DNA of 64,000 nt, taken from assembly GCA_017506865.1 (NCBI GenBank), contig JAFCMP010000554.1, positions 248,001 through 312,000 on the forward strand, read 5' to 3'. Shown one piece after another: positions 1 through 64,000 of the stretch. Below the pieces are notes generated by a model. The model saw nothing but the letters and a program-made list of their open reading frames with translations. It was not told the DNA's origin and made no database searches. Position numbers and translations under genes: made by a program. The DNA comes from Tribonema minus. Its lineage: Eukaryota > Sar > Xanthophyceae > Tribonematales > Tribonemataceae. Numbering within the stretch: position 1 is the stretch's first letter; the number at the start of each line of letters is the position of its first letter.

Positions 1-539
1 TAGTTGAGTAGCCATATGCAGACTCAGTCTGAATCACTTATAAATTACAGTTCCTGGGTACGTTGGTAGACTACTCAGGTCTCCCTAGGATTAAATCACC
101 TCACTTTGCGAATATCACTTTTGGACCACTGCACGCGCGAGCGAACTGACAGCTGATGTTAGGTCAGTTGCCTACATTAGACCGTGACATCAGCGGCGCC
201 AAGCGCCGTGCTGTAGCCACGGCACTGTCCAAGAGAGGTGCACAAGAACTTCGTTGAACCCTACATGCATGGCCTATGAGAACAAAGTGCGACCTCCATC
301 ACGCTGTCGGTCGGCACGCTAACCAGCTGCAGCAGGCTGCTGCACTGAGCGCTGATGATCAATTTGCGCTACTAGCGCAGTAGTACAATGCTGCCACTCC
401 TGGCTGATGCGGCGCTGCGGTCGCTATCATGGAGAGACTATGGCGCTGGTCATGAGTCTCCTAGAAAATTTGGGACTGCCGAATAAAAACGCCCTCCTTC
501 GCAAGAACAGGGGATTGCGTCGTATTGCTGCACGCGCGA

Positions 540-1380
540 CCGCTTCCATCTGGCAAACCATGCAGCAAGCAGTAAAGCTCCCTGCTGCACCGTCAGGCGC
601 CTCATCTCAGTGTGTGTCAGGCGCAGTCTGTGTGAGAGTTTCAAGTAGCTGCGAGACCGGGGAAGGAGGCCCCTCCGGGGGGGGATTGGGGGGGGAATGT
701 TGCCAATTTTGGGAAAGCGGGGTGCGGGTTAATCGTTTGTGGCCAACTTTGTCGCATCGCGCATCACTTGGCAACTTGCGTGTATGTTTGTGGATGACAG
801 CAGGTGCTGCTGTACATTCTGGCAGTGCCTTGGGGACATCCCCCAAACTTGTAAGTTACTTCAGCGAAAAACACATTGGCCGGACGGTCAGGTTTTTGAA
901 GTACAGCGCGGGGGGGGGGGGGGGGGGGGGGGGGTAATTGGCAGGTGCTGTTCACCACGCATTTTCCGATGTCCATGTTCATAGACAAACGAAATGGCTT
1001 ACAATGTTGAGCGTACAACGTAATGTCATCGGTGAATTGATTTTAATTCCGAAGTAATTTCAACACTGAGTAGATTAATGAAGTTCCCTGCTGCACCATG
1101 ACTGTCAGAAGTCTCCTCTGAGACATCTACGTGCAGACCTGGTTGTCAGGCGCAGTCTGTGAGATCATGTCTGCGTGCGATGCGAGACCGTCACGCGCCC
1201 CCCCCCCCCGCCCCATCCCGGAGGGGGGGGAAGGGGGGGGCAAACCTAGCTGGCAGGCCCTGGTTGCGCACATCTGACTTCAGAGCGGCTGACCTAAGGC
1301 TTGTGAGCGGTCAATCACGCGTTCATTTGCAACCTGTGTTTGTGGATAAGAGCAGCTGCTGCTGTTATACAGGCCGTGAG
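540..1380. repeat. Diverged direct duplication with C/G runs
   Basis: Two diverged copies about 540 bp apart. The block at 560-830 (caggcgcagtctgtg, then a C/G-run segment, then tttgtggatgacagcaggtg) reappears at 1085-1372 with the same order of landmarks. No convincing coding frame lies here, and the translations read as shadows of homopolymers. I see nothing else in 1-539. Confidence 0.55.
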
Positions 1381-1700
1381 TGTGCATGAAGCGAGACGCC
1401 CCCCCCCCTCGGAGGGGAGGGAGAAGGTAACTTGAAGAGGGGGCATTCTAGGCTTGCTCTGGCACGGCAAACCTAGTTCTTGACAGCTTATTGGTGCCAC
1501 CGTGGATAATGAAAACGAATCAAAAGACCGTAGAGCTCTAGGTGACAAGGGATGGTTAGCCGCAAGTGCCTTCCACCAATAACCGTGGTCGATAATATGC
1601 TATCTTCAGGTTCAGGTACAGGCGACCTACGTAACTTTGAAACGTCTCCGGGACCCCCCCCCGTCCTGGAGGGAGGGGGGGGGGGGGGCATCAGCGGGCA
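640..1700. repeat. Four C-run/G-run inverted blocks
   Basis: Short blocks at about 655-705, 1190-1245, 1395-1425 and 1650-1690 each pair a C-rich run with a G-rich run around a ggagg core and could fold into hairpins or quadruplexes. A pure G tract follows at about 909-934. Polymerase slippage or assembly error in run length is likely here. Confidence 0.5.
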
Positions 1701-2125
1701 CTGCAGGCGCTGCAAATCACGAGTTTACGGTCAATCAATTACGTGAGCGAATGAAGGTGCTTCGTACATCACCAAGCGTAATCACATTGGTTGAAGATCA
1801 CGTTCACGTCCGTCACGTACCTAGGGACTCGACCCACTCGCAGTGGGTCCTCTCCCAAAATAAATGTAAACCCTTAGGCTACTGCTACTACAGGACCTGG
1901 TACTACTACAGGAACTACTAGTAGGCTACGCGACACTGTATGTAAAAAAAAAAAACATCATTCATGTCAATCAACTATTTATGACTATTATTATGATTGT
2001 TACAACAAACAATTATGCTACAGTACTTCAAGCTCAGGCTGCAGAAGAATCTGATTGAGTTTCTTCTGAATCAGATTCAGAACTTCAAGGAGATTCTGAC
2101 GCTCAGCTCAGCCTGGTCCACTCAC
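1701..2125. other. No gene seen
   Basis: AT-richer stretch with an A run near 1945 and cagg/ctact microrepeats at 1878-1925. If 2126-2510 is a first exon, this is the start of its intron. I could not find the next exon on the minus strand. Confidence 0.3.
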
Positions 2126-2510
2126 CGAGGCCGGCGGGGTGGTTCGGCTGGTGTATGAAGGACTGGCCTTCACACGAAGGTGGATTCTGGTGCTTCCAGA
2201 TGTCCGCTTGCACCTCCTTGGTAAACGGCAGCAGCGGGTTGTCGCTCAGCTGCTTTGGCCTGTAATTGGCTTGATAGAACTCAGGGAGCGCCTTCTCAGT
2301 GATAGGATTCGCTTTGACAGAATCGTCGCTGATCCCATCATGATGTCTAGGAGTCTGTACTTCGGGTTCGCCGTGCAGCAGCACATTGTTGTCGAGCTCT
2401 TGACAAGAGCCAACACGTGCCAAAGACACCGCCACCAGTAATTGCCACACGACGAACGAACGTCGAATCGAAACCCGATGTCGCTGTTGGTGCTGCTGTA
2501 CGGTAACCAT
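2126..2510 (-). CDS. First exon, secretory/Golgi-type protein, possible glycosyltransferase
   Basis: ATG at 2510-2508 opens a basic N-terminus (RIRRS-like) followed by a hydrophobic stretch VVWQLLVAVSLARVG, which reads as a signal peptide or type II signal anchor. The lumenal part contains EVQADIWKHQNPPSC and ends HPAGLG at a good donor (gtgag at 2125-2121). The IW(K/R)HQxPxxC...GxG pattern resembles the start of the catalytic region of plant and algal fucosyltransferase-like proteins from memory; this is inference from one exon. No continuation was found before base 1 of the window, so the gene is partial as seen. It could also be an unrelated secreted protein. Confidence 0.5.
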
Positions 2511-3150
2511 GGTGATCGGAGAAGTCGAGACCTTTCTTGAACAGCACTTTTAACGATCAATGACTGAGAGATTCAGTCAGGCAGGCAGGTTGTCTAGACG
2601 TCTAAGACTTGGGTTTCTGTCAGACGACGTTCGGCGACGACAGGTTGTTGCTCCCCCGCTCCCGAGCTCCCGTCCCGCTCCCGTCCCGCCCAGCCAGTGA
2701 TCACTGAATGAAAACTCTGGCGTTGCAGCGCGCAGCGCTGTTCTCCTTCGTTGGCCGCGGCGGACAGGCTGCTCTCGTGTTCAACCTTGCGTGCGGCTTG
2801 AGGACAGGCCGCCTGACTGTGTGTTGAGAAGCCAGCGGGGATGATAAAATAGTATGCGCCCCCTCCTATATCACCGCGAAAGGTCGCCTGGGGGGGGGGC
2901 TCTGAGGCTTGTGCGTCAAGCAGTAAGGCTGCTACACATTGAATCTGGTATCCCGCGACGGTCCTGGATGCTAGGGGGTTGCAAAAGCCCAGTACAACTG
3001 TAGTTTAATCAATCCCGCACGAAAAAAACTGCTGCAGTTACTAAACTTAGTCTATTAGGCTTGCGTGCACATGACATGTGAACATTCCGAGTCAGTTTGT
3101 GCACTGCTATAGATAGGCTGCAGCACATGCAGCACAATCATAGTACAATC
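2511..3150. other. Intergenic, likely promoter side of the 2.5-kb gene
   Basis: No coding signal. It contains a direct cctcccg/cccgtcccgctcccg C-rich patch at 2650-2695 upstream of the minus-strand start. No recognised promoter element. Confidence 0.25.
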
Positions 3151-3164
3151 ATTCTGTTGCCAGT

Positions 3165-4020
3165 GGAGGCGCGACCGCTCCGGCAGCGGCAACTGCATCA
3201 GCGGCAAGCCGCGCTGCCGCCCCGGCAGTGGCGACTGTTACAGAACTACTGGCAGTGGCTGCAGGCGGCACCGCCGCTTCAGTGCAGGCCGCTGATTTCT
3301 CAGCCATTTCGGCGACACAAGGCGCATCTGCCGCTGCACCAGTCACGGTGGCCGCGGCGGCAGCACAGGCGGCACCAGCGGCAGCAGCAGCGGTAGCGCA
3401 CGGCGCAACTACTCCGGCGGCAGCAGCAGCGGCGGCAGCAGCAGCTGCTCCAGCATCAGAGCCTGAGGCTGCCGCTGCGGCAGCAGCAGCCGCGGCGGCA
3501 GCACATGTTGCACCTCCGAGTCAACTTAAGCTGCTTCGGCGGCACCACCACTAACTAGGGTACTATTAGTAATAGTAGCTGCAGCAGCAACAGCAGCTGC
3601 TGCGGGCATAGGCAACACAGCTGCCAGTGCTCCAGGCCTTGGGGCTGCTGCAGCACCTGCAACAGGTCCTGGAGCAGCGGCAGCAGGCGGTGCCGCAACC
3701 GTGCCGACTGCGACAGCGGCAATGGCGGTGGCTGCAGCGGCCAATCATGATGCGGCAGGAGCTGCGGCACCAGCAGCTGCGGCAGCAGCAACACCACTCA
3801 GTCTGGCAGCAGCAGCAACGGCAGGCGGCGCAGCTGCTCCAGCGCACGCAGCAGCGGCAGCCGTCAATGCAGGGCGCTGCGCGTTCCACACCAGCAATGG
3901 TAGAAGGCACCGTGACGGCAGCAGCTGCAGAGGTGGCGCGCCTGCCCCTTATGCGGACGATCGCCACTGTGACAGCTGCCGCATCATGATCTCAGGGCCT
4001 GCGTGCAGCAACAGGTGACA
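3165..4020 (+). repeat. Alanine-codon (GCN) low-complexity block
   Basis: Long stretch of gcn/gcagcagcggc triplets whose plus frames read almost only Ala with Thr/Val/Pro. It is punctuated by aatcatgatgcggcag-like words repeated at 3744 and 3980. The same style of Ala-rich DNA occurs inside both retroelement families further right (39-41 kb and 50-54.5 kb), so this may be the worn inner part of an element that ends in the reverse-transcriptase remnant at 4.3-5.2 kb. Confidence 0.5.
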
Positions 4021-4289
4021 AACTGGAACATAATATGCTGCCACCAGCGCTAGTGCCACTGCAGCAGCAGCCACATATGCAGCAGCCGCCGCCGCCAGCA
4101 GGTGGTGGCACCGGACCGGGTGCGGACGCTGCTCACGCCGTCGGTGTACTTGACGTCAGTGCTCTGCAGCTGCAGTGCAGGAACTGCTGCCAGCGGCTGC
4201 AGTGTAGACTGAGGCGCCTCAATCAGAGTGTGCTTGCAGATGCCGTCGCTACCGAGCTTGCAGATAATTTTAAAGTGGAGGCGGACCTG

Positions 4290-5235
4290 CCGCAGCTGCT
4301 AGGGCACGCAACGCACGCAAGCACTTGCTTGATTCTGGTCGCAGCGCCACATGCACTCGATGGGCATGGCATTCCTCAACGAGCCCATGTACTGCACAAT
4401 GGCTTCGTTCGATGGCCTATCCTGGCAGCTGGCCATCAAACGCGCCATCGGAAATACTATAGAAGTCTTAGAGCAGATGACAGGCTGCAACTTGAAGCTG
4501 CACGTGCGGGAAGTCGCCGGGCGGCATCCTGCATGCACGGCTGTGTCAAGCGCCACGCGTCAAGGCGCACACACCATGATGATCGTCCACAATAACTTCA
4601 GGAGGGCCACGCAGCGCATCCTGCGGCAATACCTCAAAAAGGGACTCAGTCTGATGGACGAGGACTACAAGCCGCTTCTGGGATCCACCGGGCCGCCGGG
4701 GAGTCGCAGGATGGACATCGTGCTGCCTGCCGACGTCTTCCCGGTGACCGGTTAGTAGTATAACGACCCGACACATCAACTACCGCTCATGGTGGACGTC
4801 ACCTGCTCCAAGGCACAGGTGGGCCAGGCGTCGCGGGCGCAGAAGACTGCAGCAGACCCCGAGCGTTGCTGCCGCGACCAAGAGGCCGCCAAAAGTACCC
4901 ACTATCCTGGTTATTATGATCAGAATTGCTATATACTTGCTATTTTCAAATTGGCAATCGGGTCATTCGGCAGCATCGGGGAGCAGGGGCGGAAGCTGCT
5001 GGAGGCTGTGGTGACGGAGTATGCCAGCAGGATGTCAGTGCCCGGAGGAGCACGCCCTAAAGCTCTCAAGGGCATTGCCCTGGCGCGCTTACGCTCGGCA
5101 CTGTCGGCAGCGTTCCATGCCATTGGCGTACTCTGGCCGTATCATGACAAACATGGCAGAATCCAGGGGGGGGGGCACATGAAGGAGGACGTAGGGGAGG
5201 ATCCCGAGATGCCATTTGGCGGCGACGGCGTTTGA
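4290..5235 (+). pseudogene. Remnant of a reverse-transcriptase ORF, C-terminal part (LINE-like?)
   Basis: Plus-strand frames at 4351-4755 and 4789-5235 carry ordinary protein-like sequence: RMDIVLPADVFPVTG, then MVDVTCSKAQVG, then YDQNCYILAIFKLAIGSFG, EYASRMSVPGGARPKALKG and RLRSALSAAFHAI. The pattern 'D(V/I)xxP...DVTxxxxQ...YxxHxxxLAxFAxESFGRLG' is, from memory, the C-terminal segment downstream of RT in many green-algal non-LTR reverse transcriptases. It is broken and lacks the RT core, which would lie upstream in the Ala-rich block. Family assignment is tentative. Confidence 0.4.
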
Positions 5236-6148
5236 GTGGTTGTCGTTGAGACACTTTCAGACTGTCACACGACATGTAGATTCCGCACAGCAAGCTTCAA
5301 GTTAGACCATCATCTGGGCTTTTCCGCGCCTTGAGCAAGAATATTAAAAGGTACAAAACTGTATGCCATGATGCGGTAATCATCTCTTCAAGTGAAATGT
5401 ATGTCACACGGTGTATCACCAACAATTGACATATTATATCAGTAAAAGATGGCCTAGTTTTTTATTTAACAAAAAAAAACAAATTCTCAAAACATATCTA
5501 CTGCACTGACCCCGACAGATGCGGCACGCTGTCAGCCAGCATAATGGATAATAGGTGATGGAACTGTTATTCTTAAAAAAGACACTTAGTCTGATAGTAT
5601 TAGTAGGCGGATTAATTCAATTGAAACAAAACTTATCACCTCAGGGCCAACTCGAACTTCGACTGGAAGAGTGCTGCAAATACACTGATCCAGATGGCAG
5701 GTGTCAGGTGTCAGCTTATCAAAGCCTTAAAATTATTTGGCCACAATATAAACTAGCTGCAATGCACCCAAATTGAATCATTATGGACCATTATGATATC
5801 CATACAGCGCGAGACAAAGCGTACCAACGCAATCATGAAAGCACTGATCAGCCTGAGGACCGAGGCAGCACAGCGTCACGCCGTGTTTCGTGACTACATT
5901 GTGAACGACGAAGTGCACGATGTGACCGGCTCGACTCGCGCGCTCATCGTGCGGAAACAGCAGCGAAGGATCGGGACGCCACGCAGCCTGACAATCGACA
6001 GTACACACGACCAGACGAAGCCGGTGCGCAAGGCACGCAGCCCAACAGCAAACAGCACTCGCCACACACAAACACACGATCCATCGCCCGCGCGCACACC
6101 GCGGCACCAGCGCGTGCGCACGCGCACCTGGCCCTACAGACACATGAT
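5236..6148. other. No gene seen
   Basis: AT-rich patch at 5340-5480, then an R/T/H-rich open frame at 5793-6374 that reads as an antisense shadow of the minus-strand exon at 6149-6298. Nothing supported. Confidence 0.25.
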
Positions 6149-6298
6149 TCACCCCTTTCCGAATGGATCCCAGAAACTGTCACGCCCCGGCGCGCGGCGC
6201 GGCGGCGCTTCTCTCGGCGGCGTGCTCGCGACGATGGCAAAGGACTCGCGCTCGTCCAGGTGCTGCTGCACCGCGCTGCGCAGGCGCGCGACTTGCTC
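6149..6298 (-). CDS. Terminal exon of an unidentified gene
   Basis: An acceptor (gtcgcag) is followed by an open GC3-rich frame starting EQVARLRSAVQQHLDERESF and ending SFWDPFGKG with TGA at 6151-6149. The first 20 residues have heptad-like spacing (coiled coil). The phase is 0 and matches the candidate upstream exon 6360-6494 across a 61-bp intron. The gene is not the ankyrin-DENN gene, whose stop lies upstream at 7132-7130. Function unknown. Confidence 0.5.
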   Translation of the reverse strand, partial: EQVARLRSAVQQHLDERESFAIVASTPPREAPPRRAPGRDSFWDPFGKG

Positions 6299-6359
6299 CT
6301 GCGACACGCACACACGCGCCGACGATGTGCGCTGTCAGTGCGGTTCTCGTGAGCAGTAC

Positions 6360-6494
6360 TGTACTGAGCTGTAGGCAAAAGTTGGGGCAACGGGCGATTG
6401 CTATGGCTGCAGCGTCATCGCTGTAGCAGATTAAGTTGCCAAAGTGCTCGTGCGATCGGGCAAAAATTGGCGTGTCGATGTCCACCGCATGGCA
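6360..6494 (-). CDS. Candidate internal exon of the same unidentified gene
   Basis: Acceptor ggcag, then CHAVDIDTPIFARSHEHFGN...ICYSDDAAAIAIAR, phase 0 at both ends with donor gtactg. The sequence looks protein-like but the donor is weak and no further upstream exon was found before 7130. Confidence 0.35.
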
Positions 6495-7129
6495 CTGCCA
6501 GCGTGTCACCAATGGCATGTTCAAGTGACACGACTTTCTCTTAGATCACGAATGCATACGTTCGGCAGACAAAGTGACATTGTTATGGCAGAGAGAGACA
6601 GGTAATCTGGCGTAAGACAGCAGCAGGACGCTGTGACGCGCCGCGGAGATGCAGCTGGCACACTATGGAGTTGCTACCTACAAGTGCACAGCACCAAAGG
6701 CAAAATGTGTTTTTAGCAAGTTTGGGCGACCTCTCAGTGCTTGCATTGCTATGCACAATTGTGATCGAAGAGTTCACCCCTGACCTGAATACTAAATGGT
6801 GAAGACACAGCATTGGAATGGCAGCAGCATTCACAGCTACTTCGCATTTCTACAGGGTCCCTCATGGCAAGAGCACTGCAGCAAGCTGCTGCAAGTGCAA
6901 CTGGTGCTCCCCATCCATGATGCATAATCATGTTCAACCTCAAGCCCACAGCCTGACAATCTACACACTCTGCTTTGCAGCACACCTCTATGGCTTCAGT
7001 ATCCAATGCATCCTCGCAATGCTGTGGTCATACATGCCAGGTCGATGGCCAAACTTGCGCGAACAGTCGTGTTGTGCTTTGCGAATCTGTATGAATCTGA
7101 CTCATATGCAACGCCTTGCACAGGCGCCG

Positions 7130-8309
7130 CTATGCTCCAAAAGAGTCGTATGAACTGCGATCGCGCCGCACCTGCACTGCCGCCGCAAACCCAGACATCG
7201 GTTTCGGAGCGCCCTCGCTGCTGCCCTCTGCCGCCGCCGCAGCCGCTGCCGCTGCCGCTGCTGCAGTTTCAGCCTCCTGCTTCGCCGCCGCCGCCTCCTT
7301 CTTGGCAGCGACGCCGCTCTCTATCTCCGCCGCCGCCCTGCGCATGCGGCTGCTGAGATTCGCGCCAAACTCCGCCACCGCCTTCAGCCCTGGCTTGGGC
7401 TGCGGCAGATCTGCCGTTTCGCCGCTGCCGCTGCCGCTGCCGCCGCCGCCGCCGTCGCCATGCCCCCCAGCGGCAGCGGGCGCGCCGCCCGTCGACGGCA
7501 GCGGATTGCTGGTGCCGAAACTGGACATGGTCCAGGTGAAGAGCGGCTTGGGGGGCGGCGCAGTGTGAGCGCGCGGCAGCGATCCCGCCGGCAGCGGCGC
7601 TGCGCGCAGCTCGAAGTGCCGGTGCGCCGCCGCCGCCGCCGCCGCGGCGCTCACGCCGATCAGGTCCCCGTCCTCGTTGCTACCGCCGCGCTCCCGTGAC
7701 GGCGGCTCCGCGTCGCCGTCGAACCACGACTGGCGGCGGTGCGCGGCGGTGCGGCCGCCGCCGCCGCCGCTGCTGCCGCCGCCGCCCAGCGCCGCCGCGA
7801 AACCCAGCGCGCCGCCGGCGCCGTCGTGCAGCGGCGAGTCGTCGCCCGTGCCGCCGGCGCCGCCGCTGAGCGACATGGTGCTGCCGGCGGCGGACGCGGA
7901 GAGCGACTCGACGACCAGCGACGCCGTCGTGGCGCGGCTCAGCAGGCTGTCGGGGCCGCCGTCGCCGCAGTTGCTGCTCTCGTCGTCGCTGAAGGACAGG
8001 GCGAGGCGCGTGGGCAGCTCCACGACACCGCCGCCGCCGCCGTCAGCGGCAGCGGCAGCTGCAGCAGCAGCAGTGCTCACGGTGGCAGCGCTCAGTGTGC
8101 TGTGGTGGTGATGGCGATGCGCGCCACCGGCGCTGGCGCGCAGCGTGGCGGCGGAGCTGTCGCCGTGGTGCCAGATGTCACCGCCCGCCGTCGGTTCAGC
8201 AGCGGCTGACAGCTGCAAGTGGTGGTGGGCGAAGGCGGAAGCGGCGGCGGCGGGCGCGTCCATGCTGCTGGCGCCGCTGATCTCTCTGAAGGACCCGCCC
8301 TCCATCTCA
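7130..8309 (-). CDS. Ankyrin-DENN gene, last exon (low-complexity tail)
   Basis: Acceptor ccctcag, one base completes Arg with exon 26, then [19 protein letters not shown] and about 370 residues rich in Ala, Gly, Ser and His. The tail includes HHHH, Gly/Ser runs and the island [16 protein letters not shown]. It ends with a basic Ala-rich helix ([20 protein letters not shown]) and [10 protein letters not shown], stop TAG at 7132-7130. Probably disordered; GCN and GGN triplet runs suggest length variation. Confidence 0.7.
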
Positions 8310-11300
8310 CTGAGGGTATATGTGCGTGACGCGGGCGATGCGGCAGCAGCAGCGGAGCGGTGATGGACAGTGGATCAATCGGCGGTTGAGGGGCGAAGCT
8401 TGCCAAATGAGACAGTGGTGGAGGTCACGCAGCGCCTGCGTGCATCATTCCAGCGCAGCTTTTGTGCGCACGTGTATAAATGACATGCACGGATTATCAC
8501 GCTGTGAGGGGCTCATTACTAAGACTTGGGCATGAGTACTGCATGTGAAAATCGACGGCCGGCGCCATCATTGACACCATGTGCTGCAGACTCCACGTGT
8601 GAGTCAGACACTGGCATTTGCAGGTACCGTGACAGCTGGTCGATGCTCTTGGCACTGTCCGGTACGATAATTTTGCGTATGATGATCGTCAATGAGCATG
8701 GAGACACTAGGATAAGGTGTACACTCTGATAGCGTCGCGAACTTGTTGCTCATCGTCTGCCTTTTTTGCGCCCTGACGTAAACTAACATCAAGTACATTG
8801 CGACGAAATACCAACAGCTGGCACTCACAGGCACGTGTAGTCTGTGAGGCGGTGCATCTCCTCCATGACGTCGGAGTTTGGGTACAGAACTTCAGCGCAC
8901 GATTCTCCCCCGCCCTCCTGTCACAACATGACGACAAAACAGCAACCCACAGCATCAGCGGCAGCAGCAGCAGCAGCAGCAGCAGCCGAGGGTCAGAGGC
9001 AAGTGGTGACTGCCCGCTACTGCCAAATGCCACTGTCAAATACCAGAGGGTCGCGTGATAGCAGCAACGAGCCTGTGATGGGCAAGAATGTACGCAGTGG
9101 CGGCATCTGCACTGCCAAAAGACCAGTCGAGCTCTCGTACAAACTTCATCCAGAGGCAAGACAGGGGGAGTTTGATCACTGACGCGAGGTCAGCCATGAG
9201 AATGTTGTACATGCTGGACATATGCATACCAGCCAAAACTTTCAAGGCGATGCATTGTAACTGCACATGCATATATGTTCATGCAGTAATGCTGCAAGAA
9301 CAATGCAAAAAGTAAAACATCACAGTTTGCAGCTGCCATGGTGAGGACCGCTTACCTTGGCCAGAACGTGCTCCACGCATTCGCAGAACAGCTGCACCTG
9401 CAAGTCACAAGCCGATAGCAGCAGCACACGCACACACGCACATGAGCACATGCAAGCTGTCGCATGCGGCATTCGCGCAGCAGCAGCGGTCATTGCCTGG
9501 ATTTACCTCTCTGGCGTTGAGGAGAGCCTGGTCAGCCTATCTTCCAGTCAACACTAAAAGTATTATCGGTCTGGGAGGTGTGTGCAACTGTTGAGGAGAA
9601 ACTCCTCAGCCCGCCCTGCTGTTCAAACACTTTCTTGCCATTTGCTTGTGTTGAAACTATAACAATGTAGACATTACCTGGGCCTCCCTCTCAGGCAGTT
9701 GTCCTGGGAGGCGTGTGCACGCGTTGGAGCGGGCCCCCTCAGCCTGCCCTCCTTTTCAAGCACTTTGTTGCTGTGTCCTTGTGTGAAAAAAACAATACTT
9801 CGAAGTATAAAAGAATTATTAAGCACTTTGTTGCTGTGTCCTTGTGTGAAAAAAACAATACTTCGAAGTATAAAAGAATTATTAAAACTGAGCTTTATTT
9901 ATTTATAATTGAATGCAGTATAAAAGAATTATTAAAACTGAGCTTTATTTACTTATAATTGAATGCTTCTGCTTTTGATAATTGTTTTCTTTCCCGATAA
10001 AAAAATCTATAATGTATTATCATAATCTTACCTGGGCCTCCCTCTCTGGCAGTCGTCCTGGGAGGTCCTCCTCCAGGCAGTCCTCCCTGAACAGCTGCCA
10101 CAGCTGCCCGGACAGCAGCGCCGCAAGCATCTGCAGGCAAAAACCGCGAAAGCGGCCGGCGGCATGATACGGTAGGGCATGAACTTTCGTGCACAACAAC
10201 AATAAATGAGCCACAGCGACCCGAGCATGAGATGGTTTGGCGTGAACTTGCTTGGCTGAATTAAATGCACCCGGCGGACAGCGCACTGTAATTTAGGGCT
10301 AGGGTTAGTTGCGTAGTTAGCAGGTGCTGATGGCTGTCCCCTGTGTGCTTGAAGTGGGGGTTGGCATGGCGAGATGCCTTGAAGTTGACACTCAGTTGCT
10401 GGCGGGCAAAATAGGCTGGCTGCCGCCACATGATGAACGTCAGGACGCACAATTGGCACTTGAAGTTGTAGCTGAAGTGACGCTGCATACAACTACGACG
10501 CCCACGATGGTGAGCGCGCTGTAGAGCCTATCCACTGCAATGTGAGTGTGATGCCAACAGTCTGCCACATCCGTCATGCTTCACAAGTATTTATATTATA
10601 AGCTTCTATTACTTGATCAAGCTTCATATCTGAGATCCCGCATGAAAGGACATCTGAGAGTCACACAAGAAGTCCCACAGCTTTTCAGTTCCGAAGTTGT
10701 CTGTTTGCTCGTTGCATAGACAAGTACCAGTACAGATAGATGCCAAGACAGCGCATTGCGGTATGTGTGCTGAAAGCAGCGAGCATACCTGTGCCAAAGA
10801 CCATCAACCGTACACAGCGTGCACACATGGGCTCACCCTGATAACCCTGCATGCTTCAAGTATATACTTGGAAGTAGATGTCTACTTCAAAAGTGTACTT
10901 CTTGAATGTGAACATGCTACTACAAAAGCATTTTAGTACACACCTCGAAGTGGGTGTCGATATGCCATCGATATCGCACACAGGCAAGTTAGAGTACGAG
11001 TCTGCAAATCCTACAATGCATGCAGCTGGTTTGAAGTACATGACACCAGTGTGGCGAGAACCTTTATGTGGTTTCACATTCAAGGTGATAGGCTATACAT
11101 ACCTGCCTATGCGCCTCTGGCGCGTCAGCGATCATCCGCATACGGCATGTAGATTTCACGTTCCCTTACAGCCTACCAGGGTGATAGGCTGTACATACCT
11201 GCCTGTGCGCCTCTGGCGCGTCAGCAATCACACACACACGGAATGTATGTTTCACATTCAAGGTGAAGGGCTATACATACCTGCCTATGCGCCTCTGGAA

Positions 11301-14300
11301 AATGCTTCTAGCCCAACAACGTGATCGGGTACGCGTACCTGCCTATGCGCCTGTGGCGCGTCAGCGATCATCCGCACACGGTATGCAAGTATGTTTTATA
11401 TTCCACTGGCCTATGAAGGTGATATATAGGCTATACATACCTGCCTATGCGCCTCGGGCGCGTCAGCGATCATGCGCTCCTTGGCGCCGTCCGCGTAGCG
11501 CAGTGTCTGGCAGTGCCCCACTAGCGACACCATCAGGTCCACCGCTGCAACCCTGCAGGCATGGTGCGGTACGCGCAGCGTGAGAGACGAGGGGGGGGGG
11601 GGGGGGGGGGGGTCGGGAGCTGCGAATGTGGCAGCCCTGTGTTGAACAGTATCGCAAAGCTTCTACGCGCACTTCAAAGACGCGCAAGGCTCAGACAGCG
11701 CTGGCAGCACACTGGCTCAGCACGTGTTGAAGTTTGATTTCACTGAGCACTGCCACGCAGGGTGATGCACGTGGCGTATCCTGGTTCTCAAGTTGAACGA
11801 TAACCTAGAGCAACACTTGCAGCAGCCGCAAGTCTTGTGTCTGCTGGGGTCCCTTGTTGGATCATCTCTGGCACGGTGGAGCCATGTACGCTCTCAGGCG
11901 CACAAGCGGCGTCCCTCGATATTTCAGTGTGGACACTCTTTGCCAACATCGACTTGCAAGGCCATTTGTTGGTTCCCGTGTCATACCAAACAGACACCCC
12001 CGACAGCAGCACGCACTCTCAGGCTCAGCCTAGTTTTCACAGCGGGGCGTAGAGCTTCGAGCACCACAGCGGGACTCGCCAAAAGTGGCATCCGCTATAT
12101 GTAGCATCACCGAGCAAAACTGGCCAGCGTTGACTTGCAGAACCCTGACAGCTCACAGTCGCCACAGCAGCAGCGAACATCAATTCTCCGGGTTTGACTT
12201 CACCTGACGGCAGGGGCGTAAAACACGCGCGTGCGCGGCGTCCCGTGCACCGCAGCAGCGCTCGGCACGGCGTGCCTGCCGCTGGGCGCGATGGCCAGCG
12301 GCACGCAGCGCTCCATGCGGTGCGCCGCCACCAGCGCCAGCTCCCGCGGCATCTGCGTTGGGGAGTGCGCCGTGAGCGTTTCATTGTCAGCGCGCGCTGT
12401 GAACTGCGGTCTGGCGTGTTGCGGTGTGTATTTTTGAACATGGTATCTGTATATGTCAACAACTTCATCATTGGGTAGTTGATTACATCATGATGCTTGT
12501 GGCCAGCGGCACGCAGCACTCCATGCTGTGTGCCGCCACCAGCGCCAGCTCCCGTGGTATCTGCCAGGGCTCGACACAGATCACAGGCTTGAACGGATCA
12601 ATCAAAAGGCACGAATCAAATCACTAATTCTGATTATGTATCCATGCGGTGCGCCGCCACCAGCGCCAGTTCCCGCGGCATCTGCACGCGTCGCGAGCAA
12701 GGTGCGTCAAGAAGTGCGGATGGGGCATTCAGCTGTCAGGGCGCGCTGTGGTCTGTGCGTGTTGCGGTGTGTACTTTTCTCGAAAGTGGTATCTTCAACA
12801 ACTTCATCATTGAGTAGTTGAACACTTAAAATAATGATTGTGGCACGCAGCGCTCCGTGCGGTGCGCCGCCACCAGCGCCAGCTCCCGCGGCATCTGCGC
12901 CCGTCGCGAGCGATGCGCGTTGGGAAGCGCGCCGTGAGCGTTTCGCTGTCAGCGTGCGCTGTGAATTGTGCGTGGTCTGCACGCGTTGGTGTGTGCACTG
13001 TTTTGATGCCGGCATACGCTGATCCACTTCGACGCCTGCCGCCGCAGGTGCTGAGACACACTTCAGCTGCCACTGCAGCAGCGCGCGAAATCAGTCATTT
13101 TGATTAACATCGATGACTGAAATGCGCGCACAACTCTCATCCGTGATGAGACCGCTTGTCTCTGCTAGGCATCGGCCGCACCGGCGCCGAGGGCATTCCA
13201 CCACTGCCGGCGCACCAGCAGCGGTGGCAAACACTGCATGCAGGGCATGCCCGCAGCGGCAAATGCCGCCGCCGACGCACCTGTGCTCAGCTGCTTCACG
13301 CACGACGTTACATTGCTAGTTGCCAACACAGCCACGATGCAAGCCGTGCAGTGCTTGTTGTTAGGGTTAGGGTTAGAGTAAGGGTAAGCACCGCTGGTGT
13401 CGCAGGTATCCACGCAGTAGGGTCGCACCCCTCGCCACCCCTGCCCAAGTCAGTGCCCATGTCAAGTCCCGCGCGCGCCACTTGGGTGCTGCGCATCATT
13501 AAATGAGAGCTTCCATTAGGTTTACAGCTGTGCAAACTCTCATCGCGCTCCCCTGCATACCTGCAGTATAGGCAGTGATCAGGCAACGGGGATAGCTGCA
13601 GTGAAGCCCTCGAATCAGAAGTGCAGAGTGCGCAAACACAAAGCGCGGCTCTCTGGCGCTATGTACAGTCTAGCATCAGTTAGTGTTTACTTTCGTTGCA
13701 TTCCACTCGGGGCTGCGGAAATGCCCATCGGTTGGCGACGACAGTGTTATTGTCACTTTATGACACAGGATGCACTGCACACACGCCGCGTGTTGCGTAC
13801 CTCTGCCAAGCCGTAAGCGGCCCTGCCCGCCAGACCGGTGGCTTTGGCGCGCGCAGCCGAGACGTGAGGGCCACCATCTTGAAGTTCCTCTGTCGGAGCG
13901 TCACCGCGTACTTCAAGTCTGCCCGACTGCAGACCGCTGCTGATGGGCAGCACCACGCTGCACGTGCGCCGGGCGGGAGCGGGAGCAGCAGCAGCGGCGG
14001 CGGCGGCGGTGGCGGCGGTGGCGGCAGTGGCGGCGGCGGCAGTAGTGGCGGCGGCGGCAGCGGCAGTAGCGGCGGCAGAAGCAGCGGCAGCGGCAGCAGT
14101 GGCAGGAGCAGTCGCTTTGTCAGGCTTGCAGTCGGTGACAGGCGCGCGTTAGCGACCACAATATGCATATTTAGCTGTTTACGGCTTGGTTACAGAACAT
14201 GTGCGATGGCCTCTGCACCTGCTGCATGGTTCGACGTCGCCGCACGCTAGGTCTATGAATATTCATAGCTTAGGGTTCACCCTGACCCTCACCCTAACCC

Positions 14301-17300
14301 TAACCCTGAGCCCGTACATGTAGGTAGGTATCTGACCTTGTTGCCGGCGGCTGTAGTACTAGGCATGCAGCCTGTGCGCAATGCAGTCAAATCCCCCCAA
14401 ACAAGTCGCGCATGTCACAGCAGAAACACGTTCGCAGGCGCGCTTGCGGACCTGCCCTTCCGAGGCTGTGGTTGACGACATCACACGCGCTGAGCGTTGC
14501 TGTGACGTTGGCCATCTGTTGGCTCCTCGCTAAATGCCATTAATAACATAACGCACCCTTCAGTCTCCACCTGGCACACAATGCCGCCCTTTTTTTATGC
14601 TGACCTGTCCTTGCCGAGGTTGACGACCACAAACGCGCTGAGCGTTGCTGTGACGTTGGCCGTCTGCAGCAGCCGCGTAGACGTCCCCATGAGGAACGGC
14701 ACAGGTGCCTCTAGGTAGTGGGCGAGGCCCAGAGGCAGAACCGGCACCAGGGAGTGAGGCCATTCGAAGGGGAACAGCAGGCCTGTGACCAGCGGGCAAG
14801 CGCGCGCTGTAGCGTCAGTTGTGTGTCGCGGCGGCGGCGTGTTGAAGTTTCATAAGGTGTTGAAGATTGAAGCAGGGCAGCACCGGCACCAGGGAGTGCG
14901 GCCACTCGAAGGGGAATAGCAGGCCTGTGACCAGGCGCGCTGTAGCATCAGTTGTACGTCGCGGCGGCGTCATGTTGAAGTTTCAGAAGGTGTAGAAGAT
15001 TGAAGAAGGCGGCAGAACGCGCGCAGGGGCGCTACAATCATAGTTATGTGTAGTATGTACTCAAACGGAACGCAGCAGTGCTCAGGCACAATGAGGCAGT
15101 GCTCTCAGGCACGATGAGGCAGTGCTCATTGATGCCACAACGCTCAGCAGCGTGTTCTTGTGCGGCGCTCGGGTTGCGGGCGGCGAGCGTCGCACTACGC
15201 AAAGCAGTGTGCTATTGGAAAGCTGGAAAGCGCAGATGCTGTCACTGGACGCAACGGCACTTCTTGTCTTGCACAAGTGCATGCAGATCATATGGTACTC
15301 GGCATATTCTAGAGGGTGTCTAAGAGGAGCAATCGCCTGCATGACACTTTTCTCAAGATACTGCAACAAGGTACTCATAAGACCTGTGTCATGGCAGGCA
15401 ATCTTCATGCCCCATGGTACATGTACATGGGGGTCAACATGCTGCGCTTGGACGAGCTGTGAAAAATGTTCTTGAAACTGCAAGTTGCCCCTGAAACTCC
15501 CAAGTTGAAGTGGTTGAGGGCCAGCTTAAGCTTGCGTAGGGTTAATAAGTGATTTAATCACGATACTGACCTAGCAGTGCCTCAGTGGCTGGCGCAAGCA
15601 CGCTCACGTCTTCGGACAGCAGCAGCACGGACTGCTCTTGCAGTAAGCACGCCAGCACCGTGACCACGTTCATTGGGCTGAGACAGGCGGGGGAGAGGGC
15701 GCAAGATGCATCGTTTGTTGATGTTTCGTTGACAAAGGTGTGGGCAGGTGTGACGGGCGCGATAGCCTTGCGATCAAAAGTGTGCACGCATCAAGCATGG
15801 GCATGCGTGCCTATGTGTATATACTCTGGAACACGCAACTGAACTCAGGCGATGTGCGCCAGAGTAAGGCCTTGCCTTGCCGCATCTGCAACGAATAGGT
15901 GATTGGCGACTACGGCCGCTGACCCTCTGGCATCAACGTGAATGCCCTCATGGTTTGCGACTGTACTTCATGGTTTGAGCTGATGTGCTTTTTAAATGAT
16001 AAGTGGGAACTCGTGCGGGCTGTTGGCACTATTTGTATCGATGCTAGGCTGGTGAATATTGTCAAAAAGTGTATACAGAGTTGAGTCAGGCTGTCTATTA
16101 AGGGGGCCTTCTGAGTCATGTATGCATGGGTGCACTTGTACACCATGTCCACCGCCATTGGTTGCGGTGCGTGCACGCAAGCAGCGCACCACACAGCTGG
16201 AGTTGCCTACGCCGTCGAACTTCACTGGCAGCGCACGCCCAACAATCTCTTAATATCCGGCACTGACACGTCGCGCATAGTAACACCGACGCACCAAACA
16301 GACTTCTTTAATATGGTTTTCATCAATAAAGCATTGGGGCCAGCATAGCAACACTGACGCACCAAACAGATTTATGCGGTATGGTTTTCATCAGGAAGGG
16401 GGCATTGGTGCGTGTACCAATGCATGTACCTGAGACATGAGAGGAGGACCTTCAGGCACGCATCGTCGACGTACGGGAAAGCGCTGTGAGCCTGCAAAAC
16501 ACCACGGCAGCAAAAGCAAGAGCCATTCAATTCAGTATGCAGTTACCATCGCATCGGCGTTAGGGGGAGTGTGGAAAACACCATGCAGCAAAAGCAAGAG
16601 ACTTTCAGTACGCAGTTACCATCGCACCGGCGCTAGGGGGGGGGGTGAGCCTGCACACACCACGCAGCGAAAACAAGAGACTCCCAGTACGCCATCTACA
16701 TTGCATCGGCGTTAGGGTAGTGTGAGCCTGCAACACCACGCAGCAAAAACAAGAGACTCTCAGTACGCAATTGCCATTGCATTGGTGTTAAGGGGGGGGG
16801 GATGAAGGGGGAGAGCTGAACGTTAATGCCTGACACAATACCACGCTGCGACAAGAGACTTGCAGTACGCAGTTGCCATCGCATTGGCGTTGTGGGGAGT
16901 GTGAGCCTACAAAACACCAGGCAGTGGAAACAAGAGCCAGTCAGTACGCAATTACCGTTGCATTGGTGTTAGGGGGGGGAGATAAAGGGGGAGAGCTGAG
17001 CGTTGATACCTGGAGTCACACCCTTGGAGCACAGCATGCGGCAGCTGTATGTATGTATGTCTGAGGAAGGATGAGTGGCTGAGCAAGCAGAAGTGGCTGA
17101 GCGACTGATGCATGGCAGCAACATCGAGCCACCTGGCCACCAGCAATTGTAATTGGTGGGTCTGGCTGTCAGGCATGCGGTCCTGAGTACATGCGGTGGC
17201 TGGGGCGCAACACTGAATGGACCACAACCCCAAGTGCTACTTGCCACAAGTCCCGTTGCTAGGGGCTGCTGTTGTCATGCAGTTGTGGAGAAAGAAAAAA

Positions 17301-20300
17301 AGAGGGCATCACTCTGGCATACTCAAAATGCCAGCTGGTACAATGACTGCAGCCAGGGTCGCATCGAGCTCCATGTGTGTGCTGGTGTGTTGCGATGCAA
17401 CTGTCAAGGCCACCTGACCTGCACTCCTGGTGCTCTTTGAGAAGTAGGGAGTCTGGCCTCTGCTTGTGTTACGATATGGCGCTGTTGCACGATTAGGGTT
17501 ACGTGCCCTAGTTGTAGTCAGCACGTGACGTTGTACTTGAAGTGCAGTTTTGCTCGCGAGCTGTTCGAGATCAGCTCCAAATCATTGGTTTAGGTGACTC
17601 AGCAATCCTGAGCTGGCACGCGCAGGTTTGCTGTCGATAGCAATACCACTTCCTTCACCACCTTCCGGTCCGATAACACCTCGATTGTGTGTGCGTCACC
17701 TTGTGGCTCTGCGCTATGCATTGGTGCGGTGTGGCGCGCTAGCCCGCACGCATGTTTTTCTTACGGTTATGCGCTTCCTCTGCGACGCTTTGCTGTCATG
17801 CTTTTTAGCCCGTGACTGCAGCACTTCAGATGACCAGATGACACTCATATGCTGCTGACTGTTGGGCAGCAATTGCATGCTGTCATGAAATTGGGTACTT
17901 TATATCACCAGTTAATCAACACTTGATTGCCTAGTACAAGTACTTCGGAAGTAACACATGCGACATACTTCAACAATAAACATCAATATACTTGAGCTTA
18001 CACTACGGGGTCTCATTCTCACCGCGTGCACGTCCCCATATGTGAGCGTCAGCCCCTCGTGCGTGTGCGACACACACGCGCATGACACCACTGGTGGCGG
18101 CAGCGACAACGCCAGGTGCGACATTGCCGATGCCAGTGTCGCATTTCGCGGCTCATCCAGGTTTAGTGGCCTGGGAAAACCAAGTGAACGCACGAGACAT
18201 GATGCGGTTGCGGTCAAAATAAAATGAGACATAACTTCAAGTTGAAGTGCGTAGGCACGACGCCATCGGCGGCGGCAGCAACAGCGCCAGGTGCGACATT
18301 GCGGATGCGAGTGTCGCATTCCGCGGCTCCTCCAGCTTTAGTAACCTACAGGATTTGAGTGAAACAACCGAGAACACGCATGAGACTGGTTGCGGTTTAG
18401 AGCGAAGTGGGGCGATGTCAGCGTCGCAGTTCGCGGCTCCTGCAGATTCTGTGACCTTCAGGCAACGAGCACACTAGCCCACAGCAAAGAACTGAAGCGC
18501 CAGAAGTAGTGAGCATACAAAAGTAGTGAGCATACAGAAGTAGAGAGCATACATAAATGGCCAAATAGGCGTAACGCCAAGATGCGCACAAGTCAAACGA
18601 CTTGAGTACTCATGAGACTCGTTAAGTTTCACAGCGAGAATGCGGGGCAGTCGGTGCATGGCATGCCTCAACTTCGCCCTCTGTGCGCGATCGCCTGGTG
18701 CGAAGACGCGCACGCCGAGTCGGTGGAGTGATTGAATTCACAGCGATTCTCGTTGTCTTCCAAAGTCCGTCCAGAAACCGCTGACGGAAGAGGGCGCTCT
18801 ATGGTCAGTGCACAGATTGCTCCAGTGCAGTGCTTGAGGCCATTGTGTGATGCCATCACTATACACAGAAACACTGCTGAAGGCCCACAAATTGTGCCAT
18901 CATTGTACATGAAAAGACACGCACAATCGTGACAGCAGATGCTCAGTGCACTCACCACTCTCTCAGGCCCCCCCAGTAGTGCGCCTCGTCGTCGATGATC
19001 TGCGCGCGGAAACACGGCACATTGCGCACACGGAGCATCATGACGACAACATCGTGGAGGGAGGATTGCCTCTAAAATGGTACACCACAGTACTTGCTAC
19101 ATACATGCCCTTGAGTAGGTGTTCATCAAGTGGATGAGGCATGAAGCAACATGCGATACTGTCAGCGTGGCCCTAACCCTAACCCAACCCTAAACAAGCA
19201 GCCCCAACAACACACCCCAAATACACAGTCCACGCGACTCTCCGTGCTGCGGGCATCAGCATCGGCTGACTGACTCTTGCTCCCGGCGCAACACAGTTAT
19301 TGTCGAGTGTGTGCCTGCGGAGCACTCCACTCGAGTCACCATTGCTCAGCACGCGCCGAGCACTGCCACTTGAGTCATCACTGCTCAGCGCATGCCTGCG
19401 GAGCACTGCGATGCGCGTCATCGCTCAGAGCACGCAGTCACCTGTGCGCTCGGAAGTTAGACCACACGGCGGCGCTCGCGCCTGGGGAGCACTGCCACTT
19501 GAGTCATCATCGCTCAGCGCATGCCTGCGGAGCACTGCGCTGCGAGTCAGCGCTCGGTGTTCATGTGCGCCAGATACTAGACGGCGGCGGCGCTCTATCC
19601 TGGCGAGCACTACCACCTGAGTCATCATCGCTCAGCACTTAAGTGCGGAGCACTGCGCTGCGAGTCAGCGTTCAGCGCTCACCTGCGCCTAGGTGCTTGA
19701 CGACGGCAGCGCTCGTGTCGGGGTGGCACGCGCCCTGCGTGATCATCGCTCAGTACATTTGTGCGGAGCACTGCGATGCGAGTCAGCGATCAGCGCTCAC
19801 CTGCGCCAGGTGCTTCACGACTGCGGCGCTCGTGTCGGGGTAGAATGCGCCCTGTGTTATGGCCACCACCGCGCACGCCGCCTGTCCCACCGCCAGCCCC
19901 CCTAGGTTGGTGTCGGCGTTGCTCGCTGTGCCCTGTCGTGCGTCCACGGGAGAAGGGTATGTCTGAGACAGATATACTTCAAGTGGTACTGCAGTATGTG
20001 CGGAGAGTGGTCGAGACAACGATAATGACAATAATGCTTCAAAGTGTTCCACAGCTGCGGCAACGTGAAAGCTTCAGGGTTGCGCTGCGATGAACGAGGG
20101 CAGCAGGGTGAAGCTCACGTGCTACGTCTGCTATACCGACTGCCGGGCCATAGAAAAGTCGGAGTCAGCATTGCTCGCGGTTGGAGGGTGAGGCTCGTGT
20201 GCCTGTACCTACTGCGAGGCCGCCTATTCACTGGAGGCAGCTTTGATTGCGGTTCCCTGCGACGCGTCCATTAAACAAACAAAGGCATGAGTGAAGTGCC

Positions 20301-23300
20301 GGTAACATTGTGGCTAGGGCGACGGTGGGTGAATATAATGGGGTCAGAGGGCGAGCATTGACAATGGCAGAGTCAGGCCAGCATTTTCAATGAGCCAAGG
20401 AGTATACGCTCAAGGTTGTCGAGCGTTGCCTGAGTCAGTAACTTCTGTGTTCATGTCCATAATCGTATTCCTTACTCCGTATGCACTATTGGGTGTTGGT
20501 CATGTCAGAATTTCATTTGTCATGTTGTGGCCGCGTCTTCCACTTAGCCACTGTCCTCTTTTTTCACTGGGTTTCGAGTAAGGGCACCATATGCCCTAGA
20601 ATCAGTGGTTCCCTTGGTACTTCATTCAGGAACTGTAACATCATTCCATACTCCCATACCTCAGACAGACAAAGAGCACTTTGAAGTATGTGTCAACGAT
20701 GCTCATGCACAGATCAATGACGTGGCAACAGCTTCTCGCACTGCAGGTGATTCCGCACAGGCGAATAAGGGTCACACGCGCACTGGTTTATGGACACAAC
20801 CGTGCTAGTAGAATGTGCAGGGGCAGGAGGCCACAGAGGTGCACGTGCGCCACGTGGCGCGCAGCCGCACAGTGTAATTTATTCCCAACGCCGGCAAGGG
20901 CCACTGCCTCTTCACCACGCGTATGAATTGTTGAAACGCGCAGCATCCCGCTGCTGAAAATTCCTACAGCGCGCGTCACTTGTGATGGTGAGAGGGATGG
21001 GACATGTTGAAGTGGAGCGTCACCTGCTGCAGCATGTTGAAGTGGAGAGTCGATGAAGTGGAGAGTCACCTGCTGCGGGGCGCCCAGGCTCGTGGCAGTG
21101 GCCTGTCGCCGCATGGTCGCGGAGTCCACAAAGACGCCCACGGTGCAGCAGGTGGCGTAGCTGCGCGCCCCCGCGCTGTCCTGCCAAGTGGAGAGTCCAC
21201 CACAAAAGGGAAAGGGGATCAGGCGTAAAATGGGGTATTGTTTGCAATCCGGGAAGCCAGCAGCGTGCCAAAGCACAGCTCGTGCTGACAGGCAGCCAGC
21301 GAGGGTGGGCACAGGTGCAGTAGTGGGGATAGCTGGTACGCAGAGTTGGAAGTCATGCAAATGGGGATTGCAACACAAACGCAGGTGCAGCTCTTGGCAC
21401 CAAGGGGGTTGCGTATGTGCTTGGCCACGATGGGGCGCAACAAACAAGTAGGTGCAGCACCTAGCTCATTTAGAGGGTTTTGTTGTTTAACAGTCATGCT
21501 TGGCCACCAGGGGGGCCTCGCACAAAATCAGGTGCAGCAATTGGCATTAAGGGGGGCGCATATATGCTTGGTCACGATGGGGGGCAGCACTAAATCGGCG
21601 CTGCACTTAGCTCACTAAAAGGTTGTTGTTGTCAACGGTCATGCTTGCCTACTAGGGGGGGCTTCCTTTTATGAGTATGACGACCTTATTGGTGGTGAAA
21701 CGGCTGCAGAGCCAGCGCCGTGGATAAGCTTTCCGTGCTGAACAGAAAGCTGATGCCGGTGCCGTGCACAGTTGACGTATGCAAGAATCCAACTTGAAGA
21801 ACACCCGCGACGTGATTGTAAGGCATCATTAGGGGGGAGGGGGGGGCTGCGTGCCATGCACTGGCGTTGAAGGCACAGCCGTTGCAACAACTGCGGTGAC
21901 AGTTACATGCAGCAACGCTCCGCAGCGCAGTCCCTTGCACAGGCCCTAAACCCCGCGCGCGTACACGCTTCCTGCCGCTTCAAACAGCATCCACAGTCCA
22001 TGTGCCATGTGTTACCAGCGGTGTGCCGCCGCGTCAGCTGACGTTGGTGGTGCTGCCAGGAGATGTTGAAGTTGACATTGAAGTTCCTCGTTCGGAACTC
22101 ACCGTGAGTATGGTTGAGAATGCGCGCCACTGCTTCTCGCCCCCATGCGCCGTCTCCTCTCTGGCCTGCTCCTCCTGTCGGTGGCACATGTCTACCACCA
22201 CCATGTGTGCTAGGGCGTCCACATCTGGAAACGGCGCATCCTCTCGTTCCTGTGTGAAGTGGAGGCATTGAGGTCAGTGACAAATTATGCCCAAAAAGAA
22301 AAACGTTCTCCATTGATGAAATACAAAGTGTGCCAGGGGATCCACATCGGGAAACGGCGCATCGCCTCGTTGCTGCGCTAACGTGGCAGAGCGCATAGCA
22401 GCAGGGGGCAGGCGTTCGGGCCAATAGCTGGTGAATCCCCCCCAATGATGAGGAGCCAAGACGCGTGTACGAGCTAGCGCATCGAATGAGAAAAATGCAT
22501 GTGTGCCAGAGCATCCACATTGGGAAACGGCGCGTCGTCGCGCTCCTGTGTGAAGTGGAGGCTTGGACATCATTGGAAAATGAAGCCAAAAAGCCCAATG
22601 TACCTACTTATGGGTTGAGTTATCAGGCATTTATTTATTTAAGTAAATTTGCCAGGGCATCCACATTGGAAAAAGGCGCATCGTCTCGTTCCTGTGTTGA
22701 AGCGGAGGCATTGTGGTCGTTGGAGAAAACAGCCAGATGTACTTGTAACATAGAAGTAAAGGTACATGTTGTGAAGAACCTGATTTCGATTGCTTTTTCC
22801 AAGATGTTGTGATGCCATGGCAAAAAGGGTTTAAATATCCTGAGTTTTTGGGTTGTGTCCATTCATGGTATTTGGCTCATAAACTGTGCGCAGAAGTAGT
22901 GCAGCCAGCTCCATTGATGCACCAAGATGCCCGCACGTCCTGACATGTATGCGCCATGAATACAAACTTGAAGTGTATATATATATGATACATGTATGTC
23001 ATGCCCCACAGTCTTGAACGAGTACTTACTAAAGTTCTTGAGAGTGAACAAGCAAAATGTGACCAAGCAACCTTTACAAAAAGTCACACCTCCTGTGGGC
23101 AGCAGCACTATGTACTGTAATATACTTATGAGTACTGCAAGTATCATTGATTGAACTAGTATGTTGCTCAGAGTACTTCAATCTGACAAAGCACACGAAA
23201 ATATAAAGCTTATAAATAACTCACTTCCTGCGGGCAGCGGCACATGCCCAGTACGCACGGCACGCCGTCTCCCAGCAGCATGATGATTCTTGCAGGTAAC

Positions 23301-26300
23301 AGGTTTTTCAACACTTTAAAGCGCTTAAGCTGTGGTCTGCCGACTTGTAGAAATATCATTTCTAAAAAAAGTATGTTCCTAAAATACACACTGACAAAAG
23401 TTACATCAAGTATAATAACTCACTTCCTGCGGGCAGCGGCACATGCCCAGTACGCGCGGCACGCCGTCCCCTAGCAGCTCGCCTGAGGGGCTCAGCTGCG
23501 GCATCATGACCACTGTCATCACGCACCTGCACGCACAGCGCATGACAGACAAGCGAGCACGGTTGACAGGTCACTCTTAATGTGAGGCCTTGATGATGTG
23601 ACGCGCGCCTGTAGGGCGACATGAAAGCTCAGGGCACACATCTGCACTCATGCACGCGCAGATGAATCCGATACGCAGGCAGTGAGTGCGCAGAAGTTCA
23701 TGGGTGTGCTTGCGTCATAAAGCGCTGCTAAGGCTATGGCTTAACAATAGCTGTGGCACAGGGGCCGAGCTCAGCGCGCAGGGCAATGTAACTGCCTATG
23801 TAACTGCCACGTAACTGCCATGTGACACGCGCGGACCTGTTGAGGCAGAGATGATGACAATTGTATGATTGCGAGAAACGTGATGATCACGGTTTAAGTA
23901 AGGTGTGTGACAGCATGTATGTATGGGAGCTGGTGTGCGGCTGCGCGACTGCTGTGACGATGTGCACGCAAGACTAGACGCGAAGCAGACAGTGCAACGC
24001 ACTAAATACATACGGAGTGGTGGCAATGGGCAGATATCCCGTGGGCAGCGACGTGGCAAAAGCGCAAGACCTTGGGCTTAAGTCAGGTCATGTCAACACA
24101 TGGAGTTTGAACTGAAATGTGACATACGGCGAGGGCTGAGCCTTCGAGCTTCACCTGGCAACCTTCCAAATTCACATTGCAGCAGCCTGGAGCGCTGACC
24201 CCCAATCGCCCCCCCAACCCGCCCCCGTGACCCCCAATCGCATCCCCCCCGGCTGACCAAACCCCCCACGTCAGCTAGTGTTAGGGAGCTTACGATGCAT
24301 CGCGAACTGTCATGGGTTGATGGCGTGGCGGTGGTAGCTTTGACCTGACAAAACCTAACCCTTTTTTGACTACCAGCCATCGGTGCACTTTGAGACTCCA
24401 GATGTGATAGGCCGTGCATTCAAACGGCTCATGCGACTCACGGCTGGCGTTGTACAAGTGCTGTTGAAGTACGCATGTTGAAGTACGCATGCGCTCCACG
24501 CACAAGTGGGCAATTACGGGCCTCGCAGCGCCTCTCCCTCGGCAGTGCTCTGGACCACCCAGCGCACGTCAAGACTCTAGACGTGATGCGTTGTGCGATC
24601 ATCCAACAGCGCATGCACCTCGCAGCTGACGTTAGAAATATTCTGACAAAGATGTGTTGCGCAATCATCCAACGGCGCATGCACCTCGCAGCTGCCATTT
24701 TGAATATGCTTAAAAGGAGGCATAGCACTGCACTCACAAGTAGTCAATGACGGGCCTTCCAGCGCCTCTCCCCGCGCCTGCGGCAAAGTCTCGAATGCGC
24801 CTGCACGCAGCACGCAAGCACACCGATCTATGACGTGATTGCGAGGGTGGTATCGCACGCCCATGGCAGGTGCACATGAAGTGCCAAGCCGCATTTGTAT
24901 CATCAGAATGTGAGGCAGGCAGAGGGAGGCTATCAGCAGTGCGCTGCATCAGACAGCATACATCAGCTTTATGTTGACAGCGAGGCATAAGAAGGTACTC
25001 AGAGGGACAGTATTTGCAGTGGTGCGGCATCGTTGTGACAGCGCGGCGATTTGCTGACATGCCGGTGATGAAGTCGACTCAATTTCAATTTGATGTTATG
25101 GCGCAATACGGAGGGGAAGATGCGTGGGCACCATCGTCACCCAGGGCGACAACTCAGACTCTGACTCTGGGACTCAGAAATGACTCGGTGCGCTCACCTG
25201 CCGATGCCCGTGCCTGCGCCGAGCTGCTCCAGCAGCCTCTGCACCATGCGGTCCGCCGTCATCTGCGCCGGCAGCTGCGCGGCAGCGGTCGACAGCAGCA
25301 GCGAGCAACAGTGGCAGCGATCAGTGGTAAAGCCTCAAATGGGACTGGCAGTCAGTGAGCGACGGTAGCTGCGCATCCACAAGTTGGGTTAGGGTTATTC
25401 AGGGTTAAGTTTAGGGACCCTAACTCTAACCCTAGAAACCGTAATTCCTAACCCTAAAGCGGCACCGCTCAATGATGACGTTTCCAATAAGACGGGCAGT
25501 CAGTGGGCCTCAGCAGCTGCGCGCCAGCAGTCAACAGCTACAGCGCTCAGCAATGGTGCCCCCATTGAGACCGGCAGTCAGCGAGCGTTGGCAGCTGCGC
25601 CAACAGTCAACAGCAGAATGGTGCCTCCATTGAGACTGGCGGCCAGTGGACTCCAGCTTGCTTGCATTTCTTAGTGTCCGCTCTCGCAGCACAGTAGTTG
25701 TGCACATCCGCCTGCTTGGACACTGCATGAGGCTGGGCGATGACAAGCAACATGAATTCACCGATAATAGCTGCTTATTGCTGCAGCCTTGGTTGCCTGT
25801 AAGAAAGGGTGGCACATCGCCACCCCTCTCAACTCGTAACCGGAAACTCGGGTCATGCTGAGCGATGTGATGCATGCCTGCTGCCACTGCAAGTGTGCGC
25901 CTGAGCACACACAACCACACTTCAATTTGAAGTTCATGAAGCGTTTACTTCAACTTCAACTTCATGAAGCCTTTGCGCGCAGTGTAGTCTCACCTGTCCG
26001 GCGTCATTCTCCAGCATCAGATCCGCGCCCGCTGTCGCCAGCTCACGCAGCACCGCCACTCTGTCAAAAGAACAACAATCATGGTTGCGAGCACAAAAAT
26101 GACGGCACCAATAGTGGAGTAACTTCACTTGAAGTAGCCGCAGAGCACCTAAACGGCTGTATTCTCAGGGTTGCATGCATGCCGTGTGCGATGTGTTCAT
26201 GGCGAGCATGCAGTGGCGTCGTCTGACGTCAAGTGTGGCATGGCCCGCGGTTCAGTGGTGTGTGTATGGTAGGTATGTATATGGTGCCGTGCGGCAGCGC

Positions 26301-29300
26301 TCAGCAGCAGGGTGTTCAGGCGTGACACGTAGGGCATGCAGGCTGTCAAGGCAGCTGTGAGACTTGTGTGGAGCGTCATTATCCGGTGCGTCAACTGCAA
26401 ACTTGAAGTAGACACGACCAATACATGGGCCTGCCTGCAGGACCCTCATACCCCTGCTATCATACTTGTTTGCATTGTTGAGAGCTGATGATTTCAGAGC
26501 TACACAAGGGGTGGCACCGCGAGGCTCATGCGCGACGGAGGATAGGGCCTCACCTCTTGAAAAACAAGGCTTCAGAGCGGGACTTCACTGTCATCGTCAA
26601 AACCAGCTCCAAAACATATTTGAACTGCGCAGCAGTGCTCATCATCATTTGCGGCGTACCTGTTGGCCTTGGCTGCGTAATGAGCCGCAGTCATGCCGCG
26701 CGTCTGTGCACGACAAAGCGCGCACACGGCAGATAGATCAATACTCGGCATGTGCGTCGGCAAAGGCAACATGCACGCCATGTGTGCGTGCACGAAGAAA
26801 CCGCCCTGTATTCCAGCGGAGTCTACACAATGTGGCGTGGCACATGTTTTCCTGAAGCGATGGCACGTGTACTTCAACAAGGCTACTTCAAGTAATGCTG
26901 TGGAGTGTGAGCCGCAGTCACGCCACGCGTCTGCGTAGGACGAAGCGCACACGCAGCAGGCAGAATAGGCATCAGCGCATAATCTCTTCACGCATGGCAG
27001 AAGAAGCCGGTTCACTCCAGCAGAATGTACTTCAACTACTACTTGAAGTAAACTACTACTGCAGCAAAAGCAAAGGAGGCCTCAGTGCGCAATAGCTTCG
27101 GCAGCATGGCGGAAGACACCGGTTCGACCCAGCAGGATCTACTTCAAAGACTACTTCATGCACACAATGGGCAAGGGGTACATAATACCGTACATGAAGC
27201 TCTGAGCCAATGACGTGTGTGCCTCAAGTGATGTTACTTCAAGCAAAATCGATGCGAAACAACGTGCATGTCAGGCGTGATAGGGTTTTGGCAAGTGTCA
27301 ATTTGCATCGCTGAATGTGATGCATACTTCGAAGTATGAAAAAACACCCCAGCTGTGTGCGCATCAGCCCGACCAGACAATCCAGACAAGACAGCACAGG
27401 TCTCAGGCAAGATCAGGTTCATCAGCACACAAAGCCAACACCGCCTTGCTCAGCATACAGCACAGGTCTCAGGCAAGATCAGGTTCATTAGCACACAAAA
27501 GCCAACACCGCCTTGCTCAGCATACAGGTATCTGTCACAGTAGCGTAAAGCAGTAAACTGCACACACATGACCGCCGTACTGCAGCAGTCGGACCTGCTC
27601 AGTCGTCCTTTGTGCACAGTACACCGTGCAACCCAAGCGTCAGGTACTGAGTACATGCGAGTACAGTGTACTCAGCGCGCATGGCTCACCGTGCATGCGT
27701 CGCAGTCCACCCACAGGTCGGACACGAGGTAGTGCACCTGTGGCCACGAGCAAGACGGACTCGTTTAGAGTGTGATAGTTGATAGGCTGTGAGCGTAACT
27801 CAATCGAACAATCAGTTCCGCACAGTGAACCACTCAGCAACAAGCATGAAGGGCTACTCTTGTGATGAGGTAGAGTGGAAACACAGTGCGCAATGTGCAC
27901 GGAAAGATTGGGCTCCTGTAGATGCACGTGCACCTTCTTCAGGGCCGGAGTCTCGTACTGATTCCAACTAAAACGCACAGATTGACCTCAGCCTTCACAC
28001 CTTGTATGGGAAAATGCTGCAATGAGGCGCAACTTCATGCCAGACCGTGGATGATCGTGTCTCAACAGTACATGCTGGTGTTGCTGGTGGCACGTGATTT
28101 GATGTCAATGAAATTTCAGACATCCTCAGATCGCGCTTCAAGCCAGTGTGGTGACGCTGTGGTGACGTTGCATGCTCGCAAGCATCGGCGCTTGCGGCAC
28201 CTGCTGGGGACACTCTGAAAGACTGACAGTCAACACGGTCACTGCTATAGATCTCTGCAGTGCAATGCTCAGCTCAATGCTTTTCTTGTCAGAGCAGATG
28301 CGGGTCCATATGCTCACTGCGTCGCTCAGCATTCGAGCAGCCCGCTCCCCATCGTATCATTTGCCACTCCCATTCCGCGCCAGCACTTCTGACAGAGCAG
28401 GCGAATTATTCACGTCAAGCTATGTTAGGCACCGTATCTATGGTACAGCTACTGCAATACCTACATATTCTACTTGGTAAGTCACCATGTCAGTGTGCCC
28501 CCCTTCCGCCGCCAAGTGCAGCAGCAGACTCCCCAGCCTCTCCCCCACCGCTGCTGCTCCCACGCCTGCTGCCTTCTGTACCTGAATCCGCATTCATGAC
28601 CATCGATACGGCCACGGCATTGAGGGGCATGCGTCAGTGCTCAATTGAGTGAGCGCAGGGGAGTTGAAGTTGAGGTTGGCTGAGCGCAGCAGCTCGTGTC
28701 GTCGCTATTGAGATGACTCACTAGAAGGCAGAACATGTGCTGACATGGGTGTATTGCACATCAAGGCACAGTAGAAGTGTTGTGAGGTAACATGGGCACA
28801 GGCGAAGCGAGGAATAATCAAGAGAGGATCCACGTGAATGGAATGCCACAAACTGTAGGATCTACAGTGTGGCCATGTCAGCTGAATGCATGTATTGCTT
28901 ACCAAATGTACACATAGCAGCTTCCCGATTCACACAGATCATCAGGCAGAGCAAGAATCGCCTTGAGAGGTAGCGAAACAAATGCCATGCTTTCTAAGAA
29001 CCACATCCCACACCGGCTGAACGCAGGTCACCTGAATGCGTCGCGCGGTGCACTCTACACTTCACAACAACCATCGCCTTACCTGGCCCACCAGAAATTT
29101 GAGCAGCTCCACGTCTCCGCCCATCGCAGCATCGATCATCCGTTGCGCGACCTGTGGATATGCCAGTGCCAGACGTAAGAAATGAATCATAAGGGCAATG
29201 CTTTGCTGATGCTCAGTCGTTCGTGAGGATTGCAAAGCTGAATACGAGCCATCGACAGAGCTAGTGCCGACACACTTGCTATAAGCATCATCGAGTGACT

Positions 29301-30502
29301 ACATCATGTAGTTCGCAAACACTGTGATACATTGTGCTGAGCGGTGGCGCAGGGTCACGTCGGGTCGTGCAGCTATGTCAGCATGCATCAGCATTGCAGT
29401 TCAAGCCACACCATTTACTTGAAAGCATGTCACCAGGTTTTCACGTCACCAGATTTTTACGCATCCTCACTGTACTCATCACAAAAAATAAAAATACCAC
29501 ACATGCATGTACTTCACTGTTGCCGTGTAGTTAGGATGTACTTGTATTTATTTACTTCAACTACAGGGCAAATACATGCATGCATGTGGGTTACCTCATC
29601 AATGGCCTCGTCGTCGCCTGTTTCGCTGTGCGTTAGGCTGGGGTGTGTGCTGATGATGTTGCGGTAATAGACGTTTACGGTCTGCAGTCATGCAGCAGCA
29701 AGCAACGCATGATGAAGTAGCGGAAATGATGCATGATGCGTGCGCGTGTGACATTGTCGATGATGACGCAAGGTGCCACAGTGAAACGTCAAAACTCGTG
29801 CATACAAGATTGGTAGCGTAAGTCCAATAATCATATGCAGCATGCGAAGATATCAACATGCAATCAGACCTTCTGTGCTCACCTTAAAGGGGCCTGCTTT
29901 TCTGAGGTACTCGCTGATGGACAGATAGGCTTTCACTTTGCCTGCAGCAAGGTTCGCAACAATAATGTGGTCATTTCAGCATGCATGCCGATGCACTAAC
30001 AAGTTCTACATCTGTCATGCAGCAAATCACATGCACTTCAGCTGAAGGACACAAGCATGACACAGGTAATGCGAATGAAACAGATGGGCCGAATGTTGTG
30101 CATGTTGTGCTGGGCGTCTGCAGACTCAGTACGTCCACAACACCAACGGCACAAGTTTTAAGCAAGGCCATCTTGCCTTGTCTGGGAGAGGATGGTCTGC
30201 CAGGGCTGCTTGCAGCACTGCTCCCGCCACTGCTCGAGGAGTAATACGGGCTGGAACAGTCGCTCCCGTAATCGCCATCGCCGTCGCTCATAGTCGTCGC
30301 CACTGCTCAGTGCGCAGCACAAGGTGTCGCTATGCTCGTCATCAAGCAGCGGTTGAAGCAGGGGTACTGCAAACTCTGCAAACAGCACCTTACCAACTTC
30401 TGCCAGATGTTGCAGTAGGCGAGTCTGCTCCGCAGACCATGATTCAACGAAGGCAGCGACACGACAGACAACATCCCGGCACGACGCAACGATGCAGAAC
30501 AT
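7130..30502 (-). CDS. Ankyrin-repeat + DENN-domain protein, about 27 exons
   Basis: Large host gene read exon by exon on the minus strand. Order from the N-terminus: helical leader (30.5-29.6 kb); ankyrin repeats (29151-25994; signatures [57 protein letters not shown]); uDENN-like region (24800-19801; [44 protein letters not shown]); cDENN (18999-14605; [67 protein letters not shown]); a C-terminal region; and a 393-codon last exon of low complexity ending [12 protein letters not shown] modules are known guanine-nucleotide exchange factors for Rab GTPases, so a membrane-trafficking role is inferred. Junction phases agree throughout except where noted (first exon, 13.4 kb). Coding sum is about 3.7-3.9 kb, roughly 1,250 residues, in 23 kb. 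Introns carry tandem copies of exon edges. An ankyrin-DENN fusion is unusual as far as I know. Confidence 0.8.
8628..8723 (-). CDS. Ankyrin-DENN gene, exon 26
   Basis: [20 protein letters not shown] then [11 protein letters not shown], donor gtacct. The start is chosen because only this AG keeps frame with exons 25 and 27; the acceptor is weak (ctatcagag). Confidence 0.55.
8829..8917 (-). CDS. Ankyrin-DENN gene, exon 25
   Basis: Acceptor tgacag, [20 protein letters not shown] then MHRLTDYTC, donor gtgagt, two bases carried on. An AG nearer the peptide core (ctgaag) would put it out of frame. Confidence 0.6.
9356..9397 (-). CDS. Ankyrin-DENN gene, exon 24
   Basis: [14 protein letters not shown], a short helix. 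Acceptor ttgcag, donor gtaagc, phase 0-0. Confidence 0.65.
9560..9970. repeat. Local direct duplications below exon 23
   Basis: A 63-bp unit (gcactttgttgctgtgtcct...aagaattattaa) occurs at about 9758-9822 and 9823-9886, with a partial third copy to 9965. Copies of its flank also occur at 9575-9650. The exon 23 echo sits inside at 9673-9713 with its donor (minus: ggcccag|gtaat). Confidence 0.6.
10032..10130 (-). CDS. Ankyrin-DENN gene, exon 23
   Basis: [20 protein letters not shown] then [13 protein letters not shown]. Acceptor ctgcag, donor gtaaga, phase 0-0. The donor edge is echoed at 9673-9713. Confidence 0.7.
11090..11372. repeat. Four intron copies of exon 22 donor edge
   Basis: Units at about 11090-11134, 11181-11230, 11262-11300 and 11320-11372 each repeat the last bases of exon 22 (coding DAPEAHRQ) and its gtatgta donor. 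Spacers are similar and end in gatcatccgcacac. Each copy is a ready-made alternative 5' splice site. Confidence 0.8.
11441..11552 (-). CDS. Ankyrin-DENN gene, exon 22
   Basis: [20 protein letters not shown] then [17 protein letters not shown], helical. Acceptor ctgcag completes the Arg of exon 21, donor gtatgt. The donor edge is echoed four times at 11090-11372. Confidence 0.7.
12204..12352 (-). CDS. Ankyrin-DENN gene, exon 21
   Basis: [20 protein letters not shown] then a [15 protein letters not shown] stretch and RVFYAPAV. Strong GC3 frame, acceptor acgcag, donor gtgaag. Not assigned to a domain. Three acceptor-side echoes at 12497-12905. Confidence 0.65.
12497..12905. repeat. Three intron copies of exon 21 acceptor edge
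   Basis: At about 12497-12560, 12640-12690 and 12838-12905 the first 45-60 bases of exon 21 (coding [15 protein letters not shown]) recur, with the preceding AG still present. They are joined by related gcgctgtgaactgtgcgt spacers. Confidence 0.8.
13363..13382 (+). repeat. Interstitial TTAGGG-like tract
   Basis: gttagggttagggttag, three units. Others of the same kind: 14277-14312 and 19171-19195 (ccctaa strand) and 25385-25455 (both strands, imperfect). All lie within introns of the ankyrin-DENN gene. Confidence 0.6.
13392..13488 (-). CDS. Ankyrin-DENN gene, candidate exon between 20 and 21
   Basis: Acceptor gcgcag, then [20 protein letters not shown] and [11 protein letters not shown], donor gtgctt. 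It is the one frame found that converts the phase left by exon 20 into the phase 0 that exon 21 needs. The peptide is plausible but not recognised. Confidence 0.4.
13801..13926 (-). CDS. Ankyrin-DENN gene, exon 20
   Basis: [20 protein letters not shown] then [15 protein letters not shown], in the frame set by exon 19. Acceptor ctgcag, donor gtacgc, two bases carried on. Possible start of a divergent dDENN region. Confidence 0.6.
14441..14520. repeat. Intron copy of exon 19 donor edge
   Basis: Diverged copy of the 3' end of exon 19 and its donor (ggttgacgac...acgcgctgagcgttgctgtgac). Confidence 0.65.
14605..14782 (-). CDS. Ankyrin-DENN gene, exon 19 (cDENN)
   Basis: [20 protein letters not shown] then [13 protein letters not shown] and FVVVNLGKD. 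[32 protein letters not shown] is a near-consensus cDENN. Acceptor cacag, donor gtcagc. Both edges are echoed in the flanking introns. Confidence 0.9.
14855..14940. repeat. Intron copy of exon 19 acceptor edge
   Basis: Copy of the first 50 bases of exon 19 (coding [16 protein letters not shown]) with the intact cacag acceptor. It also duplicates upstream intron sequence (tgttgaagtttca...gtgttgaagattga). Confidence 0.75.
15571..15677 (-). CDS. Ankyrin-DENN gene, exon 18 (cDENN)
   Basis: [20 protein letters not shown] then [15 protein letters not shown], the most diagnostic cDENN segment (N-V-v-LL-E--vLl-S--lS-L--a-EaLL). Acceptor ctcag, donor gtcagt, phase fits. Confidence 0.85.
16430..16491 (-). 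CDS. Ankyrin-DENN gene, exon 17 (cDENN start)
   Basis: [20 protein letters not shown]; FPxxDxxxxxLLxxL is the opening of cDENN. Acceptor ttgcag, donor gtacat, two bases carried on. It is followed upstream by a tandem array built from its acceptor edge. Confidence 0.8.
16491..16990. repeat. Tandem array from exon 17 acceptor edge
   Basis: About six units of 70-90 bp sharing gtgagcctgcaaaacacca, cgcagcaaaancaagag and cagttaccatcgcattggcg. The gtgagcctgcaaaac word is the exon 17 start plus its acceptor. G runs of varying length separate units. Confidence 0.8.
18023..18170 (-). CDS. Ankyrin-DENN gene, exon 16
   Basis: Trp codon shared with exon 15, then [20 protein letters not shown] and [13 protein letters not shown]. 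The LSxLPPP linker precedes cDENN in many family members. Acceptor cccag, donor gtgaga, ends in phase 0. Confidence 0.7.
18255..18470. repeat. Two intron copies of exon 16 acceptor edge
   Basis: 18255-18350 repeats the first 80 bases of exon 16 with its acceptor region (minus: ctgtaggttactaaagctg...). 18415-18465 is a shorter, more diverged third copy. Confidence 0.75.
18956..18999 (-). CDS. Ankyrin-DENN gene, exon 15
   Basis: [14 protein letters not shown] plus two bases completing a Trp with exon 16. Acceptor gcgcag, donor gtgagt. Confidence 0.65.
19296..19800. repeat. Tandem array from exon 14 donor edge
   Basis: Five or more units built on the last 40 bases of exon 14 and the intron start (gtgcttcacgactgcggcgctcgt and cgctcagc...gtgcggagcactgcgatgcgagtc). 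Period is about 100-120 bp, decaying away from the exon. Confidence 0.75.
19801..19932 (-). CDS. Ankyrin-DENN gene, exon 14
   Basis: Contains [19 protein letters not shown] and [16 protein letters not shown], equivalent to the uDENN 'c-v-r-P-f-f-l-l' end. Acceptor cgacag, donor gtgagc, phase 0-0. The donor edge is echoed down to 19296. Confidence 0.7.
21003..21060. repeat. Intron copies of exon 13 donor edge
   Basis: The donor word (minus: cagcag|gtgac...ccacttcaac) is repeated at 21003-21030, with a further partial repeat immediately before the true donor at 21070. Confidence 0.65.
21070..21180 (-). CDS. Ankyrin-DENN gene, exon 13 (uDENN core)
   Basis: [20 protein letters not shown] then ATMRRQ and LGAPQQ. 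G-RSYATC matches the uDENN 'G-R-YG-CL' strand. Acceptor tggcag, donor gtgact, phase 0-0. Confidence 0.75.
21357..21660. repeat. Two-unit tandem duplication in intron 12
   Basis: Units of about 135-150 bp (aggtgcagc...ttggcanaagggggnngc, tatgcttggncacgatgggg, ttgttgtnnaacngtcatgcttg). Not derived from an exon edge as far as I can see. Confidence 0.65.
22103..22249 (-). CDS. Ankyrin-DENN gene, exon 12
   Basis: [20 protein letters not shown], then a Glu/Gln-rich helix and WRAFSTILT. Acceptor acacag, donor gtgagt, phase 0-0. 'FPD' followed by a hydrophobic strand fits uDENN. Three acceptor-side echoes lie upstream. Confidence 0.75.
22325..22720. repeat. Three intron copies of exon 12 acceptor edge
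   Basis: At about 22325-22375, 22498-22560 and 22645-22715 the first 45 bases of exon 12 (coding ERxDAPFPxVDALA) recur. At least two of the copies keep an intact acacag acceptor. Confidence 0.8.
23219..23285. repeat. Intron copy of exon 11 donor edge
   Basis: Near-exact copy of the last 55 bases of exon 11 (coding [18 protein letters not shown]) with the gtgagt donor. Confidence 0.8.
23424..23526 (-). CDS. Ankyrin-DENN gene, exon 11 (uDENN start)
   Basis: [20 protein letters not shown] and [13 protein letters not shown]; hydrophobic strand plus loop as at the start of uDENN. Acceptor gtgcag, donor gtgagt, phase fits both neighbours. Confidence 0.75.
24478..24720. repeat. Exon 10 donor-edge copy plus 68-bp tandem repeat
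   Basis: 24490-24545 repeats the end of exon 10. 24585-24650 and 24655-24715 are two copies of a 68-bp unit (gtgcgatcatccaacagcgcatgcacctcgcagctg). Confidence 0.7.
24738..24800 (-). CDS. Ankyrin-DENN gene, exon 10
   Basis: Arg codon completed from exon 9, then [20 protein letters not shown]. Donor gtgagt; two bases carried on. The VIDYL end starts the uDENN first strand. Confidence 0.7.
25198..25274 (-). CDS. Ankyrin-DENN gene, exon 9
   Basis: [19 protein letters not shown] then AGTGIG, two bases carried on. Acceptor gcgcag, donor gtgagc. End of the ankyrin block. Acceptor-side copies lie at 25495-25655. Confidence 0.7.
25495..25655. repeat. Intron copies of exon 9 acceptor flank
   Basis: Two to three units of about 75 bp (cagctgcgc...cagcagtcaacagc...caatggtgcccccattgagaccggcagtc) match the acceptor flank of exon 9 at 25270-25360. 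Confidence 0.6.
25994..26060 (-). CDS. Ankyrin-DENN gene, exon 8 (ankyrin repeat)
   Basis: Completes the Arg codon of exon 7, then [20 protein letters not shown] and GQ; textbook ankyrin helix 2 and hairpin (LLxAGADxxxxDxxG). Acceptor tgacag, donor gtgaga. Confidence 0.8.
26660..26703 (-). CDS. Ankyrin-DENN gene, exon 7 (ankyrin repeat)
   Basis: [14 protein letters not shown] with two bases carried to exon 8 (Arg). G-T-AAHYAA is the canonical G-TPLHLAA start of an ankyrin repeat. Acceptor tgcacag, donor gtacgc. Its 5' edge is echoed at 26905-26945. Confidence 0.75.
26905..26990. repeat. Intron copy of exon 7 acceptor edge
   Basis: gagccgcagtcacgccacgcgtctgcg repeats the first bases of exon 7 and its acceptor, followed by a diverged copy of the upstream intron. 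Confidence 0.65.
27395..27535. repeat. Tandem duplication, 66-bp unit
   Basis: acaggtctcaggcaagatcaggttcat...ccttgctcagcatacag twice with few differences, in intron 6. Confidence 0.7.
27690..27737 (-). CDS. Ankyrin-DENN gene, exon 6
   Basis: [16 protein letters not shown], second helix and loop of the repeat begun in exon 5. Acceptor ccacag, donor gtgagc, phase 0-0. Confidence 0.7.
28486..28575 (-). CDS. Ankyrin-DENN gene, exon 5 (ankyrin repeat)
   Basis: Acceptor gtacag, Ala/Gly lead, then [17 protein letters not shown], an ankyrin first helix and turn. Donor gtgact, phase 0-0. Confidence 0.75.
29083..29151 (-). CDS. Ankyrin-DENN gene, exon 4 (ankyrin repeat)
   Basis: [20 protein letters not shown] followed by VGQ; the [13 protein letters not shown] core is the two-helix part of an ankyrin repeat. 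Acceptor ccacag, donor gtaagg, phase 0-0. Confidence 0.75.
29595..29681 (-). CDS. Ankyrin-DENN gene, exon 3
   Basis: Acceptor ctgcag, [16 protein letters not shown] then acidic TGDDEAIDE, donor gtaacc. Phase 0 at both ends. Confidence 0.7.
29883..29941 (-). CDS. Ankyrin-DENN gene, exon 2
   Basis: Acceptor ctgcag, peptide [19 protein letters not shown], donor gtgagc. It requires one base from the previous exon and ends in phase 0. Amphipathic leader ahead of the ankyrin block. Confidence 0.65.
30177..30502 (-). CDS. Ankyrin-DENN gene, 5' exon (frame and donor uncertain)
   Basis: From ATG at 30502 the frame reads [13 protein letters not shown]...[20 protein letters not shown]...ILSQTRQ, clearly helical and protein-like. 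It reaches a GC-type donor (aag|gcaag) after 30177, but in a phase that does not fit the next exon. A second frame from ATG 30291 ([17 protein letters not shown], Ser-rich, ending MALLKT) has a gt donor that does fit. The two cannot be separated without a transcript. Confidence 0.45.
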
Positions 30503-31350
30503 GACACATGCGTTCGTGAGCCTCAAATTTGTGAACGACAATGGATATGGACAGCCAAAACACATGCGTGAACGAGGAACAACAGCGCGGCTTCAGCTGG
30601 CTGGGGGGCTGAGTTCTGCGACACACAAGGCCAACTGGCTGCCATGGCGACCACATGCTGATGGCCAGGAGGTACGTTCAAACTGCACACAACTATCCCG
30701 TCCCTACCCTTTCTAAACGCATGACAGAACACTACGAGTGCGATGCCGGTGATTGGGTAACATAACCGTGCTCAAGATACCAGCTTGCTGAATGACTTGA
30801 GGGAAGATATCTTGATGTACACCTGATGGCAAGGATGCTGAATGACCTTGGTAGTAACAATACAAAGAGATGACCCTGAACTGCTTTGGTATATTCACGT
30901 GAAAATCACTTGCAAGCATTGTGCTTTGGGTGTTAGCACATCGAGGTACATGGCGTAATATGACGAGATCCTTCTATGCAAGCATGTCAGCAGGTACACT
31001 TCGCTGCATCACCAGGCCGCAATGAGGTAGCTGCTCCACACAAAACAGTATGCCAGGTCCCAAGCCACTTGGCTGCGTATCATAACATCCGTGTCTTGCC
31101 TCACCGCTCGTCCAACTCTGGCTTCTGTTGCTTGTCCACGCCGCAGTGCTTAACGTATGCATCACGTGCTCGCAGTGTGCAGCAACCGCATTCAACCTGC
31201 GCGCTTGTGTGCTAAATATTATACAACTACTACAATACGCCATGCGGTACCTGTACAGCCAGTACGCTGGTGCCCCCCCCCCGCGCCCCGCCCTCTGTCT
31301 CAAACCCACTTGATGTGGCCAACACATACTACATGCGCGCGTGCGCGCAG
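30503..31350. other. Between divergent genes
   Basis: Upstream of the ankyrin-DENN gene (minus) and of the plus-strand exons at 31.35 kb. The short frames here are not protein-like. A shared promoter region is possible; no motif recognised. Confidence 0.3.
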
Positions 31351-31499
31351 GCAGAGTTCAAGTCGCCGCACCCCATCCCTATGGCCGAGGGCGTGCACTG
31401 CAGGTGAACTCAAACGACGGCCACGCCAGCCTCTACAACTTTATGTGGCTGCGCGTCAACGGCACCGCCGACGCGCACACTTACGTCCCCCCGGGCAAC
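31351..31499 (+). CDS. Exon of an unidentified plus-strand gene
   Basis: Acceptor gcgcgcag, then RVQVAAPHPYGRGRALQVNS and NDGHASLYNFMWLRVNGTAD, ending YVPPGN at donor gtgcgt. Protein-like, with one N-glycosylation-type NGT. Not recognised. The neighbouring exon 31571-31650 is in compatible phase. Confidence 0.45.
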
Positions 31500-31570
31500 G
31501 TGCGTTCTGTGTGACACCTGTGACGGTGGCGTACACGGCGGGCACGTACGGCATACGCGTGACATTGTAG

Positions 31571-31650
31571 CCTGAGGACGGCCCAGAAGAGCGTGTGATG
31601 GAGCCAGTGGCTGCGCTTCTTGACAGCTGCGCGAGCTCCATCACAGAGAG
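31571..31650 (+). CDS. Second exon of the same plus-strand gene, GC donor
   Basis: Acceptor ttgtag, PEDGPEERVMEPVAALLDSC then ASSITE, ending at gag-ag|gcaagtg, a consensus GC-AG donor. The intron between the two exons is 71 bp. No later exon was found before the satellites. Confidence 0.45.
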
Positions 31651-31660
31651 GCAAGTGGGG

Positions 31661-31698
31661 CATGAGTGAGTGAGTGATTGAGTGAGTGAGTCATGCAG
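31661..31698. repeat. GAGT microsatellite
   Basis: gagtgagtgagtgattgagtgagtgagtcatg, four-base period with two changes, directly after the GC donor. Confidence 0.8.
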
Positions 31699-32099
31699 AC
31701 GATGAGAACAAATATGTGCGGCGCAGCAGCACAGCGCACCGATGTCGTTTGCGTGAGGCGCATTGTGCGCATGCATCCGCAGCTGGACTTATGCAAACCA
31801 TGCATTCACGATGATGTAAGCTCCATCGCTTAAGTAGCAAGGAGGGCTAGCACCAAATACTGTGCAGCGGTCACAACACGCGGCTGACAGTGTGCACGTT
31901 GGAAGGGGATTGGCACGGAGGTGAATGGGTGTAGAGCGCTGTCACAGCCGACGTCAGTGCTCAAAAGTGTCAGCTTCTTCAACGTGATGAGAACTGCCAG
32001 TTCATTGATGCGCGTGTGCTCACCCACGTCAACCATGTATTGCTGTTCGCGCGTCGCAAATACTATCACAATTGAGTAAGCAGGGGGTAAATCACGACA

Positions 32100-32270
32100 T
32101 GAAAGTATATCAAGGACTACGACTCCGCTCTGCGGCGCCGGCACCAATCGTTGTACGACTCCGACTCTGACTCCAATGAGCAGAGCGGTTGGCCCGAACG
32201 ACTCCGACTCTGCTCCAGTCAGAGCGGAGTCAGAGCGGAGTCGGCGACGACTCCAAGTGTGGAGTCGTGA
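32100..32270. repeat. GACTCCGACTC-rich inverted repeats
   Basis: acgactccgactctg occurs three to four times, with its inverse (cagagcggagtc) at 32221-32245, so the segment can fold back. It looks like the tip of a mobile or foldback repeat. No coding frame. Confidence 0.5.
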
Positions 32271-33540
32271 TCATCCCTGCAAATAAAAGATTGTAATGTT
32301 GCTTGCAAGCTTGCAGCTGTTTTGGCGGGAACGAGGCATGTGCCCGGTGGACGCCTTACAGTGATCGATACACTGACGTAGGAGCATGCGCATGGGGATT
32401 GTGAAACTTCAATTCGAAGCTCGCGGTGACATGCGGCTTGTACCTGCACCACCATCGCTTGATATACAGGCGAGAACGCGCGATTGGACATGTCCGGTTT
32501 GCACATGGAGCGGAGAAGCAGCGGCGAAGTGGGGCAGGCATGCATGGCGAAACGCTGCTGAGCACTGCTGACAGTGCTCAACCGGATCATGCGCGAGAAA
32601 AACACAGCTGTGCGGGTGGCGGCGGAGTGGAGCAGGGGCAGCTAGGGATGGCACCGGTGGTGCACTGGAGAAGATGCTACACACGCGCGCGCGCATGCAT
32701 ATGGCGTGGGGACTGAAGGGGCGGAGCGAGGCACGCTGCGCAGGCAGGGGAGTTTTGGGGCGGCAGAGGGGTTTTCTGCTATGCTGGGAGGGGGCTAGAG
32801 CGGTGGCGGTGCACGCAGGCGGATGCGGAATGGAGAAGCAGGCATGTTTCAAGCGTTGTGATGCGTGCTGGGCTCACATGTGCAAGTAATACATGCAATT
32901 AGGGCTACGTGGTTCACCAGCGAGCGCTCGACTTCACAAGCGCATGACGTCTTCAGTCTGCCCTTCTTTGCTTGCAACGCAGTGTGACCAACTTCAAACG
33001 TGCACAAACTCATTTTGTTGTTTGTACTTGCTGAGCACTGCGCAGCATGACGCGCAAAGTGCGTGCTGATTCAAAGTCGGCAACTCATGCCATGGCCACA
33101 AAGCACATCAGTGACATCACGCAAGCATAGCATATCAAGCAAGCAAGCAACAGGTAGACACTGAGGGGAGGACTGAGCTGGACTGAATAGTGGAAAAAGT
33201 AACTCCCATTTACATGCGTGTTGTGGCGCAGCCAGCGCGCGATGACTACTGCTACTCAAAACTACATCTCTAACGTGCTGCCTTGCGCGTGTGTCGCAGC
33301 GACTGGTAAGCGAAGACGACCGACCAGAATCTGTTCGACTCGCGACTTTGTTAAGTGCTGCCGCCTGCGCTTGCATCGGTGACTTCACGCGCGTCAGCTA
33401 TGTGCTGATGTTCGCTGCTGTGTGCTGCGTGTGTCGTGTGTGCTGTGCTTGTTTGTCGGCGCTCTGCACCGCTCGCTCGGCATGACCTACGCTGCTCGGT
33501 GGCTCTCGGCGAGCTGTCGTCGGTGGCAGTATCGCACCCT
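32271..33540. other. No gene seen
   Basis: Several short open frames on both strands (for example CPVCTWSG around 32490) with no splice-consistent continuation. Nothing supported. Confidence 0.25.
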
Positions 33541-36500
33541 GCGCGAACAGCGAGCACGAATGTCGACTCGCGAGCACACGAGGTGACATCTGCGAACACG
33601 GGCCGCTGCGATCATGACGTCAGCACGGCGGCCGATGCAAATCATGTGCGCGAATGACGATGCGAGTGCGCCATCGGTGAGGCAATGTGCCGTGGCGATC
33701 ATGATGTCGACGCGGCGGCCGACGCAATCGATGTGCACGACGACATGGCGAGCGCACATCGCAATCACGAGACAACAGGCTGCAAAACATGCGCCGCACA
33801 TTTGGGGATTCGGCGAGAGCAATTCAATCGCAACGCTGCTGCTGCGCCAGACGACACCCAGACCCGAGTCTGATACCCAGGACCATGACACCCAGACCCC
33901 GCCACAGGACACACAGACGCCAGCTGCTGCTGCGCTTTGCTACGTGCTGCCGCTGCTGTTAGTTGGACCCGGAGCCAGAACCGCACCCAGACTTCCCACA
34001 CCCAGGTCTGATATCCAGGACCATGTCACCCAGACCCACCTCCAGACACCCAGATTTACCACACCCAGGTCTGATACCCAGGACCGTGACACGCAGACCC
34101 CGCCACAGGACACCCAAACGCCAGCTGCGGCGCTGCATGCTGCTGCTACTGCTTCTGGCTGCTGCTGCAGCTGCTGCTACACCCAGGTCTGCACCCAGAA
34201 CCATGGCACCCAGACCCCGCCAGAGGACACGCAGACGCCAGCTGCGCACTGCTGGTATGCTGCTGCTGCTGCTACTGGCCTGCTGAGATACTGCTGCTGC
34301 CGCTGCTTGGATCCAGCCCAGACCCGCACCCAGACTTCCCGCACCCAGGTCTGCACCCAGGACCATGGCACCCAGACCCCGCCAGAGGACACCCAGACGC
34401 CATCTGCGCACTGCTGGTATGCTGCTGCTGCTGCTACTGGCCTGCTGAGGTACTGCTGCTGCCGCCGCTTGGATCCAGCCCAGACCCGCACCCAGACTTC
34501 GCACACCCAGGTCTGCACCCAGGACCATGTCACCCAGACCCCGTCAGAGGACACCCAGACGCCAGCTGCGCACTGCTGGTATGCTGCTGCTGCTGCTGCT
34601 ACTGGTCTGCTGAGGTACTACTGCTGCGGCTGCTGCTGTTGCTTGGCAGACCCGCACCCAGACTTATTTGACCCAGATTTGATACCCAGGACCATGATAC
34701 CCGGAACCCGCCACAGTACACCCAGGTGCCGGCTGCGCTTCGCTGGTATACTACCGCTGCTGCTGCTTCTGGCCCGCTGTGCTGCTGCTTCTGGCCTGCT
34801 GTGCTGCTGCTTCTACTTAGACCCGGAGCCCTGACACCCGGAATTACACCCGGGGTTCCCAGACCCAGATCTAATACCCAGCACCGTAACACCCAGGCCC
34901 TGACGCAGGACACCCAGATGCCCGCTGCTGCAGCTGCTGCTGCGCCGGGTCCACCCTGTGCCTCTGCTGCTGCGGCGGCGGCGAATACTGGGCTGCTGCA
35001 CTTGCGCTGTTGTTTACTGTGCCGCTGCTGCTTCGGCGAGTTTGCTGCTGGCCAGCGCGTGCACGTACAACGGCGCCGCGTCCACAAAGTCGCCCTGCGC
35101 TCGAAGCAAATTGGCGAGTTCGATGATGCAGGCTGTTGATCAGTGACGCACGCGTGTACGGGATGCACTCAGTGCACGGCATATGCGCAGTGCACACCAC
35201 TGTGCTCGGGCTTCCTTCGCCACACACGCCGATGAAAGCAATGTCCGTACTGGTGCCATTCGAGTTCATCTCGGATGCGGTTCACGCATTCGGCGATGTC
35301 GTACTCAGCACAGCCGCTCGTCACGATACGAGGTTGTCTCAACTAGGACAGCATTCTCGCTGCACAAAAGAGCGCAAAACACTGCGTGATGCTCGACTTC
35401 AACGACGCCGGCGCTCGGCACAGCCCCTGGTAACGATTCAGAGTGTTGGCTCATGGCACTGCGCGCTCATCACCAAACGCACTGCTTGGCAGCTCGGGGC
35501 ATGCTATCATCTTCGGTGGCATTGCATGCAGCGCCACTGGCAACACGAGCGACACGAGGTCGTCGACGACAGCAGCTCGACATTGCGAGCAAACGAGGCA
35601 CGTAGTCGCAAACAGGGGCCGTAGCGATCACTTCAACAGTCGGAGCCGGGAATCGTACGCGACGGCACCACGAGTGCATCATCACTAACCATCACCAGCA
35701 CATGTCATTGAGGAAACAAAATGCGTGCTGCAGCGAGCACGAGTCACAGCGGCCGATGTTAACGGCTGCGCACGACGACATGGCAAGCACCCGCTCGCCA
35801 TCACAAGGCACAAGATGCCATCACCACGTGGAGGACGGCTGCTCAAGAATTTCAAAACGATCGCGCACAGCGAGCACGATGCCGATCTCATGTGGACCAC
35901 CGTGCACAGCTGAAGCGACTACGTCGAGAGATGCATACTGTGTGCGCACCACACGCAGCAGTCATCAAGGCACGAACGATGCTGTGCGCACCCATCGGCT
36001 GTCGCCACCGTTCCGCACGCATCGCTCACTGGGTGATGGGGGTGCACGCCCAGCGCTGATACGCGCTCAACATCATGGCGATCATCTGCTACTCGTTGTC
36101 ATGACGGGGAATGTGCACATGATGCGCAGCGAGAACTGCAATCCGTCTTCGTCTTGTGGCGTCCTCAACATTAGCACTGCGCACCTCAAGTCGCGATGCG
36201 CTTCGGAAGCACAATGCAAACCGTGCCATAGAACACACATCTGCTGGCATGTAAGCTGCAGGATTTTCGCAGTGCACGCAGCTGCAGGGATTGTACCTGA
36301 CGACTCTCCGCTCGCTCGGGACGAACTGCGACGTTCGTCAGCTCGCGGGGTGCTGTCGGCGGCGGACACATTTGCACAGCGCGAACGGCGAGCACGAATG
36401 TCGACGTGGTGAGCACACGAGGCGACATTCGCAAAACATCGCCGCAGCGATCGCGTCGTCAGCACGGCGGCCGATGCAAATCATGTGCACGAACGACATC

Positions 36501-36950
36501 GCCAGCGCGCAATCGCCGAGACCGTGTGCCGCGGCGATCATGACGTCGACGCGGCGGCCAGAGCAATCGATGTGCACGACGACAAGGCGAGCGCACATCG
36601 CAAGCAGGAGGCGACAGCTGCAAAACATGCGCGACAAAAGCGGCCGACGCGATTCGTGTGCATGAAGGCATCGAGTGCGCACTCGTTCGCGATCATGCAC
36701 CGGTAACATTTGACGACATGCAATCACGACATCAGCACGGCGGCCGACGCAAACGGTTGTGCACGACGACATCACAGGTGCAAATCACAATCACGGGGCG
36801 ACAGCTGCAAAAAGTGCACCACGAATTTGGGGAAAGCGGCCGACACAATCGATTCGCACGACAACACAGGCGAGCGCGCTCACTCACCGTCAACAGGCAC
36901 CGAGCGCGCAACGAACTTTGAGGAAAGAATTGAGATGTTGTGACATGCAA
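33540..36950. repeat. Degenerate satellite, GCGGCCGACGCAA family
   Basis: Diverged copies of a unit of roughly 95-125 bp (gatcatgacgtc..cggcggccgacgcaa...gtgcacgacgacat..cgagcgcacatcgcaatcac...cagctgcaaaacatgcg). They lie at about 33600-33800, 35280-35650, 35700-35900 and 36390-36830. The same family reappears at 45250-45480, on the far side of the palindromic element. Confidence 0.65.
33860..34730 (+). repeat. 162-bp tandem repeat open in one frame
   Basis: The word acccaggtctgcaccca starts at 34181, 34343 and 34505, an exact 162-bp period, with partial units before (33865, 34010, 34070) and after (34690). Because 162 is a multiple of three, a plus frame stays open for about 400 codons (33614-34834), reading QTRTQTSxTQVCTQDHGTQT and Cys/Ala/Leu runs. 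I treat it as a satellite, not a gene. Confidence 0.75.
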
Positions 36951-38044
36951 ACGTTTTAAGAAGCTACGTGGCAATCGTTGCCACAAGATGATGCACTCGA
37001 GATGCACTCTCGAGACAAATTCACACAATGTATGGAGTGACGACAGCGATGCACAAACGTGAGCTGTACTAAAAAGTCACGTGTGGCGCAAACTGCGCAC
37101 ACTGCATGTCAGGTACTCGATTGCCCGACCAGCATTCGGCTGGGCCAACCTGCGGCCGGCTGAAGGGCAGGCTGTGCACACTGTCAGTCATGCCCTCAAA
37201 TTCAGTGCACATGCTTTGTGTTACCTTAGCCGTCATTTCGCGACATGGCAAACCGCCATTGCCGTCTGGCCGCGCCAGAAAGCACAAGCGCGCATAAAGC
37301 ACATTTCGAGCACCGCAGCACACTTCGAGTACCGCAGAACACTTCGATTGATACAGCGCACTTCGAGCAGCCCAGCACACTTCGAGCACTACAGCACATT
37401 TTGACAACATGGTGTGGCGTGCTTTCCAAGATTGACTATATTGCATGTGACATGTGAATACCTTTGAAAGCAAGTGGCTCGGCAATTCTGTGCAACACTA
37501 CTCGAGATGCTCACGACGCGTCGAGATGCACACACGAGGAAATGCGCAAGAAGAATCGAGACGCACACACAAGACAACAGCATGCAATTTCGCACAAAAC
37601 GCGATGTTCACAAACAGTGCGCACATGAAGATGATGAAACGCGGACGCCTCGCAGCTTGCAGTGCCACGCTGGCACTGCGCTGACACGACAACAAGATGC
37701 CAAAGATGTACAGAGCACTACTTGTGCCACACAGTGCAGTGCGATTGCAAACGAGACTCGACATGCGGGCAACCGGCAGAATGTATCCAGCGAGATACGC
37801 ACAGCGATGACGTTAGGCCGATGGTGAAAAAACTTGCATTGAAATGGAATCACAAGGGGATCAGGTGTCGCTGACTTATTGACAGCGTAACAAGAATGGC
37901 AGGACGATCCTGTAAGGAAAGACAATCCTGTAGGGCAGACAGTGAAACAACTACTTTGTCAACCATGCTATTCTCATTCACACCAGAGCGACTCGCCACA
38001 CTGATAGGGGCGGCAGCAGCATCTGAGCTCGTGTACATGTAGTG
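36951..38044. other. Mostly non-coding, with a 19-bp minisatellite
   Basis: At about 37297-37402 a 19-bp unit (agcacacttcgagcaccgc) repeats five to six times. Otherwise there are His/Arg-rich frames typical of the satellite DNA. Confidence 0.5.
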
Positions 38045-38218
38045 CCAGGGCTCGTCAGGGCTAGCCCGACTACCATGCACAGAGCGGGGTGGCCCCAGGA
38101 CAAGTGCATTCACTGCAGCGCCAACAAGACCATTGTGACATGCGCACATTTGAATATCAGTAAGTGCTGTCAGTTTGCCAAATGTGCTAGGAACGTCGCT
38201 GAGCTTGATGCAGCGAGA
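38045..38218 (+). pseudogene. Cys-rich C-terminal fragment cut by an element
   Basis: Reading GWPQDKCIHCSANKTIVTCA then CCQFAKCARNVAELDA, with paired CxxC/CxxxxC cysteines. It resembles the Cys-rich tail of piggyBac-type transposases, but this is a guess. The frame stops being protein-like exactly where the LTR-like repeat begins at 38219. Confidence 0.35.
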
Positions 38219-38552
38219 TGTTGTGAGGCGACCCTAGGGTTAGAGGGGGCTATAAAGCCATATTCTGCCACACTGGCTTTATGCCGTTTTCTGCCATTGC
38301 AGATGCTTCATGCTAATCACTTCGACACCTGTAAAACCATGCTATAAGCCTTAGCGCCTTGCTCTGCTTGTACTTGCCAACCATGGTGGCCTACTTGGGT
38401 TATTATGGGAGTTAGGGGGCACACCCTTTCTCACGGCACACGGGTCATTGCTGGGTCGAGGTAGGAGCGGGTCAGGTAGTCAACAGCGACTGGTAGCTAC
38501 ACACACGGCATACACACACACAGGAGACTGGCGCACCCCAGTTCCCACATTG
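38219..38552 (+). repeat. Terminal direct repeat, left, copy 1
   Basis: 334 bp, same length and order as 41529-41862; the most visible difference is ataaag versus atttag near base 35. An inverted third copy lies at 41873-42201. Confidence 0.75.
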
Positions 38553-39000
38553 GCAACCGAAGCAGGACAGGTGCTAGAGCCTGTTCCAGCTTCCGCCTGT
38601 ACGAGCAGGGGCGGAGGAGCGTCCGAGGTTTTCGGCTTATCTTGGAAAGCAGATTCCGCTTTGCCACAGCTCGCCGGACGATGAGCTTCTGCCTGTAAAG
38701 CGCGGAGCCCTTGCTCATCGAGCTTCTATAGTCGGCCTGGAGCTTTCCTGGTTGGCTCAGCTTCTCGTGGAGCTTCGCATTTCAGCGGCGTGCTACTTCA
38801 AGTGGCGCTTAATCAGCAGCTAAGCCAGCAGCAGCACCAAAAGAGCTCAGCTTCCCTCTGGCGGTCGCTGCTTTTCAACAGGAGTGAAGCTTCGCAGCTC
38901 GTCTCTTCAAGTTGTTAGCAGTTCGTTCTGCTCTCAACTTTGGCTGCAGCACCAGCAGCAGCAGCAGCAGCAGCAAGCAGCCTGCTAGCGTCGTGGCAGC

Positions 39001-40983
39001 ATGGACGCCACCACCCTCAAGCTGCGCTCGAGAATGGAGGCGGGGGGGGAGAGTCTACCCTACCACTGTCACCTCCACGGCATGTTTCAACACAAGCGGC
39101 ACGAGCATGTCGCTAAGCGTGCTCTGATCGAGTCACAACTTTGGGCGTGGGGAGAGCCGATGCTCGACGTACTGGATCTGGCCGGCTGCAGTGGCGTTTC
39201 TGTTACGGAGGTGCTGGGCATGCACGACTTTGAGCTGCACAGCAAGTTGCGCGAGGCAGCCACAGCTTTCAGGGAGACAAAGTATAGAGCAATACGGCTC
39301 GAGGCAGCTCTGGAAGCAGCAAATAGCAAAAAAAGCTGCTTCAGGCGCGGATTGCAGAGGTGGAGAGCAAGCTTCAGCAGGTTCAGCAGCTGCCGCAGCG
39401 GGAGTTGGCGACGGCTTCAACGCAGGTTGAGCTGGCTCCGGTGTGCTCAGCGTCCACGCAGGTCGAGCTTGCGCCGGTATGCTCGGTGTCGACGCAGGTA
39501 CAGCTGCATGAGGCGCTCACCGCAGCACCAGCGGCGGCGCCTTCATCTACGCGCGCTGGCGACAAGGGCGCGCGCGGCGGCGGCGACATGTCAGCTGCAC
39601 TTCCAGCGCCAGAAGCAGCGGCGCATCCATCTATGTGCGCTTGCGACAGGCGCTCGCACGGCAGCGGCGACATGTCAGCCGGTTTTAGCGCCGACAGCAG
39701 CGGCGTTTCCATATGTGCGCGTTTGCGACATGCGCGCACACGGCAGCAGCGGCAGCTCAGCCGCGCTTTCAACGCCAGCAGCAGCGGTGCTTTCATCTAC
39801 GTGCGCTGGCGACGGGGGCGCGCAGGACAGCACCAGCACTGCAGCCGCGCTCTCGGCACCAGCAGCGGCGGCAGTTTCAGCAGTGCGCGTGCGCGATGGG
39901 GGCGCGCACGACAGCCGTCGCACTTCAGCTGTGCGCACTACCCGCGCTTGCAACAAGTACGCGCACGGCAACGGCGGCATGTCAGCAGCTGCACTTTTGG
40001 CGCCGGCGCCTTCATCTACGCGCACTTGCGGCAGTGGCGTGCAAGACGTGTCAGCGCCTTCAACTTCAAGCGCTTGCAGCAGGGGCACGAATAGCAGCGG
40101 TGGCGTGTCAGCTGCGCTTTCAGCGCCAGCAGCAGAGGCGCTTCCATCTGTGCGCGCTCATGACACGCGCGCACGTGACAGCAGCAGCGGTTCAGCCGCT
40201 TGTTCAGCGCCGGCAGAGACAACGCTTCCATCCATGCACGCACGCAGCGGTGGCGCGCTTGGCAGCAGCGACACCGCAGCCGTGCTCACAGCTCCGACAA
40301 TGGCGGCGCATGCAGGGCACGCATGCAACACTGGCGAGTACAGCAGCGGCGACGCTGCAGCTGCGCTTCCAGCGTCGGCAACAGCGGCGCTCCCATTCAA
40401 GCGCGTACGCGGCGGCGCGCCTGGCAGCGGCATCTCAGCTGCTGCACTTTCAGCGCCAACAGCAGTGGCGCTTCACAGCCGTCGCCCTTTAGCTGGGCGC
40501 ACAACCCAGTCTACTCCAGCCCGCAGCGGCAGTAGCGGCGCATGCTACAAGGGCGGCGGCGCTGGTGCGGCGGGCTCGGCGACGGCGGCGGCAGCAGCGC
40601 CTGCGCGACCGCGCGCCGGCATTAGCGCTGCGCGGCGCAGCATGCGCGTCGCAGGCAGCAGCTTTGGGCGGCCGCTCTCGCGGCGGCAGCAGAAGAGGCG
40701 GGAGTACTGGGCGGCGCACACGCCCGAGGAGCAACAACGCCTCCGCGACTGGCAGGCGCGGCATAAGGCGCAGCACACATGGCGCTCAAGCAAGGAGAGG
40801 CGTGGCGATGGCGCGCAGCCGCCAGGCGCAGCAGCAGGGGGGGTGCGCGGCGGTGCTTACACTAGCACAGCACAGTCTCCCACCGGCAATCAGGCTGTGC
40901 TTAGCGCATACTGCGCTGACATTTGTGAGACACAGACGGCAGCAGCTCTTTTATGCGCCATGTGTCTCACCAGCGCAGCTTGA
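39001..40983 (+). CDS. Element ORF, copy 1 (Ala-rich repeat protein)
   Basis: Starts MDATTLKLRSRMEAGGESLP, with a Cys/His cluster (YHCHLHGMFQHKRHEH) in the first 40 residues. The middle consists of Ala/Ser-rich repeats and the C-terminus is basic (RRQQKRREYWAAHTPEEQQR). Fossil copy; see copy 2 at 42748-44733 for the fuller reading. Function unknown; no similarity to a known enzyme is apparent. Confidence 0.5.
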   Translation: MDATTLKLRSRMEAGGESLPYHCHLHGMFQHKRHEHVAKRALIESQLWAWGEPMLDVLDLAGCSGVSVTEVLGMHDFELHSKLREAATAFRETKYRAIRLEAALEAANSKKSCFRRGLQRWRASFSRFSSCRSGSWRRLQRRLSWLRCAQRPRRSSLRRYARCRRRYSCMRRSPQHQRRRLHLRALATRARAAAATCQLHFQRQKQRRIHLCALATGARTAAATCQPVLAPTAAAFPYVRVCDMRAHGSSGSSAALSTPAAAVLSSTCAGDGGAQDSTSTAAALSAPAAAAVSAVRVRDGGAHDSRRTSAVRTTRACNKYAHGNGGMSAAALLAPAPSSTRTCGSGVQDVSAPSTSSACSRGTNSSGGVSAALSAPAAEALPSVRAHDTRARDSSSGSAACSAPAETTLPSMHARSGGALGSSDTAAVLTAPTMAAHAGHACNTGEYSSGDAAAALPASATAALPFKRVRGGAPGSGISAAALSAPTAVALHSRRPLAGRTTQSTPARSGSSGACYKGGGAGAAGSATAAAAAPARPRAGISAARRSMRVAGSSFGRPLSRRQQKRREYWAAHTPEEQQRLRDWQARHKAQHTWRSSKERRGDGAQPPGAAAGGVRGGAYTSTAQSPTGNQAVLSAYCADICETQTAAALLCAMCLTSAA

Positions 40984-41167
40984 GTAGCTTAGCTCATGGG
41001 GACGCTTTCAACTGTGTCTATGACACGTGGCAGCGCTCAGCCCACTGGCATTGTCGCTTTGAGCTGTGCACAGTAGCGTGTTTGCAGGTTCATTATTGGG
41101 CCTGTACGCTTTAAGACACCACACTGCTTGCATAGCATCAGCAGTGTAGTGTCTGGGGGCGAATGTC

Positions 41168-41210
41168 GTACAGGTACCGAGATGCGTTGCATCGACAACA
41201 CCTGGGCGCA
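41168..41210 (+). repeat. About 40-bp dispersed motif (CGTTGCATCGACAACACC)
   Basis: tgcgttgcatcgacaacacc preceded by ggtaccgaga and followed by tgggcgca. Further copies: 42520-42557 (inverted), 45177-45215, and three related ones at 59385-59490. Confidence 0.7.
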
Positions 41211-41528
41211 TAAACCCACCCGCCCACCCTATTGTTTTGTTAGTACATGCGCAATTTTAGCGTGTGTTACACAAGCGCTGGGGGGGGAGACAAATTGCGC
41301 GGTGCCATCATGTTGGGGGCGCATACAACGGAGATGTACCGCAGCACCATCATGTTGGGGGCGCATGCTTGTGTACTGTAGCGGTAGCTGCATAGCGCCA
41401 TCATGTCGGGTGTGCAGCCAGCACGTATTCGAGTTCTTTGCAGCCACAGTAGCTGATAGACGCCTGGGTGCGCCTCAACCTTGTACATGGCTTACCACTT
41501 GTGCGTGGATGCGCATGCAGGGGGCGTG

Positions 41529-41862
41529 TGTTGTGAGGCGACCCTAGGGTTAGAGGGGGCTATTTAGCCATATTCTGCCACACTGGCTTTATGCCGTTTT
41601 CTGCCATTGCAGATGCTTCATGCTAATCACTTCGACACCTGTAAAACCATGCTATAAGCCTTAGCGCCTTGCTCTGCTTGTACTTGCCAACCATGGTGGC
41701 CTACTTGGGTTATTATGGGAGTTAGGGGGCACACCCTTTCTCACGGCACACGGGTCATTGCTGGGTCAAGGTAGGAGCGGGTCAGGTAGTCAACAGCGAC
41801 TGGTAGCTACACACACGGCATACACACACACAGGAGACTGGCGCACCCCAGTTCCCACATTG
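41529..41862 (+). repeat. Terminal direct repeat, right, copy 1
   Basis: 334 bp, partner of 38219-38552. Its end (cacattg) is followed by a 10-bp spacer (41863-41872) and then by the inverted repeat copy, forming the centre of the palindrome. Confidence 0.75.
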
Positions 41863-41872
41863 CTTCGAGTGC

Positions 41873-42201
41873 CAATGTGGGAACTGGGGTGCGCCAGTCT
41901 CCTGTGTGTGTGTGTCTCGTGTGTAGCTACTACCAGCCGCTGTTGACTACCTCACCCGCTCCTACCTCGACCCAGCAATGACCCGTGTGCCGTGAGAAAG
42001 GGTGTGCCCCCTAACTCCCATAATAACCCAGGTAGGCCACCATGGTTGGCAAGTACAAGCAGAGCAAGGCGCTGAGGCTTATAGCATGGTTTTACAGGTG
42101 TCGAAGTGATTAGCATGAAGCATCTGCAATGGCAGAAAACGGCATAAAGCCAGTGTGGCAGAATATGGCTAAATAGCCCCCTCTAGGGTCGCCTCACAAC
42201 A
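41873..42201 (-). repeat. Terminal repeat of copy 2 (inverted)
   Basis: Reverse complement of the 334-bp repeat, about 329 bp, differing mainly in the CA-run near its outer end. Confidence 0.75.
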
Positions 42202-42747
42202 CACGCCACCTGCATGGCGCATCCACGCACAAGTGGTAAGCCATGTACAAGGTTGAGGCGCACCCAGGCGTCTATCAGCTACTGTGGCTGCAAAGAACTC
42301 GAATACGTGCTGGCTGCACACCCGACATGATGGCGCTATGCAGCTACCGCTACAGTACACATGCATGCGCCCCCAACATGATGGTGCTGCGGTACATCTC
42401 CGTTGTATGCGCCCCCGACATGATGGCACCGCGCAATTTGTCTCCCCCCCCAGCGCTTGTGTAACACACGCTAAAATTGCGCATGTACTAACAAAACAAT
42501 AGGGTGGGCGGGTGGGTTTGTGCGCCCAGGTGTTGTCGATGCAACGCATCTCGGTACCTGTACGACATTCGCCCCCAGACACTACACTGCTGATGCTATG
42601 CAAGCAGTGTGGTGTCTTAAAGCGTACAGGCCCAATAATGAACCTGCAAACACGCTACTGTGCACAGCTCAAAGCGACAATGCCAGTGGGCTGAGCGCTG
42701 CCACGTGTCATAGACACAGTTGAAAGCGTCCCCATGAGCTAAGCTAC

Positions 42748-44733
42748 TCAAGCTGCGCTGGTGAGACACATGGTGCATAAAAGAGCTGCTGCCGTCTGTG
42801 TCTCACAAATGTCAGCGCAGTATGCGCTAAGCACAGCCTGATTGCCGGTGGGAGACTGTGCTGTGCTAGTGTAAGCACCGCCGCGCACCCCCCCTGCTGC
42901 TGCGCCTGGCGGCTGCGCGCCATCGCCACGCCTCTCCTTGCTTGAGCGCCATGTGTGCTGCGCCTTATGCCGCGCCTGCCAGTCGCGGAGGCGTTGTTGC
43001 TCCTCGGGCGTGTGCGCCGCCCAGTACTCCCGCCTCTTCTGCTGCCGCCGCGAGAGCGGCCGCCCAAAGCTGCTGCCTGCGACGCGCATGCTGCGCCGCG
43101 CAGCGCTAATGCCGGCGCGCGGTCGCGCAGGCGCTGCTGCCGCCGCCGTCGCCGAGCTCGCCGCACCAGCGCCGCCACCCTTGTAGCATGCGCCGCTACT
43201 GCCGCTGCGGGCTGGAGTAGACTGGGTTGTGCGCCCAGCTAAAGTGCGACGGCTGTGAAGCGCCACTGCTGTTGGCGCTAAAAGTGCAGCAGCTGAGATG
43301 CCGCTGCCAGGCGCGCCGCCGCGTACGCGCTTGAATGGGAGCGCCGCTGTTGCCGACGCTGGAAGCGCAGCTGCAGCGTCGCCGCTGCTGTACTCGTCAG
43401 TGTTGCATGCGTGCCCTGCATGCGCCGCCATTGTCGGCGCTGCGAGCACGGCTGCGGTGTCGCTGCTGCCAAGCGCGCCACCGCTGCGTGCGTGCATGGA
43501 TGGAAGCGTTGTCGCTGCCGGCGCTGAACAAGCGGCTGAACCGCTGCTGCTGTCACGTGCGCGCGTGTCATGAGCGCGCACAGATGGAAGCGCCTCTGCT
43601 GCTGGCGCTGAAAGCGCAGCTGACACGCCACCGCTGCTATTCGTGCCCCTGCCGCAAGCGCTTGAAGATGAAGGCGCTGACACGTCTTGCACGCCACTGC
43701 CGCAAGTGCGCGTAGATGAAGGCGCCGGCGCCAAAAGTGCAGCTGCTGACATGCCGCCGTTGCCGTGCGCGTACTTGTTGCAAGCGCGGGTAGTGCGCAC
43801 AGCTGAAGTGCGACGGCTGTCGTGCGCGCCCCCATCGCGCACGCGCACTGCTGAAACTGCCGCCGCTGCTGGTGCTGAGAGCGCGGCTGCAGTGCTGGTG
43901 CTGTCCTGCGCGCCCCCGTCGCCAGCGCACGTAGATGAAAGCACCGCTGCTGCTGGCGTTGAAAGCGCGGCTGAGCTGCCGCTGCTGCCGTGTGCGCGCA
44001 TGTCGCAAACGCGCACATATGGAAACGCCGCTGCTGTCGGCGCTAAAACCGCGGCTGACATGTCGCCGCTGCCGTGCGAGCGCCTGTCGCAAGCGCACAT
44101 AGATGGATGCGCCGCTGCTTCTGGCGCTGGAAGTGCAGCTGACATGTCGCCGCCGCCGCGCGCGCCCTTGTCGCCAGCGCGCGTAGATGAAGGCGCCGCC
44201 GCTGGTGCTGCGGTGAGCGCCTCATGCAGCTGTACCTGCGTCGACACCGAGCATGCCGGCGCAAGCTCGACCTGCGTGGACGCTGAGCACACCGGAGCCA
44301 GCACAACCTGCGTTGAAGCCGTCGCCAACTCCCGCTGCGGCAGCTGCTGAACCTGCTGAAGCTTGCTCTCCACCTCTGCAATCCGCGCCTGAAGCAGCTT
44401 TTTTTTGCTATTTGCTGCTTCCAGAGCTGCCTCGAGCCGTATTGCTCTATACTTTGTCTCCCTGAAAGCTGTGGCTGCCTCGCGCAACTTGCTGTGCAGC
44501 TCAAAGTCGTGCATGCCCAGCACCTCCGTAACAGAAACGCCACTGCAGCCGGCCAGATCCAGTACGTCGAGCATCGGCTCTCCCCACGCCCAAAGTTGTG
44601 ACTCGATCAGAGCACGCTTAGCGACATGCTCGTGCCGCTTGTGTTGAAACATGCCGTGGAGGTGACAGTGGTAGGGTAGACTCTCCCCCCCCGCCTCCAT
44701 TCTCGAGCGCAGCTTGAGGGTGGTGGCGTCCAT
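42748..44733 (-). CDS. Element ORF, copy 2: coiled-coil, Ala-rich repeat protein
   Basis: 661 residues. N-terminal conserved-looking 110 residues with YHCHLHGMFQHKRHEH and LGMHDFELHSKLREAATAFR. A coiled coil follows (YRAIRLEAALEAANSKKKLL then IAEVESKLQQVQQL). After that come roughly 15 repeats of about 26 residues of the type AALSAPAAxxLPSxRAxxxG. The C-terminus is strongly basic (GRPLSRRQQKRREYWAAHTP). It could be a nucleic-acid-binding structural protein of the element. No family recognised. Overlapping frames on the other strand are shadows. Confidence 0.6.
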   Translation of the reverse strand: MDATTLKLRSRMEAGGESLPYHCHLHGMFQHKRHEHVAKRALIESQLWAWGEPMLDVLDLAGCSGVSVTEVLGMHDFELHSKLREAATAFRETKYRAIRLEAALEAANSKKKLLQARIAEVESKLQQVQQLPQRELATASTQVVLAPVCSASTQVELAPACSVSTQVQLHEALTAAPAAAPSSTRAGDKGARGGGDMSAALPAPEAAAHPSMCACDRRSHGSGDMSAAVLAPTAAAFPYVRVCDMRAHGSSGSSAALSTPAAAVLSSTCAGDGGAQDSTSTAAALSAPAAAAVSAVRVRDGGAHDSRRTSAVRTTRACNKYAHGNGGMSAAALLAPAPSSTRTCGSGVQDVSAPSSSSACGRGTNSSGGVSAALSAPAAEALPSVRAHDTRARDSSSGSAACSAPAATTLPSMHARSGGALGSSDTAAVLAAPTMAAHAGHACNTDEYSSGDAAAALPASATAALPFKRVRGGAPGSGISAAALLAPTAVALHSRRTLAGRTTQSTPARSGSSGACYKGGGAGAASSATAAAAAPARPRAGISAARRSMRVAGSSFGRPLSRRQQKRREYWAAHTPEEQQRLRDWQARHKAQHTWRSSKERRGDGAQPPGAAAGGVRGGAYTSTAQSPTGNQAVLSAYCADICETQTAAALLCTMCLTSAA

Positions 44734-45176
44734 GCTGCCAGGACGCTAGCAGGCTGCTTGCTGCTGCTGCTGCTGCTGGTGCTGCAGCCAAAGTTGAGAG
44801 CAGAACGAGCTGCTAACAACAGACCAGCTGCGAAGCTTCACTCCTGTTGAAAAGCAGCGACCGCCAGAGGGAAGCTGAGCTCTGTTGGTGCTGCTGCTGG
44901 CTTAGCTGCTGATTAAGCGCCACTTGAAGTAGCACGCCGCTGAAATGCGAAGCTCCACGAGAAGCTGAGCCAACCAGGAAAGCTCCAGGCCGACTATAGA
45001 AGCTCGATGAGCAAGGGCTCCGCGCTTTACAGGCAGAAGCTCCTCGTCCGGCGGGCAAAGCGGAATCTGCTTTCCAAGATAAGCCGAAAACCTCGGACGC
45101 TCCTCCGCCCCTGCTCGTACACTGTCAGGCGGAAGCTGGAACAGGCTCTAGCACCTGTCCTGCTTCGAGTGCCAAA

Positions 45177-45215
45177 GGTACCGAGATGCGTTGCATCGAC
45201 AACACCTGGGCGCAC
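45177..45215 (+). repeat. 40-bp dispersed motif at the outer edge of copy 2
   Basis: ggtaccgagatgcgttgcat then cgacaacacctgggcgca, abutting the truncated end of copy 2, in the same orientation as the copy at 41168. Confidence 0.7.
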
Positions 45216-45249
45216 AACTTGCACCGTTGATTTTGAGTTCTGCCTCCGC

Positions 45250-45650
45250 CTCCGTTTTCATCTGCGACGCTTCACGTGTCGCACACATTGCGCTCTGCGC
45301 GACCGGTGCTGGCAGTCATCATCGACAGCACGTCGATACTGCGAGACGACCAGCTGACGTCGCAAACACGGGCCGCAGCGATAACAACATCAGCACGGCG
45401 GTGGACACAATTTTTGTGCACGTGGACGTCGAACGCACATCGCAATCACGAGGCGACAGCTTCAAAGAGCGCCGCCTCCTTCTACACCTGCAACTTTGTA
45501 CGCATACTGCACACATTACTCGCCGGGCAAACTCGAGGTAACACACGGCACGCGTTGACAACATCGCACGATGATCATCGCACACAGCACGAATCGATCG
45601 CAGACGGTGCGGGCATGACGCACGCGAAGGCTGAGAGCTCGTCACGTCGA
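45250..45650. repeat. Satellite of the 33.5-36.9 kb family
   Basis: cgcaaacacgggccgcagcg, cagcacggcggtggacacaa, acgcacatcgcaatcacgag and cgacagcttcaaa match the left-hand array. The palindromic element therefore lies within this satellite. Confidence 0.6.
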
Positions 45651-46197
45651 AGATGAATGCATTGTGTAGAACGCGAACGGCAAACGGCGGCGCGCGAGCA
45701 TCAGCGAGTGGGATGGCGCGAGCAGGCAGACGTATAAAGCTTGACCAACGCAGCTGCCGTGCTCATGCGCAGACATGCTTCGTCCTGCTGAGAGTCAAAG
45801 AGGTTGTCAGGTGCGACAGCGCAACTGCCTTGCGCACTGTGCGGCGACTGGTCTCACGTCGACACTCCTCTGTGCCACGTCATCAAGCAAATCCTGCACC
45901 GACCGCTCGCTGAAGGGCGTCCTCGGCACGAGAACCCCGGGCCAGCGATGCCAGCGAGAAGCTCGAGCTGCAGACATGGCTGCCACCAGCACAGCCAGCA
46001 CACACGCTGCGCCGTGACGATGACCAACGGTCACCTCGCGCCCTGCGTTCAGGCAGTCAGTCAAAGCCAGCCCTCAGGCTAGTAGCTAAGGCGGCAGCAG
46101 GGAGTGAGCGGCACATCGCTCGCTGCGGTCGCGGCTGCAAAAATGACCAATGCACACGATGACTGCGTTATTATGTGAGCGCTTCGTATACACGAGA
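45651..46197. other. No gene supported
   Basis: A plus frame around 45804-45900 reads PCALCGDWSHVDTPLCHVIK with paired cysteines, but it stays isolated. Otherwise nothing. Confidence 0.3.
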
Positions 46198-46337
46198 ATG
46201 GGGAAGGGGAAGGCCTCGAAGCGTGGGATATTGACGGGCAAGCAGCTGGTCGCCAAGAGAGCGTCGGCTCAGAAAATGCCAGCGGCCGAGCGCATACAGC
46301 TGTTCGCCGAGTGCAAGAGCACTGCCGCCAAGTGTAA
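46198..46337 (+). pseudogene. Left flank of an older coding remnant
   Basis: Reads MGKGKASKRGILTGKQLVAK then AAERIQLFAECKSTAAKC up to the Ty3 element. A matching-strand frame continues the same style on the other side at 59069. The product is not recognised; it may belong to an older virus-like or transposon stretch. Fossil, interrupted by the insertion. Confidence 0.45.
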
Positions 46338-46545
46338 TGTGGTGACACTGGATGTTGGAGTGTCACCTGTAACTGTTACGGTTGGCAGTTACGAGTGGTT
46401 CGTTGTTGTTTGTTTGGCTCAGACAAGAGCAGCAGCCCCAGAATACACATAGCACAGTTCGGTCAGCTGTGTTGTGTGTGGGTGTCTTCTCTGCATTGTT
46501 CCCTGCACTTGCTGAAGTGTAGTACGGAGACTAGTTGTTTCATCA
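46338..46545 (+). repeat. 5' LTR, 208 bp
   Basis: Starts tg, ends ca. I find no difference from 58861-59068 when read against it. It contains an internal near-palindrome gtgacactgg...agtgtcacc. Confidence 0.9.
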
Positions 46546-46547
46546 GT

Positions 46548-46562
46548 TGGTTCCCGAGTACG
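46548..46562 (+). other. tRNA primer-binding site
   Basis: tggttcccgagtacg two bases after the LTR; its complement ends in acca as a tRNA 3' end would. The tRNA was not identified. Confidence 0.65.
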
Positions 46563-46605
46563 AAAAGACGACCTTTGACCAAATCCACCAGGCGATAGCG
46601 GTACG

Positions 46606-47787
46606 ATGGCGCACGAGCAGGACTCGGCGCGTGCTGCATCAGGAGTAAACTCTCGCGCAACGCGGAGCTCTGGAGTTGTGTTGGCCAAGCTGCCCTATGG
46701 CCACAACCCGGAGCCGAGGCGTGTGCAGAGGTCACGGAGTTTGTCCGTGGGACGCGCAGCATCACTGGCAGATGCTGTTGCGATCAAGGCTGGAGACGCT
46801 GCTGGTGGCGCAGTCGTACCAGCCCAGCGTGCGAACGAGCTAGCAAGCGGCAGCGCAGTGAGAACAGAGCCTGTGCCAGGGCCTGCAACTGACGCTGCTG
46901 CGGCGGCTCCGCACCACTTGTCCACCATCGGGAGCAGCGACACCACTTCAGGTCCAGTATCTGTCGCTGACCACGCTTTGGTGGAGTGGGCAGACAGTGC
47001 TGCTGCCGACTGGGGGCACGAGTCTGGCGGCAAGCCTTCTGGACCCACAGGACTTCTTGGCGCCCTCGCCGACAACCCGAAGCACCTGGTCATCCGCCCG
47101 ATGGGATCTGGGCCCGCAATGGACGCGGTGCCCTCTCCTAGGGAGCGTGAAATGGAGCAGGAGGAGCAGCGAAAGGAAGCTGCGACGGTGGGGCATATGA
47201 CTGCCGAGGAGGACTTGGACTTGCAGCTCAACATGGAGTTGCAGTACCTGCAGTCCGAGGTAACCAGCCTCAAAGGGGGGCTCGCAGGGGTGGCCAACAC
47301 CACCTCTCTCATGGGGCAGGATCTGTGCATGGTAATTACGCACAACTTGCCCGGTATCGACACATCGCTGCGCAGGCACCAGATGCAGCTGGCGGAGCAC
47401 GCTAGTGCACTGGCGCAGATGGGGAGTGGCCCCACCATCGCAGGCGGTGCAGCATCACAGCGCGACATGGACGCGCTGGTACAGGATGTGATTCCTGTCA
47501 TACAAGGAGACATGGCGGCCATCGCGGAGAGCATCGCGGAGGTCGGTGAGAGGGTCGCGACTGCGGAGTTGCGGCTGATCCACATGGGTGAGCGCCTGTC
47601 AGGAGTGGCAGCGGAGGTTGCGCAGGGGCAAAAGCGCATGGAGGAGGTGATCGCGCGGCAAGAGGATCTGCTGCGGCGGCACAACAACGCTGCAGCGGGC
47701 GTGGGGGACATGCGGCGCCAGCTATTTGAGGTGGGCACTAAAGTTGCGATGCAAGCATGCGCAGCGTCGTACCACAACGGCGTATGA
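46606..47787 (+). CDS. Element ORF1: coiled-coil protein upstream of gag
   Basis: 393 residues beginning MAHEQDSARAASGVNSR. After an Ala/Ser-rich lead, the second half is a long heptad-patterned region (LDLQLNMELQYLQSEVTSLK, IAESIAEVGERVATAELRLI, MEEVIARQEDLLRRHNNAAA). It overlaps the gag frame by 62 bp in another frame. Ty3 families are known to use frameshifting, but whether this overlap does so is unknown. Probably a structural or gag N-terminal unit. Confidence 0.65.
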   Translation: MAHEQDSARAASGVNSRATRSSGVVLAKLPYGHNPEPRRVQRSRSLSVGRAASLADAVAIKAGDAAGGAVVPAQRANELASGSAVRTEPVPGPATDAAAAAPHHLSTIGSSDTTSGPVSVADHALVEWADSAAADWGHESGGKPSGPTGLLGALADNPKHLVIRPMGSGPAMDAVPSPREREMEQEEQRKEAATVGHMTAEEDLDLQLNMELQYLQSEVTSLKGGLAGVANTTSLMGQDLCMVITHNLPGIDTSLRRHQMQLAEHASALAQMGSGPTIAGGAASQRDMDALVQDVIPVIQGDMAAIAESIAEVGERVATAELRLIHMGERLSGVAAEVAQGQKRMEEVIARQEDLLRRHNNAAAGVGDMRRQLFEVGTKVAMQACAASYHNGV

Positions 47788-49867
47788 GACATCCTTCCAC
47801 TCTGTGGGTAGCAACTTTGGCAGCGCAGCACCCAGTGTGGCTCCCGAGGACAGCGTGTCAGTAGCAGACTTCAGCACCAGCGGCCCGGCAGTGCCGCTTA
47901 GTACGATCCGCAGCAGCAGCGTGGCACGACCGCCTATTGCGCCATACGCTGCACCATTGGCTGGGCCTGGAAAGCACGCGTCGCCGAGCGCATCGGCGGC
48001 GCCGACCATTCCTGCTGGCGGCGCTGACGCCCGGCCACTGCGTCAACAACTGGAACGTGTAACAAGCAGCTACGCTGCTGACTCGTCGGATGCGACTTTG
48101 GCACCCACAGCGCAGCCCACTATGAAGCCCGACGCTCAGCTGCAGCTGCAGCATGCAGCAGATCAGAGCCACTTCCATCAGGCTCTGATGACACTTACTA
48201 TGCAGCGCGATGCAGCTACGGCAGAGGCTCAGCAGCTACGGAGGGTCAACGCTGGCCTATCGGCGGCGCCAACGGCCGCAATGGCGGCCGCCCCAGGTAC
48301 TATGCAAGCAGCGGCTACCCAGCAGAGGCCGTCGACGACTGCTGCGCCAACTGCCTTGCCTGCTGCCACCCTCGCGGACGGCGGCAGCAGCGACTTTGGC
48401 GCCGCAGCCCGCGGCGCCGGCAGCAGCGGCGGCGCTGCAGGCAGCGGCGGCGCCGGAGGCGGCGCCGGCGGCGACGGCGGCGGCGGCGGCGGAGGCGGCA
48501 GCGGCCCCTCTAGATCGCCCCGGGGCACTGTACCGGTTGGCGCAGCCTCTGGCGGCGGCAGCGGCGGCGGCGGTGGAGGCGGCGGTGGTGCAGGTGGCGC
48601 TGGTGGTGGCGGCAGTGGAGGCAGCCGCGACGACAACTTTGATCGTGATGGCTGGGCTCTGCGCCGTGTACCGGCAGACTTGGACAAGCTGTTCCATGGC
48701 CTCACGCCTGTAAACCGCGGCGACGAGTATGTCGTGTGGCAGATTGGCAGTCAACTGCTGGTGCACCTGCGCCACGCCTGCTCACTCGCGCGTCAGAAGG
48801 CCAAGCTGCCGCAGGTGCTCAACAGGGAGGACGACTTTGGTTGCGAATGGCTGGCCCCCTTTACCATGGGCCTGTGTGTCGCCTTACGGGGCTCGCATCC
48901 GGCAGCAGCAACGGTGCGCGAGCAGGCAGAACAATGGATCGCGGAGGGCGCACGGGGAGTGGCGGCTGGCACGAGAGACCTGCAGCTCTACAAGTGGCTC
49001 ATGGAACAACTGGGGGAGCACTTCCAGCAAGGTCAGCCTTCTCGCATTGCGGCGGACCTGTTACGCGTGGCGGTGCGCAAAGACACGCCATTCCGTGATG
49101 CGCTCAACTACATGCAGTCCAAGTGCAACCTGTCCGCAATGATCGACCCGACAAACGACAACCTACGCGTCCAAGCTCTTACGGGCTTGGTAAACAGGCA
49201 ATACCCAACAATTGCCGCGCAGGACAACATTCGGGACATCATCAACCGCCACACACGCTACAGCATGCACCAGGCGCTTGAGGCGCTCAAGGCGCACCGC
49301 TCCGTGCAGCATCTCGCCAGCGGCGCACCCGCCGGCTACTCTATATACCCCGAGACACTCAGCACGGGCTCAGGCGGAGGCGCCAGCGGTCTAAGTGGCG
49401 GCAATGGTGGCGGTGGCACCAATGATTACGCGCTGGGCGACAGGAGGCGCAGGCAGCAGCGTGAATCAGTGACACTGAACTCCATGGCTCTGTTGGCAGT
49501 GGTGGAGGAGAAATTCACCAGCTCGGAGCGGGCGCGGGGTAACGCGCTGGGGTGCTACAACTGCGGCGGTGATCACCTGTTCAGCGCATGCTCGGAGGCA
49601 TTCAACCACGCAGGTTGGGCAGCGGCAGCAGTACAACGCCCACTGGTGCAGAAATTTGCGCCTACGAACCAGACGACGTGGCAGGCACTCCGGTCGCGCG
49701 TACGTGCTTTCAACAGCGGCGATGCCTCCTCGCTTCAGGGCCCGCGCGGCAGAGATTCCGCAGATGGTGGAAGCGGAAGTGGCGCTGGCGGTGGCAGGAG
49801 CTACAACCGCTACGGGGGCGGCTACGGCCGCGGCGGCCGTGGCAACAGTGGCAACAGGGGCACCTAG
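47726..49867 (+). CDS. Element gag: capsid-like with zinc knuckle
   Basis: 713 residues. Ala/Gly-rich first half with long Gly runs (48410-48640), a helical capsid-like region (WALRRVPADLDKLFHGLTPV to SVQHLASG), and one CCHC-type knuckle (CYNCGGDHLFSAC, about 49554-49592). A Gly/Arg-rich RGG-like tail follows (YNRYGGGYGRGGRGNSGNRG). It lies in the same frame as pol with a short gap, as in families that reach pol by read-through. Confidence 0.75.
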   Translation: MRWALKLRCKHAQRRTTTAYETSFHSVGSNFGSAAPSVAPEDSVSVADFSTSGPAVPLSTIRSSSVARPPIAPYAAPLAGPGKHASPSASAAPTIPAGGADARPLRQQLERVTSSYAADSSDATLAPTAQPTMKPDAQLQLQHAADQSHFHQALMTLTMQRDAATAEAQQLRRVNAGLSAAPTAAMAAAPGTMQAAATQQRPSTTAAPTALPAATLADGGSSDFGAAARGAGSSGGAAGSGGAGGGAGGDGGGGGGGGSGPSRSPRGTVPVGAASGGGSGGGGGGGGGAGGAGGGGSGGSRDDNFDRDGWALRRVPADLDKLFHGLTPVNRGDEYVVWQIGSQLLVHLRHACSLARQKAKLPQVLNREDDFGCEWLAPFTMGLCVALRGSHPAAATVREQAEQWIAEGARGVAAGTRDLQLYKWLMEQLGEHFQQGQPSRIAADLLRVAVRKDTPFRDALNYMQSKCNLSAMIDPTNDNLRVQALTGLVNRQYPTIAAQDNIRDIINRHTRYSMHQALEALKAHRSVQHLASGAPAGYSIYPETLSTGSGGGASGLSGGNGGGGTNDYALGDRRRRQQRESVTLNSMALLAVVEEKFTSSERARGNALGCYNCGGDHLFSACSEAFNHAGWAAAAVQRPLVQKFAPTNQTTWQALRSRVRAFNSGDASSLQGPRGRDSADGGSGSGAGGGRSYNRYGGGYGRGGRGNSGNRGT

Positions 49868-49954
49868 GGGTGCGACCCCCAGCCCACTCCTGGCTGGGGG
49901 GGAGCACTTGGAGCCTCTAGTGTCACTGGGGGGGGGAGTGACGCCCTCCCCCCG

Positions 49955-52900
49955 ATGACAGTCAGAGACGCTGCGGCAGCAGCGGCGCCTGCGGGCGTCG
50001 CGCAAGCTGCAGTGCGCGCGACGTCTGCGGGGGCGACGGCGAGCGCCGCCCAAGCAGCTGACGCGCAGCGGAGCGCTGCGATGGCAGCGGCGCCCTCGGG
50101 CGCCGCGCCAGTCGCAGCGCGTACTTCTGGTGTGGCGGCGCCGCGGCGCGCCGCGCACGCACCAGAGGCACTACGGAGTGCTGTGGCAGCAGCGGCGCCT
50201 ACTGACGTCGCGCAAGCTGCAGCACGCGCGGCTTCTGCGAGGGTGCCGGTGAGCGCCGCCCAAACGGCTGACGCGCAACGAAGCGCTGCGATGGCAGCGG
50301 CGCCCTCGGGCACCGCGCCGGTCGCGGCGCGTGCTGCTGGTTTGGCGGTGCCTGCGCGCGCCGCGCACGCACCAACAGCACCACGGAGGGCTGCGGCAGC
50401 AGCGGTGTCTATGGACGTCGCGCAAGCGGCGCGCGCAGCTTCTTCAGTGGCGCCGTCGAGCGCCGCCCAAGAGGATGACGCGCAGCGGGGCGTTGCGATG
50501 GCAGCAGCGCCCTCGGGCGCCGCGCCAGTCGAGGCGCGTGCTTCTGGTGTGGCGGCGCCGCGACGCGCCGCGCTCGCACCAGCAGCACCACGGAACGCTG
50601 CGGCAGCAGCGGCACCTTTGGGCGCTGCGCTGTCTGCAGTGCATGCAGCTTCTGCAGCAGCGGCGAGCGCCGCCCACGCAGCAGCTGCGCAGCAGAGCGT
50701 TACGACGGCGCAGCTTCCGTTGAGCGCTGCTGCTGAGGAGGCGCCCACGAACGCTGCTCAAGCAGCAACGGCGCGATGGAGACCGGCGGCGTTGGCGGCG
50801 CCTGATGGTGCTGCACAGTCGCCAGCGACAACAACTACGACTGTACAGCGATGGCCTATTTTGGGGCGACGTAAGTCCAGCGGCGCGCGGCTACGGCGCG
50901 CGCGCGCGGAGCGCCTGCAGCAGGAGCAGCGCGCTCGACAGCCGGTAGCACCCCTCAGCCCTATTCAGGAGCTTGGTACTCCAGCATGGAGACCCGTGCA
51001 TGCTGCGGCGGGTCATGGAGTTGGCGCGCACGCGTCATCGCAAGGGGGGGTGAGGATACCACCAGCACCAGCAGTGAGTAGCTGCAGCACGGCTACAACT
51101 GCAACTTCTGCGCCGGCAACGGCGCCACATTTGGCGACTGCAGCAGCTGCTGCGACACGACACACGACAACTCCATCTTCTACACCAACTTCAACTCCGA
51201 CATCAACTGCGACTCCCACACATTCCTCAAGACCGCCTTCAGCACCACTCAGCGGCGGCGACGCTGCTGCGGCGGCGCACGCCGCCGACGACGCCGCCTT
51301 TGCAGCGGAGCAGCAGCGCAGGCTGATAGCTCTGCAGCGGCTTCATGCTTTCAAGGTGGATGGCACGGCTCAACCTGAGCCGCAGCGGCGGATGCGCAGC
51401 TGGGCGCCGGCGGCAGAGACCCTTGGCGCCATCGACGAGGTGCTGGACGGTGAGGCGGGCCTGACAGCGGTGGAGATAGCCATGGCAGAGGAGGCGCGCA
51501 CTGTTGAGCGCTGCTTCGAGATACTGGCCATGTGGGCGCCGGAGGACGGAGCTGATGACGGGGCGGTCTTGGCATACTACGCTGAGGTGGCAGCGATGGA
51601 GGCCGCAGTACTACCTGTACCACAGCAGGCAAGCATGCCCAACGTAAGGGGCAAACTCTATACTGACGTGCACTCTAGGTTCAAGGCCCGTTTACGCTCT
51701 GCGCGCGCACTACGTTGCAAGTTTTCTAGGGACATTCTCTGGGACACTGGGGCCTCAGTTACTGCCATCAGGGAGCAAGCATTCCGCAAATTAGTTGCAT
51801 CAGGAGCCATAGAGCAACGGGATGTCCATCACCTCAGCAAACCTAGGGCAGTAGCCGGTGTTGACACATCCAAGAAGCCACAGCGCGTCACCCACGCTGT
51901 AGCGCTTCACTTTGAGGCTGATGGCCCAGACGGGGTAGCTTTCACTCAGCTGGCGCTCATTGTACCACATCTGCCACACGACATCATCATTGGGCGTGAC
52001 CACATCAGCAGACATAAGTGGCATGCAAGTCATAGTGGCAGTGGGCCCACATACGTGTATGGCGAGCCATCAGCAGAGCCCACCCCCAGCTTCAGTCCCA
52101 AAGTCCCAGTGTACACCTACGGGGAGGAACGCGATTGGGTGGCAGTAGTGCGCGTCGCAACAGAGCTAGATGGCCTTGAACATGGTGTGCAGACAGTTTG
52201 GGTTCAAGTGATGGAGTCTGATGGGATCACACCTGTCGTCTCCTGCCCGGGAGAACTGGATACAGCACATGTGACCATCGCGGAGGAATTCCTGAATCAC
52301 ATGTACACACGCGAGCTGACGGTTGGGCTGCATGCCAAGCCGGTCAAGCTCGAGCAGCGGGGGGAGCCCGTCTCGCTGCCACGTGGCACCGTGCTGGGCA
52401 AGGCGCGGCCGCTACGTGAGGTAACTGACAGCGTGCTGGAACGAGACCCGAACGCGCGCGCCACGGCGGTAGACGTTTATTGCGGCGCTGGCGGCCTGGC
52501 GGAGGGGCTCCAGCCCTACTTGAACGTCAAGCTCGCCGTTGACTCTGAGGAGCGCGCTCTTCGGATATACAAGGAGAATCACCCTCATACGGACGTCCGT
52601 CGCCGGGATATGGCGGACCCATCTACGCGCGCAGAGCTTATTGCAGATATGAGGCGGCTGCGCGCCGAGGTCTTATTAGGGGGCCCCCCCTGCCAGAAGT
52701 TCTCAACAGCAGGGGAGGGGGAGACGGCTTTGGGCATGGAGCACCTCTACTACATGCTGGAGGTAGCAATGGGCGCAGAGACCTGCCGACTACTGCAGAT
52801 TGAAAATGTTCCGGGCCTTAGGGCGGCACCGGAGCTGGCGGAGTTTCTGCGCTGCGCAGCACACGGCGGCTTCACGGTGCAGCAGGAGCTAGTGATCACT

Positions 52901-55900
52901 GGTGCAGACAGCCGCATTGCTCAGACGCGCACGCGTGTGTTTTGGCTGCTGGGGCGACCTGGCACTGGCGAGCACGACAGCGCGCGCATGCAGGCGTCTA
53001 TGCACCAGGCAGTGCAGTTGCTGACATATGCCAAGCAGCAAGCTGAGTACGACACCGTGCGCAACGTCACCAGCGACGTGCTTGACTCCAACGGTCAGCG
53101 GCGCGACTTCTTTGCAACAGTTGGCCGCAACACTAAGGCCAAACAGGTGCACTCTATGGACGGCCCCGCGCCGACCATTCGCGGCTGCACATACCGCCGA
53201 AACCTGCAGCCTAACATCGACGTGCGACCACAGGATGCTACGCAGGACCCGGCTGAGCACGCGCGCGCGGAGTACCTACCCTGGCATGCGCTGCGCGCCA
53301 TTCACAGCTTCCCCACCTCGTACAAGTGGGATGCTCCAGAGCCGCCTGACGTCACTGCCTACTCACAGATGCTGGCGAACGCGGTGTGCCCGCAAATGGC
53401 GGACCTACTGGGGGGGATCCTGCTGCAGAGCGGATTGCTGCATGATGTCGTGGACCAGGCGGCGGCATCGTCGCTGCCAGATCCAGTACCAACCCTCATC
53501 AATTCTGGCACCCACCACGCTTTCGGCAAGTATGGAGTGGCTCTTGCACAGGAGGCGCGCAGACGTGTGGCGCGCGGAGCGCGCGCCCCTCAAGCACAAG
53601 CTGCTGCAGCTGCGGCGGCGCCGGCGAGCGCTGCGACGGCGGCGCCGGCGAGCGCTGCTGCAGCAGAGCCGGCAAGCGCTGCTGCGGCGGCAGCATATAC
53701 AGGCATTGCGCGCAGTGCGCCGCGGGCTGCTGCCGCGGCGCCGCAGGGTGCCGCACAGTCAGCGGCCGCGCCGCGGAGCTCTGCGACAAAAGAGACGTCT
53801 TCTGGCCCCCTACACGGCGACACTGCTGCTGCTGCGCAGGCAGCGGCTGCATGCCGGGGCGCTGCGGCGGCATCGGTGCCGGCTGGCACCGTGCGCGCTG
53901 CGGCCCAAGCTGCCTCAGGGGCGGCTCATAAGGAGGTCGCGCAGGCAACAGTTGCGCGACGGAGCGCTGCGACGGCAGCGGCGCCCGAGGGCGCCGCGCC
54001 AGTCGCGGCGCGTGCTGCTGGTGTAGCGGCTGCGTCGGCGCACGCCTCGCGCGCACCAGTGACACCAGGGAGTGCTGCAGCAGCAGCAGCGCCTGTGGGC
54101 GCCGCGCCAGCTGCAGCGCGCGCAGTCTCTTCGGTGGCGCCGGCGAGCGCCACCCAAGCGGCGGACGCGCAGCGGAGCGCTGCGGTGGCAGCGGCGCCTA
54201 CGGGCGCCGCGCCTGTCGCGGCATACGCTGATTCTGCCGCGGCGCCGACCAGCGCCGCGCATGGAGTGGCAACTCAACAGAGCACTGCGGCAGCAGCGGC
54301 GCATGCTGGCGCTGAACCAGTCGCAGTGCACATGGCCACCGCAGTGGAGTGGGCGAGCTCCGCACAGGCGGCAGCGGCGCAGCAGCGCTCTGCAGCGGCA
54401 GCGGCGTCTGAGGACGCCGCGCATGCGGCAGCGGCTAGTGGGAGCAATGCTGCAGCGGCAGCATCAGTGACAAGCGATACAGCGGCGCAGCCCGCGCACG
54501 CGGCAGGCGCCGCCGCGGCGGCGCCAGCGCGCGCTGGGAGGGAGGAGCACATCTTTGTGCTGGACCTGCGCACTGACATTATGCGCTGCGAGGCGGAGCC
54601 GGAGGGTGACGCCGGCAGCAGCGCTGACGCGACTATTGCGAAGGGCGCAGCAGCCGTGCGAGAGGCGCTGCAGCAACACCTCGGTGAGGCCATTGACTTT
54701 GAGCCTAGTGGGAGCGCAAAAGTACACATTTCTGACAGCGGCGGCTTAAGTTTGGGGTCATACGTTCACGAAGACCCTAAGGTTAATGCTGCTTTGGCTG
54801 AGGCACGCAAGCACTTGCCAGACTACATGCTGGCAGTGCGCGTTGACCTGCAGGGATGGGACGTTGATCAGGTGGCGTGTTTGTGCCTACTGCTCGCTCA
54901 GTACAGCAGCAAAATGTTCTCAAAAGACAAGTGGGACATAGGGCATTGTAACACATTGCCCTTCCGCTTTGATCTCAAAGAGGGCAGCACACCGCACCAT
55001 GACCGTCCATATAGGTACTCTCCTGCAATGACGGCTCTGGTCAAGGTCGAAATCGACAAGCTGCTGGCTGCTGGCATCATCCGCCCTTCCAACTCTGAGT
55101 GGGCATCCCCAGTGGTGGCAGTGCTCAAGCCTGATGGCACTGCCCGAATCACCGTCAACTACAAGAAGCTGAACGCCCAGACCAAGATCCCCCAGATCCC
55201 CATTCCCAACATAGAGGATCTTCTCAATAGTTTGGGGGGCTCAAAGGTCTTCACCACCATGGACATCACCAGTGGGTACTTCACTAGTGCCATAGATGCA
55301 GACAGCATCCCCCTCACTGCCATGGTCACGTCGTTTGGCTTGTATGAGTGGCTACGGTGCCCACAGGGGGCAGCGGGGGCGCCAGGGCACTTTACACGCC
55401 TCATGCAGATGGTGCTTTCCGGCCTAGAGCGCGTCCAGCCCTACATTGACGACGTCATTGTGCACTCTACATCCACGGCTCAGCACCTCGACGACCTCAA
55501 AGCCCTTTTTCAGCGCCTAGAGCATCATGGGATGAAGCTAGCCCCCAGCAAGCTGCACATAGGGTGTAAGCACATCAAGTTCCTGGGGCACATTGTGGGC
55601 GTTGATGGCATCAGGCCAGATCCATCCAAAGTTCAAGCCCTACTTGAGATGCCCATCCCCTGCAACATCTCTCAGCTGCGTGCGTGGCTTGGCCTCGCAA
55701 ACTACTACCGGCGATTTATTCAGAACATGGCCAAGCTGGTAGCACCGCTCACCCATCTGATGGCCAAGGGGGTGGACTTCATAGTTGGCAGTGCTCAACA
55801 GCAAGCCATCCGCGAGGTCAACGAAGCCCTGGCGCTTCACACTTGCATGCAGTACCCCGACTACGCGCGCGCCAGCACAGGCGAGCGCCCCTTTGTCCTT

Positions 55901-58678
55901 GCCACAGACGCATGCAAGGAGGGCTTTGGCGCAGTGCTCTCGCAGGCCAACAACGACGGCGCGGAGCAACCGATCGCCTTCACATCTCGCGCGACTCTAC
56001 CCAATGAGCGCAACTGGTCTACTACCGACCTTGAAGCCGGCGCCATCGTCTTCGGCATCAAGAAGTTCAAACACATCCTGTGGGGGACGCCGTTTGTCCT
56101 CTACACCGACCACCGCGCTCTTCAGTACATCGACAGCCTTCGCGAGCGCACCGCGCGCGGCGCGCGCTGGAGCGAGTTCCTCAGCGCCTTCAACATCACC
56201 ATTCGCTACAAGAAGGGCGCGTCACACGGCAATGCCGACGGGCCAAGCCGCAATCCTGTCCCTGCTACACCACAAGATGCAGAGGAGAGCGAGCGCGAGC
56301 GGCTGCTCGAGGCGTACTGCCTGCAGGCCCACGAGTGGGAGCGGCTGGAGGCATTTGCAACAGCAGAGTACATCAACATCTGCACGGAGGTGGTAGCAGC
56401 GCTTCAAGGAGGGGGAGAGGAGCAGATTTCCGCGCTTGCTGAGGCGGCAGACGCTGAGGCGGGTGCATGGGAGTGCTTCGCTGAGCATCCTCAACTGGGC
56501 GTCATGACGCCTGGTGACTGGCAGCGAGAGCAGCGCGCAGATGCTCAGCTGGGGCCAATTTGCAACATGCTGCTTGGAGCAGGACTGCCAGCAGACGCGG
56601 CGCTTGCAGCCCAGGTACAGAAATGGGCCTTGCAGTGCAGCCTTGTCGTCTGCGGCAACGCTCAGCTCTTGGTGCACAACACCCCCGAATCCCCGCTTCC
56701 ACAGCTTGCCATTCCCCGGTCCATTAGGGATCAAGTTCTTGAGGCGATGCACGGCTCAGCTTGGGCAGGCCACCAGGGCATTAAACGCACATTGGAGCGC
56801 ACCCGCGCGCACTGCTGGTGGCCCTCTTGGACCCTAGACGTCAACTACTGGGTTAATCATTGCTGGCCCTGCCAAGCGTTCAAGCACACCGGCAAGCTGT
56901 CTCGCTGGCCCACTATATGGCGCGAGAGGCCCCCCTACGCCTTTCATAGCCTAGCGCTTGACCACTTCGGCCCCCTACCCCTCAGTGCTGGCGGCTTCAT
57001 GTACATACTGGTGGTGATGTGCCTGTTTTCGGGCTGGGTGTGGTGCTATCCCATCAAGCCTGGGGACTACAGTGCTGCTGGCACAGCTGAAGTTTTAGTC
57101 AACCAGCACAGCACTCGTCACGGTCCCCCTTCTAAGCTCCTCAGCGACCGCGGCAGCCTCTTCATGGCAGAGCTTTCTCAAGCTGTCTACAAGCAGATGG
57201 GCGTCAAGAAGCTTTCCACTACCGCATACCACCCTGAGTGCAACGGCAAGTGTGAGCGTTTCATGCAGGAGCTAGCCCAGATGCTCGCCATGTTAGTTGA
57301 TAGTGCCAAGAACAATTGGGCGGACTGGCTACCTCATATCAGTTTTGCCCACAACACTGCCTACAGCCGCGCCACCGGCGCAACCCCCTTCCTTCTGGCT
57401 ACTGGTCGCGAGGCCGCCGTCGCACTACACCTCATACTGGGCAAGCTTCAACAGCCCTTGGTCAAGCCTGGCACACATCCTTCAGTGTCACAGCTAGTGT
57501 TCGACATCCTTGAGCGGCAGCGCTCAGCCAACACCATTGCCAACCAACGTCATGCGCTGCGACGGGCTAAGGTGCTCCGCGAGAACACCGAGATCGCGGA
57601 GGCATTTGGACTACGTCAGTCGTTCAGCGCTGGTGAGCGAGTGTGGTACTACCATGTGCCGCGCACGCATACGGCATCTGCAGACACGGAGCCGGCACCA
57701 GTGGCGGGGGAGTTCAACAAGGCGAAGCGCACACTCTTTAGCAAGAAGCTCTTGGATAGATGGCATGGGCCCTATAGCATAATATTAGCGGGCCCGGCGG
57801 AGAGCGGCGGGGAGCGTGTGCAGGCCGGGTGTCTTCTGGTGGACATCAACGGACGGCCTACGCGCATATCGATGCGCCTCACCAAGAAGTGTCGCGACCC
57901 TAGCGACATGCGGCAGCAGCCGGAGACGTTGCCTGCGGGCTTCTCTCGCTACCTGCTGGCGAAGCACTGGAGCGAACATTCACCTGGCTCACTCTCTACT
58001 GACGACGTTGCTGCTCACAACTTCCAGCGGCACGGCGTAGAGGCGATACTTCAACATCGTGTAGCGGCGGCAGCGCGCGGGCGGGGGCACCGCCTACAGT
58101 ACCTAATACGCTGGGAGGGTGCAACCAGCGGGGGGATAGTTGACTCGTGGGAGGACTCCGAGCAGCTAGATGAGTGCCCCCAAGTACTCGAGGAGTACTG
58201 GTCTACATTAAACAAGGCCATTGCCTGTCGCGACATTACAGTGGCGGGCTCAAACACTCAGGTGGTCAAGCGTCAGCTGCGACGCGCCGTCAAGGCGCGG
58301 GGCGTTGGCGGCGTTCTGGCCCAATGTGGTGCGGGCTCGTATGAGCTTGCGCCTCTGGCGGAGGCGTTACTCCAGCCACCTGCGACATCGGTGTTGCAGA
58401 GTGCAGCTATCAGCGGACTGCAGCTTATGGCTGTTTTCAAGTTCACGGAGCCAAGCGGCGAAGAGCACCTTACTTGGTGTGAGGGCGAGCTCACAGGCGT
58501 AGTCTCAAAGGGGAAGACAAGGCGTACACAGATAGCTCATAGGGTGTTCTGGATTGTTGAAGGGGTGTATCAGACCCTAGTACTGGACCCTAGCTTGTAC
58601 AACACGCGCCCAGATGCATCGAATGGTTCTTGGTTCCTAGTTGGCACACAAGCCCAGCTGGAATCATTGCATGTGTAG
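49955..58678 (+). CDS. Element pol: PR, DNA methyltransferase, RT, RNase H, integrase, chromodomain
   Basis: 2907 residues. 1-350: Ala-rich repeats of about 70 residues. About 590-690: aspartic protease (ILWDTGASVTAI; PHDIIIGRD). About 835-1155: C5 cytosine methyltransferase with motif I DVYCGAGGLAEGL, motif IV GGPPCQKFS (Cys 913), motif VI IENVPG (about 950), motif VIII QTRTR (about 990) and motif X NAVCPQ (about 1142). About 1195-1530: second Ala-rich array. About 1670-1870: RT with YIDD (1830). About 1980-2090: RNase H (LATDACKEGFGAVL). About 2260-2470: integrase with a zinc HHCC and D2336, D2398, E2434 in DD35E spacing. About 2690-2750: chromodomain (LQYLIRWEGATSGGIVDSWE). The final 155 residues form an unassigned domain. 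Processing into single enzymes by the protease is inferred. Confidence 0.9.
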   Translation: MTVRDAAAAAAPAGVAQAAVRATSAGATASAAQAADAQRSAAMAAAPSGAAPVAARTSGVAAPRRAAHAPEALRSAVAAAAPTDVAQAAARAASARVPVSAAQTADAQRSAAMAAAPSGTAPVAARAAGLAVPARAAHAPTAPRRAAAAAVSMDVAQAARAASSVAPSSAAQEDDAQRGVAMAAAPSGAAPVEARASGVAAPRRAALAPAAPRNAAAAAAPLGAALSAVHAASAAAASAAHAAAAQQSVTTAQLPLSAAAEEAPTNAAQAATARWRPAALAAPDGAAQSPATTTTTVQRWPILGRRKSSGARLRRARAERLQQEQRARQPVAPLSPIQELGTPAWRPVHAAAGHGVGAHASSQGGVRIPPAPAVSSCSTATTATSAPATAPHLATAAAAATRHTTTPSSTPTSTPTSTATPTHSSRPPSAPLSGGDAAAAAHAADDAAFAAEQQRRLIALQRLHAFKVDGTAQPEPQRRMRSWAPAAETLGAIDEVLDGEAGLTAVEIAMAEEARTVERCFEILAMWAPEDGADDGAVLAYYAEVAAMEAAVLPVPQQASMPNVRGKLYTDVHSRFKARLRSARALRCKFSRDILWDTGASVTAIREQAFRKLVASGAIEQRDVHHLSKPRAVAGVDTSKKPQRVTHAVALHFEADGPDGVAFTQLALIVPHLPHDIIIGRDHISRHKWHASHSGSGPTYVYGEPSAEPTPSFSPKVPVYTYGEERDWVAVVRVATELDGLEHGVQTVWVQVMESDGITPVVSCPGELDTAHVTIAEEFLNHMYTRELTVGLHAKPVKLEQRGEPVSLPRGTVLGKARPLREVTDSVLERDPNARATAVDVYCGAGGLAEGLQPYLNVKLAVDSEERALRIYKENHPHTDVRRRDMADPSTRAELIADMRRLRAEVLLGGPPCQKFSTAGEGETALGMEHLYYMLEVAMGAETCRLLQIENVPGLRAAPELAEFLRCAAHGGFTVQQELVITGADSRIAQTRTRVFWLLGRPGTGEHDSARMQASMHQAVQLLTYAKQQAEYDTVRNVTSDVLDSNGQRRDFFATVGRNTKAKQVHSMDGPAPTIRGCTYRRNLQPNIDVRPQDATQDPAEHARAEYLPWHALRAIHSFPTSYKWDAPEPPDVTAYSQMLANAVCPQMADLLGGILLQSGLLHDVVDQAAASSLPDPVPTLINSGTHHAFGKYGVALAQEARRRVARGARAPQAQAAAAAAAPASAATAAPASAAAAEPASAAAAAAYTGIARSAPRAAAAAPQGAAQSAAAPRSSATKETSSGPLHGDTAAAAQAAAACRGAAAASVPAGTVRAAAQAASGAAHKEVAQATVARRSAATAAAPEGAAPVAARAAGVAAASAHASRAPVTPGSAAAAAAPVGAAPAAARAVSSVAPASATQAADAQRSAAVAAAPTGAAPVAAYADSAAAPTSAAHGVATQQSTAAAAAHAGAEPVAVHMATAVEWASSAQAAAAQQRSAAAAASEDAAHAAAASGSNAAAAASVTSDTAAQPAHAAGAAAAAPARAGREEHIFVLDLRTDIMRCEAEPEGDAGSSADATIAKGAAAVREALQQHLGEAIDFEPSGSAKVHISDSGGLSLGSYVHEDPKVNAALAEARKHLPDYMLAVRVDLQGWDVDQVACLCLLLAQYSSKMFSKDKWDIGHCNTLPFRFDLKEGSTPHHDRPYRYSPAMTALVKVEIDKLLAAGIIRPSNSEWASPVVAVLKPDGTARITVNYKKLNAQTKIPQIPIPNIEDLLNSLGGSKVFTTMDITSGYFTSAIDADSIPLTAMVTSFGLYEWLRCPQGAAGAPGHFTRLMQMVLSGLERVQPYIDDVIVHSTSTAQHLDDLKALFQRLEHHGMKLAPSKLHIGCKHIKFLGHIVGVDGIRPDPSKVQALLEMPIPCNISQLRAWLGLANYYRRFIQNMAKLVAPLTHLMAKGVDFIVGSAQQQAIREVNEALALHTCMQYPDYARASTGERPFVLATDACKEGFGAVLSQANNDGAEQPIAFTSRATLPNERNWSTTDLEAGAIVFGIKKFKHILWGTPFVLYTDHRALQYIDSLRERTARGARWSEFLSAFNITIRYKKGASHGNADGPSRNPVPATPQDAEESERERLLEAYCLQAHEWERLEAFATAEYINICTEVVAALQGGGEEQISALAEAADAEAGAWECFAEHPQLGVMTPGDWQREQRADAQLGPICNMLLGAGLPADAALAAQVQKWALQCSLVVCGNAQLLVHNTPESPLPQLAIPRSIRDQVLEAMHGSAWAGHQGIKRTLERTRAHCWWPSWTLDVNYWVNHCWPCQAFKHTGKLSRWPTIWRERPPYAFHSLALDHFGPLPLSAGGFMYILVVMCLFSGWVWCYPIKPGDYSAAGTAEVLVNQHSTRHGPPSKLLSDRGSLFMAELSQAVYKQMGVKKLSTTAYHPECNGKCERFMQELAQMLAMLVDSAKNNWADWLPHISFAHNTAYSRATGATPFLLATGREAAVALHLILGKLQQPLVKPGTHPSVSQLVFDILERQRSANTIANQRHALRRAKVLRENTEIAEAFGLRQSFSAGERVWYYHVPRTHTASADTEPAPVAGEFNKAKRTLFSKKLLDRWHGPYSIILAGPAESGGERVQAGCLLVDINGRPTRISMRLTKKCRDPSDMRQQPETLPAGFSRYLLAKHWSEHSPGSLSTDDVAAHNFQRHGVEAILQHRVAAAARGRGHRLQYLIRWEGATSGGIVDSWEDSEQLDECPQVLEEYWSTLNKAIACRDITVAGSNTQVVKRQLRRAVKARGVGGVLAQCGAGSYELAPLAEALLQPPATSVLQSAAISGLQLMAVFKFTEPSGEEHLTWCEGELTGVVSKGKTRRTQIAHRVFWIVEGVYQTLVLDPSLYNTRPDASNGSWFLVGTQAQLESLHV
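49985..50760 (+). repeat. Ala-rich repeat array A in pol, about 210-bp period
   Basis: Three to four units sharing DVAQAAxRAxS, SAAQxADAQRSAAMAAAPSG, AAPVAARASGVAAPRRAAHA. The second array (53590-54530) has the same words. Confidence 0.75.
52470..53430 (+). other. C5-DNA methyltransferase domain inside pol
   Basis: All landmark motifs of a Dnmt-type cytosine-5 methyltransferase are visible in order (I, IV, VI, VIII, X). A target-recognition-like stretch between VIII and X contains FFATVGRNTKAKQVHSMDGP and PTIRGC. It lies between protease and RT, in frame, with no intron. It would methylate cytosine in DNA using S-adenosylmethionine; target context is unknown. Confidence 0.9.
53590..54530 (+). 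repeat. Ala-rich repeat array B in pol
   Basis: Same repeat words as array A (ADAQRSAAVAAAPTGAAPVA, VSSVAPASATQ), more degenerate, between methyltransferase and RT. Confidence 0.75.
58038..58205 (+). other. Chromodomain of the element integrase
   Basis: GVEAILQHRVAAAAR, then LQYLIRWEGATSGGIVDSWE and QVLEEYW. Pattern (V/I)E-IL-hR...YL-RW-G...SWE...L fits the chromodomain, which in chromoviruses binds histone marks and steers integration. Confidence 0.8.
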
Positions 58679-58845
58679 TCACACGGTCATGTGCTTGGTA
58701 GAGACCCCGGCGTGTGAGAGGCGTCTTGTGCGGCATGCCTTTGCATATTGACTGCGTTTGCACAGGAGTCATTGCAATGTGTAGCATTGGCTTACGAGTC
58801 ATGTTGCATATGTGTAGTGGGTCCCCCTTGCAGTACCCTTTCCAA

Positions 58846-58860
58846 TCTAGGGGGGGTGAC
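58846..58860 (+). other. Polypurine-like tract
   Basis: ctagggggggtgac immediately before the 3' LTR, expected position for plus-strand priming. Confidence 0.6.
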
Positions 58861-59068
58861 TGTGGTGACACTGGATGTTGGAGTGTCACCTGTAACTGTT
58901 ACGGTTGGCAGTTACGAGTGGTTCGTTGTTGTTTGTTTGGCTCAGACAAGAGCAGCAGCCCCAGAATACACATAGCACAGTTCGGTCAGCTGTGTTGTGT
59001 GTGGGTGTCTTCTCTGCATTGTTCCCTGCACTTGCTGAAGTGTAGTACGGAGACTAGTTGTTTCATCA
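58861..59068 (+). repeat. 3' LTR, 208 bp
   Basis: Partner of 46338-46545, identical by eye. Followed by the target duplication gtaa. Confidence 0.9.
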
Positions 59069-59392
59069 GTAATGTGCTGATCGTCACGGGGCCGTCCGTG
59101 CCTGCAAACCTCAAGGAGACCCTCTTCACTATCTACTCGTATGCAAACTTTGTGAAGGTGTGGCAGGGTCACGTCGTCGTAGACTTCTTTATAGAAGTTG
59201 TTCCTACTGCTCGGATGAAGCAGACAATGCAGCTGGAACCGTCGTTGAGCGTGACCGCAGTCACGCGCGCCGGCGCCAAGCAATGCTTAGCCGGCATCAC
59301 ATACGAAGAGGTGGTGCGTCATGACATCACGATGCCTCCCGAACCTGCATGCGCTGATGGCTTCATCAACTTTGCTGTGCGCCCAGGTGGTC
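59069..59392 (+). pseudogene. Right flank of the older coding remnant
   Basis: Open plus frame VLIVTGPSVPANLKETLFTI, VVDFFIEVVPTARMKQTMQL and EEVVRHDITMPPEPACADGF. Well-formed protein-like sequence without a recognised family. It lies directly beyond the target duplication and in the same strand as 46198-46337. Fossil. Confidence 0.45.
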
Positions 59393-59490
59393 AATGCGAC
59401 GCATTTCGACCTGTACGCCCAGGTGGTCAATGCGACGCATTTCGACCTGTACGACAGGTCGAAATGCGTCGCATTGACCACCTGGGCGCA
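59385..59490. repeat. Two direct and one inverted copy of the 40-bp motif
   Basis: gcccaggtggtcaatgcgac / gcatttcgacctgta appears twice in tandem, then its reverse complement (tacgacaggtcgaaatgcgtcgcattgacc), giving a hairpin. Related to the motif at 41168, 42520 and 45177. Confidence 0.7.
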
Positions 59491-59639
59491 CATTGCCAAT
59501 GTGAGGATTTGGCGACAGCTTCCGGCGGTGCTTTATGTCATGAGGACAATTATCAATAGTATGGAAGTAAACTCTAAGGCACGTGGCCATACATTTCACA
59601 AGAAGTTGGCAATCGTTAAACTCATGACTGCCTCAGAGA

Positions 59640-60240
59640 CAGTGATGGCAAGTGCGAGTGCGGACGCCATGACTGTGATGGCAACATGACCTTCAATGGA
59701 CCAGATGGCATTTCACCTGATCGCCAAGAAGACGCGCTCGGCTACGGTGATGAAGCACAAATCATCAAATGGGTCAACAAAAAACACAACACACGCATCA
59801 TGGCACAGTCCAAACCCTATCTGCGACCTACGCCTTTGGGCTGGCTGGCTGTGCAAGCATCGTCCATGACCAGCGATCACAGGACTCGGACTGAGAGGCT
59901 GCGTTCAAAGTAACAGAAATCACCCTGCGAGGTCGCACAGCTGGCAGATATGATGCCGAAGAGCTGGACGCGAAGTACGATAGACGTCAAGATTTCAAAG
60001 CCATATTGATCGACAAGAAGTCCTTCACCCCCGATTGTCGCAAGTGCGGCGATGAGCTGGACTACGGCAACGAGATAGGAAATGCTGACTCACAGCAACG
60101 TGCCAAATCAGAGGTCTACAAAACGCATCGTCGACAGCCGTGGTCATACAGCTGAAAATATAGAAATGGTGTGTGCCAAGTGTAATTACGTGGAGCGTGA
60201 TTACAGCCGTCGCACCGACACAGTCTCGGTCAACACGCCG
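59640..60240 (+). pseudogene. HNH-like zinc endonuclease remnant
   Basis: Protein-like pieces in more than one frame. The end shows a CxxC (DCRKCGDELDYGN, 60036-60047) followed by VDSRGHTAENIEMVCAKCNY (60130-60187). The CxxC...D-GHT-EN--VC-KCN pattern is typical of HNH/endonuclease VII-like domains common in large DNA viruses and their relatives. Broken in a few places; origin uncertain. Confidence 0.45.
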
Positions 60241-60309
60241 ATCATGGTGTGCTATGGTGCTCTGTGTTCATTGCTTCGAAGTATGCCTGCACTGATGTCA
60301 CATGCAAAT

Positions 60310-60800
60310 TGCTCACCTGCAGCTTTCTGCACTGCTTGCTGCTGCCCTCAGCTGCACCGATGCGCGCGAACACAACTCCCGCCTGCTGCTCTCTGCACTG
60401 CTTGCTGCTGCCATCAGCTGCACCGATATGCCTGAACACCGCTTTTTCCTGCTGCTGCAATCAGCTCCACTTGTGCCTCCATCAGCTTTTTGCAGAAGTG
60501 TTGCTGATACCAGTGCTGCTGTTTTTGCTGATGCAAGCGCTGCTGTTGCTGATGCAAAGCGCTTCTGTTTCCGTTACTCTGCGCAGTTGAGATGTTGCCT
60601 GCTGCTGCCTACGTTGCCGCGTTGCTGCTGCTGCTTGCTGCTGCTGCGTTACTGCTTCTGCTGCGCTGCTGTTTATGCTTGCTGGCTGCTGCTTGCTGCG
60701 TTGCTGCTGCGTTGCGGCTGCGTTGCTGCTGCGTTGCTCTGCGTTGCTGCTGCGTTGCTGCTTCAAGTGCGCTACTGGTATCGGCGCTGCGCTACTCTTG
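60310..60800. repeat. 66-bp duplication and CTG/GTTGCTGCT minisatellite
   Basis: ctttctgcactgcttgctgctgcc...cagctgcaccgat occurs twice (60330-60362 and 60392-60424). 60520-60775 is built of gttgctgctg units. The Leu/Ala/Cys-rich frames are composition artefacts. Confidence 0.7.
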
Positions 60801-62354
60801 CTGCGCCACCATAGCCATCAGCTGCTGCCTGCATGTACCCCTCAATTGACCACGGGATGCGCTGAAACGGGTTGTTTAGAGCAGCGTGGACACAAGGGAC
60901 CCTTCAACTTGCTCTAAAACGAACCGTTGGGGGCCAACGGGTGCAACCTCCGTTTTTCATTGACCAGTTACCTTTGTGACCTTTCAAACCGATATTGCGG
61001 GTGCCGTATTTCAGTGGTTTTAACCAAGTTGATCCTCGTTGAACAGAATACGTCGTTGGCGCACCGGAACACACTATTGCCCCGTAGTGCGATGAACTCT
61101 GTGCACACGGGTACTGCAATAAAATACTTTCGTATTTCAACAGGTGCCTTGTTTTTGTGCAAGTTGAGCAACAGCTCACCACTGCTGCGCATGCTGAAAC
61201 ACCCATCACACATGGCAGCGCACAAACTTGTTGGACAGATTCGTCTGCTTGCCCAGCCGTCTGTATGACTCCTGTACGAATGGCACACAAGCCGGCCCAA
61301 GATTACATCAAGGTGCCGGTGTGCCATAGTGTGGTGTGAAGCTTGTTTTCCACGTTCTACCCCTCCCAGCAGCATCTCCATTCGTGTTTGAGACATTTTT
61401 TCACGTCTGTCAAGTACGAGCGTGCTGTGCGTGCGCGCACGCTTGTGTCTGGCGCTATACCCTTGTTGTGGTTCTATTAGGAGGGACTGCTAAACTGCTG
61501 AGACCCTGGGTCCACGACTGTGTCCACCCGATAGGGTAACCCCGGTAGTACCTTGAAGCTCTTGTATCCTCACTGCGGACAGTAGGCCCATGTTGCTCTC
61601 TAGAATGCGCTGGAGGCACCGCTTTTGGGCAATGTGCATTGCGCTGTGCCACTGTATATGATGGCTGGGGCAGCTGATCGCGTGCGGGGAGGCTTAGCTT
61701 GCATTGCTGCACCGCCACTTGCACACCTTAAGCAATTGCCCTGTACGCCCGACCCGTTCATGAAGATGGCAACATGGATCACCATGGAGCTGCCATGCTG
61801 AATATGGGCACCGACCCCGGTGATGCTCAGATGCAACACGCGTCGTGGGCCGAGCACGCCCTTGCCCCCACCCTCCACCGTGTGGTCCCGGCGCCGTGCT
61901 GCATCGCCGCCGGCATGCCACCGTTGCGTCAGTGCTCCGCAGCTCTCGAAATTCACTTTGTCGCTGGACGCATGCTGCACATCGGCCCATCCTGCGCACC
62001 ATCAACGCCGCGCATGTGCAACCGCTGGCCATGGCCTGTGCAGGACCTCTTTCGTCGTTGCAACATGCTTGTCACTGGCTATCGGAAGAATCGCCTCATC
62101 TTTCCACTTCTTGAAACGCCATGGCTGCAGCACACATCTTGCAGAGCCAAATCAGATGAGACCTTGTTCGCATGTAGCACATATGCACGCTCAAGAGAGC
62201 CAAAAAGCACACAAATCGACTACTTCAACTTGAAGTGTGAAAGTTGAAGTTTGATTTTTTTGCGTCAGGGTTCCACCTACACACCGGCTCCAGCAGTCAC
62301 AGCTGTCACATTGGCTGCAGAAGAAAAGACGGACCACTGTTACCTAGTTGCAAT
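60801..62354. other. No gene supported
   Basis: Open frames on both strands are short and unlike protein. 62215-62250 holds a dense group of acttcaa/ttgaagt words just before the next exon candidate. Confidence 0.3.
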
Positions 62355-62580
62355 ATGCTGAGAGCCGCCGCAATCGGTGTCGTGAGAAATCTAAGGCACA
62401 TCAATCGTGCACCGGCAACCGCGGCGATAGCGACGCGATCACAAACTTCGGCAGGCGCTGCGCTGCAGCAGCAGAGCGCCGGATCGAAACACGACGACAA
62501 GGAGAAACGGAGCGATCATGCGGCCAAGGAAGTGGATCTGGACTCAACGGGAGCTTTAGTGCTGGACGAACTGGAATTAG
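62355..62580 (+). CDS. Candidate first exon, mitochondrial-type leader
   Basis: ATG at 62355 gives MLRAAAIGVVRNLRHINRAP, an Arg-rich, acid-free amphipathic start typical of mitochondrial targeting. It is followed by a charged stretch (KHDDKEKRSDHAAKEVDLDS) and ALVLDELEL at a gtgggt donor after 62580. The open frame runs to 62654 if unspliced. Not recognised; no downstream exon established. Confidence 0.4.
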
Positions 62581-63550
62581 GTGGGTTGAGTCGAATGCCT
62601 AAGAGTTTAGTGTCAGAAACGAACAGAGTGTTTTCCTCCAGTTACAAAGTTTGACAACAACATTCCAAAGCGGCACAAGCTTTTCCGCACACTCCGTCAG
62701 CTTTCGTCAAGCTTCAAAGTCGGCGCGCATCAGGTGTGAAGGGCCATCCATCTAGTTCATTAGAAACTAAACTGTGCGGAAAATTTGGCCTGTAGAGATC
62801 TTGCATCATAATGCAGTAGTCTTCCAGGCTTCTCCAAGCTCCAGCTCTGTCAGGTCTGCGTGTGCGTGCACAGAACGGCAAAGCCGCAAGCGCACTTGTG
62901 TTCTGGCACATGCATTGCCAAGAACCCCGTTGCGGAGCAGACTGCTTCACTTTGCAAACATAGACAAGCCGTGAGGAATCAGATGGCAGGGCACTTTCTG
63001 TAGGCAGCTCACATGTGTGCACGTGTAATGTCTGTTTGCTGCTTCTCATTGCAGCAGTTGTACAAGGCTACGAGGGTTATGAATGCACCAGAGCGCTCTC
63101 CGCTCGTGTATCATAGCTAGGCATAGTACGCTCTCTTCACATATATGATGAGCTCTGGGGCATGTGCTCAGCAAGAGCCTACTAGGAGCACCACAATTAC
63201 GTGAAAGTATTGCAGATTGCATGAGCAGACTGTATCACAAAGCTCGCACATAGCAGCAGCAGGTTCAAACTGCCTAGTGCACTGTGCTTCACGTGACCGC
63301 TGCTTCAACACAGTGGAATTCAATATGCTCTCAAACTTTCCACTGTATCGAGACCTCATGAGCATTTGGTGCTTTTGTAGTCTTGGCAGGCTCTGGTCTG
63401 AACTCAGAATGCCCCAAGTGTGTTTTTCTAAACCCTTCTTTTGTGTGTGATGGTCTACAACTTTTCTACGTGCACGTCTACATAGCAGCTGTGGCCACCT
63501 TACATGGCAGCAATGCCCACACCTACAGAATACAGCATTGTTGCTTGCAG
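62581..63550. other. Probable intron or intergenic, nothing seen
   Basis: No protein-like frame or repeat stands out. Confidence 0.25.
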
Positions 63551-63638
63551 CAAGGTCAACAAACGGGACCGCTTCATTGAGCTTGAGGCGACAAGGAATG
63601 CAGCGCGTGTTTGCGCAGAGTGCGCCAAATACTGGCCA
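63551..63638 (+). CDS. Candidate exon with CxxC motif
   Basis: Acceptor tgcttgcag, KVNKRDRFIELEATRNAARV then CAECAKYWP, donor gtgact. 'RNAARxCxxCxxxxP' resembles the zinc segment of some J-domain co-chaperones, a weak guess. Could belong with 62355-62580. Confidence 0.3.
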
Positions 63639-64000
63639 GTGACTGCGACCCTCATGCCAACTTGGTGATTGGTGATTTGCATCTGGTGCCCAATATTGTT
63701 CAGTTGGCTATTAAAAGTGCTCGCATTGCAGGGGATGCATCGCCCATTCTCAGCATGCTGATGCGAACACAGCCATCGCGGGCCGCCAGAACAGCAACTG
63801 CGGGCCAACGAAGTACACTATACAGTGAGAAACAATAAGACGTACAATAAGACGTACACCAATGAGTACTGGCAAGTGCAATAACAAGCACGTGCGGCAT
63901 GTCCCTGCTTGCACACGCTCACACCATGCCTCTGCGTGCACACACACGCCTTCATCCCAACCTCTGCAGAGGAAGAAGACATGGAGCAGATGTTTGTGCC

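Follow-up and report, generated by a model that had tools for sequence, protein, structure and literature searches.

A Ty3/gypsy LTR retrotransposon of Tribonema minus carries a C5-cytosine methyltransferase (MTase) within its Pol reading frame, between protease and reverse transcriptase (RT), and Gypsy lineages far removed from it in that genome have related enzymes. The element occupies positions 46338-59068 of the 64,000-nucleotide stretch analysed here (the window). We favour a reading in which the enzyme would act on the cDNA of its own element, methylating it in most lineages, and would also serve a non-catalytic role able to outlive methylation (probability roughly 0.5).

The window element is young, its LTRs being identical, and it has the LTRs, the protease-RT-RNase H-integrase order and the RT (best PDB match, Ty3 RT) of a Ty3/gypsy LTR retrotransposon (Table 1). 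Domains in Pol run from protease through MTase, RT, RNase H and integrase to a chromodomain. Pfam domains and the DTGAS motif bear out the original prediction of a chromodomain Gypsy element with an in-frame MTase between protease and RT, and the matched LTRs and uninterrupted frame that it described were likewise recovered. Pfam made no protease call in the window Pol; in P0002, a relative from elsewhere with the same domain order, the protease gave a Pfam match at E 0.0011. Similarly, no Tudor call was returned by Pfam for the C-terminal region of the window Pol, and relatives gave weak Tudor matches. The chromovirus label stands as far as the chromodomain, located C-terminal to integrase here and in P0002, is concerned; the RT tree, with Ty3 as sole outside reference, left the backbone among lineages A, B, C, D and yeast Ty3 unsettled, and Gypsy elements with a chromodomain but outside the chromoviruses have been reported (PMC12477816). 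The gag-like ORF ends in a TAG in frame with pol, where a readthrough hairpin was considered and rejected, folding being ordinary (z -1.56). A search for the primer tRNA found no tRNA gene inside the window.

Table 1. Features of the Ty3/gypsy element, in window coordinates
Feature	Position	Strand	Basis or remark
Apparent target-site duplication GTAA, 5' side	46334..46337	.	
5' LTR, 208 bp, TG...CA	46338..46545	+	same sequence as 3' LTR
Upstream gag-like ORF, C-terminus RGG-rich	47726..49867	+	no Pfam match
pol ORF, 2907 aa, no interruption	49955..58678	+	frame open from 49868
Ala-rich repeats, ~105 nt each, N-terminal to protease	49970..50814	+	
Aspartic protease region, DTGAS (aa 597) and IIGRD	51677..52114	+	motif; bounds approximate
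C5-cytosine MTase, PF00145, aa 838-1150	52466..53404	+	Pfam
Second Ala-rich repeat linker	53592..54420	+	constraint weak
Reverse transcriptase, PF00078	55124..55597	+	Pfam, over cut-off
RNase H, PF17917	55883..56191	+	Pfam, over cut-off
Integrase zinc-binding H2C2, PF17921	56711..56887	+	Pfam, over cut-off
Integrase core rve, PF00665	56975..57235	+	30.9 bits, just below cut-off 32.6
Chromodomain, PF00385	58037..58204	+	28.9 bits, cut-off 25.1
C-terminal region, Tudor-like	58424..58675	+	by-eye alignment to other lineages' C-termini
3' LTR, 208 bp, TG...CA	58861..59068	+	purine tract AGGGGGGG before LTR
Apparent target-site duplication GTAA, 3' side	59069..59072	.	

The MTase matched the DNA_methylase family at E 2.6e-18 (67.0 bits against a cut-off of 22). 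Its location agrees with the predicted 52470..53430, and alignments carry the domain slightly further, to about aa 1170 (53464). The catalytic residues are Cys913 (52691-52693), Glu950, Arg992, Arg994 and Asn1142, which we take to belong to motifs IV (Cys), VI (Glu-Asn), VIII (Arg-x-Arg) and X (Asn); together with motif I, all are present in the expected order, as originally proposed. The modelled fold is complete and confidently predicted. Nothing marks the enzyme as Dnmt3-like: no DNMT3 or DRM chain appeared among its 35 PDB matches at E<=1, and human DNMT3A, the sole Dnmt3 row and on a long branch, fell outside the group of retrotransposon-borne (retro) MTases, leaving a Dnmt3 origin unsupported.

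An MTase was also found at 6/6 Gypsy loci chosen where none had been listed, and this genome's Gypsy Pol proteins hold it in three slots: between gag and protease, between protease and RT, and between RNase H and integrase. The RTs of lineages A, B and C differ from one another roughly as much as they do from yeast Ty3. The window MTase groups with the MTases of distant lineages (one group at 94/93). The original prediction had called for a comparison with host DNMT classes and known retroelement DNMTs; the grouping of same-genome enzymes with DNMT3A outside comes from trees that lack CMT, DNMT5, DNMT6, SymbioLINE and viral rows, and the single origin of the retro MTases, moderately supported, rests on those trees. 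That related enzymes instead entered different Gypsy lineages separately, giving the three positions through several captures or transfers, seems unlikely, albeit the strongest of the alternatives. The three slots themselves and the loose RT backbone would suit it, as would the MTase of locus L057, which is nearer B than its RT distances predict, whereas the single MTase group speaks against it. Moreover, RNase H distances from L057 to five B elements (2.3-2.7) agree with the L057-B distances in MTase (2.6-3.6). The discordant RT result thus probably reflects a fast branch, and the MTase transfer from B-type elements to L057 hinted at by RT distances was not upheld.

The element is multi-copy, and its MTase is conserved and under purifying selection. 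Within the window family, 25 rows (window row included) are full-length and stop-free at >=97% identity, and the catalytic Cys, the Glu and both Arg are kept in the 30/30 best copies. The Cys is present in 15/17 retro MTases. Two exceptions bear on what the domain does. The L045 family has an exact in-frame loss of 25 residues including the catalytic Cys, yet comprises 27 rows at 98-100% identity (26 stop-free, L045 counted); it spread after the catalytic loop was lost. The rest of its MTase domain is still constrained (L045-L053 dN 0.225, dS 1.39), the L053 and L054 types being its loop-bearing sisters. In P0002, the Cys is replaced by Thr, the Asn by Ser and the first Arg by Thr, within a Pol of 2106 aa that has no stop. 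Hence, not every member needs catalysis, and a second role is implied at least in the L045 family, where constraint persists after loop loss, unless other copies provide activity in trans. Both cases would also fit an MTase kept chiefly for a non-catalytic job, such as RNA or DNA binding or the spacing or folding of Pol, with methyl transfer incidental or ancestral. We consider this rather improbable, given the retention of the Cys in most retro MTases and in all the best window-family copies. In addition, the MTase/RT divergence ratio of P0002 (7.3 with L039, 7.8 with the window element and 4.3 with L040) exceeds the 3.5-3.8 among window, L039 and L040, as if its MTase had relaxed once inactive.

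Any methylation of the element by its own enzyme would have left a weak footprint at most, and CpG decay was rejected as proof of it. CpG observed/expected was 0.91 in the element, near the 0.87 of window bases 1-33000; the LTR value was 0.42, from only 210 bp of sequence. Among copies, CpG transitions per site (0.0955) were ~1.6-fold those at CHG/CHH sites and not higher than transitions at A/T sites (0.1005). In the MTase region alone, the CpG value was 0.0684 versus 0.0585, 0.0370 and 0.0591. This weak excess, together with the Cys-less L045 family and P0002, speaks against self-methylation as a full account.

A role as an RNA C5-methyltransferase, with the primer tRNA or the genomic RNA of the element as substrate, is improbable, as the enzyme falls outside the DNMT2 group holding host DNMT2 (L004) in the trees, and its predicted fold scores higher against DNA enzymes. 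Assembly chimera or contamination can be set aside almost entirely, and with it the one-off chimera among MTase-less copies envisaged earlier, since the copy survey gave 107 matches in the genome, spread over many contigs and graded in identity from 100% through about 60-63% to 33-39%. A search for the light-harvesting family gave 92 matches. Two of these exons were compared with the PDB: L059 was closest to fucoxanthin chlorophyll a/c proteins (1.1e-27), and L062 to LHCI polyproteins of entry 9vfj (1.5e-29, a sum over many weak repeats), followed by assorted types. The host is thus photosynthetic and perhaps an alga of the red lineage.

Under the favoured combination of own-cDNA methylation and a non-catalytic role, Ty3/gypsy elements of the host lineage would anciently have gained the MTase as a Pol domain and retained it across deep divergence, its three present slots having arisen because it was repositioned or inserted more than once. 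Made within Pol, the enzyme would be expected to be packaged together with RT and integrase. Where the active site is intact, as in the window's lineage, it would most likely methylate the double-stranded cDNA of its own element, either ahead of integration or as integration occurs; the chromodomain and the Tudor-like region at the C-terminus of Pol may guide the new copy to marked chromatin, where pre-marked copies could last quietly within silent chromatin. A second, transfer-independent role might consist in binding nucleic acid or in supporting the structure of Pol. More tentatively, the MTase may be a standing Ty3/gypsy Pol component, captured once and present in three slots, whose essential job would be at least in part something other than methyl transfer, because a recently multiplied family is constrained after deletion of its catalytic loop.

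Retrotransposon-borne DNMTs were already known from Klebsormidium nitens (KnitGypsy-Dnmt3) and Symbiodinium, in line with the charophyte and dinoflagellate cases mentioned in the original prediction. As published, KnitGypsy-Dnmt3 resembles the window element in placing a C5-cytosine MTase in a Gypsy LTR Pol frame, intronless and under purifying selection, but its MTase is a Dnmt3 and its repeats are arranged DIRS-fashion, unlike the ordinary LTRs here (PMC5890265). The main text of that paper lacks the words chromodomain and protease, gives a lower copy number in K. nitens than in Symbiodinium, and reports no methylation by the domain in yeast, a result its authors deem inconclusive (PMC5890265). 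SymbioDIRS-Dnmt3 likewise has an MTase in Pol, comes in two structures that differ in domain order within one genome, and is old and active; its authors inferred two independent acquisitions. It is a Dnmt3-class DIRS element with a tyrosine recombinase, in contrast to the H2C2 and rve integrase here (PMC5890265). Key residues are described as kept in all three Symbiodinium families (PMC5890265), whereas the L045 family lost the catalytic Cys. SymbioLINE-Dnmt, termed orphan (PMC12344493), shares with the window element a non-Dnmt3 MTase in a retrotransposon; however, it is a LINE whose MTase is mostly a separate upstream ORF, as against LTRs and one frame for MTase and RT, and its CG depletion is significant (PMC5890265), unlike the weak footprint of the window family. 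Ectocarpus chromodomain/Tudor Gypsy elements also end Pol in chromatin-reader domains, but the available account describes no cytosine MTase in them (PMC12477816).

New here are a non-Dnmt3 MTase in Gypsy Pol, its three slots and one family without the active site, extending Gypsy DNMT capture beyond the Dnmt3 class. The role of a retrotransposon-carried DNA methyltransferase was left open in 2018 (PMC5890265). One genome now offers natural variants, with families that have or lack the catalytic loop and related enzymes at three Pol positions, which would help to tell methyl transfer apart from whatever else the MTase domain does.

The uninterrupted ORF and matched LTRs of the original prediction were both borne out: pol is stop-free and the two LTRs (208 bp each, ends TG...CA) are identical. 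An apparent 4-bp duplication (GTAA) flanks the element, and a purine tract precedes the 3' LTR. The encoded Pol comprises, in order, Ala-rich repeats, a DTGAS motif (aa 597), a C5-cytosine methyltransferase domain (MTase), a second Ala-rich linker, RT, RNase H, H2C2, rve, and a chromodomain. The predicted location of the MTase between protease and RT also stands, the domain matching PF00145 at aa 838-1150 (Pfam, E 2.6e-18) and the protease, for which Pfam gave no call in this Pol, being placed by DTGAS. The rve domain scored slightly below the Pfam cut-off, and Ty3 was the best PDB match for the RT (E 1.2e-59). By eye, the stretch C-terminal to the chromodomain aligned with the C-termini of the host's other Gypsy lineages, where Pfam gave weak, below-cut-off Tudor matches in four of five Pol proteins (E 0.0017 to 0.15) and none in the fifth, L051. 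The matches of L048-L050 and L052, at the Pol C-termini, were of the PTM/DIR17 type. A candidate primer-binding site directly inside the 5' LTR reads GT, then TGGTTCCCGAGTACGA. The gag-like ORF has an RGG-rich end and is divided from pol, in the same frame, by a TAG, which suggests stop readthrough; RNA folding at this TAG revealed nothing unusual.

Features of the window and domain orders of MTase-bearing Gypsy lineages
Feature	Location	Description
LTR retrotransposon	window 46338-59068	lineage A
Candidate primer-binding site	window 46546-46563	
TAG between gag-like ORF and pol	window 49865-49867	
pol ORF	window 49955-58678	2907 aa, stop-free
661-aa ORF	window 42748-44733 (-)	84-nt repeats; no Pfam match
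Lineage A	window, L039; outside the host genome, P0002 and P0007	PR-MTase-RT in members long enough
Lineage B		MTase-PR-RT
Lineage C	L045	MTase-like domain before RT
Lineage D	L057 aa 1245-1361 (RT_RNaseH), 1418-1580 (MTase), 1834-1889 (H2C2)	RT, RNase H, MTase, H2C2; one 1889-codon frame

The window lies at G000:C551:248001-312000 of the host assembly (158.18 Mb, 554 contigs). We searched this assembly with aa 780-1180 of the window Pol, scoring 103 of 403 candidates; all counts are lower bounds. At least 107 matches were found, 25 of which spanned all 401 residues stop-free at 97-100% identity (the window's own counted), with others at about 60-63% and 33-39% and some in between. This recurrence rules out a one-off assembly chimera, the outcome that the original prediction named as its refutation. 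Fourteen of 29 other copies diverged by 0.24-0.45% from the window copy (over 4.2 kb, gaps left out). Divergence of 9-20% in L023, L025, and L028 probably reflects non-matching flanks, and these loci were left out of the CpG-transition and pN/pS analyses. In the alignment of the 30 best copies, Cys913, Glu950, Arg992, Arg994, and Asn1142 were intact in all and Asn951 in 29.

Within the window family, 26 copies were each paired with the window copy. Among the 11 pairs that carried five or more changes, MTase pN/pS was 0.21-0.36; the corresponding ranges, over 10 pairs each, were 0.56-0.91 (second Ala-rich linker) and 0.18-0.60 (protease plus link). Compared with L039, the 63% sister, the MTase gave dN 0.295 and dS 1.25, RT dN 0.126 and dS 1.52, integrase dN 0.235 and dS 1.86, and the first Ala-rich repeats dN 0.836 and dS 1.34, rough figures given that between-family synonymous sites are near saturation. 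Based on these values, the window-type MTase is under constraint, weaker than that on RT.

Homologous MTases occupy other slots in the host's other Gypsy lineages. In lineage B, Pfam matched a protease C-terminal to the MTase, always below cut-off, in L041 (E 2.3e-4), L055 (0.003), L056 (0.048), and, as a weak hit, L042 (0.16); it was visible by eye in L041 and L046, and Pfam matched none in L043. The protease of L045 was not located. While L039-L044 were chosen for having an MTase, six test loci came from contigs without a listed MTase, mostly for their long frames, using RT (L045, L046) and H2C2 (L055-L058) lists. All six carried the domain, L058 in broken frames, and L047, a seventh locus and expected carrier, had a broken form. 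These lists held the best 150 of 473 and of 433 candidates, respectively, hence MTase-free Gypsy elements may exist. On another contig, G000:C311, the open frame holding a Gypsy RT (around 6661-7251) is reported to span 6208 codons, roughly double what is usual.

The RT tree supported A and B well (98/98 each) and gave no settled order for A, B, C, D, and yeast Ty3, so a basal single gain and passing around are not separable. MTase distances tracked RT distances (rho 0.56; 66 non-independent pairs). Late MTase transfer to L057, hinted at by RT distances, was not borne out by RNase H distances.

Among 17 retrotransposon MTases, the motif VI Glu and second motif VIII Arg were present in all, the first motif VIII Arg and motif VI Asn in 16, and the catalytic Cys in 15; the motif X Asn aligned in just nine, including the window, with A_P0003 and A_L005 frame-broken or truncated there. 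The L045 domain received no Pfam call, yet is 63% identical to those of L053 and L054, both Pfam-called. Where these read STRCEGAS and STRCEEVS, L045 lacks exactly 25 residues and thus the catalytic Cys, and its ENV is changed to ENA. Querying with this domain returned 27 rows at 98-100% identity (L045 counted), 26 of them stop-free; all 27 aligned in one piece, while sister families split in two. Because L045 nests with L053 in the MTase tree (98/94), the loop loss is derived. The remainder of the domain is still constrained (dN 0.225, dS 1.39 with L053; 0.257 and 1.65 with L054; 0.306 and 1.48 for L053-L054). In P0002, a relative from outside the host genome, Cys is replaced by Thr, Asn by Ser, and the first Arg by Thr, and the MTase outpaces its own RT, with ratios of 7.3, 7.8, and, against L040, 4.3, where other A pairs give 3.5-3.8.

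In Symbiodinium, according to the available parts of de Mendoza et al. 2018 (PMC5890265), DIRS elements carry Dnmt3 and LINEs carry an orphan DNMT, while in Klebsormidium Dnmt3 sits within Gypsy. The SymbioDIRS show two Pol orders. The introduction of that paper also cites DNMT-RT domain links from two earlier studies, one of which, Iyer et al. 2011, may overlap the present case. Orphan DNMTs are catalogued in PMC12344493, whose available parts assign known retrotransposon DNMT3s to Copia and DIRS. The accessible portions of the open-licence literature, including passages of PMC12477816, PMC9998398, PMC9289625, and PMC12730594, yielded no description of a Gypsy Pol with a DNMT outside the Dnmt3 class, of three MTase slots, or of loop-less versions. 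The host genome also contains M.HhaI-like C5-MTase frames of 367-390 aa (L001, L002, and L003, the latter two near-identical), which fall outside the retrotransposon MTase group, and a DNMT2 (tRNA C38 methyltransferase) match at L004:1501-2019 (2.3e-37).

CpG observed/expected was 0.91 in the element and 0.87 in window bases 1-33000, and among window-family copies, transitions per site were 0.0955 at CpG, 0.063 at CHG, 0.058 at CHH, and 0.1005 at A/T sites. These figures show no strong methylation scar. The LTR (window 46338-46547) had a ratio of 0.42 versus 0.91 for the whole element, a value uncertain over so short a stretch. Given that a loop-less family exists, a second, non-catalytic role, or activity supplied in trans from other copies, must be allowed for. 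Self-cDNA methylation is favored on the basis of Pol position, intact active sites, and the precedent of SymbioDIRS, whose domains methylate CG in yeast according to the available parts of PMC5890265. In this reading, the MTase would methylate the element's own cDNA, and the reader domains would guide integration.
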